Of a stretch of 64,000 nucleotides of DNA, positions 1 to 64,000 are shown in pieces. Position numbers and translations under genes: made by a program. Origin of the DNA: Hippopus hippopus (taxonomy: Eukaryota > Mollusca > Bivalvia > Cardiida > Cardiidae); assembly GCA_946811185.2 (NCBI GenBank), contig OX328107.1, forward strand, positions 15,341,565 to 15,405,564, given 5' to 3'. The notes below the pieces were generated by a model. That model did no database searches and was not told where the DNA came from. It worked only from the letters and a program-made list of their open reading frames with translations. The stretch's first letter is position 1. Every line of letters begins with the position of its first letter.

Positions 1-204
1 AAGAGATAACCCACAATTGTACAGTATTTCATTTTCATCCTTTCCGAAATCTGTTACAAACCATACCAAGGACAGCATAATTTATGATTTGGGTTTTTTT
101 CTGTGTTCAATTACTTTTTCGACATTACATGTATTTTGGTCATTTCAGGGTGGCAAGTAATCCTTTCCAGTATTTATTTTCTTTTCCCACTATGTTTTTA
201 AAGG

Positions 205-449
205 CCTTTCACCTCAGGACAAACAAAAGCTAATTTTAACTTGTCCAAATCAAAAGCATTTCGGTATACAACTAATTGAGGTTGGCTGAGATAGTGGGGT
301 TTGTCTTTAAAGGATTAGAAAACATTGTGGGAAATGGAGAAAATGCTGGTTGCCAGCATTTTCTTCATTTCCCAAAATGTTTTCAAAAGCCATCTCCTTC
401 AGTGTCATCAAAACTTGTCAAAACTCTGGTTTGTGAGCTATAGGGTTAA
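205..449. repeat. MITE-A copy (foldback element), left diverged
   Basis: Contains the family hairpin (AACATTGTGGGAAA... paired with ...TTTCCCAAAATGTT, around 321-385) and ends in AGGGTTAAG. It abuts the exon at 466. The 5' end is too diverged to place exactly. Confidence 0.6.
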
Positions 450-465
450 GATACACATAACTTAC

Positions 466-552
466 ATCTATACTGATCGTGGTAAACTGCTTCTGTAAGT
501 CCCTGGCAAACTCCAAGTTTTGCTCCACTTCTCCATACTTATTCACAGCAAC
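466..552 (-). CDS. internal exon, coiled-coil protein (possibly shootin-1-like)
   Basis: An 87-bp open stretch of 29 whole codons lies between a good acceptor (pyrimidine-rich tract then GACAG, just above 552) and a GTAAG donor below 466. The peptide reads VAVNKYGEVEQNLEFARDLQ followed by KQFTTISID, a charged heptad-type coiled coil. It resembles the segment of shootin-1 around its AVxxYxExxxNLExxxDLxK motif, but that match is from memory and weak. It is phase 0 at both ends and so compatible with the exon at 1834-1896, which would be upstream in the same gene. The rest of the gene lies outside the window or in unrecognised exons. Confidence 0.6.
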
Positions 553-1833
553 CTGTCATAAAATTTACAAAATTATCATAACTATTATCATTATGATGGT
601 TACTTGTTACTGGTTCCTTATGCAGCTTTCAATATTATCCAGTGATATCACCAAGACAGCTCACCAATTCATGTGTATCCTAGGTTTACCAGAACAAAAC
701 CAGGACTCTGAGGTGATTTGCTCACCAACATTCCCATATAAAACAGACACCTGAGTGAGGATCAACCCTGGGACCACCTTCAATCATAATGAATTCAGGT
801 TATTTCTTTACCAGATAAAAAAAATTGCAGACTTGTACAAACTGAACATGTGTTCAAAAAATACAAATCTAACATGACTCAAATGATTCAGTTTATGTTA
901 GAAAGGGTAGAAAACATTATCTGACAAAAAGGAGAAAATGCTGGTTATAACCATTTTTCCTTTTCCAACAATGTTTTCCTAAAGCCCAATCTCCTCTGGG
1001 TCTGTGAAACACAGTAGTTTGGTAAAGGGTTCAATATACAACTACAGGTGGAAATGATGAGGGATATGACAATGCCACAATGATGACTTCAAAAATGATT
1101 ACCAGCATTTTTTCTTCTCCCCACAATGTTTCAAAAGCCTTCTTTCTCAGGGTTGTTAGAGTCCAGATTCATTGTGTGGTGAAAGGTTTTAACCTTTGAC
1201 AAGAAATTCAATGTTCATGATTATTATCATTATTACTCGGATGTTGAATTGACAGATTGATTGGTTAATTGATTGACTGATGTTTTACTCCCTTCTTAAC
1301 ATTATTTAAGTCATATCACAGTGACAGACCACAATCATATATTTCCTGGGTTTCACGAATACTAGTCTACAGCTCTGAAGAGTCTTGCCCAAGTACACTC
1401 CCACAAAAACGCTATGTTTTTAGTGAGGCTCAAACCCTAGGCTTCCAGGTTACATCTCCTATGCATTACCCCTGCAGTTGAAAGTTTTAGGAAACATTGT
1501 GGTAACCTTCATTTTTGTTTAGATCTTAAACAACTCAAAGCATTTCCCAAACAACATGCGTCATGCCAAACAATGGAATGTTGTCTTAGACAGGATAGAA
1601 AAAAAAAATGTGGGAAAAGGAGAAAATCTTGATTACCAGCTTTTCTCCCTTTTCCACAGTTTTTTCTATCCTTTTAGGACAAATTTATACCTAGTTATTT
1701 GAACCACATTTAATTAGACGTCTGTATATGCTTTCAAGTTTGGCCAAATGCTTTCAATTTTAGCCAGTCTTAATTTTTATGTATGATTAAAGGCTCAGAA
1801 AATGATAAAAAGCTCTTGTAAATGGCTAGTTAC
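553..1833. repeat. intron filled with MITE-A copies and SINE remnants
   Basis: No coding exon seen. It holds MITE-A copies at about 805-1035 and 1060-1195, a core fragment at 1590-1690, and a reverse-oriented SINE-like body at about 1240-1490 that starts with ATTGATTGGTTAATTGATTG and contains TTTTACTCCCTTCTTAACAT. A second SINE-like stretch may lie at 640-775. Confidence 0.5.
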
Positions 1834-1896
1834 CTGTTGGTCTTTCTCCAGCTTTACTCCTTGATCTTGTTTTTCTTTGATGAGATCAAGCTTCAG
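1834..1896 (-). CDS. internal exon, coiled-coil protein
   Basis: A 63-bp exon of 21 whole codons has an acceptor TATTATTTTCAG above 1896 and a donor CAACAG/GTAACT at 1834. It encodes LKLDLIKEKQDQGVKLEKDQ plus Q, a lysine/glutamate-rich coiled-coil segment. Phase 0 on both sides matches the exon at 466-552, so the two probably belong to one minus-strand gene with a 1.3-kb MITE- and SINE-filled intron between them. No further exon is clear in the window. Confidence 0.55.
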
Positions 1897-2020
1897 CTGA
1901 AAATAATAGGAACAAATAGCACCAAGAATATACAGTAATGTTCCTTATTCAGGCTCCCTCTCTCATAAAGCCTTTACCACACAATCTAGAGTTTTAATGA
2001 TCCCGAGTTACAAGGCTCTC

Positions 2021-2217
2021 ACCTCTTTACCGCACAGTCATGAGTTTTAACAACCCTAAAAAAGAGGGCTCTTGAAAACATTGTGGAAAAAGAAGAAAAT
2101 GCTGGTTACCTTTCCTTTCTGATACAAATTGCATCACTTCAAGCACAAGTTATTTGTTGTCTGTAAGTGCTTTCAATTTGGACCAGTCTAGAAATTTTGT
2201 CATTTGGTAAAGAGTTA
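2021..2217. repeat. MITE-A copy
   Basis: Starts CTCTTTACCGCACAGTC, has the AAAACATTGTGG/GAAAATGCTGGTTACC core, and ends TCATTTGGTAAAGAGTTAA. The right half of the central hairpin is missing. Confidence 0.65.
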
Positions 2218-5200
2218 ATTACTTCAGATATCAAACTTCATTCAGGAACTGAGTTGCATTTGTGTCTCTGCAAGCAAGTATGGCATGAGCGGCTTCTGTC
2301 AGACAGTCAGGTACTAATGGTGTCGCCACTGCACAGATCCTACAGGCCTTTCAGGTATTACATTGACAGAGAAGATACACCCCCACTTTTTTCTTTTTTT
2401 CCCCTCATATAAGGTTAAAACAGTATTCTCACTAAGATTTTGAAAGTTGGATTTGTGGAATCCAACTCAGGAAAAAATTGGATTCCAAACTGAAAAACTG
2501 GCTTTCAGCCTGAAAAAGATGGATTCACATATAGTAAGGATGAATTTTTATATACAAGTAATAAACTGTAAATTTTGATTTACAAATTTAAATTTGTATT
2601 CCTATACCAAGTAAATGGACATGTAGCTCTCAATTGGTCCCTAGTCTCAATAATGAGATGTTTATGGTGCTTCTTTTCATATTTGGACATTTTACTGTGT
2701 ACTGCTCAGTCTCAAGTCCATCATGAATGTTACAGTAGCAAAGATAGAGCGCAGCACTGACTTTCCGTTTTGTCAGTTTAATTTGTAAAATGCAATTACC
2801 TTATAGTGACAAACAAGACCAAAGACAAATTATTAAACCTGTCATTACTTAAAGCTCTTGTAGAAGTCAATTATAAAACATAAATCTAAAAAAAAAAAAA
2901 AACCAAATTTTATCGTGTCTGGCAGCTATTTTGTATCTGTTTTCCGGAATGTAAACACCTTGAGAAACAGATGAAATAAACAGCTTTTCTTACATTTAGT
3001 GTTTAAATTGAAAATAATTATATTTCAAAGAAAGGATTACTGAATACTCAAGCAACAGGTATGTTCAAGATCTACTTTTGTGCACTATTTGTTGAATTAT
3101 GAGAGTTCAAACGTAAGCAAAATCTGTGTGGAGATTTCTATTTTTTTTTTCAGGATTGTCTCTGTACCCAGAGGCGACTGGTCAAAAGTTAAAATCGCCT
3201 AAGGGTACAGTTTAATATCTGTACTAACTTGGACCCAAGCATCTAATTTCTTGAGCCAAGAAAAAGTCTTGTCCGAATTTGAAAATCACTTGTCGCTAGC
3301 TCTCTGTTCATTTTTTTCACTTTCATACTAGTCTGATCACTACGCTGATCTGGAGCTTTCCTTTCAATCCCCAGGAATTTCTCTACTCTGAAATTTGTTC
3401 TTGCATGATATCAAGCATAGGTTCCATGTTTGAGAGATAATCCAGTAATTGTAAAAAGAGATATGATTTTTGTGCGACATTGCTGTTAGTTATTTGTTTT
3501 TACCCCAAAGATAGATTGAACAATTCATTGGAAAGTTGAAAGGTCATGGACAATACTCAATAATCTCACTAGTCACAACTTGACTGATTCCATAACTACA
3601 TCTAACTTGATCAATGGATCGCCCCAGATGCCAAATATCAGTTATCTATTACCATTGCTTTCCCTCAATGGCATCATTAGATGTTCACCGTCTTTCTTTA
3701 ATCGAGTATGTAGATCAATTACCCTCATTAATTAGTCTAAAATCCATTAGTTGATGCATAATTTGCAAGTGTCAAACAATATGCCAGGCAATAAGGGTAT
3801 TAGCTTCTTGTCATCCACAGTTTTCTGGGTACTGGGCAGGTGATAAAGAATGACACATCCTAATTTGTTGTTAGTCTCCTACAAAGCCATGTCTACCTCT
3901 TCGACTACCTGACTTTAGTTATTACCTGTGTATTGGATTTTTCGCATTGTTAAACACCTCTTAAACAATCATTCGATAAACAAATCAAGTAGAGCAGCTG
4001 ATTAGGGATGCGTGCTCTGAAAAACTTTTTGTCCAGTGGAATCCTTTAAGATTTTTTGTTGTCCAACTGGAAAAGTTGTCATCTCAGATGACAGTATTGG
4101 CACTTCCGAGAACTCTGTAAAACGTACTTGAAGTAAAAGTTACAAAAAGACTGTCAGATTAGTTTAACAGTTGTAATCTGTTAGTAATGTCCCTTGTCAC
4201 AGCACTGAAAAAACAAATGTCATCCAACAGTTTACTTTCTTAAATAAGTCACTCTGTGGTTATCAAGGATAACTTTATACAGGTATATATTGGCGTCATG
4301 CAGTGTATTAGGGTGTTGCTGGGTAAATAGACCGACCCATCCAACTGCCAATTGCATTTTCTTCATTGCTTCCATAACCTAACATTTTTTTAGCCTAATT
4401 TCAACACTCTTCTCTTAAGGCATCAAATGCAAAGATCAGAAGAAATCTTCACTCTTGAGGGACTCTTGTAATTTGTAAACAGAACTTCCTTGGTTACTAT
4501 ACAAGCTAGGACAAGTAGGATTGTCCTCTCTGATTCAACTCCTAAATGACTATCATCGTCATTGTCTTTGGTATGAATCTGTTCATAACTCATAAATATT
4601 AAATAAAGTCAAAATAACCTTCCTTTACAACAACGATTTAGTCTGAATCAATAACCTTATCAGAGTTTCAAAACGAAACCAGACAACGAACAAAGAGGAA
4701 ATTATGACTGTTTTTTGCGTTTCGACAGATCGAACAATCCTTCGCAAATACCGATGTGAATCAAAGTTTCCTCACTTTTCTCTTTTCCAAGTTTCGGACC
4801 TTCTTGTCAAGGATAAGAAGTACCCTTTTAAGAGGGTCTAACCCCTCATTTGCGGGTGTATTCTCAACTTTTGTAGAGGCAGAGGGCATTCTTCAACAGC
4901 AACAAACAGCATTAGACTTCACGTGGTTCCGAAAATAGCCGAATACCCTATTCCCAAGTTTCAGTTCTACAGCTGTGATCTCTAGAGTGAGAAGGCCTTT
5001 ATGTAAAATAGTAAATGATTTGGACAGAAAATATAATTAAGATTTTATCCATATTACACATAGGTCATTGCTGGGGCTAGTGAATAGATTTTGAGCGAAT
5101 TTAATTGCGAATTCCTATTTTCCGGATACCTGAGCTTCAGGTATCGATAAAATTTTCCGACTAAAGGGACATAACTGAAAAAGTCGACTGATAATCAAAG

Positions 5201-6594
5201 TACTTCAGATACTTACTAATTAGACGAATTAATCCTATAGTTACTCATGTCACAACGCGGTGCCTGAGGAATTTTAGCTTTAGAAAGCATCGTTGGAAAA
5301 GGAGCAAATGCTGGTACCATATACTGCAGCTGTATCAGGAGTAGTGACCAATCTGTAACCTGGTCGGTGAATACGGCCCGTATTTTATCAACTAGAGCCA
5401 ACTTTACATCATTCTCAGACAAACGCTCAAAAGTTCTCTAAATTTTAAAGTAACGCAAATTCTGCTAGTTTAGCCAATCTAACTCTAGAAAATGACTAAG
5501 ACTTAAAGGTGGCCCTTCAGATTTTGGGACGAAAATTTTTTTCAAAAATACAAAAAAATCATCCTTTTACTCCCAAAGCCTTTTAATTTTCATTCATAAA
5601 ACCCCAGTAGTCGAAAACCATCCGACAACAAGAGAAATTAGAGATTTACTACGGCCTAGATCGACACCGACGGGAAACACGTTCTATTTTTACATGAGCA
5701 ACTCGCTCATTTACATACCGGAAATACACAGACAAATCTTGAAACATAGCGTCCGAAGAAGACATTGTGGAAAATAATCACATGTTTGTTATGTTATGGA
5801 ATTTAAGCGTCATTAGTCACGTGCCAGTCACTTGACATTCCCACAATGCTTTTTTGATTTCTGGCGCGAAATCTAAAAATACCTTAAGAGGCTACGTAGC
5901 CTTTTCTTTTAAGGGAACACCATCAAAAAAAAATTTTTCTTTTTGTAATTTTATGATTCTTAATCATTGATGAGTTGTATTGTTTTTTCATATAAATTTC
6001 AGTGATAAATATATTTTTTAATTTGGTGAGATGTGAAAAATCTAAATACCCACCTTTAAGACATTGAGAACTGAGCCTCGGTGAATACGGACCCTGGTGT
6101 ATTAGGCTTTTAGGCCCTACCAGATTTTGGCGGGGGGTGGGGGGGATGGTCCCTGGCCCCTCCACTTCTCACCCTTTTCTCCTGAGACAAGAGACAAGGT
6201 TTTATTCCGTAAACCCGATATTCTTCCTCAGCTATTGTCGGCAAATTCCTTTAACCCTTGAACTTACTAAATAAGTCAAATAAAAATTTCAATCCGAGAG
6301 TAAAACCCAGAAAAATGTTATTTAAAGCTTACTTTTTAGAGAAAAATATCTCCATATCGGACAGTGTAGATCCAAGCGCAGACTGTACGTTCTGTGCAGG
6401 GGTTAATAGTAAAGACTGATGTCCCTCGGTAAACATGTCTGGATAGTTCTGTATGCTCGCCCATGGCAATATTAACAAATCCTTTTCCCATTTCTAAAAC
6501 ATTGCCAAGAAAGGCGTTTGACATCTGCCAGAAACAGTGTACAAAAGTGTAAAAAGCGTTAGAAAATACGGGGAAATATAAAAAATTCATCTAT
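2218..6594. other. no gene recognised
   Basis: AT-rich unique-looking DNA. I see no supported exon. Short open frames here (for example 4756-4938 plus and 5216-5422 minus) have no recognisable domain. A MITE-A core fragment is visible near 5285-5320, and a poly-A run at about 2889-2900. Confidence 0.4.
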
Positions 6595-8103
6595 AGATAT
6601 CAAGGGCGGATCCAGGATTTTTTTCCTGTGGGGGGTCCGGAAAAATAAATCGAATTGATCATTACATATTCAAATTTGCTACTTCATAAAATGTTTGTAT
6701 TTTCTGTCAGTGTTTATACAAGTATAAAATACTCGCACCCAAAAGAAACTGCGCCCTTTAAGTTTGGATATCTATAGTGATATCGGTCGTAGACATTTCA
6801 TTTTTGTACCATGTTAAGCACGTGGACGTATCACTTTTTCAAACACTGGACACATCCGGTCAGTATTGGGTTAAACCACAGGCCTTTGAAGCTCTATTGG
6901 TCTATCACGGAACACTAAAATTGTCCTTGGTCGGTCATCGAACACTCATAGCACATTGGCGCATCGCTTGTATATCACGGAATATATACTCAAATTTTCA
7001 TTAACACCGTAATAGCACATTGGCGACTCCCTCAATATCCTATATATAGTAACCAAAGCTTGTCTTACTATATACGATACAGAGGGAATCCCAAATGCGC
7101 TATTTATAGTAACAGTGTCCGATAATGAGAATTTCTTTATCCCTTCATAGACAAATGGAGTTTCAGAGGCCTACGGTTAAACGTTACGTAACGCCCCAAA
7201 ACAGGCAAATCACCAGATATGCCCGTTCAAGTCCATATCAAATGCGAAATCGGTCTGGTGAACTCTCATTTCTTTCTTGCGAATCCAAGGAATAAGAAAA
7301 ACACACAGTGATTACAGAAAAATCAAAACTCGCATTGCCAAGACTATCTGAACGCCACCAAATTGAGGCGTTGATAATGCTCAATAGATCGAAGCGACTC
7401 TATTGATCAAATTGTGCGGGCCTTTAATTGCCACGAAAACAATATCAATAATCTGCAAGTAAGGTTCCAGCAAACAGGCGCATTCCAGATTTGCCTCGAA
7501 ACGGCCGGCCTCGCGTTACTGACGCCAGATTAGACCGCCACTTGGAACTTACGCACACCAGACGTCGATTCCAAGCGGCTACCGTTACAAGCAGGGACAC
7601 CGTTTTGAGGCGTCTTCGTCAATGTGGTCGGCCCATCAGACCACGACGGCCTTACGTCGGAAGCTAGCCTGGGTTCCCGTCCGTTTTTTTTTTTCTCTAT
7701 CATTTGGATGTTACAATTTCAAAAATGACGGCCTGGAACATTCGAAAACCGATCGCAGCGACATCTACTTTGTTCCATCTCTCAGTGGGGTAAAGTAGAT
7801 GTCGATGCAATCGGTTTTCGAACGTAAATTACTGAATAGACACCGACATTCCAATAACCGCTGTTTGATTACTTTCTGTTTGTGAGCCATCTTTATAAAA
7901 TATTGAGAACAGAATTTCAAACTGGTTATTCACAATGACGTTGGGGGATAGTTTATCAATGATAAGGGTTATTGAAGGTCGTGATGTATTTTTGATGGCA
8001 CCGACCGGTTCGAGAAAGTCACCTGTATATGATATCAACCTGAAAACTTTACTCCTATCAGCGACACCCATCAATACATAGTACTAGACTGAGAGTAACT
8101 GTC

Positions 8104-8295
8104 AATGGCAACAGTGACGACTCAGAACATTTTTTCAAAGAGAATGGGTGCTTTTCAATTCCAATGGTCAAAGGCTTTGGCAAAAAGTCTTTTTCCTATA
8201 GAGGGATTTTGCTCTGGAATGAACTGCCCCAACAAATCAGGGATACCGAAAGCTTTCTTGTTTTTAAAGCCAGCTTAAAATGTTACTTGTTGTAA
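8104..8295 (+). pseudogene. 3' end of a non-LTR retrotransposon RT ORF
   Basis: The plus-strand frame ending at the TAA 8293-8295 reads ...FSYRGILLWNELPQQIRDT... then KASLKCYLL. This is the characteristic C-terminus of CR1/Jockey-type LINE reverse transcriptase ORFs (F-x-Y/F-RG-x-x-LWN-x-LP). It is followed by a short 3' UTR containing ACCACAATGGAAATAAGGG and then a (TG)n tract. It is a dead 5'-truncated copy sitting within the 1248-bp element. Confidence 0.7.
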
Positions 8296-8481
8296 TGCGT
8301 CTTTATTCGAAAATTGCCATTTACTGTGATAAGTCATATTTCAAATAGTCGTAAGTTGCGATAAATCATTTTTAGTTATCTGTGATTTTGTCAATTATGA
8401 GGCATGTCCTCCTACGTCACACTTTTTTTATTTTTATTTATTATTATTTTAAGGACCACAATGGAAATAAGGGATTTATAA

Positions 8482-8482
<1 letters not shown>

Positions 8483-8540
<58 letters not shown>
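8483..8540. repeat. (TG)n microsatellite
   Basis: About 58 bp of TG dinucleotides with one TATG interruption, directly after the LINE 3' UTR. It probably grew from the LINE tail. Confidence 0.95.
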
Positions 8541-8541
<1 letters not shown>

Positions 8542-9360
8542 ATCCTTTGTATTTAAATATAGTTTGTCATAATTTCATTATCATGTCCATTTAACATCAT
8601 GTATAGTGCTTTATGATGTCAAATATTTTTATACAGAAATTAATCTGATCTAAATGTAGCCCGTTGTGTTTGAATCGGTTTTAAAGGCGCGAATCCGTCG
8701 TTTTCAACAATGTGACGTCAAGCAAAAAACAAGTCTTTAATTACATTATAGATCTGCACAATTCATAGTCATGGGGAGACCCTCGAATGTCCCCAGGCGG
8801 TAATAATAACGAAAGCGATAAACAGATGGCTGCCAAAGATCTTCAGCAGACCGCGATTAAGAGAGTGTGATACGGAGTAATTAAGAAATTAGTACCGCCT
8901 GGACCCAGGCTAGTCGGAAGCATACTCACTCTACGTCATCGCAATGCTCGTCTGAACTGGACACGGCAACAGTTCCGTTGGCGAAGGCGTCAGTGGAATG
9001 GAAATGTTTTCTCTAACGAAACCAGGTTTAACCTTAGTTACCACTATGGTAGAGTGCGAGTGTTTAGAAGGAGAGACAAGCGATTTGCGAACGCGTGCGT
9101 TGTTGAAAGAAACGGGTTTGGCGGGAGCAGCGTGATTGGGTGGGGTGGGATAAAGGGAAATAGGAAAACCGACCTGGAATTGTGAATAGCATTCTCAATG
9201 CTGCTGGGTACATGAATAGGGTGTTAAGACCTGCAGCTGTTCCATTCATCCGCCAGCATGCTCCTGCCACATAGATGCATGACAATGCGCTTCCGCATCC
9301 GGCTCGCATTACGAGACAATATCCAAATGCAAATGGTGTTAATGTCTTGCCTTAGCCTGC

Positions 9361-10035
9361 GGTTTCCCCAGACCTAAGTCTCATTAACATACGTCTATAC
9401 AAATCGCTATTAAAAAAAAAGTTATACCACATTGTAGGAAATTACATAAGCTAAAGTTTGGTTCCAAACTTATATACTTTCATTCATGGATCCCTGTGAA
9501 AATAGTCTTAAATTCTATACACAGTTTCTTTGCGTTTGAGTATAGTATACCTGCGAACTGTAGATCTATTACTAGAAAAGCTATGCAAAGAAATGTTCTT
9601 TGAATATTTTATATAACGCATGTGTGCATACATTCATACTTGGTCAAAATTTCAGGCAGACAGCGTTTACTTTGAAATTTCTAGGGGGAGGGGGTCTGGA
9701 CCCCTCTGAACCCCCGCTGGATCTGCTCATGGATATAGTCTATAGATCTAAAAGAATTTCACTGCTTTGCTTAAAAGAAAAAAAGTCCGCGTACACTCTC
9801 CATTAAGAGTGACCACGGATTTAATTCAACCACGTACAACATTCACTCACAGTGTTCAAAATGATAGCGTCGAGATTTCGCAAGGCCGCTGATAAACGTC
9901 ACTTACGATAACATTTCACAACCTGAATGTAACCCCTGGTAAACTTACAGGTATTTAAACGAGACTGTTTTCATTTGTACCCCCGTTTTCTTTCGAAAGA
10001 CTAGAATTCTGCAGGCGTTCAAACAAGAGAGGACC
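9361..10035 (+). promoter_or_regulatory. P450 5' flank with possible TATA box
   Basis: No exon seen. Around 9640-9730 a GC-rich repeat fragment (GGGGGAGGGGGTCTGGACCC) is present, related to one near 6600. A TATTTAAA motif near 9952, about 80 bp before the P450 ATG, could be a TATA element. This is motif recognition only. Confidence 0.3.
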
Positions 10036-11583
10036 ATGTACATATTTGGGATAATATATGTGCCATACATTTTGCTGTGGGTTGTAAGTGTATGTCTTGT
10101 GTTGTTTGCCTACACAACGTACAAGCAGAGATTCTTTCGAAGACTAGGAATTCATGGACCACGTCCGACACCGTTCTTTGGCGACCTTGGCAATCTTAAA
10201 AAGGAGGGAATGTTTCAACGTGATAAATGGCTTGCTGTAGAGTATGGAGGCATGGCAGGGACATTTTACGGAAACGCCCCGTCATTGGTAATCGCAGATG
10301 CTGAAATTATCGGTGACGTTTGTGTGAAACAGTTCTCGAAATTCTATGAAAGAGCAGAGATAATCCGTATTCCAGATCGATGGCGACTGTCGCTGAACAA
10401 CGCCCGTGGAACGCTATGGAAATTTCTAAGAACTGTTCTTACTCCGACATTCAGTACCGGTAAAATCCGGAGCATGCAGCCTGTCCTCGGACGATGTTTG
10501 GATGAGTTCGCAGAAATACTGAATGAGAAAGCTAATTCTCAAGAAAACGAGGTCGACGTTCTCAAGCTGTTTAGTGCCCTGACAATGGATGTGATATGTA
10601 GTACTGCCTTCGGAATAGAAATAAACTCACAGAAAAACCCAGACGACATCTTTGTTAAGCACGCCTCGAAAATCCTCGGGAACACTTTATACGACCCTCT
10701 TATATTCTTAAATCTGTTATTTCCCGACTTCAGGGAAATAATTATGTTTTTTGGGAAAGATTACACCGATCAAGACGCTATGGATTTTCTAACAAAGGCT
10801 GTTACCATGGCAATTGACGAAAGACGAAACAGCAAGGAACATGGGCGTTATAGTGATCTGTTGAAGTTGATGCTTGACACACGAATGGGAGAAATCGACC
10901 CTGAACTGCAGTACGAGCCCGACGATAAACTCTCATTCGAAGGTTACAAAAATAGAGGTATGACTGATTCTGAAATAGTTATGAACTCTATTATTTTTCT
11001 TGCAGCTGGTTATGATACCACCTCGATAGCTTTGTCTTGGGTAGCATATTGCCTAGCAACGAATCCCGAATGTCAGACCAGGTTGATAGAAGAGATTGAT
11101 GAAGAAGTAGGACCTGCAGGAACTCATCCAAATTATGACAAGCTAATGAAGCTTGAGTATCTAGACATGGTTGTATCGGAAACATTGAGAATGTATGCAC
11201 CGGCAGCAAGGTTCAACAGGGAAGCAGCATGTGACGTCACCATAAAGGGCTTCAGAGTACCCAAAGGAACAGACATCACGATGACAATTCACGGTGTGCA
11301 CTACAACCCTAGATACTGGTCCGATCCAGAAAAGTTCATTCCGGATAGATTTTCACCAGAAAATAGAAAGAACATTGTTCCATATTCATATATACCTTTT
11401 GGGGCTGGGCCCAAAAACTGTATAGGTCAAAAATTAGCGCTGGCGGAAATCAAATTCGCAACGGTACTCTTTCTACAACACGTTCAAGTCGTGCCATCGG
11501 ATGATCTACAGGGGCCTCCCAAAACAAGCCAGCTTCTCAAACCTGAGAATATGATTTTGAGAATTATACCGAGACTATCGTAG
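10036..11583 (+). CDS. cytochrome P450, clan 3 type, intronless
   Basis: A 515-residue monooxygenase of the usual microsomal length, expected to be ER-anchored. Residues about 5-28 form a hydrophobic membrane anchor, followed by a basic patch and a proline-rich hinge (GPRPTPFFGD). The I-helix oxygen-activation motif AGYDTT is at 324-329, the K-helix ETLR at 382-385, PDRF (PERF position) at 436-439, and the haem loop FGAGPKNCIG at 455-464 with the thiolate ligand Cys462. Overall spacing and the G-x-x-NCIG loop resemble CYP3A/CYP5-type enzymes, so clan 3 is inferred; the substrate is unknown. The consensus Arg of the haem loop is Lys460. The start at ATG 10036 has an upstream ACC and places the anchor at the N-terminus. 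The whole ORF is in one exon, which could mean a retrocopy or a naturally intron-poor lineage. Confidence 0.93.
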   Translation: MYIFGIIYVPYILLWVVSVCLVLFAYTTYKQRFFRRLGIHGPRPTPFFGDLGNLKKEGMFQRDKWLAVEYGGMAGTFYGNAPSLVIADAEIIGDVCVKQFSKFYERAEIIRIPDRWRLSLNNARGTLWKFLRTVLTPTFSTGKIRSMQPVLGRCLDEFAEILNEKANSQENEVDVLKLFSALTMDVICSTAFGIEINSQKNPDDIFVKHASKILGNTLYDPLIFLNLLFPDFREIIMFFGKDYTDQDAMDFLTKAVTMAIDERRNSKEHGRYSDLLKLMLDTRMGEIDPELQYEPDDKLSFEGYKNRGMTDSEIVMNSIIFLAAGYDTTSIALSWVAYCLATNPECQTRLIEEIDEEVGPAGTHPNYDKLMKLEYLDMVVSETLRMYAPAARFNREAACDVTIKGFRVPKGTDITMTIHGVHYNPRYWSDPEKFIPDRFSPENRKNIVPYSYIPFGAGPKNCIGQKLALAEIKFATVLFLQHVQVVPSDDLQGPPKTSQLLKPENMILRIIPRLS

Positions 11584-11915
11584 ATATGTTACTTCGGTAG
11601 TTTGAATGTTGTTTAACATTTAACACAAAACAATCTAACATCTATACGACTCTGAAGAAAACATTGGAAAATATTGAAAGAAAAGTCCTAACCCAGCATT
11701 TTCTCCTTTTACCAGCAAGTTTTCTGTCGTTTTATATGGTGACAATTCTCATCGTTTTATACATACATATTTAATTTGTCGTCTGCAAATAATTCAAATT
11801 TACATAAGTTTACCATTTTGATCAAAGCCGTTTACATCTGCTTAGCTATGAGAAAACCATGAAATCAAAGCTTAATTGAAAGTTAATGAACACCAATAGA
11901 TCTACATATTTGTTT
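11584..11915. other. P450 3' flank with diverged MITE-A
   Basis: About 11640-11830 matches a worn MITE-A copy (GACTCTGAAGAAAACATTGG, CAGCATTTTCTCCTTTTACC, TTGTCGTCTGCAAATAATTC). No clear AATAAA is seen in the first 200 bp after the stop. Confidence 0.45.
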
Positions 11916-11928
11916 ATTATGACTTGTA

Positions 11929-12157
11929 GGGGTCCTGCGTGGCTCAGTGGTAAAGTGAGGGACTCGTAACCTGAAGGCCTCGGGCTCGAGCCGCACTGGA
12001 TCCGCTGGGATTTTCGTGGGAGTGTCCTTAGGCAAGACACTTCAGAGCCCTAGCCTAGAACTGGTAAAACCCAGTACAACATGAATATGTGAGCTGTCGC
12101 CGTGATATGACTGAAATAATGTTGAAAGCGACGTAAAACACCATTCAATCAATCAAT
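11929..12157 (+). mobile_element. tRNA-derived SINE with target duplication
   Basis: A 229-bp SINE is flanked by direct repeats ATTATGACTTGTA (11916-11928 and 12158-12170). The head has an A-box-like GTGGCTCAGTGGTAAAG and a B-box-like GGCTCGAGCCGC. The body ends GATATGACTGAAATAATGTT and GACGTAAAACACCATTC, then AATCAATCA. The clean duplication shows retrotransposition. Confidence 0.88.
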
Positions 12158-12734
12158 ATTATGACTTGTATTGAAAACATTGACATTTAATGTGTTTTGA
12201 CACCGAGAAACAACAGTAGAAAATACGCCAAAGGGCTAGAGTGTCAACATTATTTTGTAAGTCAAAACATGTTTGTAAATATCTGTACTTGAACAAAATC
12301 TAAATTTGTGGGTGTTGTTTGTATGATTGTTTGCCTGTTCTACAGATTCTTGGACTGACTTTTCATTTCTCTGTTTTCCGACAGGAATATTATTTAGAAT
12401 GAGATAAATTGCTCAAGCTGATTTAAATATTTGTATGAAACTTGTGTTCACTGTCGTTTTCAAAAATATTTCCTATCAGTATATTTGGTGACCTTTTCAC
12501 ATATTCAAGCATACCCCAAGATTTTCGACCGCTCTGTGCATAGCTGACTCTCTCCAAGCCACTTTCTGCTTTCCCAAGCTAGCAAAACCGAAATGATGTT
12601 TATCGGTGAGTGAGAAACATAAATTCTCGAGAATAAAACTGACCGAGGTGGTTTACGAGTCAAGAATCCCCAGGCTAGATGAACCTGTTTTTTTCTCCAA
12701 ACTTCGCCCTCTATAAGCTAATATTTATGAGCAA

Positions 12735-12992
12735 TGCTTAAGTAAAAAGTAGGTTTAATGCAACTGCGTGATGCGTTATACCAGGCAAATGATCACGATT
12801 ATGGATCCATAAAATCCATTTTATGTAACAAACGACTAAATCGTTAGGTAGCGTGGTCTTTGGAAATATGCAGAAAATTGACCGATAGCGAGACGTTTCG
12901 ACACATGTCAGCCTGCGCGGACTGCGCAGGCTGACATGAATCGATACATTTGCAGATGCATTAAGCCCCCTTTTCATAGCGCATGGCTCATA
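12735..12992. repeat. MITE-B copy
   Basis: Reads TTAATGCAACTGCGTGATGC, then ATGGATCCATAAAATCCATTTT, the GC palindrome CCTGCGCGGACTGCGCAGG, then CAGATGCATTAAGCCCCCTTTTC and GCATGGCTCA. It is one of about eight such copies in the window. Confidence 0.75.
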
Positions 12993-13001
12993 GTAGCTAG
13001 G

Positions 13002-13229
13002 TTAACCCTTTACCACACGACAAATTTTAGACCTGTCCGAATTGAAAGCATTTGCAGATGACAGTTTCAATGTGGCTCATATGAAATGATTTTTCTTTGA
13101 TAGGGTAGAAAACATTGTGGGAAAAGGAGAAAATGCTGGTAACCAGCATTTTCTCCTTTTCCCACAATGTTTTCAAAAGCCTTCTCTATTAGGGGTGTTA
13201 AAAGTCGTCATTGTGTGGTAAAGGGTTAA
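13002..13229. mobile_element. MITE-A, intact reference copy (TTAA-flanked)
   Basis: Flanked by TTAA at 13002-13005 and 13226-13229. Inner termini are CCCTTTACCACAC and its inverted copy GTGTGGTAAAGGG. The centre is a perfect 67-bp foldback: two 33-bp arms at 13108-13140 and 13142-13174 separated by a single A. TTAA target sites with CCC-starting ends are the hallmark of piggyBac-type elements, so this is inferred to be a piggyBac-related MITE. No coding capacity. Confidence 0.88.
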
Positions 13230-13400
13230 GATTGATTGATTGATTGTGTGGTGTTTAACACCGTTTTCAACATTATTTCAGTTATATCGCGGCGGCCAGT
13301 GCACCTATCCATGCTTTCCTGGAGTCTTTTACCAGTATTCCGCACAATTTTCTTTCCAAGCCACTGGCTGCTTTCCCACATACCCATCGTCGAAATAAAG
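13230..13400 (-). mobile_element. SINE, reverse orientation
   Basis: Begins with GATTGATTGATTG, the reverse complement of the SINE tail, then AACACCGTTTTCAACATTATT and TCAGTTATATCGCGGCGG. This matches the 3' body of the SINE at 11929-12157. It directly abuts the MITE-A at 13229. Confidence 0.7.
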
Positions 13401-13687
13401 GGTTAAGAGAGCGATGTTTATCAAAAGAACGAGTGCCTTTCGGGTTAGAGGTAACCAATCATGCTCGACACTACGCGTACTTACCGGTAGCTGTCGCAGC
13501 CAGGGCTAAAAGTGAAAGATAACCAGTTTCTTGACATTGCCGAAGTGTGAGCAAAATCTACCTAGCAAATGCAGTTTTATTGTAAAAGTAGCAAAATCTG
13601 CTTTTCAGTTTCAAATTATAGGACCTTTCTGCCGATTTTGATTGACGGGTTTAGACTTTTAAAAACTCTCATTCTCGCTTTCTCCCT

Positions 13688-13726
<39 letters not shown>

Positions 13727-14381
13727 CATGTCTAATTTTCTCTCTGTCAATCAGTCTTTATATCTTTATATTTGTTGGCTAGTTTTAATCTACAGAAAAT
13801 TGTAAAAGTGACGTAAGGGGGGGGGGGGGGTTTAGAAGAAATAGAAATTGTCTCCTTGAATAACATATTACTTGTGACAAGAAAAGGTTGATTTGTTTTC
13901 CCGAACTTCATGTTTTAAGAACATGAAACATACGGTCTGGAAATGTAATGGGTTAACGCTTCACCAAACCGTGTTTTACAAGCCTGGGGGTAAACGCTTT
14001 TTAAAATATCCGTGAGAAAAGGAAATATGATGATAGTCGGCATCTTTTAATTCTCGTTTTATCTTTTCTATCCTTTCAAAAACAAGTCCATTGTTGAAGT
14101 CACCTTCATTTGAATTACGTCTGCAAAGTTTTTACATGTAAACTTGTATGGATTAGGAAAATTTTGTTGACCGCTAGACTGAGCCAAAAGTAATCAATTC
14201 GGGAGTCAAATGTAGTCAAATTTAACTCATATCATCTATAAATATGGATATTACAGTGAATCTGACCATGTGTTATACAGGTGCGGTTTTAGTTCCAGTC
14301 GCTGGCTGAGAAATTAATTGTAAGACTAGAATTAAAGATGCCAACTTTAATTTCAGTTATGGTAATTTATTTTCTTTCAGT
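13401..14381. other. left flank of the Polinton, no gene
   Basis: Holds a CT microsatellite (about 13687-13727), a G homopolymer (about 13817-13831) and a worn MITE-A remnant (about 13950-14150). No exon recognised. Confidence 0.55.
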
Positions 14382-14396
14382 CATGTCAGTAGTAAA

Positions 14397-14451
14397 GGAC
14401 GAGAGAATAGGGTACTACCCAGGGCCCGGGTAGTACCCTATTCTCTCGTCC
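14397..14451. repeat. terminal palindrome, left end
   Basis: 55 bp with two perfect 24-bp arms (14397-14420 and 14428-14451) around a 7-nt centre AGGGCCC. It lies only 9 bp inside the transposon terminus. Confidence 0.95.
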
Positions 14452-14729
14452 CTGAGTGCCCTACATCACCATCCCTGACAAAAATGGGGCCCTATTTGCT
14501 GTCCCCGAAAGATTTTTTTTTATTTTGTCCCTAGGCTCTCTTCCCTGAGAGGGATTTAGCATTCAAAATGGCGGCCGTTTGGACAGCAACCGCGGACAAA
14601 AATTGACCAGGCTCTCTACCCTGAGCGGAATTTTTTGCAAAAAAGGGAAAAGGGGGGGGAGTTTTGCCTATTCTCTCTACCCTGAGAGGGATTTATCATT
14701 CAAAATGCCGGCCTTGTATGTATGATTTT

Positions 14730-15190
14730 CTCTCTTTCTAATTGCCTGACCATTGAGTTGGACTTAGTTTTTTCACCCTATGGATGATTTTTTCTCTTTC
14801 TAATTGCCTGATCAGTGAGATGGACTTAGCTTTTTTCACCCTATGAATGATTTTCTCTCTTTCTAAAAAACCTAACCATTGAGTTGGACTTAGATTTTTG
14901 TGCACTATAAATGATTTCTAAATGTCTGAGCACTGAGTTGTACTTAGTTTTTTCTTCACCTATGTATGATTTTTTCTCTTTCTAATTGCCTGACCATTGA
15001 GTTGGACTTAGACTTTTTTCTGCATCTCTATGAATGATTTCTCTTTTCTAAAAGGAAATTTATCTTATATCACTGAGTTGGTCTTAGCTTTTTTCCCCTA
15101 TGAATGATTTTCTCTCTTTCTAAAAGGTTGACCATTGAGTTGGACTTAGTCTTTTTTCTACACCTATGTATGATTCTTACTCTTTGCAGT
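14730..15190. repeat. tandem repeat block in left TIR (about 60-70-bp units)
   Basis: Imperfect repeats of CCATTGAGTTGGACTTAG and ATGATTTTCTCTCTTTCTAA, about seven units. The matching block in the right TIR is about 27420-27760. Confidence 0.85.
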
Positions 15191-15265
15191 ATAACTCTCT
15201 GGAGTATAACTCTTTTGGAGTGCATCTCTTCTAAAAGAAAGATAGAACTTTCGTGGTAGATGGTT

Positions 15266-15403
15266 AGTCCTGAAAAGGACTGTTGGGTTAGCTCTGAAAA
15301 GAGCTGTGACAATTTGAAGAAATGACAATTTGAAGAAAGATAGAACTTTCGTGGTAGATGGTTAGTCCTGAAAAGGACTGTTGGGTTAGCTCTGAAAAGA
15401 GCT
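15266..15403 (-). promoter_or_regulatory. histone-like stem-loops, left TIR
   Basis: Read on the minus strand, the transcript strand of the left TIR gene, there are two AGCTCT-TTTC-AGAGCT hairpins (15388-15403 and 15290-15305) and two AGTCCT-TTTC-AGGACT hairpins (15364-15379 and 15266-15281). They are spaced AACCCAAC apart and followed by AACCATCTACCACGAAAG. Six-bp stem, UUUC loop and an ACCCA-type 3' flank match the histone mRNA 3' stem-loop pattern. A decayed hairpin lies at about 15530-15545. Function is inferred. Confidence 0.6.
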
Positions 15404-15627
15404 GTGACAATTTGAAAAGAGCTGTGACAATTTGAAGAAATGACAACTTGAAGATAGAACTTTCGTCTGACAGCTTGAAGGTAGAACTTTCGTCTGACAT
15501 CTTGAAGATAGAACTTTCGTGGTAGATGGGTAGCCGTGAAATGGACTGTTTGTTTTTGGAGGCTATGTTTTTTTCCCACTTCTAATGACAACATCCGAAA
15601 TTCACTTGGTAAATGACTAAGATGATG

Positions 15628-15813
15628 TCAGACGTTGTCTTTAAAAATAGTTGAAGTAATCTTTCCACCGAGATCTTTGTATGGTTGTGTTATACATCGC
15701 AGTTGGTTTTGTTCCTCCACTCCTACGAGATGAGTGGTTAGTTGCAATAACTGCTGTCCGGCATTTAGATACTCTTGGAGAGCCTCACGTAGTTGATGAT
15801 TTACCTCTTCCAT
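15628..15813 (-). CDS. TIR-encoded small protein, left copy (internally shortened)
   Basis: A 61-residue protein starting at ATG 15813 (MEEVNHQLREALQEYLNAGQ...). It is closely similar to the 101-residue product of the right TIR through the conserved TQPYKDLGG/E region, after which this copy lacks about 70 bp and ends TSTIFKDNV. A more upstream in-frame start would be a GTG and is unlikely in an animal. Predicted mostly helical, soluble, function unknown. A TATAAAAG box at 15904-15911 lies upstream on the minus strand and histone-like stem-loops lie downstream. The missing part holds the Cys-rich tail, so this copy may be non-functional. Confidence 0.7.
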   Translation of the reverse strand: MEEVNHQLREALQEYLNAGQQLLQLTTHLVGVEEQNQLRCITQPYKDLGGKITSTIFKDNV

Positions 15814-15903
15814 ATTGATATTGCTTCCGAATATTAACACTGCTTTCGAAGTGATCGTCAGCTGAGAATCAAGAAATGGTGAATGTATGAAAATAACGCA
15901 GGG

Positions 15904-15911
15904 CTTTTATA
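15904..15911 (-). promoter_or_regulatory. TATA box of left TIR gene
   Basis: TATAAAAG on the minus strand about 90 nt upstream of ATG 15813. The element is conserved at the same place in the right TIR (26312-26319). Confidence 0.6.
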
Positions 15912-16089
15912 CGTTTAAGGAGGATTGAAATTTTTTAAAGAGCTCGGCCAGGGTAGAAAACACATACATTTTTCCATGCTACGTTTCATGCTAATATAGC
16001 AAAAAAGTTATGAGACGCTGTATGGGAAAAATGTAGACAGAACAAGTCTTGGGAAAAACAGAATGAAGAAGTCTATTGTTTTTTGAACT

Positions 16090-16099
16090 TTTATTTATT
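16090..16099 (-). terminator. overlapping poly(A) signals after the protease gene
   Basis: The minus strand reads AATAAATAAA here, two overlapping AATAAA hexamers about 120 nt past the protease stop. This is the likely 3' end of the protease-distal transcript. The segment TTATTGAACAGAACTGAACA just beyond it recurs at 24565. Confidence 0.55.
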
Positions 16100-16214
16100 G
16101 AACAGAACTGAACAATGAACATATTTACAATGAACATATTTTACAATGACCTGTAAAAAAAGACAAAAATGAAATATTTACAATGAATTGATAGCAAAAA
16201 AAGAAGATCATTTT

Positions 16215-16715
16215 TCACTGTTTGTAGGTTTGAGTCTCTGAAATTTTCTTGTATAGAATTCCGTAGTGTTGATTAAACCACAATGATACATCTCGATCGT
16301 TTCGATGGTGTTTCGTTGAGAGGAATTTCTGTTGAAGATATTTCTGTATATTGTATCCTCTAGCAGCAGCATCCAATACAAAGATACAGTAAAGTCCGCA
16401 AACTTTACCCTGTAGACTCTGAAGAGTTTGTCGATTGTATCTCCACGTTGAAGAATGATTGTCTAAAAAGTTAATGATTTCTGGTTCAAGTGGTGGTAGT
16501 CCATACGAATCAAAGTATAGCACATTGTCATTATTGTTGAATATCACTGCCACCCAGTGTTCTCCTGGTTTATTTGATCTCTCTGTATTCACAATGTAAG
16601 CTTTCACATGATTTGGTTTCTGTCGAGGCAACTGATCTTTTGCACAGACTTTCGCCTGTAGATTTTTTATCCAGGTTCCGTGATCTAATATGTATTGAAT
16701 TTCATAAGTATACAT
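16215..16715 (-). CDS. PRO: adenovirus-type cysteine protease (adenain-like, Ulp1 fold)
   Basis: A 166-residue protease expected to mature capsid proteins. Catalytic elements are in family order: His in GEHWVAV (about residue 53), Asp in YFDSYG (about 69), Gln in SLQGKVCG (about 102) and Cys in GKVCGLYC (about 106). The spacing and the FDSYGLPP context match the protease of adenoviruses and Polintons. I start at ATG 16715; the codon before it is a GTG. The gene is last in the minus-strand block, after the CxxC protein and the major capsid gene, and is followed by AATAAA. The frame is intact with all catalytic residues. Confidence 0.92.
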   Translation of the reverse strand: MYTYEIQYILDHGTWIKNLQAKVCAKDQLPRQKPNHVKAYIVNTERSNKPGEHWVAVIFNNNDNVLYFDSYGLPPLEPEIINFLDNHSSTWRYNRQTLQSLQGKVCGLYCIFVLDAAARGYNIQKYLQQKFLSTKHHRNDRDVSLWFNQHYGILYKKISETQTYKQ

Positions 16716-16726
16716 CACGTTTTTTC

Positions 16727-17191
16727 TTAGTCACTTTCTTCCCAGGATTGTTTTACTTTGTTACACCAGTTATGTAACCAAGACGAATCCACAAATTCAG
16801 ATAAAATGTTTTGTTTTATATCCTTCCACAATCTGTAGGTTTCCACATAGTCACTGTCCTCGAGTTTCATTTCCATTAATTCAGGATACCATTTTTCCAT
16901 GATTTTGTATGGATTTAATTCCATCATAGCTTTTTCTATAAGCATATCCGTATGTTCTTGTCTGTTCTTAAATAAACACAGGTCGTGCTGTATTTGACTG
17001 GGGTGGTCCACTTGACATCCGTAACACTGGTTGCGAACTTCACTGGCAATAAGATTTTGTAATTCTTCAATCATATGTTTTTCGAAGCTATTGTGAATGT
17101 CATTTTTCCGAGTAGAAATGCACTTTGAAGTAGAATATTTCACTTTTTCTGCTTCTTCTCTCAGTGATATAGCAAATCTGAGTCCAAGCAT
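16727..17191 (-). CDS. Polinton CxxC...HxxC protein, function unknown
   Basis: A 154-residue protein starting at ATG 17191, ending 11 bp before the protease start. The centre has the metal-binding-like pattern NQCYGCQVDHPSQIQHDLC (two Cys two apart, His, then His and Cys), which I recognise from uncharacterised Maverick proteins. The N-terminal half is helical and charged. The C-terminal part is acidic and Trp-rich (SSWLHNWCNKVKQSW). It has no signal peptide or membrane segment. It sits between major capsid and protease, so a virion or assembly role is inferred by position only. The reading frame is intact. Confidence 0.82.
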   Translation of the reverse strand: MLGLRFAISLREEAEKVKYSTSKCISTRKNDIHNSFEKHMIEELQNLIASEVRNQCYGCQVDHPSQIQHDLCLFKNRQEHTDMLIEKAMMELNPYKIMEKWYPELMEMKLEDSDYVETYRLWKDIKQNILSEFVDSSWLHNWCNKVKQSWEESD

Positions 17192-17213
17192 CGTTTTTCT
17201 ATATATGCTCTTT

Positions 17214-17229
17214 AGTCCTGAAAAGGACT
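17214..17229 (-). promoter_or_regulatory. histone-like stem-loop 3' of the major capsid gene
   Basis: On the minus strand AGTCCT-TTTC-AGGACT, 29 nt after the capsid stop codon and before the next gene. The same hairpin is repeated in both TIRs. No AATAAA lies between the capsid stop and the next ATG. It closely resembles the histone 3' stem-loop in stem length, loop sequence and distance from the stop. Confidence 0.6.
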
Positions 17230-17257
17230 GTTTTTTCTGATGTGATTTTTTCCGAAG

Positions 17258-18565
17258 TTAGTAATCTGTGATGATTTCTCTCAAACTGTTGATCTCGATC
17301 TGATTGTCAAATTCAGCAAAAACAATAACGTTGACCACTGCTGCCAAGGCTTGGGCGAATTGAAGCTCAATTCGAAGACTTCCAGTTTTTATAGGGTGAA
17401 GTTGACCTTCTTCACTGCCTTGATCGGCTGTCAAATCGTAACCCCACAAACAGTATCCACCAGCATAATCTTCTTTGGCAATATCAAATGATTTATTGAG
17501 TCCGAAGGCTGAGACAGCCTGATACATTGACAAATATGATTTCAAATACAAACCATTTTCAAAGTCAGGCTCAAAGGGTCTGTTATGAATACTGTGACCA
17601 TTACATGATACATCTATTTTTGACAGATTGAAATGTTGGAAGAAAAATGGATTGGTATCATAACCTCCATTATAACTAGCATTTGTTACCATTGCAATGA
17701 AAATACGTTTCGGAAGCTGTCCTTGAAACAAATGATCTTCAACTTTAGACTGAAGTCCCATGCCAATGGTAAAAGTCTTTACTTCTACTCTGCGGATAGG
17801 AATTTTCATGTTTTGCTGAGAAATAATTTGATTTAGATCATTCGCAACAACAGGCAACAATTCAACATTTCGCATATGCAGACTGACTGTTTCCAGTACA
17901 ATTTTTGTAGCTGGTGCACCAGTACCTCCCGTAAGACAAAAGTTTGATGAAGCTCTGTTTAATCTAAGTCTGATTTCAATACCGTTAGGTAAATATTTTT
18001 CTTGCTGAAATAGATCAAGATGCAATCGTCCGAAAAGCTCTGCAGTTCTGCTTAGTGCGATTACAGCGATTCTTCCTCGTAATCCTTCATTATTCCCATC
18101 ATGGTTGAGTGCTTCGAATTGTCCACTGGTGTCTTCGGTCCAAAGTACACCACCTTTTAAAAACGTAGTCTTGCAGTCGGCATTATATGACAGAAGATTT
18201 TCGATATATGCTCTGTATGGATAGGTGTCTGAATTACTATTGATTAGTTTATTATTTAGATACAAATCGATACTGCTAAACATACTGTGCATGAAATTGT
18301 TTACAGGGGCTACATTTGAGCCGGCATCTAAGTTGCTGCCATCTGCTTTAACGATTTTGAATTTGATATACAAATACGATTGTGATAAATCTGTCCAATG
18401 TTCGGTTTGAGGTGGTATGAAGAATTCTATCGGTGAATTGTTTGTCAAAGATGATATTGGAAAATGTTCAACCCATTGGCTTTCTTGCATCGTTGTCAAT
18501 GTGGGTGGTACAGAAAGAACATCGAGTTCTGATTTACTGCATTCGCAAGATCCACTTTGCATCAT
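17258..18565 (-). CDS. MCP: major capsid protein (double jelly-roll, hexon-type)
   Basis: A 435-residue protein of the length and pattern of Polinton/adintovirus major capsid proteins, long annotated in animals as F54H12.2-like. Landmarks are an N-terminal Cys-rich lead, an early segment WVEHFPISSLTNNSPIEFFI, YLYIKFKI with SSIDLYLNN..., then the conserved PYRAYIENLLSY, the LNRASSNFCL region, and a C-terminal hydrophobic strand (NVIVFAEFDNQIEIN). These predict two stacked eight-strand jelly rolls forming the pseudo-hexagonal capsomer. It starts at the first of two ATGs (18565), immediately after a run of A residues. The frame is fully open. The next gene upstream is the basic pX-like protein and the next downstream the CxxC protein. 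A histone-like stem-loop follows the stop. Confidence 0.94.
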   Translation of the reverse strand: MMQSGSCECSKSELDVLSVPPTLTTMQESQWVEHFPISSLTNNSPIEFFIPPQTEHWTDLSQSYLYIKFKIVKADGSNLDAGSNVAPVNNFMHSMFSSIDLYLNNKLINSNSDTYPYRAYIENLLSYNADCKTTFLKGGVLWTEDTSGQFEALNHDGNNEGLRGRIAVIALSRTAELFGRLHLDLFQQEKYLPNGIEIRLRLNRASSNFCLTGGTGAPATKIVLETVSLHMRNVELLPVVANDLNQIISQQNMKIPIRRVEVKTFTIGMGLQSKVEDHLFQGQLPKRIFIAMVTNASYNGGYDTNPFFFQHFNLSKIDVSCNGHSIHNRPFEPDFENGLYLKSYLSMYQAVSAFGLNKSFDIAKEDYAGGYCLWGYDLTADQGSEEGQLHPIKTGSLRIELQFAQALAAVVNVIVFAEFDNQIEINSLREIITDY

Positions 18566-18586
18566 TTTTAAAAAAGATTTTTTCTC

Positions 18587-18967
18587 TCAATCAAATATAT
18601 CAAGAGGTCTCGGTCTAGTGTAATGATTTCTTTGTCTTTTATTAATAATCTTACCCCTGTGAGATCGAGAAGATAAATGACTTGTCTTTTGTGATTTTCG
18701 TTTATTTATCCCAGGTATTAACTGTTGCGCTAAATTATTAACATGTTGTTTTCCCCGCGAGACTGCAACTTTTTTAGGGTTTTTACCACGTAAAAGGATA
18801 TCTTCTGCTGCACGTATTCCTTGTTTGATTCCTTCTTTTTTTATAGCATTAAAACCAGATTTGACCAAGGGTTTAAGCAATGGTTTCACTGTTTTAAGCG
18901 CTGATCTAAATAGGGAGCCTAATCCATACCCATACTGATGTTTTATGCCACGATAAACTGGTAGCAT
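18587..18967 (-). CDS. basic minor virion protein (pX/pVI-like)
   Basis: A 126-residue very basic protein from ATG 18967. The N-terminus has a glycine-rich YGYGLGSLF segment followed by an amphipathic helix (RSALKTVKPLLKPLVKSGFN) and repeated AIKKEGIKQGIRAAED. The C-terminal half is rich in Lys, Arg, Ser and His (NKRKSQKTSHLSS...). This arrangement resembles the membrane-active and core peptides of adenoviruses (pVI, pX) and their Polinton counterparts. That assignment is by composition and gene order between penton and major capsid, not by a residue-level match. The reading frame is intact and the start is preceded by an A-tract. Confidence 0.75.
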   Translation of the reverse strand: MLPVYRGIKHQYGYGLGSLFRSALKTVKPLLKPLVKSGFNAIKKEGIKQGIRAAEDILLRGKNPKKVAVSRGKQHVNNLAQQLIPGINKRKSQKTSHLSSRSHRGKIINKRQRNHYTRPRPLDIFD

Positions 18968-19008
18968 TTTTTTGTCAATGTATCAGTTTAATTATTTCAA
19001 AATATCAA

Positions 19009-19911
19009 TTATTTCTTATTTTTCTGTCTGAAATGTAACTTGACGATTGTCTTACCAGTAATGAAATGAAACGATATGCCAGAATCCCCTGTTATTTGAA
19101 TGTGAATAGTATCAAAATCAGATTTCGAAACGGGGATATAATGCGGTAATGTAATATCATGGTTGATATGTTGGGTTTCATAATTATTTTCAACTGATTC
19201 GGTTGGTTTGAACGGTAAAACACGAAGTATGGGAGCAAATGTATCACCCACTATAGTGTGTTCGGCAATATCTGAATAAACAAACAGATGGTTGTAGCCA
19301 GCATCGATGTTAGGACTGTATTTAAATGCATTTAAAAATCTTCTACCCGGATAAATCGCCTCGTTTTGAAATTCTGGCGATCCTCCCAGTTTTAAAAACA
19401 GCGATGAGTGGAATTTGATTCCGGTTTTTGTAATATTTCTGATTGCAAGTTTCGGACGTTTGGATGAGGTTGAATAGCTAATAGACAGTAGCATTGAATT
19501 CTTTTGAAGGATACCCGATAGGTTATTTTGAACCAAATCATCGATCACCTCTATAATATGCTTTGGTGAAGTGTAACTACCCGGTGGAAAGGTAAATAGA
19601 ATTGACCATTTTTCTGCTCTAGCTTTATCGTCTCGCCTTAATACAGATATCTCCATATTATCTCTTTTTTTATCTACCGCTGCTACTGCATTGTATAAAG
19701 CGTTATCTGCAGTTATAATTTCGAACTTTGCTTCTTGTTCACTTACGTTTAAAAACTGAGAGGGGGTAATAAGTTGAACTAATGCAACTTCCCAATTTTC
19801 CCTATCAATATGAACTGTCTTTGGTAAATGAACTTTAAAACAGCACTGTGTGTTGTTCGGATAAAGGTTTATGGAACTATCGCTAGGTAGAGTAACATAA
19901 AATGAATTCAT
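19009..19911 (-). CDS. mCP: minor capsid protein (penton, single jelly-roll)
   Basis: A 300-residue protein starting at ATG 19911 behind the tract ATTAAAAA. The N-terminus MNSFYVTLPSDSSINLYPNN followed by a Cys-Cys and then VHLPKTVHI...WEVALVQL is the typical opening of Polinton penton proteins (a V-T-L-P-S strand, N-N-T, then a WEVAL strand). A beta-rich body follows, with FPPGSYTSPKHIIEVID, and a charged C-terminus. It is expected to form the pentameric vertices of the capsid with the major capsid protein. The gene lies 41 bp upstream of the pX-like gene in the same direction and has no frame breaks. Confidence 0.9.
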   Translation of the reverse strand: MNSFYVTLPSDSSINLYPNNTQCCFKVHLPKTVHIDRENWEVALVQLITPSQFLNVSEQEAKFEIITADNALYNAVAAVDKKRDNMEISVLRRDDKARAEKWSILFTFPPGSYTSPKHIIEVIDDLVQNNLSGILQKNSMLLSISYSTSSKRPKLAIRNITKTGIKFHSSLFLKLGGSPEFQNEAIYPGRRFLNAFKYSPNIDAGYNHLFVYSDIAEHTIVGDTFAPILRVLPFKPTESVENNYETQHINHDITLPHYIPVSKSDFDTIHIQITGDSGISFHFITGKTIVKLHFRQKNKK

Positions 19912-19922
19912 TTTTTAATATT

Positions 19923-20228
19923 TTATTTTTTACTGTTAATGAAATCAAATCCCGGTTGTTTTTGTTCTGTCTTTGTGAATTTTAACCCCGGAGATGGGAG
20001 AATATATCCGAGTGAACTACTTAACAGTATCAACCACAATTCACGATCCTGACTTTGAATACTTAAATGTACTATGGAGGTTGCAATAATTGCGTAAATG
20101 ACTATTATCTGTGAAATATATGTAAACTGATTCTTTGGAACACGATTTCCACAGCAGCTGTAATTTTTAGTACCAACACTATCGACACTTTCTGTCGCGC
20201 ACTCAATGTTTGACTGTGAATTCATCAT
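19923..20228 (-). CDS. small two-pass membrane protein of Polintons
   Basis: A 101-residue protein from ATG 20228 (two adjacent ATGs). A polar Cys-containing N-terminus (NYSCCGNRVPK) is followed by two hydrophobic segments at about 37-57 (YISQIIVIYAIIATSIVHLS) and 63-79 (ELWLILLSSSLGYILPSP), then a polar tail. The YISQII...LWxxLLSSSLGYxLPxP pattern is one I recognise as conserved among animal Mavericks, with no known function. It ends 11 bp before the penton start. A TATAAAAA lies about 15 nt upstream, at the end of a tandem AT repeat. Confidence 0.8.
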   Translation of the reverse strand: MMNSQSNIECATESVDSVGTKNYSCCGNRVPKNQFTYISQIIVIYAIIATSIVHLSIQSQDRELWLILLSSSLGYILPSPGLKFTKTEQKQPGFDFINSKK

Positions 20229-20288
20229 AAATGTACTGTCTTTTTATAAGATTTTTTTATTATAAGATTTTTTATCTATAAGATTTTT
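20229..20288 (-). repeat. AT-rich tandem repeat between integrase and membrane-protein genes
   Basis: About four copies of a 15-17-bp unit containing AATCTTATAGATA on the minus strand, ending in CTTATAAAAAG just before the membrane-protein gene. It may be a promoter or spacer. Confidence 0.7.
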
Positions 20289-21425
20289 TTATCTATAAGA
20301 TTTTTTCCCCTTCAAAGACACCAAATGCGATTCTGGTATCCAACTTTGAAATTTTTTTGGATAACCTTTCCAATTGACTTTTATTTCTTTGATTAATTTT
20401 TTACCCTCACGCCTTGTACGTCTATCAAGAACTGAATCAATTTCATAGACTTCGTCATCTTTTATTAATTGAAGTTCGTATTCATAATAACTTCCCAAAA
20501 TTTGTTCACCCTGTAAATCTTTTATTTTATAGGTGATAGGTGAAAATGTCTTGTTAACATGAGTGATTTCAAATATTTCTTGCGTCCAATTTGGTAAATA
20601 TCCCTTATCAAATGTGCGTTTTGTTTTATTGATCCGAACACGATCTCCAATTTCGAATTTTGGCTTTTTCGTCATAGCGATTGTCGATAATCGAGGATAC
20701 AGATTTTTCGAAACCTCTGCCTCATTTGATTTTGTTACCATTGCAGGAGATGTTTTAATACTTCTGTGAAAAGTATGATTGTAATTCTGAACTAAAGAAT
20801 TCAATACGTCAATGTAACGTCTTGTTTTCTTGTACGTAAAGTATTTCCACATTCTCGATTTTAAAGTTCTTTGAAATCTTTCAACGAGGCTTGCTTTTGT
20901 CTCTGGATTTTCGGTGGTGAAAAAATGAATCTGACTCTTTTTCAAGTATTGTTGAAACAGTTTGTTTTTAAATTCCGAACCTTTATCTGTTTGAAGTGCC
21001 AAAGGTTTTCGTTTTGATTTCTGAACAATAGATTGAAATGCTCGAATCAAAGTTTTTCCCATTTTATTTGGAATAGGGACAACCCATGAAAATCTTGAAA
21101 ACACGTCGATTACACAAAGTAAATATTTCTTGTTATCATTTTGTTTTGCTAAATGTTGCATATTGGCCAAATCAGCTTGCCATTGATAATCTATACCACT
21201 TACAATAGTTTTTCGTCTTTTGAAACGTCGACGGATTGGTTTGTGTAAGGTATAGGTGGATTCACCTCGTAACCACTCTTGAACATCTTTGTATCTTATT
21301 CCTTTCAAAACAGATTTTGCAGCGTGATACAATTGGTTTATTCCAGTAAATGCGACAGTACTTTTGGGATCATAAAATAACTTTCTTAACACGTAATCAA
21401 CTTTAGGCTTTACCAGGGCTCCCAT
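20289..21425 (-). CDS. INT: retroviral-type integrase with chromodomain
   Basis: A 378-residue Polinton integrase that catalyses insertion and makes the 6-bp duplication seen at the ends. The N-terminal helical region is followed by the RNase-H-like core with the DDE triad Asp85 (QADLANM), Asp147 (QTDKGSEF) and Glu182 (LVERFQRTLKS), giving the DD35E-type spacing. A small basic SH3-like region (DRVRINKTKR, about 261-300) comes next. The C-terminus is a chromodomain (about 326-370: YEIDSVLDRR, VNWKGYP, SWIPESHL), which may bias targeting to modified chromatin. It starts at ATG 21425, overlapping the end of the upstream gene by 16 bp. The frame is intact with all catalytic residues. Confidence 0.95.
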   Translation of the reverse strand: MGALVKPKVDYVLRKLFYDPKSTVAFTGINQLYHAAKSVLKGIRYKDVQEWLRGESTYTLHKPIRRRFKRRKTIVSGIDYQWQADLANMQHLAKQNDNKKYLLCVIDVFSRFSWVVPIPNKMGKTLIRAFQSIVQKSKRKPLALQTDKGSEFKNKLFQQYLKKSQIHFFTTENPETKASLVERFQRTLKSRMWKYFTYKKTRRYIDVLNSLVQNYNHTFHRSIKTSPAMVTKSNEAEVSKNLYPRLSTIAMTKKPKFEIGDRVRINKTKRTFDKGYLPNWTQEIFEITHVNKTFSPITYKIKDLQGEQILGSYYEYELQLIKDDEVYEIDSVLDRRTRREGKKLIKEIKVNWKGYPKKFQSWIPESHLVSLKGKKSYR

Positions 21426-22294
21426 GACTGAGACGTTTTACGACTAGGGGTCTTTTTTATAGATTCTGGTGGAGTTAACAACTCTTTAGTATAGAATTGC
21501 TTCAGTCTTTCTCTTTCTTCAGGTTTCATGTATGGAGTTTTCATGTATGGAGTTTTCATCGTAGATTTTTTAACACTTTTTGCAGGCGATTTCCTTGCAG
21601 TTTTTTGTACACTTTTTGGTGTGTGAAATAAGTAATCAGACTCACCATGGGATTCTTCATCTGCACTCAGCGGCTTATCATAAGCTTTATCATAAGTTTT
21701 ATGCATCCACCTCCATCTGCTTGGATTGCCAATGACTTCTTGCGGAATATTACTTTCATGTAATGCCTTTGAAAAAGTTTTCCAGCCTTTGGGTTCAACA
21801 CCTTTTCTTTGACGTATTGCATCATTGATAAGATCGATGATATTGGAACCATGAATGCGTCCGCCTTTATATGACACAACTCCTTGTTCATCCCAAGTTA
21901 AATTATTGTTATCTTTTATCATATTTAAAAGTAACTCGGCTTTTCTTTTCATGGTTTTTGGTACACTTTGCAAAATTTGATCATGCAAGGTAACAGATGT
22001 TGATTTCTGTACACTATCATCACTTTTTGTCGTTGAAAGTAAATTGTTCAAAGTCGGTCTTGCTTTTTGAAGAGAATTTTGTAACTTAAACAAAGTCTCA
22101 CCATACTTTTGAGCTTTTTCCGATTCTGATAAAATGGTGTTTTGTAAAATATGTCCCATGTCCTGTTGAAGATGTACTTCATCTACAACTTGTGGATTGG
22201 GTGGTAAACGAGGTCTTTGAGCTTGTTCGGCTTTCCAACGATTCATATTTTCTAAGGTTTGGTAAGGCACAATAACCATTTTTTTAACAGACAT
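21410..22294 (-). CDS. conserved Polinton structural-type protein, function unknown
   Basis: A 294-residue protein from ATG 22294. The start MSVKKMVIVPYQTLENMNRW is followed by RPRLPPNPQV, a helical segment, then a folded-looking domain at about 105-200 (LQSVPKTMKRKAELLLNMIK, GGRIHGSNIIDLINDAIRQR, PQEVIGNPSRWRW). The C-terminus is disordered and basic, with a direct repeat MKTPYMKTPYMK. I recognise the central domain as recurring in animal Mavericks next to the integrase; no function is established to my knowledge. It overlaps the integrase start by 16 bp, so the two are translated from alternative or separate transcripts. Confidence 0.8.
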   Translation of the reverse strand: MSVKKMVIVPYQTLENMNRWKAEQAQRPRLPPNPQVVDEVHLQQDMGHILQNTILSESEKAQKYGETLFKLQNSLQKARPTLNNLLSTTKSDDSVQKSTSVTLHDQILQSVPKTMKRKAELLLNMIKDNNNLTWDEQGVVSYKGGRIHGSNIIDLINDAIRQRKGVEPKGWKTFSKALHESNIPQEVIGNPSRWRWMHKTYDKAYDKPLSADEESHGESDYLFHTPKSVQKTARKSPAKSVKKSTMKTPYMKTPYMKPEERERLKQFYTKELLTPPESIKKTPSRKTSQSWEPW

Positions 22295-22312
22295 AATTTA
22301 AAAATTATAAAA

Positions 22313-22732
22313 TTACAAGGCTTTAAGAGCTCCTCCTATTCCTCCGATAACGGCTTTTCCTAACAATGGTAATAATGCAGGACCAAGCAATTGAAGAAAT
22401 CCACCTTTTTGATTTAATATTTGTTTTTTATTTTTTACTGAGACTGATTTCGAAGCTAAACGTCTGAGATGCTGCCTACTTGAATACAATTTCTTCTTCT
22501 GAGGTGGTGATAAATGTACATTGCCTTTTAAAACATTATGACAGCATTCCGATATGCATTTTATCACTTCAGGTGATGAATCTTTTACAAGTTTTTTACG
22601 TGCTTTTGGTTTAGCCTGTATCATAGCCATAACCATTGAACCATGTTTTTTTATCAGAGGTGTTTTCTTCTTCATGTTGACTTGATCTCGATTTCGGATT
22701 AAATGATAATACAAGTTCCACATCACTAACAT
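22313..22732 (-). CDS. small basic Polinton protein with C-terminal GG-hydrophobic tail
   Basis: A 139-residue protein if begun at ATG 22732, or 120 from the in-frame ATG 22675 (MKKKTPLIKKHG), which may be the true start. The middle is basic with Cys and His (CISECCHNVLKGNVHLSPPQ). The ending KKQILNQKGGFLQLLGPALL then leads to a glycine-rich hydrophobic helix (GKAVIGGIGGALKAL). A double glycine before a hydrophobic tail is a feature of Polinton minor virion proteins and could be a protease-cleaved membrane-active peptide; this is inference. It lies 18 bp upstream of the next gene. Confidence 0.72.
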   Translation of the reverse strand: MLVMWNLYYHLIRNRDQVNMKKKTPLIKKHGSMVMAMIQAKPKARKKLVKDSSPEVIKCISECCHNVLKGNVHLSPPQKKKLYSSRQHLRRLASKSVSVKNKKQILNQKGGFLQLLGPALLPLLGKAVIGGIGGALKAL

Positions 22733-22782
22733 TTATAGCTAATATAATGTTTTTTGTAGACAAAATTTGTTGTTAAAATTTC

Positions 22783-23724
22783 TTAAGAAAACTGTGAATA
22801 GAGATCGTCGGCTAATGTAGTGGCTGTAGATAAAGATGAATCCACGGGAACAGATCTTCCTTTCCCAAGGTGGAGCACCTCATTTTTGTCGTCAAAATTA
22901 TATCTCCCCGTATCAACGTTGTGTTTCACCATATCATAAAGCATTCGTTTATATTTTTTTAACCCTTTTTTATGTTTAGCTAATGTCTTTGGAGACCACG
23001 TGCTGGAGGGGATTTCTTGAAACGATAATTTTTTACCTGGTAATATGAATCTTGAATACTTTCTTTCGTAATCCTGCAGTTTTTTTCTCATTCTTTCCTC
23101 TTCGGATTTCGGATACTGTTGATGTTCTGAAATGTTGCTTCCTACAGAACTTCGTTTTCGGGTAGTAACAAATCTTTCATCAATCGTAATTGGGGCATGC
23201 TTCTTTGGTGGTGAATTCTTCTTCTTTGGAGATTTTTTCTTTGGTGGAGCACGCTTTCTTGGAGTAAGCTTTTTTGGAGATTTCTTCTTTGTTGGAGATT
23301 TTTTCTTTTTCGGAGACTTCTTCTTTTGCGGAGCACGCTTTCGTGGAACACGTTTTCGATTTTGTCTTTCAGCTCCAAATTTTCTGATGGTTTTTGTTCC
23401 ATCCCATCTCAGCAAACTTCTGATAATCACACCACCTAGAAATCCACCCCCTCCAGGTTTTAAAATGATTTTACGTTTACTTTCCTCATCTATGGACGGA
23501 TCTGCTAGCTGTTCAATATCTGCTCTATGTTTTGTCATGTACGTTATGGTTTGTTTTGGTAATTTGATTTTATTTTCGATGATGTTTTGCGCAGCTAATG
23601 TAAACCATTTTAAAATTTCTTTTAATCCTGCTTTTAACACAGCTTCTCTTTCATGTTTATCGGTTTGTTGACTTAAATTTCGCAAAGCAACTAAAACCGA
23701 TCTTGGTGTAGGTGGTAAGTCCAT
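22783..23724 (-). CDS. KKSP-repeat basic protein, likely DNA-binding core protein
   Basis: A 313-residue protein starting at ATG 23724. The N-terminal third is helical (LRNLSQQTDKHEREAVLKAG) and includes an ILKPGGGGFLGGVII segment like that of the neighbouring gene. Residues about 120-180 are a run of KKKSPKK, KRAP and PPKK repeats resembling the tails of histone H1 and other DNA-condensing proteins. The C-terminal third looks folded and conserved (FILPGKKLSFQEIPSSTWSP, then KKYKRMLYDMVKH). Expected to package DNA in the virion or in the nucleus. The frame is intact. The long antisense frame over the repeats is a composition artefact. Confidence 0.75.
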   Translation of the reverse strand: MDLPPTPRSVLVALRNLSQQTDKHEREAVLKAGLKEILKWFTLAAQNIIENKIKLPKQTITYMTKHRADIEQLADPSIDEESKRKIILKPGGGGFLGGVIIRSLLRWDGTKTIRKFGAERQNRKRVPRKRAPQKKKSPKKKKSPTKKKSPKKLTPRKRAPPKKKSPKKKNSPPKKHAPITIDERFVTTRKRSSVGSNISEHQQYPKSEEERMRKKLQDYERKYSRFILPGKKLSFQEIPSSTWSPKTLAKHKKGLKKYKRMLYDMVKHNVDTGRYNFDDKNEVLHLGKGRSVPVDSSLSTATTLADDLYSQFS

Positions 23725-23828
23725 GTTTACTCACGGATGGGTATCATAAAAATGATTTATATTTAAAAATGTAATTCTCTTTTAAAGCAAGAACTTTTGC
23801 ATAAAAAACTTTTCTTAAAGAAACTTTT

Positions 23829-24500
23829 TTAAGCAGAAGAATAAATAACAGGTCCTCTTTCATTACCTTGTGTATACCAACGGTAAAATATATCTGTTCG
23901 GAGTCTTAATTCTTTGTTTGTTTGTGAATGAAAATCTACGACTAGATATCCATGGTCCGACAATGTAGCATCTTCATAAGCAGGTACCAAATGTGGGGCT
24001 TGCATTTGTCGAGCTAATGTTTTAATCTGATTCTTATCTCGTTCATTTCGAAATAAAATCATGTATCTAGAATTAAGGCTAATGGTTCGACTCGATTTCG
24101 ATTGTTGAAACATATTTTGCGTGATGTAAATCACACTTGCATTACGATGATGACCTTTTCTTGTAAACCAAAGTTTAATTTTTTCCTCATCTTTTTCCCC
24201 CAACATGTCATCAAAGACGATTAAATGTGGTATGGATACATCACTGACAATTTCGTTTTCGTCGTCAGGAATCCCCTCCACGAATTTTATCAATTCAAAT
24301 TGTGAATTAAACTTTTCCTGCATAACACTGTAGGCATGTTGCCATTCTTTGTAACACCAAACAACTCTTTCAGGAACGATGTTGAACAAGTCTTCTCGAT
24401 ACTCAATTAATTTATGAACGAACTCTGTTTTTCCACAACCGCTCGGCCCTGTGATGAAAATATTACAAGGATGTTGAAATAATATGGATTGTACATCCAT
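23829..24500 (-). CDS. ATP: packaging ATPase (A32/FtsK-HerA type)
   Basis: A 223-residue ATPase starting at ATG 24500 after the tract GTAAAAA. Walker A is GPSGCGKT (18-25), Walker B is LIVFDD (93-98), and the downstream IYITQN motif (about 124-129) supplies the sensor Gln/Asn found in A32-like and Polinton ATPases. It pumps the genome into preformed capsids, fitting the complete capsid and protease set in the same block. The length is typical. The frame is intact with all motifs present. It is separated from the upstream polymerase remnant by 260 bp of AT-rich sequence with a poly(A) signal. Confidence 0.94.
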   Translation of the reverse strand: MDVQSILFQHPCNIFITGPSGCGKTEFVHKLIEYREDLFNIVPERVVWCYKEWQHAYSVMQEKFNSQFELIKFVEGIPDDENEIVSDVSIPHLIVFDDMLGEKDEEKIKLWFTRKGHHRNASVIYITQNMFQQSKSSRTISLNSRYMILFRNERDKNQIKTLARQMQAPHLVPAYEDATLSDHGYLVVDFHSQTNKELRLRTDIFYRWYTQGNERGPVIYSSA

Positions 24501-24734
24501 TTTTTACTTTACTCTTTAAAGGCTAATGATAAAAAGATAACATCATTGAAAATGAAAGCATTTTTATTGAACAGAACTAAACAATGAAACATTTTTTGCA
24601 ATGCAACATAAAAAATTTCCTTGACAATGAAAAAAATCATAAGGAAACATTTTTTTACAATACAGCGTAAAATACATTTTCTTGACAATGAAAAAATTCA
24701 CACTGAAATATTTTTTTTACAATGCAAATTCGCA
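24501..24734 (-). terminator. AT-rich spacer with poly(A) signal
   Basis: Minus-strand AATAAA at 24563-24568. Repeated ACAATG and GAAAAAAT motifs fill the rest. The segment TTATTGAACAGAACTAAACA at 24565 matches one after the protease gene (16096), so the two 3' regions share an origin. Confidence 0.55.
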
Positions 24735-25339
24735 AAATACCACGAGTTTCACATTTGTCTTCATATTCCGTAATGTCTTTGTGCAATTGCTCTTTCTGAG
24801 TCTGACTGATACCGATCTGGATAACCACTGCCTTCTTGCTTAATTTTCAAGAAATTGGTCACATAACGTTTAAAGAACTGATCTGACATAGAATTGAAAT
24901 GCCAAATTTCATACACTTGCAATAATCGATAACCGCAGTCAAGAGCCTTGAATAATTCAAAAGTGACCCAAGTTCCGACCAAAGCCCTCTTTTCTTCACC
25001 ATGGCTACAAATACTTGAACTTTCTTCTGCACATTTCATACAGAGTGGAAACATCATTTTGTTGTTACAGTGAACTGGGAGAACGGGGTGAAACAAATCA
25101 GTTGGAGGCAAAACTTTGCATTTGATTAAGCCCTCATATTGTCGAATATTGTTCATGTCAATATTCTCAGCAGACAAAATTTCTGGCTGACCTACAGGAT
25201 AGGATTTGTGTTTACAAACATAAGGGTCCAGAGAACAGATATCAATGTACTTGATTTCCTTCTTGCTTTTTTCATCAACATCAGGAACGCGATAATAGGC
25301 CACGGGAGCTTCGCATTTTTCCTGCGATCTCTTGGCAGT
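24735..25339 (-). pseudogene. PolB: remnant of protein-primed family B DNA polymerase
   Basis: The open frame (25339 to the stop at 24761) has no in-frame ATG. It carries only the central palm part of a Polinton pPolB: the EIKYIDICSLDPYVCK region (motif A, where the usual SLYP Tyr is Asp), GLIKCKVLPP, HPVLPVHCNNKMMFPLC, then GTWVTFELFKALDCGYRLL and FLKIKQEGSG. The N-terminal exonuclease and the later motifs B (KxxxN) and C (YxDTD) are absent. After the stop, similarity seems to continue briefly in another frame, so there is also a frameshift before the break. It cannot be an active polymerase. It could be transcribed but has no start. Confidence 0.85.
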
Positions 25340-25428
25340 CTAGGAACTTAAACAACACCGTGCCAACTCAGTGGAAACGCCGTTTAGTGTGACAAGGGGT
25401 TAAATCACAATATGTTAGCGTCTATTGC

Positions 25429-25497
25429 TATAAATAGACCATTGGGTAGAGGTACACTACGTCAGCGTCTAGTAGTGAAGCGTATTTTTTATAAATA
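25429..25497 (+). promoter_or_regulatory. two TATA boxes upstream of the zinc-knuckle ORF
   Basis: TATAAATA occurs at 25429-25436 and 25490-25497 within a loosely duplicated segment (GCGTCTA...CTATAAATAG and GCGTCTAG...TATAAATAG). The second is about 65 bp before ATG 25563. This is a probable divergent early promoter, opposite in direction to the capsid block. Confidence 0.5.
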
Positions 25498-25562
25498 GCT
25501 CTATACGCTGTACTATCAGCTACAGAGTTTTAGATCAAGCGACGCTCGACAAACGATATCGG

Positions 25563-25691
25563 ATGAATGGTGAGAGAACAAATATTTGTTTTACGTGCAA
25601 CGAAGCAGGACATTGGTCCAGAAATTGTCCAAAAAAGAAAATCAGACAGGAACATTTGTTTTTTTGTCTACGTGAACCCACACAGTCATGA
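25563..25691 (+). CDS. CCHC zinc-knuckle mini-protein
   Basis: A 42-residue ORF starting at ATG 25563. It contains a perfect retroviral-type zinc knuckle C-x2-C-x4-H-x4-C (CFTCNEAGHWSRNC, residues 9-22) followed by a lysine-rich PKKKIR, which would bind single-stranded nucleic acid. The frame stops soon after a T7 run. A second frame with its own ATG at 25567 stays open to 25926 (119 residues) and could be the continuation of this gene after a one-base slip, or a separate product. Known Polinton gene sets do not usually list this gene, so it may be lineage-specific. It is on the opposite strand to the capsid block, in the early-gene position. Confidence 0.6.
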   Translation: MNGERTNICFTCNEAGHWSRNCPKKKIRQEHLFFCLREPTQS

Positions 25692-25926
25692 CATCGAAAT
25701 TTCACCATCGTTTTACAACGTTGTCGATCTCCAACATACGAAATTCGTCGGGACACTACATTCATTCTACAACGAAAATACATGGAAAACAAGTTCACTA
25801 CAGACTACAATATCACCGGTTGAAAATCAGACCGTAGACATGCAGTCCGACACAACGGATATCACCGATTCAAAAAATCTGCAAAATAACAGAACAGGCA
25901 GAGAAAAAAATATCTACAAGCGATAA
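25567..25926 (+). CDS. possible early protein overlapping the zinc-knuckle ORF
   Basis: A 119-residue frame from ATG 25567, four bases after the zinc-knuckle ATG. The part past position 25670 (SPSFYNVVDL, then LHSFYNENTWKTS and an acidic Ser/Thr-rich tail) looks like ordinary protein; the part before it is just the shifted knuckle. Either a separate small protein or the C-terminal half of a frame-broken knuckle protein. No domain recognised. Confidence 0.35.
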   Translation: MVREQIFVLRATKQDIGPEIVQKRKSDRNICFFVYVNPHSHDIEISPSFYNVVDLQHTKFVGTLHSFYNENTWKTSSLQTTISPVENQTVDMQSDTTDITDSKNLQNNRTGREKNIYKR

Positions 25927-26275
25927 TCTAAGAAAACAACAAACTTTGGATCTAAAAGAGGAGAAAAAAGCAAAACAACGAAAAGAAGAAAAAACGAGTA
26001 ACAAAGAACTGTTTCTTTTGCAAATCAACAAAACATTTCCCATACTCTATCAGACATCTGCTTGCGCAGTGGGGGTAGACAAGAATTCGAACCATACTGG
26101 AACAAATATGATTTTATGTAAAAATATCGCTGGGTTTTATAGCTTTACAGGAGGATTGAACTGATTGACTCATGACGTCATTTTTCCTATGTTTTTCCCG
26201 CATCGCCGTTTCATGCTGTTTTTTACCACTCCTAACTCAGTGTCACACAGTACAATCCTGGTGTTTCCCGTCAGG
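25927..26275. other. Polinton spacer, no gene supported
   Basis: Lysine/glutamate-rich open stretch without a convincing ATG, then unique sequence up to the inner TIR boundary. Position 26100-26165 resembles the TIR promoter in part (GGTTTTATAGC...ACAGGAGGATTGAA), perhaps an old partial duplication. Confidence 0.4.
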
Positions 26276-26311
26276 TCCGCGCTCTTTAAAAATTTCAATC
26301 CTCCTTAAACG

Positions 26312-26319
26312 TATAAAAA
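26312..26319 (+). promoter_or_regulatory. TATA box of right TIR gene
   Basis: TATAAAAA about 110 nt before ATG 26428, in the same context (AAACG before, CC after) as the left TIR box. Confidence 0.6.
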
Positions 26320-26427
26320 CCCAGGGTTATTTCCATACATTCATCATTTTTGACTCTCAGCTAACGAACACTTCGAAAGCGGTATCAATATTCGGAAGCA
26401 GTATCAATATTCGGAAGCAGTATCAAT

Positions 26428-26733
26428 ATGGAGGAGATAAATTATCAACTACGTGAGGCTCTCCAAGACTATTTGAATGCAGGTCAACAGTTATTACAAC
26501 TAAACACTCATTTCGTAGGAGAGGAGGAACAAAACCAACTACAACGTATAACACAGCCATACAAAGATCTCGGTGAAAGATTAGTTCAACTATTTTTAAA
26601 GGCAACACCGGATGTCATTTTGGTTGATATCGAATTTTGGAGGAAGATTACTTTCGATAATGGAGCAATGCTAATCAGAAAAAGAGTTGAAGCATGCCCC
26701 ATTTGTCAAGCGAATTTCGGATGCTGTCATTAG
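26428..26733 (+). CDS. TIR-encoded small protein, right (full-length) copy
   Basis: A 101-residue protein from ATG 26428. The N-terminal half is helical and Gln/Leu-rich (MEEINYQLREALQDYLNAGQ). The middle has a TQPYKDLGER stretch and hydrophobic strands (VILVDIEFW), and the C-terminus ends ACPICQANFGCCH, a possible metal-binding cluster. The upstream leader contains a GGAAGCAGTATCAATATTC unit present three times here but fewer times at the left end. It is duplicated in the other TIR in shortened form. Reads outward toward the terminus, with an array of histone-like stem-loops starting 52 nt after the stop. Function unknown; position suggests an early regulatory or replication-associated gene. 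Confidence 0.75.
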   Translation: MEEINYQLREALQDYLNAGQQLLQLNTHFVGEEEQNQLQRITQPYKDLGERLVQLFLKATPDVILVDIEFWRKITFDNGAMLIRKRVEACPICQANFGCCH

Positions 26734-26784
26734 AAGTGGAAAAAACAACGTGAGACGAAAAAAACACAGCCTCCAAAACAAAAC

Positions 26785-27312
26785 AGCCCTTTTAAGGGCT
26801 AACCCAACAGTTCTTTTCAGAGCTAACCCAACAGTCCTTTTCAGGGCTAACCATTTACCACGAAAGTTCTATCTTCAAGATGCCAGACGAAAGTTCTACC
26901 TTCAAGCTGTCAGACGAAAGTTCTATCTTCAAGTTGTCATTTCTTCAAATTGTCACAGCTCTTTTCAAATTGTCACAGCTCTTTTCAGAGCTAACCCAAC
27001 AGTCCTTTTCAGGACTAACCATCTACCACGAAAGATCTATCTTCAAGATGTCAGACGAAAGTTCTACCTTCAAGCTGTCAGACGAAAGTTCTATCTTCAA
27101 GTTGTCATTTCTTCAAATTGTCACAGCTCTTTTCAGAGCTAACCCAACAGTCCTTTTCAGGACTAACCATCTACCACGAAAGATCTATCTTCAAGATGTC
27201 AGACGAAAGTTCTACCTTCAAGCTGCCAGACGAAAGTTCTATCTTCAAGTTGTCATTTCTTCAAATTGTCACAGCTCTTTTCAGAGCTAACCCAACAGTC
27301 CTTTTCAGGACT
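26785..27312 (+). promoter_or_regulatory. array of nine histone-like stem-loops, right TIR
   Basis: On the plus strand, 3' of the right TIR gene, hairpins with a 6-bp stem and TTTC or TTTA loop lie at 26785-26800, 26809-26824, 26833-26848, 26977-26992, 27001-27016, 27125-27140, 27149-27164, 27273-27288 and 27297-27312. They come as pairs, AGCTCT/AGAGCT followed by AACCCAAC then AGTCCT/AGGACT, and CCACGAAAG follows each pair. G.U wobbles replace Watson-Crick pairs in some stems, so pairing is kept while sequence drifts. They resemble histone mRNA 3' stem-loops. Confidence 0.62.
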
Positions 27313-27340
27313 AACCATCTACCACGAAAGTTCTATCTTT
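26845..27340. repeat. 148-bp tandem repeat array, right TIR
   Basis: Units begin ACCATCTACCACGAAAG at about 27018, 27166 and 27314, exactly 148 bp apart. The first unit is longer (from about 26845) through an internal duplication. Each unit contains AAGTTCTACCTTCAAGCTGT and the paired stem-loops. Long open frames over it are repeat artefacts. Confidence 0.9.
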
Positions 27341-28009
27341 CTTTTAGAAGAGATACACTCCAAAAGAGTTATACTCCAGAGAGTTATACTGCAAAGAGTA
27401 AGAATCATTCATAGATGCAGAAAAAGACTAAGTCCAACTCAATGGTCAGGCAATTAGAAAGAGAGAAAATCATACATAGGGCAAAAAAAACTAAGTACAA
27501 CTCAGTGCTCAGACATTTAGAAAGAGAACAAATCATTCATAGGGTGAAAAAAAACTAAGTCCAACTCAATGGTCAGGCTTTTAGAAAGAGAGAAAATCAT
27601 ACATAGGTGAAGAAAAAACTAAGTCCAACTCAGTGATATAGGATAAATTTCCTTTTAGAAAAGAGAAATCATTCATAGAGATGCAGAAAAAAGTCTAAGT
27701 CCAACTCAATGGTCAGGCAATTAGAAAGAGAGAAAATCATACATACAAGGCCGGCATTTTGAATGCTAAATCCCTCTCAGGGTAGAGAGAATAGGCAAAA
27801 CTCCCCCCCTTTTCCCTTTTTTGCAAAAAATTCCGCTCAGGGTAGAGAGCCTGGTCAATTTTTGTCCGCGGTTGCTGTCCAAACGGCCGCCATTTTGAAT
27901 GCTAAATCCCTCTCAGGGAAGAGAGCCTAGGGACAAAATAAAAAAAAATCTTTCGGGGACAGCAAATAGGGCCCCATTTTTGTCAGGGATGGTGATGTAG
28001 GGCACTCAG

Positions 28010-28064
28010 GGACGAGAGAATAGGGTACTACCCGGGCCCTGGGTAGTACCCTATTCTCTCGTCC
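28010..28064. repeat. terminal palindrome, right end
   Basis: Mirror of the left palindrome: 24-bp arms 28010-28033 and 28041-28064 around GGGCCCT, 9 bp inside the right terminus. Confidence 0.95.
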
Positions 28065-28079
28065 TTTACTACTCATGTC

Positions 28080-28944
28080 AGCCAGACGATTTTTCCGTCC
28101 ACGAGTCTACCACTTTTGAAAATATTGCAACAACTGAAGGAGAAAATACTATTACTGCTTGACGTTTTCTATCCTTTTAAAGACAAGCTCCATCATTTAA
28201 GCGAAATTTAAAATATCGTCTGCAGATGCTGTCGATTTGGACGTGTCTACAAATTTGTCTTCTGAGAAAGAGTTAAGAAGTAGCAGACAATGCATAGGGT
28301 TCAGACGATTTGATGCTAAATTCAGCCGACATAGTCCTACTCCGAATATAATACATGGATATGTGGCATTGAGATAAATCGAATTCCTTATTTACTGTTG
28401 CCACGGGCTCCCAAGCACGTTTTAAAGACTGTGTTCAAAGGAGAAAGCTTTTGAAAATTTGTGTGACTTTGTGGGAAAAGCAGAAAATGCTGGCAACCAG
28501 TCTACATATAATCACACTCTAATCCAAGATCCAAACCTTATATTTATTGATTATAAATCCTGATATGCCTGCCTTCATCTCGATGGAATTTCTTTATTTC
28601 CCACCGCACCGCTACCGAGAAGCCTCCGCATATCGGCAAATGCTCCGCATTAATGTTAGCAATTCAATCAGCCAATCAAGATGGCCGGGGATGATGCTGT
28701 GATCGTCCGATTATAAACGGCTGTGACTAAGATATGATGTCATTTTGGTGCACGTTTCGGGACTGTGTGGTATAAGTTTATGCTTTCTTTTTCTATTTCA
28801 TTCAATAATTTCTACATTTACACGATACCATGATATTTTTAGCTCAGTTGGAAATGTAAGTTGGAACAGAGCAAAGACCAAAGTACTCTCAGTCTTAACT
28901 TTCGATGCCTGTTTCTAAACCAGAGTGTGTTGTGAGGCTTAGTC
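28080..28944. other. right flank of the Polinton, no gene
   Basis: Worn MITE-A pieces at about 28115-28275 and 28440-28505. The rest is unique with no exon recognised. Confidence 0.45.
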
Positions 28945-29376
28945 CTTTACCACCAAATCCCGAGTTTTAACGACCTTTGAAAACATTGTGGGAAAAGGAG
29001 TAAATGGTGGTATACAGCCTTTCTCCCTTCCTCACAATCTTTTCTACTGTTTATGACACAAATTCCATCATTCGAGCCACATTTAAATTCTGTCGTCTGC
29101 AAATGCTCTGAATTTGGACTAGTCTACTGTAGAATTTTGTTGTTTCATGTAAGGTTAACTCTTTACCAGACAAGGAAATCTTAGACTTGTTAAAAATGAA
29201 AGCATTAACAGAAAACAGAAGTGGCTCAAATGAAAAATATGTCTTTGGAAGAGTACAAGGCAAAAGGAAAAAAAAATGCTGGTTGCCAACATTTTCTCCT
29301 CTTCCAACAATGTTTTTCCAATAGATTTCTCTTCACTTAGGGTTGTTAAGCTTGGAATTCTGTTGTAAAGGCTTAA
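28945..29376. repeat. two adjacent MITE-A copies sharing a TTAA
   Basis: First copy about 28945-29158 (starts TCCTTTACCACCAAATCCCG); second 29155-29376, bounded by TTAA at 29155-29158 and 29373-29376. The shared TTAA suggests one inserted into the end of the other. Confidence 0.7.
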
Positions 29377-30665
29377 TGGAATGGTACTAAAACTGCTGAA
29401 ATGAGCCTTAAAATTTTAACAGACAGGAGTGACATAAAACATTTTAAAATGACTGATTAATTAAATTGTTTACCTTTAACTGTTAAAATGCCTTTAACAA
29501 TTAAAGTTGACCTTTGCGACCAGTGTAGATTAAGATCATAATGCAAAAATCATGCCATCTGATATTTGATGTACACTGTTTTGCTAAAACAGTAAAGGCA
29601 AAAAGCAACCATAAAATTGTAGTTATCTTGTTCTAGACTTAAAGTGTCCCTTGGGTTATTTGCTGATAATGTTTATGAATGTAAAAAGCAGCCAGGTGTT
29701 TGGAAAGAATCTGTTTCAAAGAACTGGTTAAAGAAATCCCAGAAAAACATGAAGATGTCCACCGACCACTCTGATATTACTAAATTAATGATGGAAACAT
29801 CAATAAATACTAAACAAATAAGTTAAAGTAACAATAGCTACCAAAAGTAAACAAAGCAGATATCAAAATACATTTCCATTTAAATACGTGTAATACCATT
29901 TAAAGTATGGAAATTATTGTGAAGATGACAGTCTGTTATTGTACTGTTGGTCCCAGTGTCAGTCAGAGAAATAAATTTCAAAACTAGGTGAAAACCTGCC
30001 AGATCACACTATCTTTTGTTTACTTTTTGCCTGATATTAAGATTCATTTTTCTGCCAGGGACTAACACTTGGACCGATCTTACAATTACAGATTGCCATC
30101 TTCACAATATTTTCAATACTTTTAAACGGTATGATTTAAATTTAAATATATATTTCCACCTGCTTTGATTTTTTGGTCGCTAAAGGGGCATTCATCTTTA
30201 AAGTGGCAAACAAATGAAAATTGGCCATGCTCTGTGAAAAGGGTGTTTGATACATTTGCAGAAAGTATTGACCTAGGTCAGCCTGCTCAGTCTGTGCAGG
30301 CTGACTTGTGATGAAACTTTTGTTATTGGTCAATTTTCTGCTTGTTAAAGGACCAGACTATTTCATGACTCAGTTGACAAAATGGATTTTATGGATCCAT
30401 AATTATGTGATGACTTGCTTGGTATCATGCATGATGAGGGAGTTGCATAAAACCCCATTTTGCCAGAGCATGGCCTGTATACTGTCTCATCTAATCTACT
30501 CTGCCTATGAAAGCTGCTTAAGTTATGACTGATTGCCTATGAAAGCTGCTAAAGTTATGACTGATGCTGTTTGTGTTACATGTAATTATTGATTTCCAAT
30601 GATAAAGCTGTGATTGAGTCAGGGATATCTGAACCTCTATTCAGTAATCATTCAAACCTCATTTC
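29377..30665. other. no firm gene; MITE-B and palindrome repeats
   Basis: A palindromic repeat related to AGTGTAGAT...ATCTACACT at about 29515-29600; a MITE-B copy in reverse at about 30182-30475 (ACCTAGGTCAGCCTGCTCAG, GGATTTTATGGATCCATAAT). An open frame at 29644-29826 has no recognisable homology. Confidence 0.5.
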
Positions 30666-31113
30666 TCATGACCTTTTACCCCTTGATTTCAAGACCGTGA
30701 GAGAGGCTTTGGAAAACATTGTAGGAAAAGGAGAAAATGCTGGTAACCAGTATTTTCTCCTTTTCCTACAATGTTTTCTATTCTTTAAAAAAAACACCCA
30801 TCATTTAATTAAACTTCAATTTATTGTCTGTAAATGCTGTCAAGATGGACAAGTGTAAAATTATACAGTTTAGTAAAAAATTAACCCTTTACCTGCTAAA
30901 TAAGTTTACCCTTTACCAAACAATGCTGACTTTTAACGACCCTGAGAAAGAAGCCCTCTGAAAACATGCTGGTACCAGCATTTTCTCCATTTCCCACAGT
31001 GTTTTTGACCCACCCTAAAACAAATTTCAATCTTTCAGTCGATTTATTTTGTAGTCTGAAAATGCTTCCCATTTAGAGTAGTCTAAAATTTTTTTTGTTT
31101 GGTAAAGAGTTAA
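30666..31113. repeat. two MITE-A copies
   Basis: About 30666-30886 and 30906-31113. The second ends GTTTGGTAAAGAGTTAA and has lost most of the left hairpin arm. Confidence 0.7.
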
Positions 31114-31171
31114 ACGATACATTTAAGCCGATAAGTAGAAACCCAAATGTTGCTATCAAAAAACCCAAATA

Positions 31172-32168
31172 CAGGGTGTCCGGAAAGTAAGGTAACACTT
31201 TTGTATATCTATAATATGGCTTTAAAAATAGATATAGAGGTAGAAATAAACATATAAGTATATAAAATATGCAATTTTTTTGTGTGGTTATTTCATTTAA
31301 TTTTCTTAACAATATGCACTTTTATACAGATTTCAAATAAGAAGTACCTTTTTGTCATTGGCGTCATTTTAGTAATTAATGACGTTTTCAATTTGACGGC
31401 CTTTTATGCTCTTTCTTTTCCGAGCACACATGATGAAATTGTCAATCACTTTAGGACACATTCAAATATCAATGATATTGAGTTTACTTGAAAGATTTTT
31501 AAACAACATGTCTGTGTTGTCTGGGTAGGGATCGTAAACCTTCAACCTCAAAGTAATGCAAAGGAAGAAGTTACGCAGCTTGAGGTTGGGACTGTGTGCA
31601 GGCCACAATGTTCAGCAATCTGTGACCTCTGGAATATTGTTTTGATATTATCCTATCACCGAACGTATCATATAAAAAGTCTGTCACAGATTTAGATGTG
31701 TGTGCCTTAGCACCATCCAGCATGAACCAATTTTTTTGCATATCTGTATGACTTCATCCTGACCTCGACCCGTGTGACTTCTTTCTGTGGGGTTATGTGA
31801 AGTCAAAGGTTGACCATTCCAACCAGACAGTACAGATATGTTGTTAAAGAACACTTAAAGTGAAATCAAGAAGATTGATATTGATAGGTGATTGACAATT
31901 TTATCCTGCACGTTCGGCAAGGAAAGAGCATAATCAGTCGTCACTTTGAAAACGTCATTAATTATTAAAATGACTCCAATGACCGAAAAAGCACCTTTGA
32001 ATTAAAATCTGTATAAAAACGCAAAATGTAATGAAAACTGGATTAAATTATCACACAAAAAAAATTACATGTTTTATTTACATGTATATATATTTTTATC
32101 TCTTTATTCTATATTTTAAGCCAAAATATAAATGTACGAAAGTGTTACCTTACTTTCCGGACACCCTG
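31172..32168. mobile_element. decayed mariner-like element with long inverted arms
   Basis: Starts CAGGGTGTCCGGAAAGTAAG and ends with its inverted copy, flanked by TA on both sides (31170-31171, 32169-32170). The inverted similarity extends well past the terminal 30 bp, to about 285 bp per arm (31172-31460 against 31885-32168). Near 31765-31825 the plus strand encodes PDLDPCDFFLWGYVKSKV, the catalytic-region motif of mariner/IS630 transposases, with stops around it. 997 bp in total, non-functional. Confidence 0.85.
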
Positions 32169-33698
32169 TATTTGCTTTTTCAAATGTATCTTTTGGAGAA
32201 AAATATTTCCTCATCACACAGTGTAGATCCAAGCTCAGACTGCTTATTCTGTGCAGTCTGATCTTGATCTACACTGCAGGGTCCAAAAAATCCACTTGTC
32301 CGCTCGTCCTTACTAGTAAAAATTTGGTGAGGGTAAGTGGATGATCTTTCTTTGTCTAACTGTAGGACGAGTGCAAAATGGCAGGAGGACAAGTAAGAAT
32401 TCTGAAATTTTTTGGACCCTGCACTGTCTGCAAAAGGTCATTAAGTCACACTTAGCAGCCTATTTCTGAGCAAATCAAAAAGGTAGACTATGGTATCCTT
32501 TTACCCTATTCAGATGTCTTTTTATGTGCTTTGCAAAATGAAGCTTTTGTCAAATTTATGAAATAGCTCAAGATGAGTATCCTCTCCTTTTGTTGTTGTT
32601 CTCTTGTCTTCTTTCTGAACTATGCAGAAAAAAAAACTCCTTAAAGTCCACTGGCTGCTAGAAGTAATCTTTTCGTGAGTCAAACTGCAGGCAAATCTAA
32701 TTCAGTCCACTTGAAAGTATTATGCATCTGACAATGCATTATTGTTACATTGTCAAAGTTCAAGTTGCTGGCAGAGAAATGAGGCTACTAAGTGCAATTC
32801 ACTGACCTTCCTTTTGTGGAATGTGTCGATCAAAATCTACACTGTCCGATAAGGACATATTTTCCCCCATATGTTCGTTTGAAATTGCAAAACTTGGGTT
32901 TTACTATCGTCTTAAAAGTTTCGTTTCACTTATTTAGCAAGATATGGTTATTTAGATTACTAGTACTAAAGGTAGTGAGCAAAATGCACTTATAAAGTAG
33001 TTTCTCTCATAAGCACTACAGATTTTTCCCAAGTGCATTCTCCCTGATTAATTTTGTGCTTTGAGAAGACAAAAAAGGCTATCATTTTCTGCCTTTCCTA
33101 CAATGTTTTCAAAAGCCTTTTTCTTAAAGTGATGAAAACAACGGACTGTTTGTGAAGAGCTAACATATTACAACCAACTGTTGCACAGTGTAAATATCAA
33201 GATTTCATCCTGATTGGTTTAGCTTGCTTCCTTTTCAAATATGGTTTTGTGTCAAAGATGGCATTTATCTTTCCTGTGACTCATTTTTATCTCACAAAAC
33301 AACAGAATTTTACAATCATCTCCATTGAAAGATTTTGTAAACAACAAGTAAACAGTTGCTCAATTAATGGAATTGTCTGTTCATGAGTAGAAAACACTGT
33401 GGGAAAAGGAGAAATGCTGGTCTCTTTTTCTCTATGATTTTTTTCAAAAGTCATCATCTTCCAGGTCATTAAAAATGGGACTGATTGGTAAAGGGTTAAC
33501 CCTAGTGTCTAATGACTTGCATACATATTTCACAGTTAAGAGTAAATATTTAAGAAAAACGTAGACTGTGCAGACCAAAGATCACAGATTGCAAAAATGA
33601 ACAGTCTGATCTTGTATAAACCTACACTTCTCAGCAGCAACAGGAATCGAATCATACTCTTCAACAGAGCAAAAACTTTCGAAAAAGGAGCTGTTTTT
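32169..33698. other. no firm gene; palindromic repeat copies
   Basis: Copies of the GTGTAGATC(C/A)AAG...GATCTACACTG palindrome family at about 32205-32280 and 32760-32960, and a MITE-A fragment at about 33380-33500. Nothing else recognised. Confidence 0.45.
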
Positions 33699-34810
33699 AG
33701 CTCCACTGGCCGAAGGCCAGCAGGCTTATGTCATGGCCCGGTGTCCATTGTGCGTCTGTCTGTCCGTCCATGCGTGTGTTAACTTTTATTTCAAACATCT
33801 TCTCTGAAACTATACATCCAAATTTGATGAAACTTCACAGAATTGATCCTGTCATGGTCCTCTTCAGAAGTCCATGAAAGAATTTGATTCCTTGAAAAAC
33901 TCTGGTTGCCATGGCAACAAAAGCGAAAAATACTGAAAATCTTTGAAAATCTTGTCTGAAACCATAAGGCCCAGGGCTACCAAATTCGGCATTTAGCTTT
34001 ATCTAATGAACCTCTAAGAAGTTTCTTCATATTATAGCCCTGGGGTCAAAATTGGCCTCATGCCAGGGATCACAAGTTTAGCATGGGCTTTTATATAGTG
34101 ACTTTAATTTAAAATAGTAATCAAGGGAAATAACTCATTATAAGAGATAAAGTTTGTTACTATTTACCTTCCTTGATTATCAAACTGCAATGATACATGA
34201 TTGATGTTGATATTCAAGTTTTTTGGATAGGACATGTTCTGTTGTCAGGGAGAGTGATTTCTTTTGATGCAAGTAGTTATGCTCACATCAGTGGAATATT
34301 AAACTTAAAGTAAGGTTTTTGTCATTCAGTTTTTTTTCCAGAACGTTAACTTTCATGCCAATGAATAAACCTGCTTATATTCACTGACATAATCTTTGCA
34401 CTAGGAAGATAGGACTTTTTTTTTTGTTGGGCAGGGGGGAGATTATGTTTTCCAAGTAAGTTTACTACCATACAGAATTTTTATGCTGTATGTCTCTGCA
34501 ATGCCATTTAAGTGCATAATACGTTAATTTTACTCTTTATCTCTAAATTAAGAGAGGACAAATTTTTTGACTAGACCAAGTTTAAAGCCATTGCAAAAGA
34601 CAAATTGAATGTAGCTTAAATGATTATTTCTGTCTTTGATAGGGTAGGAAACATTGTTGGAAAAGGAGAAAATACTGGCTGACAACATGTTGTCCTTTTC
34701 CCACAATGTTTTCAAAAGCTTTCTCTTTAAAGGTCATTAAAACTTCGATTTGTGTGGTAAAGGGTTAAAAAGCCAGTGGAGCAATACAGGGCCATCATGG
34801 CCCTCTTGTT
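33699..34810 (+). mobile_element. hairpin-ended element C1 (non-autonomous, unclassified)
   Basis: Starts with a hairpin AGCTCCACTGGCCGAAGGCCAG and ends CCAGTGGAGC then ACAGGGCCATCATGGCCCTC followed by TTGTT. It shares its 3' end (GGGCCATCATGGCCCTCTTG) with the neighbouring element C2 and with C3. A MITE-A copy (34548-34768) sits inside. No protein. Confidence 0.55.
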
Positions 34811-34812
34811 TT

Positions 34813-35874
34813 AGCTCACCTGAGCATGAAGTGCTCAAGGTGAGGTTTTGTGATTGTGCTGTATCTGTACCTTGTGTGCACTCTAGAGGCCACAAATTGA
34901 GTCAGAAACTCATGAAACTCAGTCAGAATATTTGTCTTGATAATATCTCGGACGAGATTGAAATTAGGTCATGTCAGGTCAAAAAATAGGTCACCAGGCC
35001 AAGTCTTGGGAAAACATTGTGTGCACTCTAGAGTCCACATTTTCAGCCTGCTTATTGTGAAACTTGATCAGAATGTTTGTCTTGCTGACATCTCGGATAA
35101 GATTGAAATTGGGATATATTGGGTCAAAAAGTAGATCACCGGGCCAAATCTTAGAAAAACCTTGTGTGCACTCTACAGGCCACATGTTCAGCCTAATATT
35201 CATGGAACTAGGTCAGAGTGTTTGTCTTGATGATATCTTATTCAAGTTCGAAATGGGATCATGTCTGATCAGAAAGTAGGTCACCGGGCCAGATCTTAGT
35301 AAAACCTTGTGTGCACTATACAGGCCACATTTTCAGCCTGATACTCATGAAACTAGGTCAGGGGGTTTGTCCTGATGATATCTCATAGAAGTATGAAATT
35401 GGGACACCTCAGGTCGAAAAATAGGTCATTTAGCCAAGTCTCATTTCTCAGAGAATGTTGAAATTTGGTCACCTAGAGTTCTGGTCTTGTTGATATATTG
35501 GACAAATTTGAAATTGAGTCATGTCTGGATAAAAAGTGAGTCACTTAACTCTTTACCAAATGACAAAATTTTAGACTGGTCCAAATTCAAAGCACTTGCA
35601 GATGACAAAATAAATGTAACTCAAAAATTGAAATTTGTTTCCAGCAGGGTAGAAAACATCGTGGGAAAAGGAGAAAATGCTGGTTTCCAGCATTTTCTCC
35701 TTTTCCCACAATGTTTTCAAAAGGCTTCTATCTCAGGGTTGTAGAAACCAGGGATTGTTTGGGAAAGGGTTAATCATATATGTTTCACATCATTACGATC
35801 AGGGTCTCTGCAGCTGTATTAACCCTAGATGGCTTTACACAGGTGAGCACTTTGAGGCCAATGGCCCTCTTGTT
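34813..35874 (+). mobile_element. hairpin-ended tandem-repeat element C2
   Basis: Begins AGCTCACCTGAGC...GCTCAAGGTGAG (a nested hairpin) directly after C1, has about four roughly 140-bp units (CCTTGTGTGCACTCTA, then AACTAGGTCAGAGTGTTTGTC), and ends GGTGAGCACTTTGAGGCC then AATGGCCCTCTTGTT. MITE-A 35545-35773 is nested inside. Confidence 0.65.
35545..35773. mobile_element. MITE-A, near-intact copy nested in C2
   Basis: TTAA at 35545-35548 and 35770-35773, CTCTTTACCAAATGACAAAA start, full central foldback around 35651-35717. Confidence 0.8.
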
Positions 35875-37340
35875 CCGACAACTTTTGCCAACAACTTTAG
35901 AGTCGTAAAAAGTCGTATTTGGTTATGGGTCAACTTTTTACCCAGTAATCACTTGTTTTAACAATTCTGAGGAGGAAAGTGTTTGAAAACAAAATGTTTT
36001 CGAAAAAGGAGTACGTGCTGGTGGTAGCCAGCATTTTCTCCTTTTTGTCACAATGTTTTCCTCCCTTCCAGGACATTCAGTCATTTGAGTGGTACCTAAA
36101 TTTTTGCCTGAAAATGCTTTCAATATGAAAAAATAGAAAAATAATTATGTTGTTTAATGAAGGGTAAACAAGATAACAGGATTCAATGCTTGATTCACTT
36201 GATAATGATCTCTTTATCTCCCTTTCACTCAAATATTACCCTGAGAGCTTTACATTAACTCACAGGCTGCTAAGTGCGACTTGCAGACCTGTTGCAGTCA
36301 GTGTAGGTCAAGATCAGATTGCACAAAACGTGCAGTCTGATCTTGGATCTACACTGTCGATTAGGTATTTTCTCTACAGTAAGATCAACTTTGAAAATGC
36401 AGTGTTTGGGTTTTTACTATTGAGTGGAAATTTTTGTTCATTTATTTAGCAGTTGAAGTGTAAAGTGAAATGAACATTTTTTCCCCATTGAATCGAATTC
36501 CAGATAATATTAATTTCCAGGCAGACTTAACCTGCATATCTGGTGTAAAATCAGACAGTATATCATCTTTTAGGTAAGACACCAACCATGGCATATTTTG
36601 CACAATCTGATCTTATTTAGATAATCAATGAAAGCAACAGAAGTTGTATTAATTGTTAAACCTTTACCACACAGTGCCGATTTTAAATGACTTTGGAAAA
36701 GAATGCTTTTCTAAAGCATTGTGGGAAAAGGAGAAAATGCTGGTAACCAGCATTTTCTCCTTTTCCCACAATGATTTTTACTCTATCAAAGTTGATTTCC
36801 ACCTTTTGAGCCAGATTTGATTTGTTTCCTGCAAATGCTTTTGAACTGGTCAAGCCTAAGATTTTGTCATATGGTAAAGCATTAAAGTTTAACATTTCAA
36901 ACTCTTTCACCCTTTACAATACAGTCCTGAGTTTTAAGGACCTTAAGGAAGATGCCTTTTGAAAACAGTGTGGGAAGAGGAGAAGATGCTGGTTTAAACA
37001 GCATTTTCTCCTTTTCTTACAATGTTTTCTACCCATCCAAAGGCAAATCTAACAAGTTGAACCTCATTAAATTTGTTGTCTACAAATTCTTTGAAGTTCA
37101 AAATTTTGTTGTTTGGGAAAGAGGTATCAGATATTATAGTAGGCCTATTTGTTATTGATTTGTTTTGATAATCATTTATGATAAAGGACCTCATATTGAT
37201 GTCAGCTGCTAAATTACTGTAGTTAGCGATAGTGATATATAGAAAAAGAACTGATTTATTTTCTTTATAGTTTATGAAAGCTTCATATTTTTTGTGTGTA
37301 GCTGAGGAATATTATTTCAAGAATTTCTACTGTTTTACAG
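35875..37340. other. upstream intron or flank, repeats only
   Basis: MITE-A copies at about 35948-36170, 36656-36885 (TTAA-bounded, near-perfect foldback) and 36905-37125, and a palindromic GTGTAGGTCAAGATCAG family copy at 36270-36440. A stretch at 36516-36573 has acceptor and donor-like ends but its phase does not fit the next exon. Confidence 0.5.
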
Positions 37341-37423
37341 GAGCCTTTCATAAGAAAAAAATCAATTGGTGATGAAAAAGTTGAAATACTCATTGAAGGT
37401 GGTGATGAAAGATCGTCTTTGAG
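37341..37423 (+). CDS. exon of an unrecognised host gene (first seen here)
   Basis: An 83-bp exon from acceptor TGTTTTACAG (37340) to donor GAG/GTAAT at 37423. It encodes EPFIRKKSIGDEKVEILIEG followed by GDERSSL, leaving two bases that are completed by the first base of the exon at 39156. Earlier exons were not found in the window. Confidence 0.6.
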
Positions 37424-39155
37424 GTAATACATGTATTACCTCTGTTGGTTGTTTTTTTTCTTACATGTTACAGGACAACAAAATTTTAGACTCATCCAAG
37501 TTGAAAGCTGTGGTAGGTGACATGTCAAATGTGATTGTAATGGTGGACTTTGTCTTGGAAGGGTTGGAATATTGTGGGAAAAGAAGACATTGCTGGTTAC
37601 AAGGATTTTCTCCTCTTCTCACAATGTTTTCGTAAGCCGTTTTTCTGAAGAATGTCCCATTAATTGGATTTTTTTTTTTTTTTCAGCAAAATTTCTGACA
37701 CTGTCACAGCTTGTAGTTATTGCTTTACAAGGGATAGACTTTCAACATGCTATGTAGTAAATTGTGTGGATGGCCCTTGATGGCCATTTCAAACCCCAGC
37801 AATGGCAAATAATTTTTGTGGTATTTTTTCTTTTTTTTTTCCCAGGGTAAAAAGTCACATACCAGTGATTTTTCCATACAAAATATCAACTTTTACTATT
37901 GAGTTTTGTCAAAAATTAGAGTTAAATTGCTATAACCCTATACTACACAATCCCAAGTTTTAATGACCCAAATCAATAGGAATTTTGAAAACATTGTGGA
38001 AAAAAGAGAAAATGCTGGTAACCAGCATTTTCTCCTTTTCCCACTATGTTTTCTACCCTTCCAAAAGGAACTTTAAATTTTTGAGTCACATTTATTTTGT
38101 CGTCTGCAAATCCTTTCACTTTGGAGAAGGCTTAAGTATTGTCATTTGGTAATGATTCACAACAGCATTCATTATTATCTTTAAATATTGGCCCTGACCC
38201 GGATAGTTTTGGAATAATTAGTAACCACAATCTAGAATTTTAATTACCTTGAGGAAAAAAGCATTTTAAACCATTCTCTTCCTGTCTCAAAATGGTTTTT
38301 TACCCTGTCAGAATCTGTAAGTTCATTTGCATCAGTTTCAAATATATCGTCTGCGGATGTTTTCAATTTGGAAGAATTTAATAATTGTCTGGAAAAGTGT
38401 TAAAACATAAGCAATCTCGAAAGTGAAAATTATAATATTATGGGTCTTCTTTACCAACTTGACTAATTTTTAAAGAGTTGTCCAAACTGAAAGCTTTTGC
38501 AGATGATTTTTAGATGTGACCCAAATGATGAGTTTTATGTTTGATAGGGTAGAAACCATTGTGGGAAAAGGAGAAAATGCTGGTTACCACATACTTGTCA
38601 GAAGGCATCTTCCTCAGGATGGTGAAATCTGGGGATTGTGTGGTAAAGGGTTAACTATTATCTAGTTTCAGTTTTGTTTGTTTGAGACTGTAAGAGTAGA
38701 AATTAAACATAAATTAATGAGCCATGTTCTGGCAAAATGGGGCTTAATGCATCGCTGTGATACATAGTACCAAGCAAGGGATCACATTATTATGGATCCA
38801 TTATAGTCTTTTTTTTTTTAAACAGTGGACTTAATCATGAGCTAGACTGGTCCTTGGACATAGAGAAAATTGGCCATTATCAAAAAGTTTTGGCCCAGGT
38901 CAGCGTGTGCGGAGCGTGCAGGCTGACGTGGGTCAATACTTTTCGCAGATGCATTACCCCTCCTTTTCACAAAGCATGGCTTATTTTCATTTGTATTCAT
39001 TTTTAGGTCAGCAGAATGAGATAAGTACATGCAGCATTTCCAGGGAGATAAGATGGTGCATGCACTTGTAAGATGGAGACGTCAGAAAGTCATGTACAAC
39101 ACAGACAAAACTTATTTATCATCACTGTAAAGTCCTGCTTTCTTGCCAAAATCAG
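37424..39155. repeat. intron with MITE-A and MITE-B copies
   Basis: MITE-A at about 37470-37690, 37935-38160, 38215-38403 and 38446-38654; MITE-B at about 38719-38990 (GAGCCATGTTCTGGCAAAAT start, CACAAAGCATGGC end). Confidence 0.6.
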
Positions 39156-39591
39156 CAAATACCAAAATCTAATTGGAAAACATGTTCACTTCAATGATGA
39201 CCTTGACCCAGTGACCCAGGCTGGAGAAGATAAAGTTGAACTGGTTCTTGGACTTTCACAAGTTTCTCTTAAATCTGAATTTAGTTTTAGAAAATTTGGA
39301 CAACAACTAAGCTCAGCAAAATTATTCCAATGGGTTTTAAAGCTACTGCAGAGGGCCAAAGCAAGAAGAATCCTTGCTCATTTATATGACGTCCCTGATG
39401 CAGCAATTAAATCTACCATCTTGGATGTTGCATCCGAGGTTGCCATAGCATATGAATATCAACTGTCACTTTTATATGGGGATGAAGAGATAGTTTTGTT
39501 GGCACAACATTTGGTTTCCTGTTTTATGACGTATCTCAATCAGTCGGATGCAAAGTTCACAGTGGGAAATCTTTTACAAGCTTTGCTAGAG
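39156..39591 (+). CDS. exon of an unrecognised host gene, helical region
   Basis: A 436-bp exon after acceptor CCAAAATCAG (39155), ending in GAG before a GTGAGT donor. It encodes KYQNLIGKHVHFNDDLDPVT, then a leucine-rich helical stretch (AKLFQWVLKLLQRAKARRIL, DVASEVAIAYEYQLSLLYGD, NLLQALLE) that looks like helical-repeat folding. An ATG at 39073 opens the same frame further upstream, but the splice at 39155 is phase-matched to the exon at 37341-37423, so I prefer it. No family recognised. Confidence 0.6.
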
Positions 39592-40709
39592 GTGAGTCAG
39601 TTAGTTTCAATTTTCTCTTAAACTTTCCAAGATTAGTGAATTTGTAGAAATCTTTCATGAATCCATAACTTCACAAATACTTGCACCCCTATGTTAGACA
39701 GCATTAGAAGCATTGTAGAAAAAGGACTGCAAGTGAAGTATATGTCGGTGTAAAGGACAGAATGTGAACAACACCCCCCCCCCCCCCCCCCGGAAGAAGC
39801 CTTCGGAAAACACTGTGGGAAGAGGGAAAAAATGCTGGTAACCAGCATTTTGTCCTATTCCCACAATATTTTCTACCCTTTTGAAGAGAAATGCCAGCAA
39901 TTGAGTCAATTTCAATATGTCTTATGCAAATGCTTTGAATTTGGACAAGTCTATCTTTTTTGTTTGGTAAAAAGTTAATGATAATGAATCCTTTATCTAT
40001 ATTTTGGTGGTATTTTAGTGTACCAATTTAAGTTCAAACCTGCACCACAAATTCCCAAGTTTTAACAACTTTGAGGAAAAAGCCTTCTTGGAAACATGGT
40101 GGGAAAAAGAAAAAATGCTGGTTACAAGCATTTGCTCCTTTTTCCACAATGTTACCTACCCTATCAAAGACAAATTTCATCATTTGAGCCAAATTTGAAT
40201 TGTCCTCTACACATACTTTCAATTTGGAGAAGTATAAATTTTTTTGGAGATGTAAAGAGTTAAATACATTTTCATTTTGGAAAAGAATAAAAACACTGCT
40301 CATCATAACAGGAGAGGTTACTCTATTTTATTTTTTGTTTGGCTATATATATTTACACATTTGGTAAATGAATAAACACTTATCCTATCACTAGATTCTA
40401 GTCTAGTTATTTAACCCTTTACTTCACAGTCCCAAATCTCAACGACTCTGAGGAAAGGGGCTGTTGAAAACATTGTGAGAAAAGGAGTAAATGCTGGTAA
40501 CCAGCATTTTCTCCTTTTCCTGGAGTGTTTTCTACCCCTCCAACAACAAAATTCAATTTTTGAGTAACTTTTGTTTTGTCTTCAGCAAGTGCTTTCAATT
40601 TTGAGATGTCTAAAAAATTTTTGTCATTTGACAAAAGGGATAGAGTGAACTGCTCTTTTATTTTAAAAAAAAAGCACTTTCAGCCAGTACCATTTTTTCT
40701 CTGATTCAG
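39592..40709. repeat. intron with MITE-A copies and a poly-C tract
   Basis: MITE-A at about 39690-39977 (interrupted by a run of about 18 C at 39773-39791), 40035-40263 and 40411-40640. Confidence 0.6.
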
Positions 40710-41846
40710 ATTAAACCAAACAGCAATAGGAATAAAGAGTTGGTCAGAACAATGTCTATTTTGTGGAACAACGAATCTGTCTGTTTAAAGTGGAAGCTTG
40801 TTAACATTTTAAAACAACCTGGATTGCGAACGAGATCTAAAGAAAACATAACACAGATACATCCTACTGACAATATTTCACTTGAAAAAGTTGAGGATGT
40901 ACAAACCAAGCTGGAAACTGGAAGTATAGACAGTCATCTAATACATTGTAAACACTTGGCAGGACTTGATGATGTTGATAATGGTATGGAGAATTTTCCA
41001 GTTAAAACTAACCTTATAGAATTGCAGGATGTTTCGTCAGTGATTTTGGGACAGCATGTTATAAAAATGAAAGAAAAGGGGGCAGAAGGAATAACCATTG
41101 AAAGAAGAATAAGCACACTGGATATGGACTTTGAACAGGGAACTCTGAACATTAATGATCACACTTTTGAAGTAAATGATGACTTTAGTCCTATACATAC
41201 ATGTGGTCCCATTAGTAATGCTGACTTGATAGAATCACCTGAATATGATGGAATTACATTCTCAGGTGATCAGTTAGGAGATGGTGAAAGAGCTGAAATT
41301 TTGTCAGAAGCTAGGAACTGTGGAGCCAAATTCATATCAACAAGTAAACAAAACGATAATTCTATGACAGACATATCTGTATGTGGCCCTCTGGACATTG
41401 TTAATGGCCAAATTACAGCAAGAAATGCATATCAAAGAGATAATGGTGCTGTAAATGGAAAGAATGTTGTATATTTTGATAATCCTTTAGAACAGAGAGA
41501 CAAACAAAATAGAACTGTTGATTCAAAGCTGTTAGATAATGAAGCTAAAAAAGATGATCTCAAAGGATCAACACACTGTTATAGGGGTATTCCAAAAGCA
41601 GAAACATGTACACAAGGTACAGTCCAGCGCTACAAATTCTACGGATGTTTTACACCATATGGTGCTAAATGCCAGCCTTCTATTTATGGGTTTAGAGGGC
41701 CATTACACGTGTGGGATGACAACAAAAAGACATTTACACTTGTATACAACGATAGGGTAACAGTGAATGAAAGACATTGTAGGGAAATTAATGATCCTAA
41801 TTGTGTTCATCAGAAATATCAACCAGTAACATTTTGTCAGCATTAA
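40710..41846 (+). CDS. terminal exon of the unrecognised host gene
   Basis: Starts after acceptor TTTTTTCTCTGATTCAG in phase 0, matching the donor at 39591, and ends at TAA 41844-41846 (378 codons plus stop). It encodes IKPNSNRNKELVRTMSILWN, then a long low-complexity acidic/polar region with two similar HTCGPI...DLI and SVCGPLDIV motifs, then a compact C-terminus with conserved-looking aromatic and Cys positions (RYKFYGCFTPYGAKCQPSIY, GFRGPLHVWDDNKKTF, VTFCQH). The three joined exons give an open protein of about 550 residues, N-terminally incomplete. I do not recognise the family. No membrane segment is seen in this part. Confidence 0.7.
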   Translation: MKPNSNRNKELVRTMSILWNNESVCLKWKLVNILKQPGLRTRSKENITQIHPTDNISLEKVEDVQTKLETGSIDSHLIHCKHLAGLDDVDNGMENFPVKTNLIELQDVSSVILGQHVIKMKEKGAEGITIERRISTLDMDFEQGTLNINDHTFEVNDDFSPIHTCGPISNADLIESPEYDGITFSGDQLGDGERAEILSEARNCGAKFISTSKQNDNSMTDISVCGPLDIVNGQITARNAYQRDNGAVNGKNVVYFDNPLEQRDKQNRTVDSKLLDNEAKKDDLKGSTHCYRGIPKAETCTQGTVQRYKFYGCFTPYGAKCQPSIYGFRGPLHVWDDNKKTFTLVYNDRVTVNERHCREINDPNCVHQKYQPVTFCQH

Positions 41847-44369
41847 CTTTGGTTTTGATGTAGCTGTTTGCCCTTGTAGCCCTTTACAACACAATTCCAA
41901 GTTTTAATGATTCCGATACAGAAGACTTTTTAAACAATTGTGGGAAAGGGGAAAATGCATTTTCTCCATTGCCCACAATGTTTTCTGCTCTGTCAAGAAC
42001 TATTATTGTCCTTTGATCAACCTTTGTCCTCTGCTGATTCTTTCAATTTTTGTATCTTTAGTATTTAGTATTTGAATGTAGCTTTTAAAATGAAAGTATG
42101 GGATAAGTAACTCTTCTCAATATTTCACAAGCTAAGGAGACATAAAACTTATTTTTTTTTATATATTGTAATGGGTAAATTGTGCAATAGATTTTGTGAT
42201 ATACCAGCTGTGTGTATTGAAAAGCAGAAGAATTTGGCAGGTTAGACCAAGAAAAGGGAAAAGAAGTAATATCAGATTTTGTATTTTTCGGTAGCTGACT
42301 TGGATGTCTGTTTCCTTTTTTGCTGATACACTACTCGAAGAAAAAACAAGGTACATGTATTGTCATAGCCCTATCAGCATCATGAAAACACTTTGACATT
42401 TTCTCATATCTCTGTCATTAATGAAGATATTTACTTCAAACATGGGCTGGTTGTTAACTGTCAGAAGGGAATCTATACAAAAAGGGCAAGTAGCTCTGAA
42501 TCACTTTTTACACAGTTATGCCCCTTATACACCGTAGAACTTTCACTGGAAATCAACTGGCATCGGCATGTGGTGCAGTTGTTTGGTTTAGACCTGATGT
42601 TCTCATATGCTGCAGGGGTGTAACAGCCATGATTGCAATGGAACAGGTAAATTGTGCAATGACATTGTATCATTTTGAACCTATGTTTATTGAAAAACAC
42701 TGAAAGTAGTAATAGGTTAGGTAAGGGAAACAAATTCATGATTCACTAAGTAATACTAAGGAATAAAAATTTTTGGAAAAAAGAAAATGCTAAAAACAAG
42801 CAATTTCTCCTTTCCTACAATGTGTTTCTACCTGCAAAATACAAATCCTATCACTTTGGCAACTGTTACCTGTTATTGGTTGTCTACAAATACTTTCAAT
42901 TATGACAAGTCTGAAAATTTATCATCTTGGAGTTGATAATTAACTGATTTAGCTGTGTATCAGTGGTTACTGTTCATTAAGAGATTGTAGGTGCTGTTGC
43001 CAACAGTGTAGATCAAATTTCTGTGATATCAAAACAATTGAGCTGTGCTTTGGCAAAAGGGGGTTTAATGTATCTCTGTGATGCATTATACCTAGCAAAT
43101 CATCACATAACTTTGGACTCTTTAACACCCATTTTGTTGAACAACCTACTTAAATATGAGATGGAATGGTCCTTGGACATGTAGAAAATTTACCCATAGC
43201 AAAAGTGTTTGACCTGTCAGCTTGCACAAACTACACAGGCTGACATGGGTCAAAACTTTTTGCAGATGCATTAAACCCCTTTTCTCCTATTGCCTATTTT
43301 TTTTTTCCAATCTAGAATGATTTATTTTAAGAAAGCTGGTAATTAACCATTCTATGTATTAAAGTAACTCAAGAAATATTTCTGTGTTAATATGTTTATA
43401 AGAGTCTTGGTAAAATGAACTTGCAACTCTTCACCAAAGGACAAACTTTTAGACTTTCAAATGAAAGCATTTCCAGATGATGCAATAAATATGACTGGAA
43501 TAGTGGTATTTATCTTTTGAAGGATAGAACACATTGTGGGAAAAGGAAAAAATGCTGGTTACCAGCATTTATTCCTTTTCCCAAATGTTTTCAAAAGCCT
43601 TTTTTCTCAGGATCATGAAAACTGGGGATTATTTGGTTAACAGTTCAATTGTACATGAGTATGAGTATGTCTTTGTGGGTTAATTATACTCTTGTTATAA
43701 CATATCATAGCTGCATTCATTCCATTCACTTTTTAACAGATGACAAAAGCCTAGACTTGTCCAAAATGAAAGCATTTGCAGATGCCACATCAAATATGCC
43801 TCAAATATTTAAGATTTGGGGAGGATAGAGAATGTGGTTGGAAAAGGAGGAAATCCCGGTTACCAACATTTTATCTTTTTCCCACCAAGAACCATCTTTT
43901 TCAGGGATTGGGATAACATTGTATTTGGTAAAGGATTTAAGTGTACACGAGTATGTCTTTGTGGGTTGATTGTAATTTTTATATAACATATCATAGCTGC
44001 CTTTATTACATTAACTTTTTACCAGACGATAAAAGGTTAGACTTGTCAAAATTGAAGGCATTTGCAGACAAATTTAATGTTGCTCAAATGACATGTCTTT
44101 GAAAGAGAAGGAAACAATGAGGGCAAAGGAGATAATGCAAGTTACCAGTATTTTCTCCATATCTCACAATGCTTCAAAGCTTTTTTCTTTGGGGTGGTTA
44201 AAACAGGGTAGTGTTTGGTAAAGGGCTGATACATTTATTATAAAAGTGCAATAAGTACTTACTTTATATATGTACAAAACTGAGTTTTTAATTGGCTGAG
44301 GTATTTCATTGATGGAAAAGTGGATAAGGGCTCAGTTCCATTTTTTAAGAATGGTGTTTAACACTTTTT
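41847..44369. repeat. intergenic, repeats only
   Basis: MITE-A at about 41876-42070 (short), 42760-42940, 43415-43650, 43724-43945 and 44010-44230; MITE-B at about 43044-43290; a further repeat at about 42370-42600 (TTCTCATATCTCTGTCATTA, GAAGATATTTACTTCAA) that recurs at 48795-48980. No exon recognised. Confidence 0.55.
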
Positions 44370-45430
44370 ATATGCCCGTCGAAGACAGGACGTATTATGG
44401 GATCACCCATGGCATACGGGCGGGCCGGCAGGCGGCGTCCAGTTCTTTGTCCAGAGCATAACTTTGTCATCTCCAGTCCGATTGACTTGAAACTTGGCAT
44501 TTGTGTTTGTTGCAATAATACAGAGTGCAGTGCGAAAGAACCATAACTCTACCTCGTGCCCTCTTTGAGTTATTTCCCATTTTCTGCTTGTCCGGAATAT
44601 AACTTTGTCATCTCTAGTCTGAACATTTTCAAATTTGGTATGCATGATTGTTGAAAAATTACGGAGTGCAGTGCACAAGAACCATAACTCTTCCTAGCAC
44701 AAATTTTGAGTTATTCCCCCTTTGATCTTCATCTTTATAGCATTTCTTGCTTGTTCGGAGCATAACTTTGTCATCTTAAGTAGGAATGACTTGAAATATG
44801 GTATGCTTATTTGTTGCAATATTTGGAAGTGCAGTGCGCAAGAATTGTAACTCTACCTCGTGCTGTCTTTGAGTTATTTCCCTTTGATAATCATTTTTAC
44901 AGCATTTAGTGCTTGTCCGGAATATAACTTTGTCATCTCAAGTCAGAACGACTTCAAACTTGGTATGCATGTTTGTTGCAATATTATGGAGTACAGCGCG
45001 GATTTTGAGTAATTCCACTTTGATCTTCATTTTTACAGTATTTCTTGCTTGTCCGGAACGGAACTTTGTCACCTCAAGTCAAATTGACTTAAGACTTGGT
45101 AAACATGTTTGTTGCAGTTACGAAAAGTGCAATGCACTTGAGCCGTAACCTTACCTAATGCCCTTTTGGAATTATTCCCTATTCATTATTTTTTTTTTTA
45201 CAGCTTTTCATCCTTCTCTACAATATAACTTTGTCTTTTCATGTTGGAATGACCTGAAACTTTATATGCATGTTTCCTTAACATTAGAGGAAACATTCAT
45301 GCCTATTTCAATCACTTACATGATTTCTGCTGCACTACTATTTTCCACTACCTGCCCTTTACGATTATTATCCCCCCTCGACAACTGGCGGTGGGACGGG
45401 CTTATCTTGCGACAATTTGCCGCTCTTGTT
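44370..45430 (+). mobile_element. tandem-repeat element D1
   Basis: Starts ATGCCCGTCGAAGACAGGAC then GTATTATGGGATCACCCATG, has about five units of roughly 150 bp (AACTTTGTCATCTCAAGTC, ACTTGAAACTTGGTATGCAT), and ends GGCGGTGGGACGGGCTTATC then TTGCGACAATTTGCCGCTCT and TGTT. An inverted copy is at 61962-62832. Confidence 0.65.
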
Positions 45431-46803
45431 TCAACACTGTTTCAGCTATCTTCTGGCTGCCATTACACCCTTTAAATCTTTCAGGTTTATTTTGTTAACC
45501 AGTATTTCACATAATATTCTTCCCAAGCCACTGACTGCTTTCCCACATAACCATTGTCCAAACACTGATCAACAGTTAGGAAGGAATGTGAATCCTTTTG
45601 CAATGACTATCATCAACTTTTGAAAAGGAATTGGCAGAGTTAGTGGTTCTAACCAGGGACCCCTTGGTTTCAAGTCCTACATGTAACCAACTGAGCTATG
45701 GGGCTTAGTTAAGGTCCCATACTGCTTCACACAACTATGGTGTAATCACACTGATATTGGAGGTCCAGTTAACTCTTGACGACACAATCAGGAGTTTGAT
45801 GAAGAAGGCTTTTGAAAACTTTGTTGAAAAAGGAGAAAATGCTGGTGACCAGCATTTTCTCCTTTTCCCACAAGGTTTTCCACCCTTCCCAAAACAAATA
45901 GTTTTTGAGTCACATTTATTTTGTCATCCATAGATACTTTGAATTTGGAATAGTCTAAAATTCTGTCATCTGGTAAAGAATTAACTCTTTTTCTGAATGA
46001 GAAAATTTTAAGACTTCTAAAAATTGAAAGCATCTGCAGACACATGATACCTAAAGCATGAAAATTTTGTTTCCAAAGGGTAATTAACATTGTGGAAAAA
46101 GGAGAAAATGCTGGATATCAGAAGCCTTTTTTATCAGGAATGTTAAAACATGGGATTGTTTGGTAAATAGTTGGATAGACAAGCATTATTTAAAAGCTTT
46201 GTTTTAAATGAGCCATGCTCTGGCAAAAGGGTGTTTAATGCAGATCTCCATGATGCATGATGCCATGCAAGTTATCACATAATTATGGATCCATGAAAAC
46301 CATTTTGTATAACAATCTACTGACTCATGAGGTACAGTAATCCTTTGACATACAGAAAAATTACCAAAAGCAGACTGCAGGCTGATCTGGGTTGATACTT
46401 TTTGCAGATGCATTAAGCCCCCTATTTTCACAGAGCATGACTTAAATGTTTGTTTATGGAAAACATGGGACATATTCCCATGATTGTTTTATAAACAAAG
46501 TAACATCTGTATGACTCTTTAGAAGACAACAAATTTTTAGACTAGTTCATACTGAAAACACTGACAGGCAACAAAGTAAATATGTTTCAAATGATGGGAT
46601 GTCTTTTAACCCTGTACCAAACATTATGGTAAAGGGTGAAAATTCTGGGAACCATCATTTTCTCCTTTTGCCACCGTGTCTTTTAACCTTTTAAAGACAA
46701 ATCCCATTTGTTAGCCACATTAAATTCAAGTCTACAAGTGTTTTCAGTGTCGAGAAGTCTAATCTTGTAATGAAGAGTTACTGAATAGAAAATACAGCAT
46801 TTT
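45431..46803. repeat. intergenic: SINE, MITE-A pair, MITE-B
   Basis: A reverse SINE at about 45432-45710 with tRNA-like head read backwards (CCAACTGAGCTATGGGG, TTTCAAGTCC); MITE-A at about 45768-45984 and 45981-46172 sharing TTAA, and a worn one at 46510-46775; MITE-B at about 46207-46446. Confidence 0.6.
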
Positions 46804-48589
46804 TAGCTCACCTGAGCATGAAGTGCTCATGGTGAGCTATTGTGATCGTGCTGTGTCCGATGTCCATCGTGCGTCGTCAACTTTTACCTTGTGTACACTC
46901 TAGAGGCCACATTTTTAGTCCGATACTTGTGAAACTTGGTCAGAATGTTTGTCTTGATGATATCTTAGACAAGTTCGAAAATGGGTCATGTCGGGTCAAA
47001 AACTAGGTCACTAGGTCAAATATTAGAAAAACCTTGTGTACGCTCTAGAGGCCATATTTTCAGTCCAATACTCATGAAAGTTGGTCAGAATGTTTGCCTT
47101 GATGATATCTCGGACAAGTTTGAAAATGGGTCATGTTGGGTCAAAAACTAGGTCACTAGGTCAAATCTTAGAAAAACCTTGTGTATGCTCTAGAGGTCAC
47201 ATTTTCTGTCCAATACTCCTGAAAGTTGGTCAGAATGTTTGTCTTGATATCTCGGATGAGTTTGAAAATGGGCCATGTCAGGTCAAAATTTAGGTCACCA
47301 GGTCAGATCTTAGAAAAACCTTGTGTACACTCTAGTGGTCATATTTTCAGTCCAATACTCTTGAAAGTTGGTCAGAATGTTTGTCTTGATGATATCTTGG
47401 ACGAGTTTGAAAATGGGCCATGTCGGGTCAAAAACTAGGTCACCAGGTCAAATTTTAGAAAAACCTTGTGTACGCTCTAGAGGCCACATTTTCAGTCCAA
47501 AACTCTTGAAAACTGGTCAGAATATTTGTCTTGATGACATCTCTGATGAATTTGAAAACGGGCCATGTTTGGTCAAAAACTAGGTCACTAGGTCAAATCT
47601 TAAAAAAACCTTGTGTATGCTCCAGAAGCCACATTTTCTGTCCAATACTCTTGAAATTTGGTCAGAATGTTTGTCTTGATAATATCGCAGACGAGTTCGA
47701 AAGTGGGCCATGTGGGGTCAAAAACTAGGTCACTAGGTCAAATCTTTGAAAAACCTTGTGTATGCTCCAGAAGCCACATTTTCAGTCCAATGCTCTGTAA
47801 AGTTGGTCAGAATGTTTGTCATGATGATAGCTTGGATGAGTTTGAAAATGTGTCATGTCAGGCCAAAAACTAGGTCACCAGGTCAAATCTTAGAAAAACC
47901 TTATGTAAGCTCTAGAGGCCACATTTTCAGTCCAAAACTCTTGAAAGTTGGTCAGAATGTTTGTCTTGATAATTTCTTGGACTAGTATGAAAATGGGTCA
48001 TGTTGGATAAAAAACTAGGTCACAAGGTCAAATCTCGGAAAAACCTTTTGTACTATAATTACAGTCCAATATTCTTTAAACTTTTATTAGAATGTTTGTC
48101 TTGATGATGTCTTGCATGAGTTTGAAAATGGGTCATGTGGAATAAAAACTAGGTCACCAAATTTCATCCTTGAAAAACCGTGTGTATACTCTAGAGGCCA
48201 CATTTTCAGTCCAATAATCTTGAAATTTGCTTTGAATGTTTGTCTTGATAATATCTTAGACTAGTATGAATATGGGTCATGTTGGATAAAAAACTAGGTC
48301 ACTAGGTCAAATCTCAGAAAAAACTTTTATACACCCTACAGGCCACATTTTCTCTCCAATACTCATGAAAGTGTGTCGGAATGTATGTCTGGATAATTTC
48401 TACATGTCAAGTAGGCCGCTGAGACAAATTCTAGAAAAAGCTTGTGTGCACTCTAGAGGCCGTATTTGTAAGCCCAAAACTGTGTTTGTCAGAGTGTTTG
48501 TCTTAATATCTCTGTAGAGATTGGAAATGGGTCATGTTTTATCAAAAGGCTCAGGTGAGCGACTTCAGGGCCATCATGGCCCTCTTGTC
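46804..48589 (+). mobile_element. hairpin-ended tandem-repeat element C3
   Basis: Starts AGCTCACCTGAGCATGAAGT then GCTCATGGTGAGC, contains about eleven units of 142-148 bp (TCTAGAGGCCACATTTTCAG, TTGGTCAGAATGTTTGTC, GGTCAAAAACTAGGTCAC), and ends GGCTCAGGTGAGCGACTTCA then GGGCCATCATGGCCCTCTTG. Repeated roughly 70-residue open frames in it are artefacts of the repeat. Confidence 0.75.
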
Positions 48590-51500
48590 TGTTTTCCTAC
48601 AATGTTTTCTAAAGCTTTCTTTCAAGGTTATCCAGCCAAGAGTTTGCATTATTTTGGTATACTAGTATTATCATGAAGCAATAAATTTTCTGTTCTTGAT
48701 GAATTCTAGTCATTAACGATTACTTCTTGTATTGCCTTTAGCTTATTAAACATTTACTATTGTTACATTTGATCTTCTTTGTATCTTTTTTCAGCATGGC
48801 TGTTTTGTCGTGCAAAAACTTTCACATTTTCTGATATCTGTGTCATTATTGAAGATATTTACTTCAATCAAGCTAGTTATCAACTTAACATGGGGGAACC
48901 CTACCAAAAGGGTAAGTGAACCTAAAAATAATTTTGACACAGCTGTGCCCCTTTTGGACTTAAAAGTTTGACTGAAAAATGAACCTCAGTTAAGCCATGC
49001 TGTAGGAAATGGTGATGACCCTTAAGAGATATAGTCACAAATTCAGTGTACCCCATCTCTAAATATTGATCACAGATATCAAGCAAATACATATGGAATA
49101 TTATGTTGTAGTATCTTTCCTGGTGTTTGTATTTGATTCAAGCAGAGAAAATTTAATATCCCACGAGACCGAAGGTCAAGTGAGATGAAAACATTTCCTA
49201 ACACAGGGAGAAGTAAATACAAGGACCAAGAAAGTTACTACAACATATTCCTTTTTATTATATACCTACAACTTTCAACAACCAAAAATTCATAAACGGG
49301 AAACAAAATACAACAAATAATGTCAAAGTCTCTAGAAACTTACTTTTTATGAATGGTGGAAGAATATTATAGTGTAAAATTGTGACCAATCAAATTGCAG
49401 ATCAATATGTTTGAATTCTCCGTCATCATACCATTTTTTGGACCGTATTTGACATTGTCTGAAAATTTACTGGTATATAATTAAGGCGAATATTGAGCAG
49501 ACATCAAAATACAAACAAAATTTTAACAGAGATTTCCTCATTTCTTTATTACCTTATAAAAAACACAATGCCAAAAAAATCTGACTACAATCACAATACT
49601 TTTGCTGTAGATAGCCTAGAACTGTTGCACACAGATGATTACCCCTATATGTCCTTTCACTGAAACAGGAAAACACTGAAAGGGCCTTTCAGTCAACCAA
49701 TCATAGTGAAAATTACTGTCGTTCCCATGGTCGGAGGGTTTTCATTAACTCTTTACCAATTGGTAAAATTTTAATATTGTCCAATTTGAAAGCATTTGCA
49801 GACGACAGAATAGATGGAACTCAAAAATTGAATTTTGTGTTTGGAAGGGTAGAAAACATTGTGGGAAAAAGAGAAAATGCTGGCTACCAGCATTTTCTGC
49901 TTTCCCCGCAATTTTTTCAATAGGCTTTTTCCTCGGGGTCGTTAAACCACGGTAGTGTGTGGTAAAGGGTTAAATGGCAAATTGGCAAAATTTTAGACTT
50001 GTCCAATTTTTGAAGGCAACTGCACACAGTAAGGCAGTCATGGTTCAGATAATTTTTTTTGTCTCTTTATGTGTAGAAAACATTGTGAGAAATGGAGAAA
50101 ATGCTGGTTACCTGCATTCTCCCCTTTACCTACCATGTTTTCAGAAGTGTTCTTTAGGGTTATGAAAACTTCGGATTGTTTGGTAAAAGGTTAAAATTTC
50201 AGCCATGTTAGTTGAAAACTTGGAGCAGAGGATATGAAACTGCATCTTCAGGCAATCTGAATCAAGTACACCCCCAACTTCAGGGTTGGTGGGAAGGATG
50301 GGGTATAAAGTGATATCAAACACAGTATTCAGACTGCATCACACAACGCGAAAACCTCACCTAGTGTTGGTTTCACATGCAAAAAATTGGAACTGTGCCA
50401 CAATGCTTTCAACAGCTGTCAACAGCAGAAAAATAAAAAGTATCTATATGATACAGGTTTAACTCTTCACAAAACATCAAAATCTTTGACTTATCTATAA
50501 AATTGAAGTAATCCACAGATGACAGTTTAACTCTTTACCAAAAAATCACGGGTTTTGACGACCCTGACAAAAAAGCCTTTTGAAAACAATGTGGGAAAAG
50601 GAGAAAATGCTGGTAACCAGCATTTTCTCCTTTTCCCGCCATGTTTTCTACCCTATCACCACAAATTCCACCATTTGAGCCACCTTAAATTTGTGGCCTG
50701 CAAATGCTTTCAATTTGGACAGGTCTAAAATTTTGTCGTTTGGTAAGGAGTTCAATATGGTCCAAATGATAGGTTTAAGCTTTTGAAAGGGTAGAAAACA
50801 TCATACAAATGGAATGAGAAAATGCTCTTTACCAGCATTTTATCATTTTCCCACAATGTTTTACAAAACCTCCAGAGTCATTAAACAAAACTGTTTGGTT
50901 AAAAACTGTCCTTTGCATTCTTTTTTGAGATTACTTCAAGGTAAACTTTTGAGATACTTGAAAATAAATTCATCAACAAAAATAAACATATCTGAGAAAA
51001 CGTTTGAGCTCTAGCCTCCAAACAAAGAACATCTTTATATGCACAACAATGTGCAAATATATATACATAATTTACTCTAAAAGAATATATACAACCAGCA
51101 TGTTTGTCCACATTTTGGACCTTATAAAAGATCAACAATTAAACACAAATTATCACAACTTCATATCTTCTTCATATTTACTTAACACTTCTGCAGGTGA
51201 ATAAGTAACTCTCTGAGACATTTCCAAAATTACATTCACATCAAGAGTTCATTTCTCAAAATCTTTTCTACCCATTCTAAGACTTATTCCATCCTTTACA
51301 GCAAAACTCATCCCTTTAACAAACAATACCAAGTTTCAATGACCCTAATGAAGAAGATCTGAAAACTTTTTTGGAAAAGGAAGAAAATGCTTGTAACCAG
51401 CATTTTCTCCTTTTCCCGTAATGTTTTATACCCCTCTAGAAATAAATTTCAATTTTTTAGTACATTTATTTCATTGTCTGCAAATTCTTTCAATTTTTAA

Positions 51501-54500
51501 AAATCTAAAAAATTTTCAATTACAACTACATTCATTTTCGAAGAGTCAACACTTTGTAATTTTGGAAAGGTCAATCACGACAAAAAAAAATTGATCTATA
51601 TTTCGGATGACAACATTTAACACGATGAACACAAATTGGTTACGCAGGACACTTCATATTGGCAGCTAGAGTGGCTTTTTTTGATAAAAAAAGGAAAAAA
51701 AACCCAACTTTTTTGCAATGCTTTAAATGTCTATCAAGTACTCATTCAAACTTTGAAGAGACTTTACCCTATTTGAAAGGTTTTTAAAAACATTGTGAAA
51801 AAGAGAAAAAACTAGTTTCCAGCTTTTTATCCTTTTCCCCAATGTTTTCAAAAACTTCCTTCAGGGTCATTATAGCAAGGTTTCATCAGCATTTTCTCCT
51901 TTTCCCCACAGTCCTCAAGAACTTCTTTCTGGGTCATTGTAACAAGAGGCTATTTGGTAAAGGGTTAACTCTTTACCAGATGACAAAACTTCAGCCTTGT
52001 CCATATTGAAAACATATACAGACGACAAATTAAAAGTTACACAAAACTTGAGAGTTTTCTTTCAAAGGGTTGAAAACATTGCGAAAAAGGAGAAAATGCT
52101 GGACACAGCGTTCCTCCTTTTTCCATGTTTTCATAAGGCTTCTTCCTTGGGGTCATTAAAACCCAGGATTGTTTCATAAGGGATTAATCAGTCACCAAAT
52201 CACCCATGCTTAAATGACTAGGATAAAGACAGCTTTTGAAAGCAATGTTGGGAAAAGGGTCACTTTATGGTCACCAGCATACCAGTATTCTCCTACAAGA
52301 TAAATCTCATTATTTGAGCTGTATCTAATTTGTCATCTACAAATTCTTTCCACAGGAAAATATCTAAAACTTTATTGTCTGGTTAACAGTGAAACATATT
52401 ACCTTTTGCAAGCATAGAGCCTGATAAACCTGGTAATGGCAGGGCAAGCGATCTTGAGGTAACAAGTTTGAATCTGATCTAAGCAATTTTTTTTTCTAGG
52501 ATTGATAATAATCACTGCAAAGGGATTCATTCCTCTGTAAATGCTTAACATTATTTCACCATTGTTTGAGTGGTGAAGCAGCCAGCACCTTGGCAAACTG
52601 ACTGTATTCATGTGCAATTATGTAAAATAAATGTCAATAGTAACAGAGAAAGGAAATCCAGAGGAATCAAGGAGATTCTTATTGTAAAATATTATTTAAT
52701 CTTAAAAAAATTTTAGAAGTGCTATGCTTTGTGAAAAGGAGCTTAATGCATCTGTGAAAAGTATCAACCCAGGTCAGACTGCACAGTCTGCGCAGACTGA
52801 CCTGAGCTGAGACTTTTCACTTTTGGTCAATTTTCTATATGTTCAAGGATCAGTCTATCACATGGTAAGTTGGTTGTGGCTATTATGGATATGTGATTTT
52901 CTGATTGCTTGTTAGGTATAATGCATCACGGAGATGCATTAAGCCCTCTTTTCACAGAGCATTGCTCAGATATAATGACAATAAAAAAACATAACCATAA
53001 AATGGAGAATGCAATACATTTAGCCTTCACCAGAGGACAAAATTTTAAACTCATCCATTATTGTAATAATTTCCAGATGACAAATTAAATATGGCTGAAA
53101 TGATGCAGTTTGCTTCAGAAAAGATGGGAAAACATTGTGGGCAATGGAGGAACTGGTGCATACTCCTTTTCCCACAGTTTTCCATTTGGTCAGGGTTGTT
53201 AAAAAGCAGGGTTGTTTGGTAAAGGGTGTTACACTTAAGCTCTGAGCACAACTCAAGTTGCTTCTTCACAGTGTAGATGACGATCAGACTCCACAGAACA
53301 TGCAGATGTTGGTTCTACACCACACATCCAGATTCCTTGTATATGTATCAGACATTTACAAAAGTCAAAAGACATCACAGACTAGCCACAAAAGGATTTC
53401 ATTCTACAGTCACTAGTAATGAAATGATAGGTGGTCTCTATAGTCTAACAGCTTTGTTCAACACATACTTGGGTCCACCTTGTGTCCTCACATTGATACA
53501 AAGACCTTTTTACTGTATTTCCTTCTAGATCTCTAACTTACTCATTCAACTCCATGGGTTTTTCCCTCCAGGGTCTAGAGAATCTGAAATCAAAGGAAAA
53601 CATTGTACTTTCATACAACTTTTTTCTTAACCCTTTACCAGTCACTCATATCTTTTAACAACTCTGAAAAAGAAAGCTGATTGGAAATATTACAAGTAAA
53701 GGAAAAAATGCTAGAAACTAGCATTCTCTCCAGTGTTAATAATTTTTCCTTCCAGGTAAGCAAAATTTGAAGCTTTCAATTCGGACAAGTCTGCACATTT
53801 TGTTATTTGGTAAAGAGTTATGCCATATACAGAATACTGATGAGAAAACTTTTTCAGTAGCAGGAATTCAAAGATAATATGTATTTAGTTCTACACTAGA
53901 ATCTGTGTCATGGATACTCATCCAGATCAAAGAGTAGCACCAGACAGGAGATAAAGCTTCTTGAAGTAATGGATCCCTCCTTTATCAACCATTATATTTG
54001 TGCCATGCTCTGGCAAAAGGTGGTTAAAAAAATCTCCATGATGCATGATACCAAGCAAGTCATAACATAATTATGAATCCATAAAATCTATTTTGTCTAA
54101 CAACCGGCTGAATCATTTGGGACATAAGTCCTTTGACAAACTGACAATTGACCATCAGCAAAAACTTTCCACCCAGATCAGCCTACGAGGATTGAACAGG
54201 CTGACATGAGTCTATACTTTGTGCAGAGGCATTAAACCCCTTTTTCACAGAGCATGACTCATTTCTATTTCATTTTCTTACTTTTTGTTCTATTTTTCCT
54301 TTTTTCCTCCACGCTAGACTTTCATAAAAGCATCCCTTTTCTTATGCATAAAACCAAATTTATTTTCTTTTTCCTAAACCCATGACTGTATGAATTCAAA
54401 TTTTATTCCATGAACTAAAAGGCTTTGAGGAAACATATGAGGAACATTGAGGAAAAAGAAGCAATTGCTTGTTTCTACCAACTGCTCCATTTCTCTCATG

Positions 54501-55444
54501 TTTTCCATGCAAATCTCTGAAAATGGTTTTCCTTGCAGTGAAATGTTTCTAATCAACATCATTTGTACTTGTTTTTGATCAGTCTAAAACAGGCCTGTAT
54601 AGTAATTGGTTGAAGTCAAATAAGTCTGTATCATTTATAAAGATGATAAAGATCTTTGGTAACTTTGCACACCAGTGACAAACTCCAGCGATAGTACTTT
54701 TATATTTGAGCCATGCTCTGGCACAAGGAGGCTTAATGCATCTCCGTTATCCATGATACCAAGCAAATCATCATATAATTGTGGATCCATCCGTTTTCTC
54801 TAACAAGTGACTGATTCATGAGGTATAATGGTTCTTTGACATGCAAAAAGTTTCGGCCCAGGTCGGACTGCGCAGGCTGACCTGGGTCGATACTTTTTGC
54901 AGATGCATTAAGACCCCTTTTCCCACAGCATGGCTCATTTCATTTAGTACTCATATTCATGAAACAACCACAAGAAATATAAGACACTAAGATAGTACTT
55001 CAAATTTCATTTAGTATCCACATTGATAAAGCAACCATGTGAAATATAATAGTTTTAGTAATAATAGAACAATCATCCACAAAACATTTGTCACAATGTT
55101 TTCAAAAGAAATCAATAGTACAGGCAAATAGACTTTTTATTCCAATATACTAATCAATCTATTTTAACCCTTAGCCATGTAATCTTGTGTTTTAAGGAAT
55201 CTGAGGAAGAAACCTTTTGAAAACAACATGGGAAAAGAAGCACCGGTAAACAGTGTTTTCTCCTTTTCCTGCAGTGTTTTTAACCTTATCAAAGGTGGAA
55301 ATAATCATTTGGGCCACATTTGATTTGTAGCCTACAAATGCTTTCAACTTCAACAAGTCTAAAATGTTGTAGTTTGGTAAAGGGTTAAAACACAGTGAGA
55401 ACATCCACATATTAAAAAAAGTTGCTAGTTTTTCCTCAATGTTT
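48590..55444. repeat. intergenic repeat field, no gene recognised
   Basis: MITE-A at about 49745-49973 and 49970-50194 (sharing TTAA), 50527-50753 (full foldback), 50760-50905, 51300-51500, 51740-51968 and 51965-52187 (sharing TTAA), 52188-52390, 53024-53230, 53628-53820, 54390-54580 and 55164-55388. MITE-B at about 52712-52975, 53998-54262 and 54706-54945. A palindromic GTGTAGATGACGATCAGAC copy near 53270. A SINE body may lie at 52490-52620. Confidence 0.55.
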
Positions 55445-55709
55445 TTATGTAGTTCTGGAAAGTATTTCCCTTTCCCCACTATCTTGGCTTTCCTGTAACA
55501 ACAAATTATGAGTACCATGTGGAGATTCATTTGCAGCAGTGCTCTCTTTTAAATTAGACCGTCTCATATGAACCTCAGCCTCGGACATGAGTCGTAAATC
55601 TTTTCTGGATATCTTGACAGGTGTGACATTGGATGATATCTGTGATAGCTTGGCCGAGCTAGGTCGGCCACCGTCTTCTTTATGCCTCTCTGAAGAAGTC
55701 CTATTAGAT
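55445..55709 (-). CDS. KIF27-like terminal exon g
   Basis: 265 bp to the TAA, acceptor TTTCATTCAG; contains SNVTPVKISRKDLRLMSEAE, matching the conserved KIF27 tail motif (VTPVKxxRKxLR). Confidence 0.88.
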
Positions 55710-58700
55710 CTGAATGAAAAATAAAGATATAAGGACAACAATCCCTATGTTCTCAAGTGACTGTGTTCAACAATCATCTGTGAAAACCCCTTGATGGATG
55801 ACAAAATAGTAGACTAGTGCCGAATAAGAGCATCCATATATTTCTCCCTTTCCAACAATGTTTTTAAACGGCATCTTTCTCAGAATCATTAAAATATAGG
55901 GCTCTCTAGAGAAGCGTTTACACCTGAAGTTGCAGACATTTGTGTCCAACTCCCATCTCTTTTTAGGAGGGGTGATCAGACAGAACGTGGACCACCTCTT
56001 TATTTTGAAAACTACTACATGTAGGGTTACAAAAAATTGCATAGATGAACATTAATCATCTGGTAACTAATCCAAGCTTTCAAATATCCTGATACTCCAT
56101 GTTCATGGTCCACGTTCTTTCTGATCACCCCTCGTAATATCGGAATTTCTATCGAAATTTCAGAAGTCAGTGTTTGGTAGCCATTTGTCCTTAAGCCCCA
56201 CTAACTCCAAAAAGTAGACCTTTGTGGTATCAAGGGATGTAAGAGACTGTGCGGTAATTGTTTATCACCATCAGGGTCTCTTTTCAAGGTTGTAAAATCA
56301 GGGGTATGTCTAGTACACGGTTTTAAGAGAATCACCTATCCCTTTACCAAACTGTCCAGGGTCTTAATGACCAAGGAGTAACACTCTAAAATACACTGTG
56401 GGTAAAGGGGAAAATGCTGGTAACCAACATACTTCTTTTATCATCTGAAACTATGAAAGTTTTTTTTTTTCACATCAACAGCTAAAACTTTTTTACCTTG
56501 AGGAATGAGATTCTCTGTGATGTGGGTTGTGGTTATTACCGAGATGTTCTGCCATGTCTCCAACAGAACTCTGGACGGAAGCTCTTAAATCTACCTCTGT
56601 AAATATAGAGTATAGTTACACATACAATTCTTTAATGCACAGCTCAAGAAACTAACCTTACAACCAACAACCACAACAAATTAATGCTCAGCTTAAAAAT
56701 CAACTTCCAAGCACTGTAGCTCAGTTGGTTGAATACAGGACTTAACTCTTTACAATACGACAATGTTGTAGACTGGTCTAACTTGAAAGCATTTGCAGAA
56801 GACAAATTACATGTGGCTCATACGATCGGATTTGTTAGAAAACATTGTGGGAAAAGGAGAAAATGCTGGTTTCCAGCATTTTCTTCTTTTCCGACAATGT
56901 TTTCAAAAGTCTGATTTCCCTGGGTTGTTGAAATTTGGGATTGTGTGGTAATGGGTTAAGACAAGACCAAGGAGTTGGTGGTTCAAATCCCCATATTGGC
57001 CAATTTCTTTCCCAGTGTTTATGATAGTTACTTTGGCAGGATCCCTTCCTCTCTCACGGCTGATCATTGTTTTGAATATGTGGAAAAAAAGCCAGTGGTT
57101 TGAGAGGAATATTGCGTGAACCACTGGTAAAAGAATTTTCGGGAAAGACTGGATAAGTGCACTGGCCACTAGAGAAATGAACGCAAGCAACAGACCGAGT
57201 TATCTGACATTCAAAAAGAGGAGCAGAAACTTTAGTTTATATCCATATTCAAAGTGTAATTAGAATCCATTTACTTATCTTATTAACTTGTAACTTGCAG
57301 TAAGGAGTTTACTGTATGAGTAGGGTTAAAAAAAATATATGTACATAAATTTCAACCCTTTTCAAAACAATCCCATATTTTAATGACACTACAGAAAATG
57401 GCCATTGAAAACAATGTGGGAAAATAAGAAAATGCTGGTAACCAGGATTTCCTCCTTTTCCCATAATGTTTTCTTTCCTTTCTTTTCAAAGACAAATTTC
57501 TTTATTTGAGCCAAATATATGGCAGCTTGTACTCTTCATCTGCTCTCAATACAGTAGAGTGTAAAATTGTAACGTCTCGTACAGAGTAACACATAATATT
57601 GCAAGCTCTAAGATCTGAGGTTTAAATATGAAAATGTCTGCTTAATCCTTTATCACACAATCCCGAGTTTTACTTACCCTAAAGTAAACAGCTTTTGAAA
57701 ACATTGGGGAAAAAGGAGAAAAATGCTGGTTACCATTGTTTTCTACCCTATCAAGGGCAGAACTTATCAACTGAGCTACATTTATTTGTTTTCTGCACAT
57801 GCTTTCAATTTGGTTAGGTCTAAAGTTTGTCATTTGGTAAAGAATTAACTGCCACTTGTCAATAGGTCAGGGTTATTTGTTCTCATGGATGGTTGCTTCA
57901 GACAAGCTTCTATGTACATTCTTAACCCATTACCACACAATGACGCCTTTTGACGCCCCTAAAAAAGAGGCCTTTTGAAAACATTGTGGGAAAAAGAGAA
58001 AATGCTGGTAACCAGCATTTTCTCCTTTTCCCACAAAGTTTTCTACCCTATCAAAGAAAAGTTGCGTCATTTGAGCCACTATGAAATTGTCGTCTGCAAA
58101 TACTTTAAATTTGGATAGGTCTAAAATTTTGCCGTGTGGTAAAGGGTTAAATTCTCAAATTGTTCTCATTTTATTCTTTCTACAGTTGCATCATATTTTA
58201 TTCTTCTTGATGCACTACTACATGTACTCAAAATATGGGAACTGTTTACTTGGTTCAACTTTACAAATTTCCACAAACCTTGTGCTGGTATTGTGCCTGA
58301 AGAAACATACTCTCTCAGCCTCTTTTTCAGATCTCGACTAGTTTTCTTATAGTAATACAAATCCTTTTCCAACTGTGTAATCCTGCAAAATAATTACATA
58401 TGAATCATGCACAGTGAAAAGGGAGTTAAATGCATCTCCAAAAAGTTTCGACCCTATCTAAATTTCCTGCATGTCCAGGACCATTCTACCTCATGATTCA
58501 GTCCAGATTTTTAAGGATCCTTAATTATGTGAAGATTTGCTTGGTATGATACATCATAGCAACACATCTTTTTACTTGTCCATCTTGAACACATTTGCAA
58601 TTAACAGAACAATATGTGGCCAATAGAAAAGAGTAGAAAAACAAAGTCCCAAAAAGCTCTCTTTCTCAGAGACGTTAAAACATGTGATTGTTTGTTAAAG

Positions 58701-61700
58701 GGTTAAAAACCCATTTGCAAGAGTGCCACTCATATATGGCCTGCAACACGCGAAAAGGGGTATTCATACATTTGCGTAAAGTGTCGTCTCGGATCAGCCT
58801 GCGCAGTCTGCGCAGACTGATCAGAGACAACACTTTATGACTACATTCGATTTTGTACTAAAGTAGACATGTGCGAAAGAGAAAATTGCATAAGAATGGA
58901 AAGTGTTGTCTCAGATTAGCCTGCGCGGAATGTGCAGGCTGAACCTGGATGACACTTTATGCAAATGTTCGAATGCCCCTTTTCGCATGATGCAAGCCAT
59001 TTATGGGGTAAATAAGCTTGTAAACTCATAGACATACCCATATGTTTTCATATCTGAAGTAAATGTAAATAGTAACTGCAGAAAACTGTAAAAAGAGCAG
59101 GACTCTCGTTCTCATCTCTGATCTACTCTTCTACTTTCCTGAAACATTCTGGACAAAGGCAATCTTGAAGCTGCACTTATTTTAGTCTTATTTCTTGACT
59201 GATAATGTCCTTTGGGTTCATTTAGCACTCTAAGGGTTACAGTTTGAAACATTCATATGAGTTGAAACATGTTGCTCTTAACAAGTGATTTCTCCTTTTT
59301 CTAAAAATTTTTGAAACTGTGAAAAAAGAAAATAAATTTGGCAACAAAAGCTTTCATTGTATGTTCTGAACAAATCTGGTTAGGTCAATGGATCCTCTCA
59401 AAGCATTACAAAGAAGGAGACTGATTATTGAGAGAAAGCTGCATAGTTTACAGGAAGACTAGAGAAGAAAAAATTTACTTTTGCTCTATGTTTGGGTTTA
59501 CTCCATTGACTAAGTTACTGTTACTGCTACTGTTTCCACTACTGCCATTTTCCATCAGTTGATGCATTAACAATTGTATTTTCTGTTCATAGTCTTTCTG
59601 CTGCGTCATTAAACGTCTATCTATTTCCATTGCAGATCTTTGCAGTGAGCCTTCTAAATCCCGTATTAATCGTTCCTGCTCATCTATCTTAACCTGTAAG
59701 GTTCAAAATGCTTCAAATTCCAAAATGCTTAAATGGACCGTAAAGCCTCCTGCCTCTTGTATACATTACAAGAAGGCCATTGGTCCTAAAGCGCTCAGCT
59801 AAGTAAAGTCACCTGTAGTTGATAAAGTTGAAGAGATCCTGATTTTCATGATGTAAAACACATGAGAGCAAGTGACCTACTTTCTGAACTGACATGGCCC
59901 AATTTCCAATTTGTCAAAAATATCATCAAGACAAACATTCTGACAAAGATTCACGAGTATCAGGCTGAAAAAGTGGCCTTTACAGTGCACACAAGTCAAG
60001 AATGTTTATCATTAAGACAAACATTCTGACCAAGTTTCAAGAGTTTCAGGCTGAAAATGTGGTGTCTGGAGCACAGACAAGCTTTTTCTAAGATATGGCC
60101 TGGTGACCTACTTTTTGATCCAGTGAGACCCAATTTTGAACTTGTCCAAGATTTTATCAAGGCAAACATTCTGACCAAGTTTTAAGAGTATCTGACTGAA
60201 AATGTGGCCCCTAGAAAGCACAAAGGTTAATGTTGATGACCGCATGACACAAAACAGACGCACAACATATGACAGACACAGCACGAACACAAAAGCTCAC
60301 CTTCAGCACTTCGTGCTATGGTGAGCTAACAAAACATACAATTTCGAGAATGGTTACAGTAGTGGCAGTTGCAACGAAGAAATTCAAGATTTCCGTGATA
60401 AGAGAAAGGTACAGATATGGGGAGCAAAGCCATTTCATTGAATACTGACTGCTCAGGCTGACATGGGTTGATACTTTTTGTAGATGTATTAAGCCCCCTT
60501 TTCACAGAGCATGGCTCATTTGTATCTTGTTTGCATATAAAAACATGAAGTTGAGAGACATCAGGATGTGATAAAAAGAATCAGGACATAATTTGGCTTT
60601 TGAGACAAAATTTATATAATAAGTCAACAAAAAATGTTCTGAGCTTGCTGAAGGTTCAATTAACTAAATTTTTGCTAGTCTCATTTAATGATATTCTATC
60701 TCAAAAGTCTAGGTATGTCAGATACTATGTAACAGATGAAAAACACAAAAATCCCGCCATACCTCCATTTCACTTGATTGAAGTTTGAACTTTCTCTCCT
60801 GTTCTCTCAAGGAAATCACTTTTTCAAAATACTTGGACAGCAGTGTTTTTGTATCTTGATGAGAGAGGGAGTTCAGCTTGTTAATAAAGTTGTCTTCACT
60901 CTGTAAGTCATGATAAAATAACCATTTTAACCCTTTACCAAACAACCCTGAGTTTTAACTATCCTGAAAAAGAAGGCTTTAGAAAACAATGTAGGGAGAA
61001 GAGGAAATGCTGGTAACCAAGATTTTTCCCTTTTCCCCCATTTAAACCTTTCAAATAAATCTGTCAACTTTCAAGTCACATTTATTTTGCCTTCTGCAAA
61101 TGCTTTCATCTGAGACGCCTAAAACTTTGTTCTTTGATAAAGAGCTGACCAGTGTTTGGAAACCCTATTGTAGACAGAAAAACATTCTTTGGACTTTCTC
61201 GTAAAATAAATAGTGTCTATCCTCTACCACATAATCCCGACTTTTAACGACCCTGAGAAAGAAGCCTTTTGAAAACATTGTAGGAAAAGGAGAAAATGCT
61301 GGTAACCAGTATTTTCTCCTTTTCCCACAATGTTTTCTACCCTTCCCAAAACAATTTTCAATTTTTGTGCCATATTTATTTTGTCATCTGCAAATGCTTT
61401 CAACTTGGACTAGTCTACAATTTTGTCGTTTGGTAAACAGTTAACTGTCTAATAGATATAAGTTCTTTTCTATATTCTATGGTGCATCTAAAGCTGTAAT
61501 ACCTTCGACCTACTCCAGCAATCTTATTTTTTTTCAACCACTGATTGTACATAAATATTTGGGTGCATTTAATGTACATGAGATAGAATACCACAGAAAG
61601 AAAACACTATTTTTGACTTACTCGTAAAAGGGACTGTGAGTGTCTAACTTCCAACTGTCTACTGGTTATAGATTCTGTTCTATATTCTATGGCAGCGTCT

Positions 61701-63188
61701 AAAGCTTCAATGCCCTCGTCTAACTCCAGCAACCTTTAAAAATGTTAAGATAAATATTGTGAAGAAAGTAGCTAATAATTACTAAGCAGGGCTATATACT
61801 CTGTTTTAGATTTGGGTTTAGATTCTATTTTCTACAGCTTCATCTAAAGCCTCAATGTCCTAGTCTAAATCCAGCCAAAAACTGTGACAAATCACATATA
61901 GGAAAAGCATTTGAAAAAAAAAGGAAAAATATAATTTTTGAGTAGAAATGATAACATTGTGCAACAAGAGCGGCAAATTGTCGCAAGATACACCCGTCCC
62001 ACTGCCAGTTGTCGATGGGATATAATAATCGTAAAGGGCAGGTAATGCAACAAACATGTTTACCAAGTCTCAAGTTAATTTGACTTGAGGTGACAAAGTT
62101 CCTTTCCAGACAAGCAAGAAATACTGTAAAAATGAAGATCAAAGTGGAATTACTCAAAATCCGCGCTAGGTAGAGTTATTGCTCTTGCGCAATGTATTCC
62201 ATAATATTGCAACAGACATGCATACTAAGTTTGAAGTCGTTCTGACTTGAGATGACAAAGTTATATTCCGGAAAAATGATGATCAAAGGGAAATAACTCA
62301 AAGACAGCACGAGGTAGAGTTACAATTCTTACGCACTGCACTTCCAAATATTGCAACAAATAAGCATACCATATTTCAAGTCATTCCTACTTAAGATGAC
62401 AAAGTTATGCTCTGGACAAGCAAGAAATGCTATAAAAATGAAGATCAAAGGGGGAATAACTCAAAATTCGTGCTAAGAAGAGTTATGGTTCTTGTACACT
62501 GCATTCCGTAATTTTTCAACAATCATGCATACCAAATTTGAAGATGTTCGGACTAGAGATGACAAAGTTATATTCTGGACAAGCAGAAAATGCTGTAAAA
62601 ATGACAATCAAAGGGAAATAACTCAAAGACAGGTAGAGGTAGAGTTATCGTTCTTTCGCACTGCACTCCGTGTTATTGCAACAAACACAAATGCCAAGTT
62701 TCAAGTCAATCGGACTGGAGATGACAAAGTTATGCTCCAGACAAAGAACTGGAGGCTGCCCGCCCGCCCCCCTGGACACAAGCCTGTATGCCATAGGTGA
62801 TCCCATAATACGTCCCGTCTTTGACAGGCGTATAAAAAAAGTATGATTGTTTGTTAGAACCAACTGCTCCATTTTTCACAAAATTCAAAAAAATGATAAC
62901 TGCAGGGATAGAAAAACTCAAAGGTCTATGGCTATGGTTAAAACATTTGGACACTATACTCTAGAGATCTTACCTCCTTTCTTCTGAGCCTGACAATAAG
63001 CTACCCTCGTGGAGTTTTTCATCCAGCAATGCTCGCTGTTTTTGCAGTTTATCCCGTGTGTGTTGAAGCTTGTCGATCTCTTCCTTCAAAGCTTTACTTA
63101 AACCCTCTGGCGTGTGAGAGAGCTCTCTGGACTTTTCTTCTAATTTGCGATCTACTAGATCAAGTTTACTGGATACTGATAGTAAACT
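55445..63188 (-). CDS. KIF27: KIF7/KIF27 (Costal-2 family) kinesin, C-terminal seven exons
   Basis: Seven minus-strand exons (63188-62974, 61733-61622, 60900-60763, 59693-59479, 58382-58279, 56596-56497, 55709-55445), all with GT/AG borders and matching phases. They encode the C-terminal coiled coil and tail of the KIF7/KIF27 kinesins, which act at the ciliary tip and in Hedgehog signalling. Recognisable segments follow the family order: EEIDKLQ...LLDEKLHEGSLLSGSEE, LDEGIEALDAAIEYR, KTLLSKYFEKVISLREQE, EIDRRLMTQQKDYEQKIQLL, ITQLEKDLYYYKKTSRDLKK and VTPVKISRKDLRLMSEAEV. The last two are closer to KIF27 than to KIF7. The motor domain lies beyond the right edge. The stop is TAA at 55445-55447. 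Confidence 0.88.
56497..56596 (-). CDS. KIF27-like exon f
   Basis: 100 bp, acceptor TATTTACAG, donor AAG/GTAAAA; encodes VDLRASVQSSVGDMAEHLGN and a His/Asn-rich stretch. Supported by phase matching on both sides rather than by conservation. Confidence 0.75.
56711..57180 (+). mobile_element. tRNA-derived SINE split by a MITE-A
   Basis: Head with A box (GTAGCTCAGTTGGTTG) at 56711-56741, then MITE-A 56742-56959, then the B box (GGTTCAAATCC, 56980-56990) and SINE body to about 57180 (AAAGCCAGTGGTTTGAGAGG, GGATAAGTGCACTGGCC). Confidence 0.8.
56742..56959. mobile_element. MITE-A inserted in the SINE, TTAA duplicated
   Basis: TTAA at 56742-56745 and 56956-56959. The flanks join into a continuous tRNA-like head if one TTAA is removed, so TTAA is the target duplication. 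Confidence 0.88.
57181..58278. repeat. KIF27 intron e-f, MITE-A copies
   Basis: MITE-A at about 57353-57530, 57640-57850 and 57922-58150 (TTAA at both ends, full foldback). Confidence 0.7.
58279..58382 (-). CDS. KIF27-like exon e
   Basis: 104 bp, acceptor TTTTGCAG, donor AAG/GTTTGT; encodes TQLEKDLYYYKKTSRDLKKR and LREYVSSGTIPAQ. Confidence 0.85.
58383..59478. repeat. KIF27 intron d-e, MITE-B-like element
   Basis: A 270-bp double-palindrome element at about 58735-59005 (CGGATCAGCCTGCGCAGTCT, GCGCAGACTGATCAGAGAC; GATTAGCCTGCGCGGAATGT). A worn MITE-A at 58560-58705 and a MITE-B fragment at 58405-58560. Confidence 0.6.
59479..59693 (-). CDS. KIF27-like exon d
   Basis: 215 bp, acceptor CTTACAG, donor AA/GTAAAT; coiled coil DEQERLIRDLEGSLQRSAME then a Ser/Asn-rich linker (NGSSGNSSSNSN). 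Confidence 0.9.
59767..60328 (-). mobile_element. hairpin-ended tandem-repeat element C4, in KIF27 intron
   Basis: Reverse-oriented relative of C2 and C3: starts AAGAAGGCCATTGGTCC (reverse of GGACCAATGGCC...CTT) and ends AGCACTTCGTGCTATGGTGA then GCTAAC. About three tandem units. Confidence 0.6.
60430..60525. repeat. MITE-B 3' fragment
   Basis: CTGACATGGGTTGATACTTT, AAGCCCCCTTTTCACAGAGC, ATGGCTCATTT. Confidence 0.65.
60763..60900 (-). CDS. KIF27-like exon c
   Basis: 138 bp, 46 whole codons, acceptor CTTACAG, donor GAG/GTATGG; contains TLLSKYFEKVISLREQERKF. Confidence 0.9.
60927..61147. repeat. MITE-A copy in KIF27 intron
   Basis: Begins TTAACCCTTTACCAAAC, worn hairpin, ends TTTGATAAAGAGC. 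It lies 27 bp from exon c. Confidence 0.7.
61150..61530 (-). pseudogene. decayed duplicate of KIF27 exon b, interrupted by a MITE-A
   Basis: 61445-61530 matches the 5' half of exon b (GCTGGAGTAGG, AGCTTTAGATGC, ATAGAATATAGA) and 61150-61218 matches its 3' half and donor flank (TTTTACGAGAAAGTC). MITE-A 61219-61444 sits between the halves. Reading frame destroyed. Confidence 0.75.
61622..61733 (-). CDS. KIF27-like exon b (intact member of a triplicated exon)
   Basis: 112 bp, completes the split codon of exon a, encodes LLELDEGIEALDAAIEYRTE then SITSRQLEVRHSQSLLR, donor CGA/GTAAGT. Two decayed copies lie on either side of it. Confidence 0.9.
61797..61870 (-). pseudogene. second decayed duplicate of KIF27 exon b
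   Basis: TAGATTCTATTTTCTACAG and CATCTAAAGCCTCAATGTCC then TAGTCTAAATCCAGC mirror exon b (GCGTCTAAAGCTTCAATGCC, TCGTCTAACTCCAGC). It contains indels and a stop in the family frame. Confidence 0.75.
61962..62832 (-). mobile_element. tandem-repeat element D2, inverted copy of D1
   Basis: Starts AACAAGAGCGGCAAATTGTC then GCAAG and ends ATACGTCCCGTCTTTGACAG then GCGTAT. It lies in a KIF27 intron between exons a and b. Confidence 0.7.
62974..63188 (-). CDS. KIF27-like exon a
   Basis: 215 bp, acceptor CCCCTTTAG, donor AG/GTAAGATC, begins SLLSVSSKLDLVDRKLEEKS; ends in phase 2. Confidence 0.88.
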
Positions 63189-64000
63189 CTAAAGGGGAAA
63201 AGATCCACTTTTACCAAGCAGTCTTGAGTTTAAACAAAAATTTAACCTCTTTAACAAACAATCCTGAATTGTAACCATCTTGTGGGAGAAAGTTTCTGAA
63301 AAGATTGCAAAGAAAGAAGAAAATGCTGATAACCATCATTTTCCATTTTTTCCACAATGCTTTCTACCCTCCAAGAGGACTTCAGCTCATTTGTACCAGT
63401 TTAAAATTTGTGATCTGTAAATGTTTTGAATTTGGAGGTGTCTAAGATTTGTCAATAGAGAAAAACTTGATAAATTTTCATCATTGCATTGACAGTTTAA
63501 AAGAGATTACACACATGGCTTGTTTTATTTTTTTTTAAAGTTTTGCAACAGTTTTTCAGTTATCTCTTTACCAGATTATAAAATTTAACATTTGTCTAGA
63601 TTGGAGACATTCGAATATAACAAATTAATCCTTAAAGTGCCTTTCATAACTAAAGTTCCCTTTGCTGCACCACTGTAGATTAAGATCAGGCTGCACAAAA
63701 AAATGTGCTGCCTGATCTTTGATCTACACTGTCTGTTTCGTTGAAACACTTTAGCAAAGAGCAACCATAGAATCATGATTATTTGGATCTTATTTCTTCT
63801 CTGAAAATATCTTTTGAGTTTATTTGGCTCTCTAAAAGTTAACAAGGCTAAAATTACAGGAATTTTTTTTGAAAAGGAACATAATTCTGTGGAAAAATGA
63901 GAAACTGCTGGTTATCTGCATTTTCTCTTCTTTCCATAATGTTTTCTGTCTCAGGGTCCTTAGCACCTGGATTTGTTTAGTGAAGGGTTAAATAACCTAC
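63189..64000. repeat. KIF27 intron at window edge
   Basis: MITE-A at about 63245-63460 and a further one ending GTGAAGGGTTAA near 63991. A palindromic ACTGTAGATTAAGATCAGGC ... GATCTACACTG copy at 63674-63735. The next exon was not found. Confidence 0.55.

What the first reader, a model, noticed from the sequence alone, without database searches (positions are those of the whole stretch)
26785..27312. Histone-type 3' stem-loop arrays in a Polinton, 3' of both TIR genes
Seen: nine hairpins in the right TIR and four clear ones in the left, each a 6-bp stem with a UUUC (once UUUA) loop, with AACCCA or AACCA after each. They follow the TIR genes on the sense strand, starting 52 nt after the right-copy stop. 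Stems drift but keep pairing (AGUUCU/AGAGCU, AGUCCU/AGGGCU with G.U), which suggests selection on structure. Known: replication-dependent histone mRNAs end at a 6-bp stem with a UYUN-type loop and ACCCA flank, bound by SLBP, with a purine-rich element (CAAGAAAGA in sea urchin) read by U7 snRNP. Each pair here is followed by CCACGAAAG. Inference: the element recruits histone 3'-end processing so that its mRNAs are made or translated in S phase, when DNA copying enzymes are available. I know of no report of this in Polintons.
Basis: partly seen in the sequence, partly recalled or inferred. Interest (0 to 1): 0.9.

Follow-up and report, generated by a model that had tools for sequence, protein, structure and literature searches.

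The report
Transposon genes dressed as histone genes
A virus-like mobile element (a Polinton) carries, after its terminal gene and after its capsid gene, hairpins almost identical to those that end its host's histone messages, and histone-type promoter boxes in front of the terminal gene, so it likely borrows the host's histone machinery to make its own proteins while cells copy their DNA.

Summary
Nine hairpins lie 3' of the right TIR gene and four 3' of the degenerate left copy. The window's genome is held, so the host's own histone genes could be read. Host H1 has GGTCCTTTTCAGGACC, the element AGTCCTTTTCAGGACT; host H3/H4/H2A have GGCCCTTTTAAGGGCC, the element's first hairpin AGCCCTTTTAAGGGCT. 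Only the bottom pair differs (A-U for G-C). The downstream element of host H2B (GAAAGTTCT) recurs in the TIR array one nt further out. The right TIR promoter shares 15 nt with host H1 (best of 163 control windows: 12), then TCAATCC and TATA as in H2B. Of 72 MCP 3' ends inspected (not a random sample), 63 keep a fully paired stem and 9 have 5 of 6 pairs. The TIR gene is thus built like a replication-dependent histone gene around a non-histone ORF. Host SLBP likely reads both mRNAs; U7 cleavage is likely at the TIR gene and unsupported at MCP. No RNA data were available; five distant relatives lack the hairpin.

The parts
14388..28073 (.). Polinton element between CATGTC target-site duplications (14382-14387 and 28074-28079)
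   Evidence: TIR tips 271 nt, 100%; duplications; rve+chromo integrase, adenovirus-type protease, A32-like ATPase, PolB piece
26261..26318 (+). Promoter of the right TIR gene: H1/H2B-type box (26261-26286, 21 of 26 identical to host H1), TCAATCCTCCT (26295-26305), TATAAAA (26312-26318)
26428..26733 (+). Right TIR gene, 101 aa, no known family, no relative found
26785..26848 (+). First right cluster: three hairpins (26785, 26809, 26833), CGAAAG at 26861-26866
26977..27312 (+). Three further right clusters, two hairpins each (26977/27001, 27125/27149, 27273/27297), CGAAAG at 27029, 27177, 27325; unit 148 bp
15628..15813 (-). Left TIR gene copy, degenerate (61-aa frame)
15532..15547 (-). First left hairpin, broken by mutation
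15266..15403 (-). Left clusters: hairpins 15403, 15379, 15305, 15281, each pair followed by CCACGAAAG
17258..18565 (-). Major capsid protein gene, 435 aa, double jelly-roll
   Evidence: best: Sputnik 3j26, E 1.8e-16; mean pLDDT 71.8
17214..17229 (-). Histone-type hairpin 28 nt 3' of the MCP stop, outside the TIRs

Best explanation
The Polinton's TIR gene and major capsid gene carry 3' hairpins of the host's replication-dependent histone type, by which their mRNAs are predicted to be bound by host SLBP and, at the TIR gene, likely to be cut by U7 snRNP so that they would end at the hairpin without a poly(A) tail. The TIR gene also has histone-type promoter boxes (H1/H2B-like box, CAATCC box, TATA) around a non-histone ORF. 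Shown by sequence: hairpins, their match to host histone hairpins, an H2B-like downstream element in TIR clusters, promoter boxes, covariation, persistence in other copies. Inferred: SLBP binding, U7 cleavage, S-phase expression, and the purpose (TIR protein and capsid made while DNA-copying enzymes are available). The repeated clusters would serve as backup processing sites. At MCP only the hairpin is supported.
For: 14 hairpins against a shuffle mean of 0.01. Same hairpins as host histones except the bottom pair. 46 nt after the stem, cluster 27001 against host H2B: 0 of 1000 shuffles as good; cluster 26833: 6 of 1000 against H2B and against H2A. TGTCA box at 30 nt in 2 of 4 right clusters, ATTGTCA at 29-32 nt in host H3, H4, H2A, H1. 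Right TIR promoter: 15-nt identity with H1, 11-nt with H2B, best of 163 control windows 12; in left-TIR pieces of six other copies TCAATCC and TATAAAA in 6 of 6, GGTCCG in 5 of 6. MCP hairpin fully paired in 63 of 72 copies inspected. Nine distinct hairpins: 54 of 54 pairs standard, covariation score above all 500 shuffles and all slid versions. Host SLBP found at one locus. No AATAAA or ATTAAA within 220 nt after the MCP stop.
Against: Bottom pair A-U in 14 of 14, G-C in the host. Rfam scores below gathering. MCP flank matches no host downstream region well (best 62 of 1000), nor does the last right cluster (175 of 1000); 20 uncorrected comparisons. Window left promoter reaches 11 nt, inside the control range. 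In the first triple the lowest-energy fold pairs hairpin 1 with hairpin 3 instead of forming each alone, and the MCP 3' region folds no better than shuffles (z -1.06). Two of the five covariation measures do not exceed shuffles. One MCP lineage (6 of 72) has a C.A mismatch, 3 more copies have one mismatch. Five distant relatives lack the hairpin. U7 not found. AATAAA lies 1203 nt after the TIR-gene stop. No RNA data.
Confidence: 0.7

Rival explanations
1. SLBP binds the hairpins but U7 does not cut: mRNAs are polyadenylated, and the hairpin acts on translation, stability or localisation, or titrates SLBP.
For: No downstream element supported at MCP; an AATAAA exists far 3' of the TIR gene. C. 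elegans histone genes combine hairpin and poly(A) signal (PMC1924863, passages).
Against: H2B-like downstream element in TIR clusters and histone-type promoter boxes.
Confidence: 0.14
2. Histone-gene fragments were captured by chance and are now subterminal repeats without a role in 3' ends.
For: Array grew by tandem duplication; TIRs are copied as a block; MCP copies are mostly recent.
Against: Same hairpin beside the unrelated MCP gene, on its sense strand, extra hairpins in a second MCP lineage, stems that keep pairing.
Confidence: 0.1
3. The palindromes work as DNA, for example as protein-binding sites for replication or packaging.
For: Terminal position of 13 of 14; stems are palindromic.
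Against: Constant loop orientation relative to genes in 14 of 14, host-histone sequence, downstream element and promoter boxes; one site lies mid-element after a gene.
Confidence: 0.05
4. Chance resemblance.
For: Hairpins are short and most are duplicates of a few.
Confidence: 0.01

Closest known systems
Replication-dependent histone mRNA 3' end (SLBP stem-loop, Rfam RF00032, with U7 downstream element)
   Same: 6-bp stem, UUUC/UUUA loop, G-C second pair, 3' A, purine core 13 nt on in TIR clusters, as in the host's own histone genes
   Different: On non-histone genes of a mobile element; bottom pair A-U; two or three hairpins per downstream element, in repeated clusters; downstream element unsupported at MCP
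Polinton/Maverick (adintovirus-like) element
   Same: TIRs, 6-bp target-site duplication, rve+chromo integrase, adenovirus-type protease, ATPase, double jelly-roll MCP, PolB piece
   Different: Histone-type 3' hairpins and promoter boxes; no held paper has both 'Polinton' and 'histone stem-loop' or 'histone mRNA'
Host H1 and H2B gene promoters
   Same: GGTCCGCGCT box, TCAATCC box, TATA in the same order
   Different: ORF downstream is not a histone; spacing between first box and TATA is shorter than in H2B

Membership tests
Histone 3' UTR stem-loop | 6-bp stem with 4-nt U-rich loop, G-C second pair, 3' A | tested here: met
   14 of 14 in the window; in 9 copies of a second MCP lineage the first hairpin is followed by C
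Histone 3' UTR stem-loop | G-C bottom pair as in the host | tested here: not met
   A-U in 14 of 14; host G-C in H1, H2A, H2B, H3, H4
Histone 3' UTR stem-loop | Rfam RF00032 gathering score | tested here: not met
   8 of 14 listed, at most 24.1 against 34; host 1 of 6 passes. So: works like, not filed as a member
Replication-dependent histone mRNA 3' end | Purine-rich downstream element, TIR clusters | tested here: met
   Clusters 27001 and 26833 resemble host H2B (0 and 6 of 1000 shuffles); the last cluster does not pass (175 of 1000)
Replication-dependent histone mRNA 3' end | Purine-rich downstream element, MCP site | tested here: inconclusive
   Best 62 of 1000
Replication-dependent histone mRNA 3' end | Pairing of the downstream element with host U7 | tested here: inconclusive
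   RF00066 gave no hit and none in controls; pattern search did not complete
Replication-dependent histone mRNA 3' end | SLBP binding; mRNA ends without poly(A) | not testable with these tools
   No RNA or binding data
Replication-dependent histone gene | Encodes a histone | tested here: not met
   TIR ORF has no histone match
Polinton/Maverick | TIRs and 6-bp target-site duplication | tested here: met
Polinton/Maverick | rve integrase, adenovirus-type protease, packaging ATPase, double jelly-roll MCP | tested here: met
Polinton/Maverick | Type B DNA polymerase | tested here: inconclusive
   Only a 180-aa ORF matching positions 223-362 of 468 of PF03175 in this copy

The most novel reading that the evidence does not exclude
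A DNA-virus-like transposon has turned its terminal gene into a histone-gene mimic (promoter boxes, intronless ORF, SLBP hairpins, U7 site) and put the same hairpin on its capsid gene, so that its mRNAs are made, processed and translated together with histone mRNAs in S phase: a new way for a virus or transposon to form mRNA 3' ends and to time capsid production.
Probability: 0.6. Interest if true: 0.93.

Novelty: new variant of a known kind. Interest (0 to 1): 0.85.

Why it matters
In animals the SLBP/U7 pathway is thought to serve histone mRNAs almost alone (general knowledge, not from a call). A Polinton that uses it would be a natural non-histone client, would tie transposon or virion production to S phase, and would explain how intronless viral mRNAs made in the nucleus get their 3' ends. 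It is directly testable: the family is numerous and young in this genome (97 MCP matches scored, each at least 97% identical, from 2115 first-look candidates), so 3'-end reads from the host would settle it.

Tried and rejected
Rfam at gathering scores gave nothing in the window; the cut-off is too strict for this host's own histones. A degenerate hairpin pattern in IMG/VR hit 13 contigs, about what I would guess by chance (rough estimate, no call); only the flanks of the matches were printed, their gene context was not examined. MCP scans of IMG/VR, single sequence and alignment, found no relative. The MCP alignment in prokaryote assemblies found five loci in MAG assemblies, which I take for eukaryotic contaminants (L014-L018, 26-40% identity); none has a hairpin of this type, and in L014 and L017 the next frame opens within about 5 nt of the MCP stop. 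Protein searches with the array ORF and with the TIR gene found nothing. U7 by Rfam: nothing, uninformative. U7 by pattern and a more distant MCP query (P0085) did not complete. No histone-like promoter was seen in the 200 nt before MCP (by eye). MicroRNA-family hits at the TIR tips reflect a terminal palindrome and were set aside.

Full report
Fourteen hairpins fit a histone-type pattern (recalled consensus, first pair left free) against a mean of 0.01 in 300 shuffles; the rest of the window has none; in the gene core the one MCP hairpin is reached by 2 of 500 shuffles.

The element. It spans 14388-28073 between CATGTC duplications, with 271 nt of identical TIR tip. Pfam finds an rve integrase with chromodomain, an adenovirus-type protease, an A32-like ATPase and a piece of PolB. 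The 435-aa protein is predicted to fold as a double jelly-roll capsid protein. PolB is only a piece, so this copy probably cannot move alone (inference).

The host's own histone genes. The genome that holds the window (1.07 Gb, 34 contigs) has a histone cluster on contig C15. I read one repeat (L049) and part of a second (L050). H3, H4 and H2A end in GGCCCTTTTAAGGGCC, H2B in GGCCCTTATCAGGGCC, H1 in GGTCCTTTTCAGGACC. The H3, H2A and H1 hairpins recur in L050; an H4 hairpin was not listed there. In 30 H3 loci the H3 3' end is identical in 30 and the H4 one in 29. H2B was read once. The element's first hairpin is the core-histone hairpin and its commonest one is the H1 hairpin, each with A-U for the bottom G-C. 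Downstream, H2B has GAAAGTTCT 12 nt after the stem; the four right clusters have GAAAGTTCT (two) or GAAAGATCT (two) 13 nt after it, the two intact left pairs GAAAGTTCT. Two of four right clusters have GATGTCA at 30 nt; host H3, H4, H2A and H1 have ATTGTCA at 29-32 nt. Aligning 46 nt after the stem with each of five host genes (20 comparisons, uncorrected): cluster 27001 against H2B 0 of 1000 shuffles, against H2A 20; cluster 26833 against H2B and H2A 6 each; last right cluster 175 at best; MCP 62 at best; matches to H3, H4 and H1 are not significant. So the downstream element is supported in TIR clusters and not at MCP.

The right TIR gene has CAGGTCCGCGCTCTT, 15 nt identical to the host H1 promoter (GGTCCGCGCT is also in H2B), then TCAATCCTCCT as in H2B, then TATAAAA. 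Among 163 control windows the best match is 12 nt; the window's left copy reaches 11 and so does not exceed controls. In left-TIR pieces of six other copies, TCAATCC and TATAAAA are present in six and GGTCCG in five. By eye, three of them match the 26-nt host H1 box at 23 positions, the window's right copy at 21. A pattern drawn from H1 and these copies finds the window's right TIR with 3 mismatches and nothing else; 0 of 100 shuffles match. Because the pattern was drawn partly from copies of the element, one search is the independent test.

Other TIR copies. Of the six pieces, four show hairpin clusters after the gene (2, 4, 3 and 3 hairpins); the other two end 20-32 nt after the gene stop. 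The 101-aa frame is intact in three, is the end of a longer frame in a fourth and is broken in two.

Persistence and covariation. The MCP query scored 97 matches, each at least 97% identical, from 2115 candidates. I inspected 72 MCP 3' ends: the 30 top-scoring, the window's own included, 20 picked from lower rows, 12 and 10 picked from searches with more distant MCPs. This is not a random sample and most copies are recent. 57 belong to the window's lineage: 54 with the same stem, 3 with AGTACT. Nine belong to a lineage whose 3' end has an added segment with further hairpins; each has at least one fully paired stem (G.U allowed). Six belong to a lineage with AGCCCT/AGAGCT, one C.A mismatch. In total 63 of 72 have a fully paired stem and 9 have five of six pairs. 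Among nine distinct hairpins (six element, three host; 14 rows given), 54 of 54 pairs are standard, 7 cells changed on both sides, and the covariation score exceeds 500 of 500 shuffles and the six slid versions; two measures, pairs with a change on both sides (113 of 500) and further pair types (483 of 500), do not exceed shuffles. Single-strand folding forms both hairpins of cluster 26977/27001 (z -2.73) and the MCP hairpin (z -1.06, 28 of 200 shuffles as good); in the first triple the lowest-energy fold pairs hairpin 1 with hairpin 3.

Mechanism. In the SLBP complex the second-pair G is contacted by an arginine, and a 3' flanking A is part of the minimal site (PMC10388802, passages); the element keeps both. 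U7 pairs with a purine core downstream (PMC7026596, passages). Canonical histone mRNAs lack poly(A) and are S-phase linked (PMC5011920, passages); in one bivalve the histone mRNAs have the hairpin (PMC6210712, passage). PF15247 finds SLBP at one host locus, so the element would rely on the host's. I commit to this: the TIR mRNA is likely made from a histone-type promoter and cut after one of the hairpin clusters; the MCP mRNA is likely bound by SLBP, with its 3' cut left open.

Limits. No RNA data, no U7 sequence, no DNA from other bivalves. Five distant relatives (L014-L018) lack the hairpin, so it looks like a trait of this lineage and not of all Polintons. The host is likely a mollusc, by the named relatives (inference). 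The held papers have none with both 'Polinton' and 'histone stem-loop' or 'histone mRNA'; wider searches were seen as listings only; subscription papers and preprints are not held.

Noticed in passing
14398-14450 and 28011-28063: A near-perfect palindrome of about 53 nt sits at each TIR tip and gives spurious microRNA-family hits.
   Followed up: no
24761-25303: PolB is reduced to a 180-aa piece in this copy.
   Followed up: no
L049: 29-32 nt after the hairpins of H3, H4, H2A, H1: A box ATTGTCA lies at nearly constant distance behind four host histone hairpins, AGTGTCA behind H2B; its role is unknown to me.
   Followed up: partly
26848-27260 and left counterpart: Within the array a 27-nt repeat alternates the CGAAAG core with a TGTCA-like box.
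   Followed up: partly
L107, L116, L117, L118, L119, L121, L123, L124, L126: A second MCP lineage has an added 3' segment with further hairpins; in three copies a microsatellite follows the second one.
   Followed up: partly
L014-L018: Polinton-like contigs sit in bacterial MAG assemblies (tubeworm and mussel symbionts and others), likely host contamination.
   Followed up: no
L015:9734-9798: Weak type-P1 twister ribozyme match (28.9 bits, gathering 67.2) beside a Polinton-like capsid gene.
   Followed up: no
G000:C15:40374917-40376221 and C15:41717277-41718581: Two MCP copies lie within about 0.3 Mb of either side of the host histone cluster at about 40.57-41.47 Mb; not tested against chance.
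   Followed up: no
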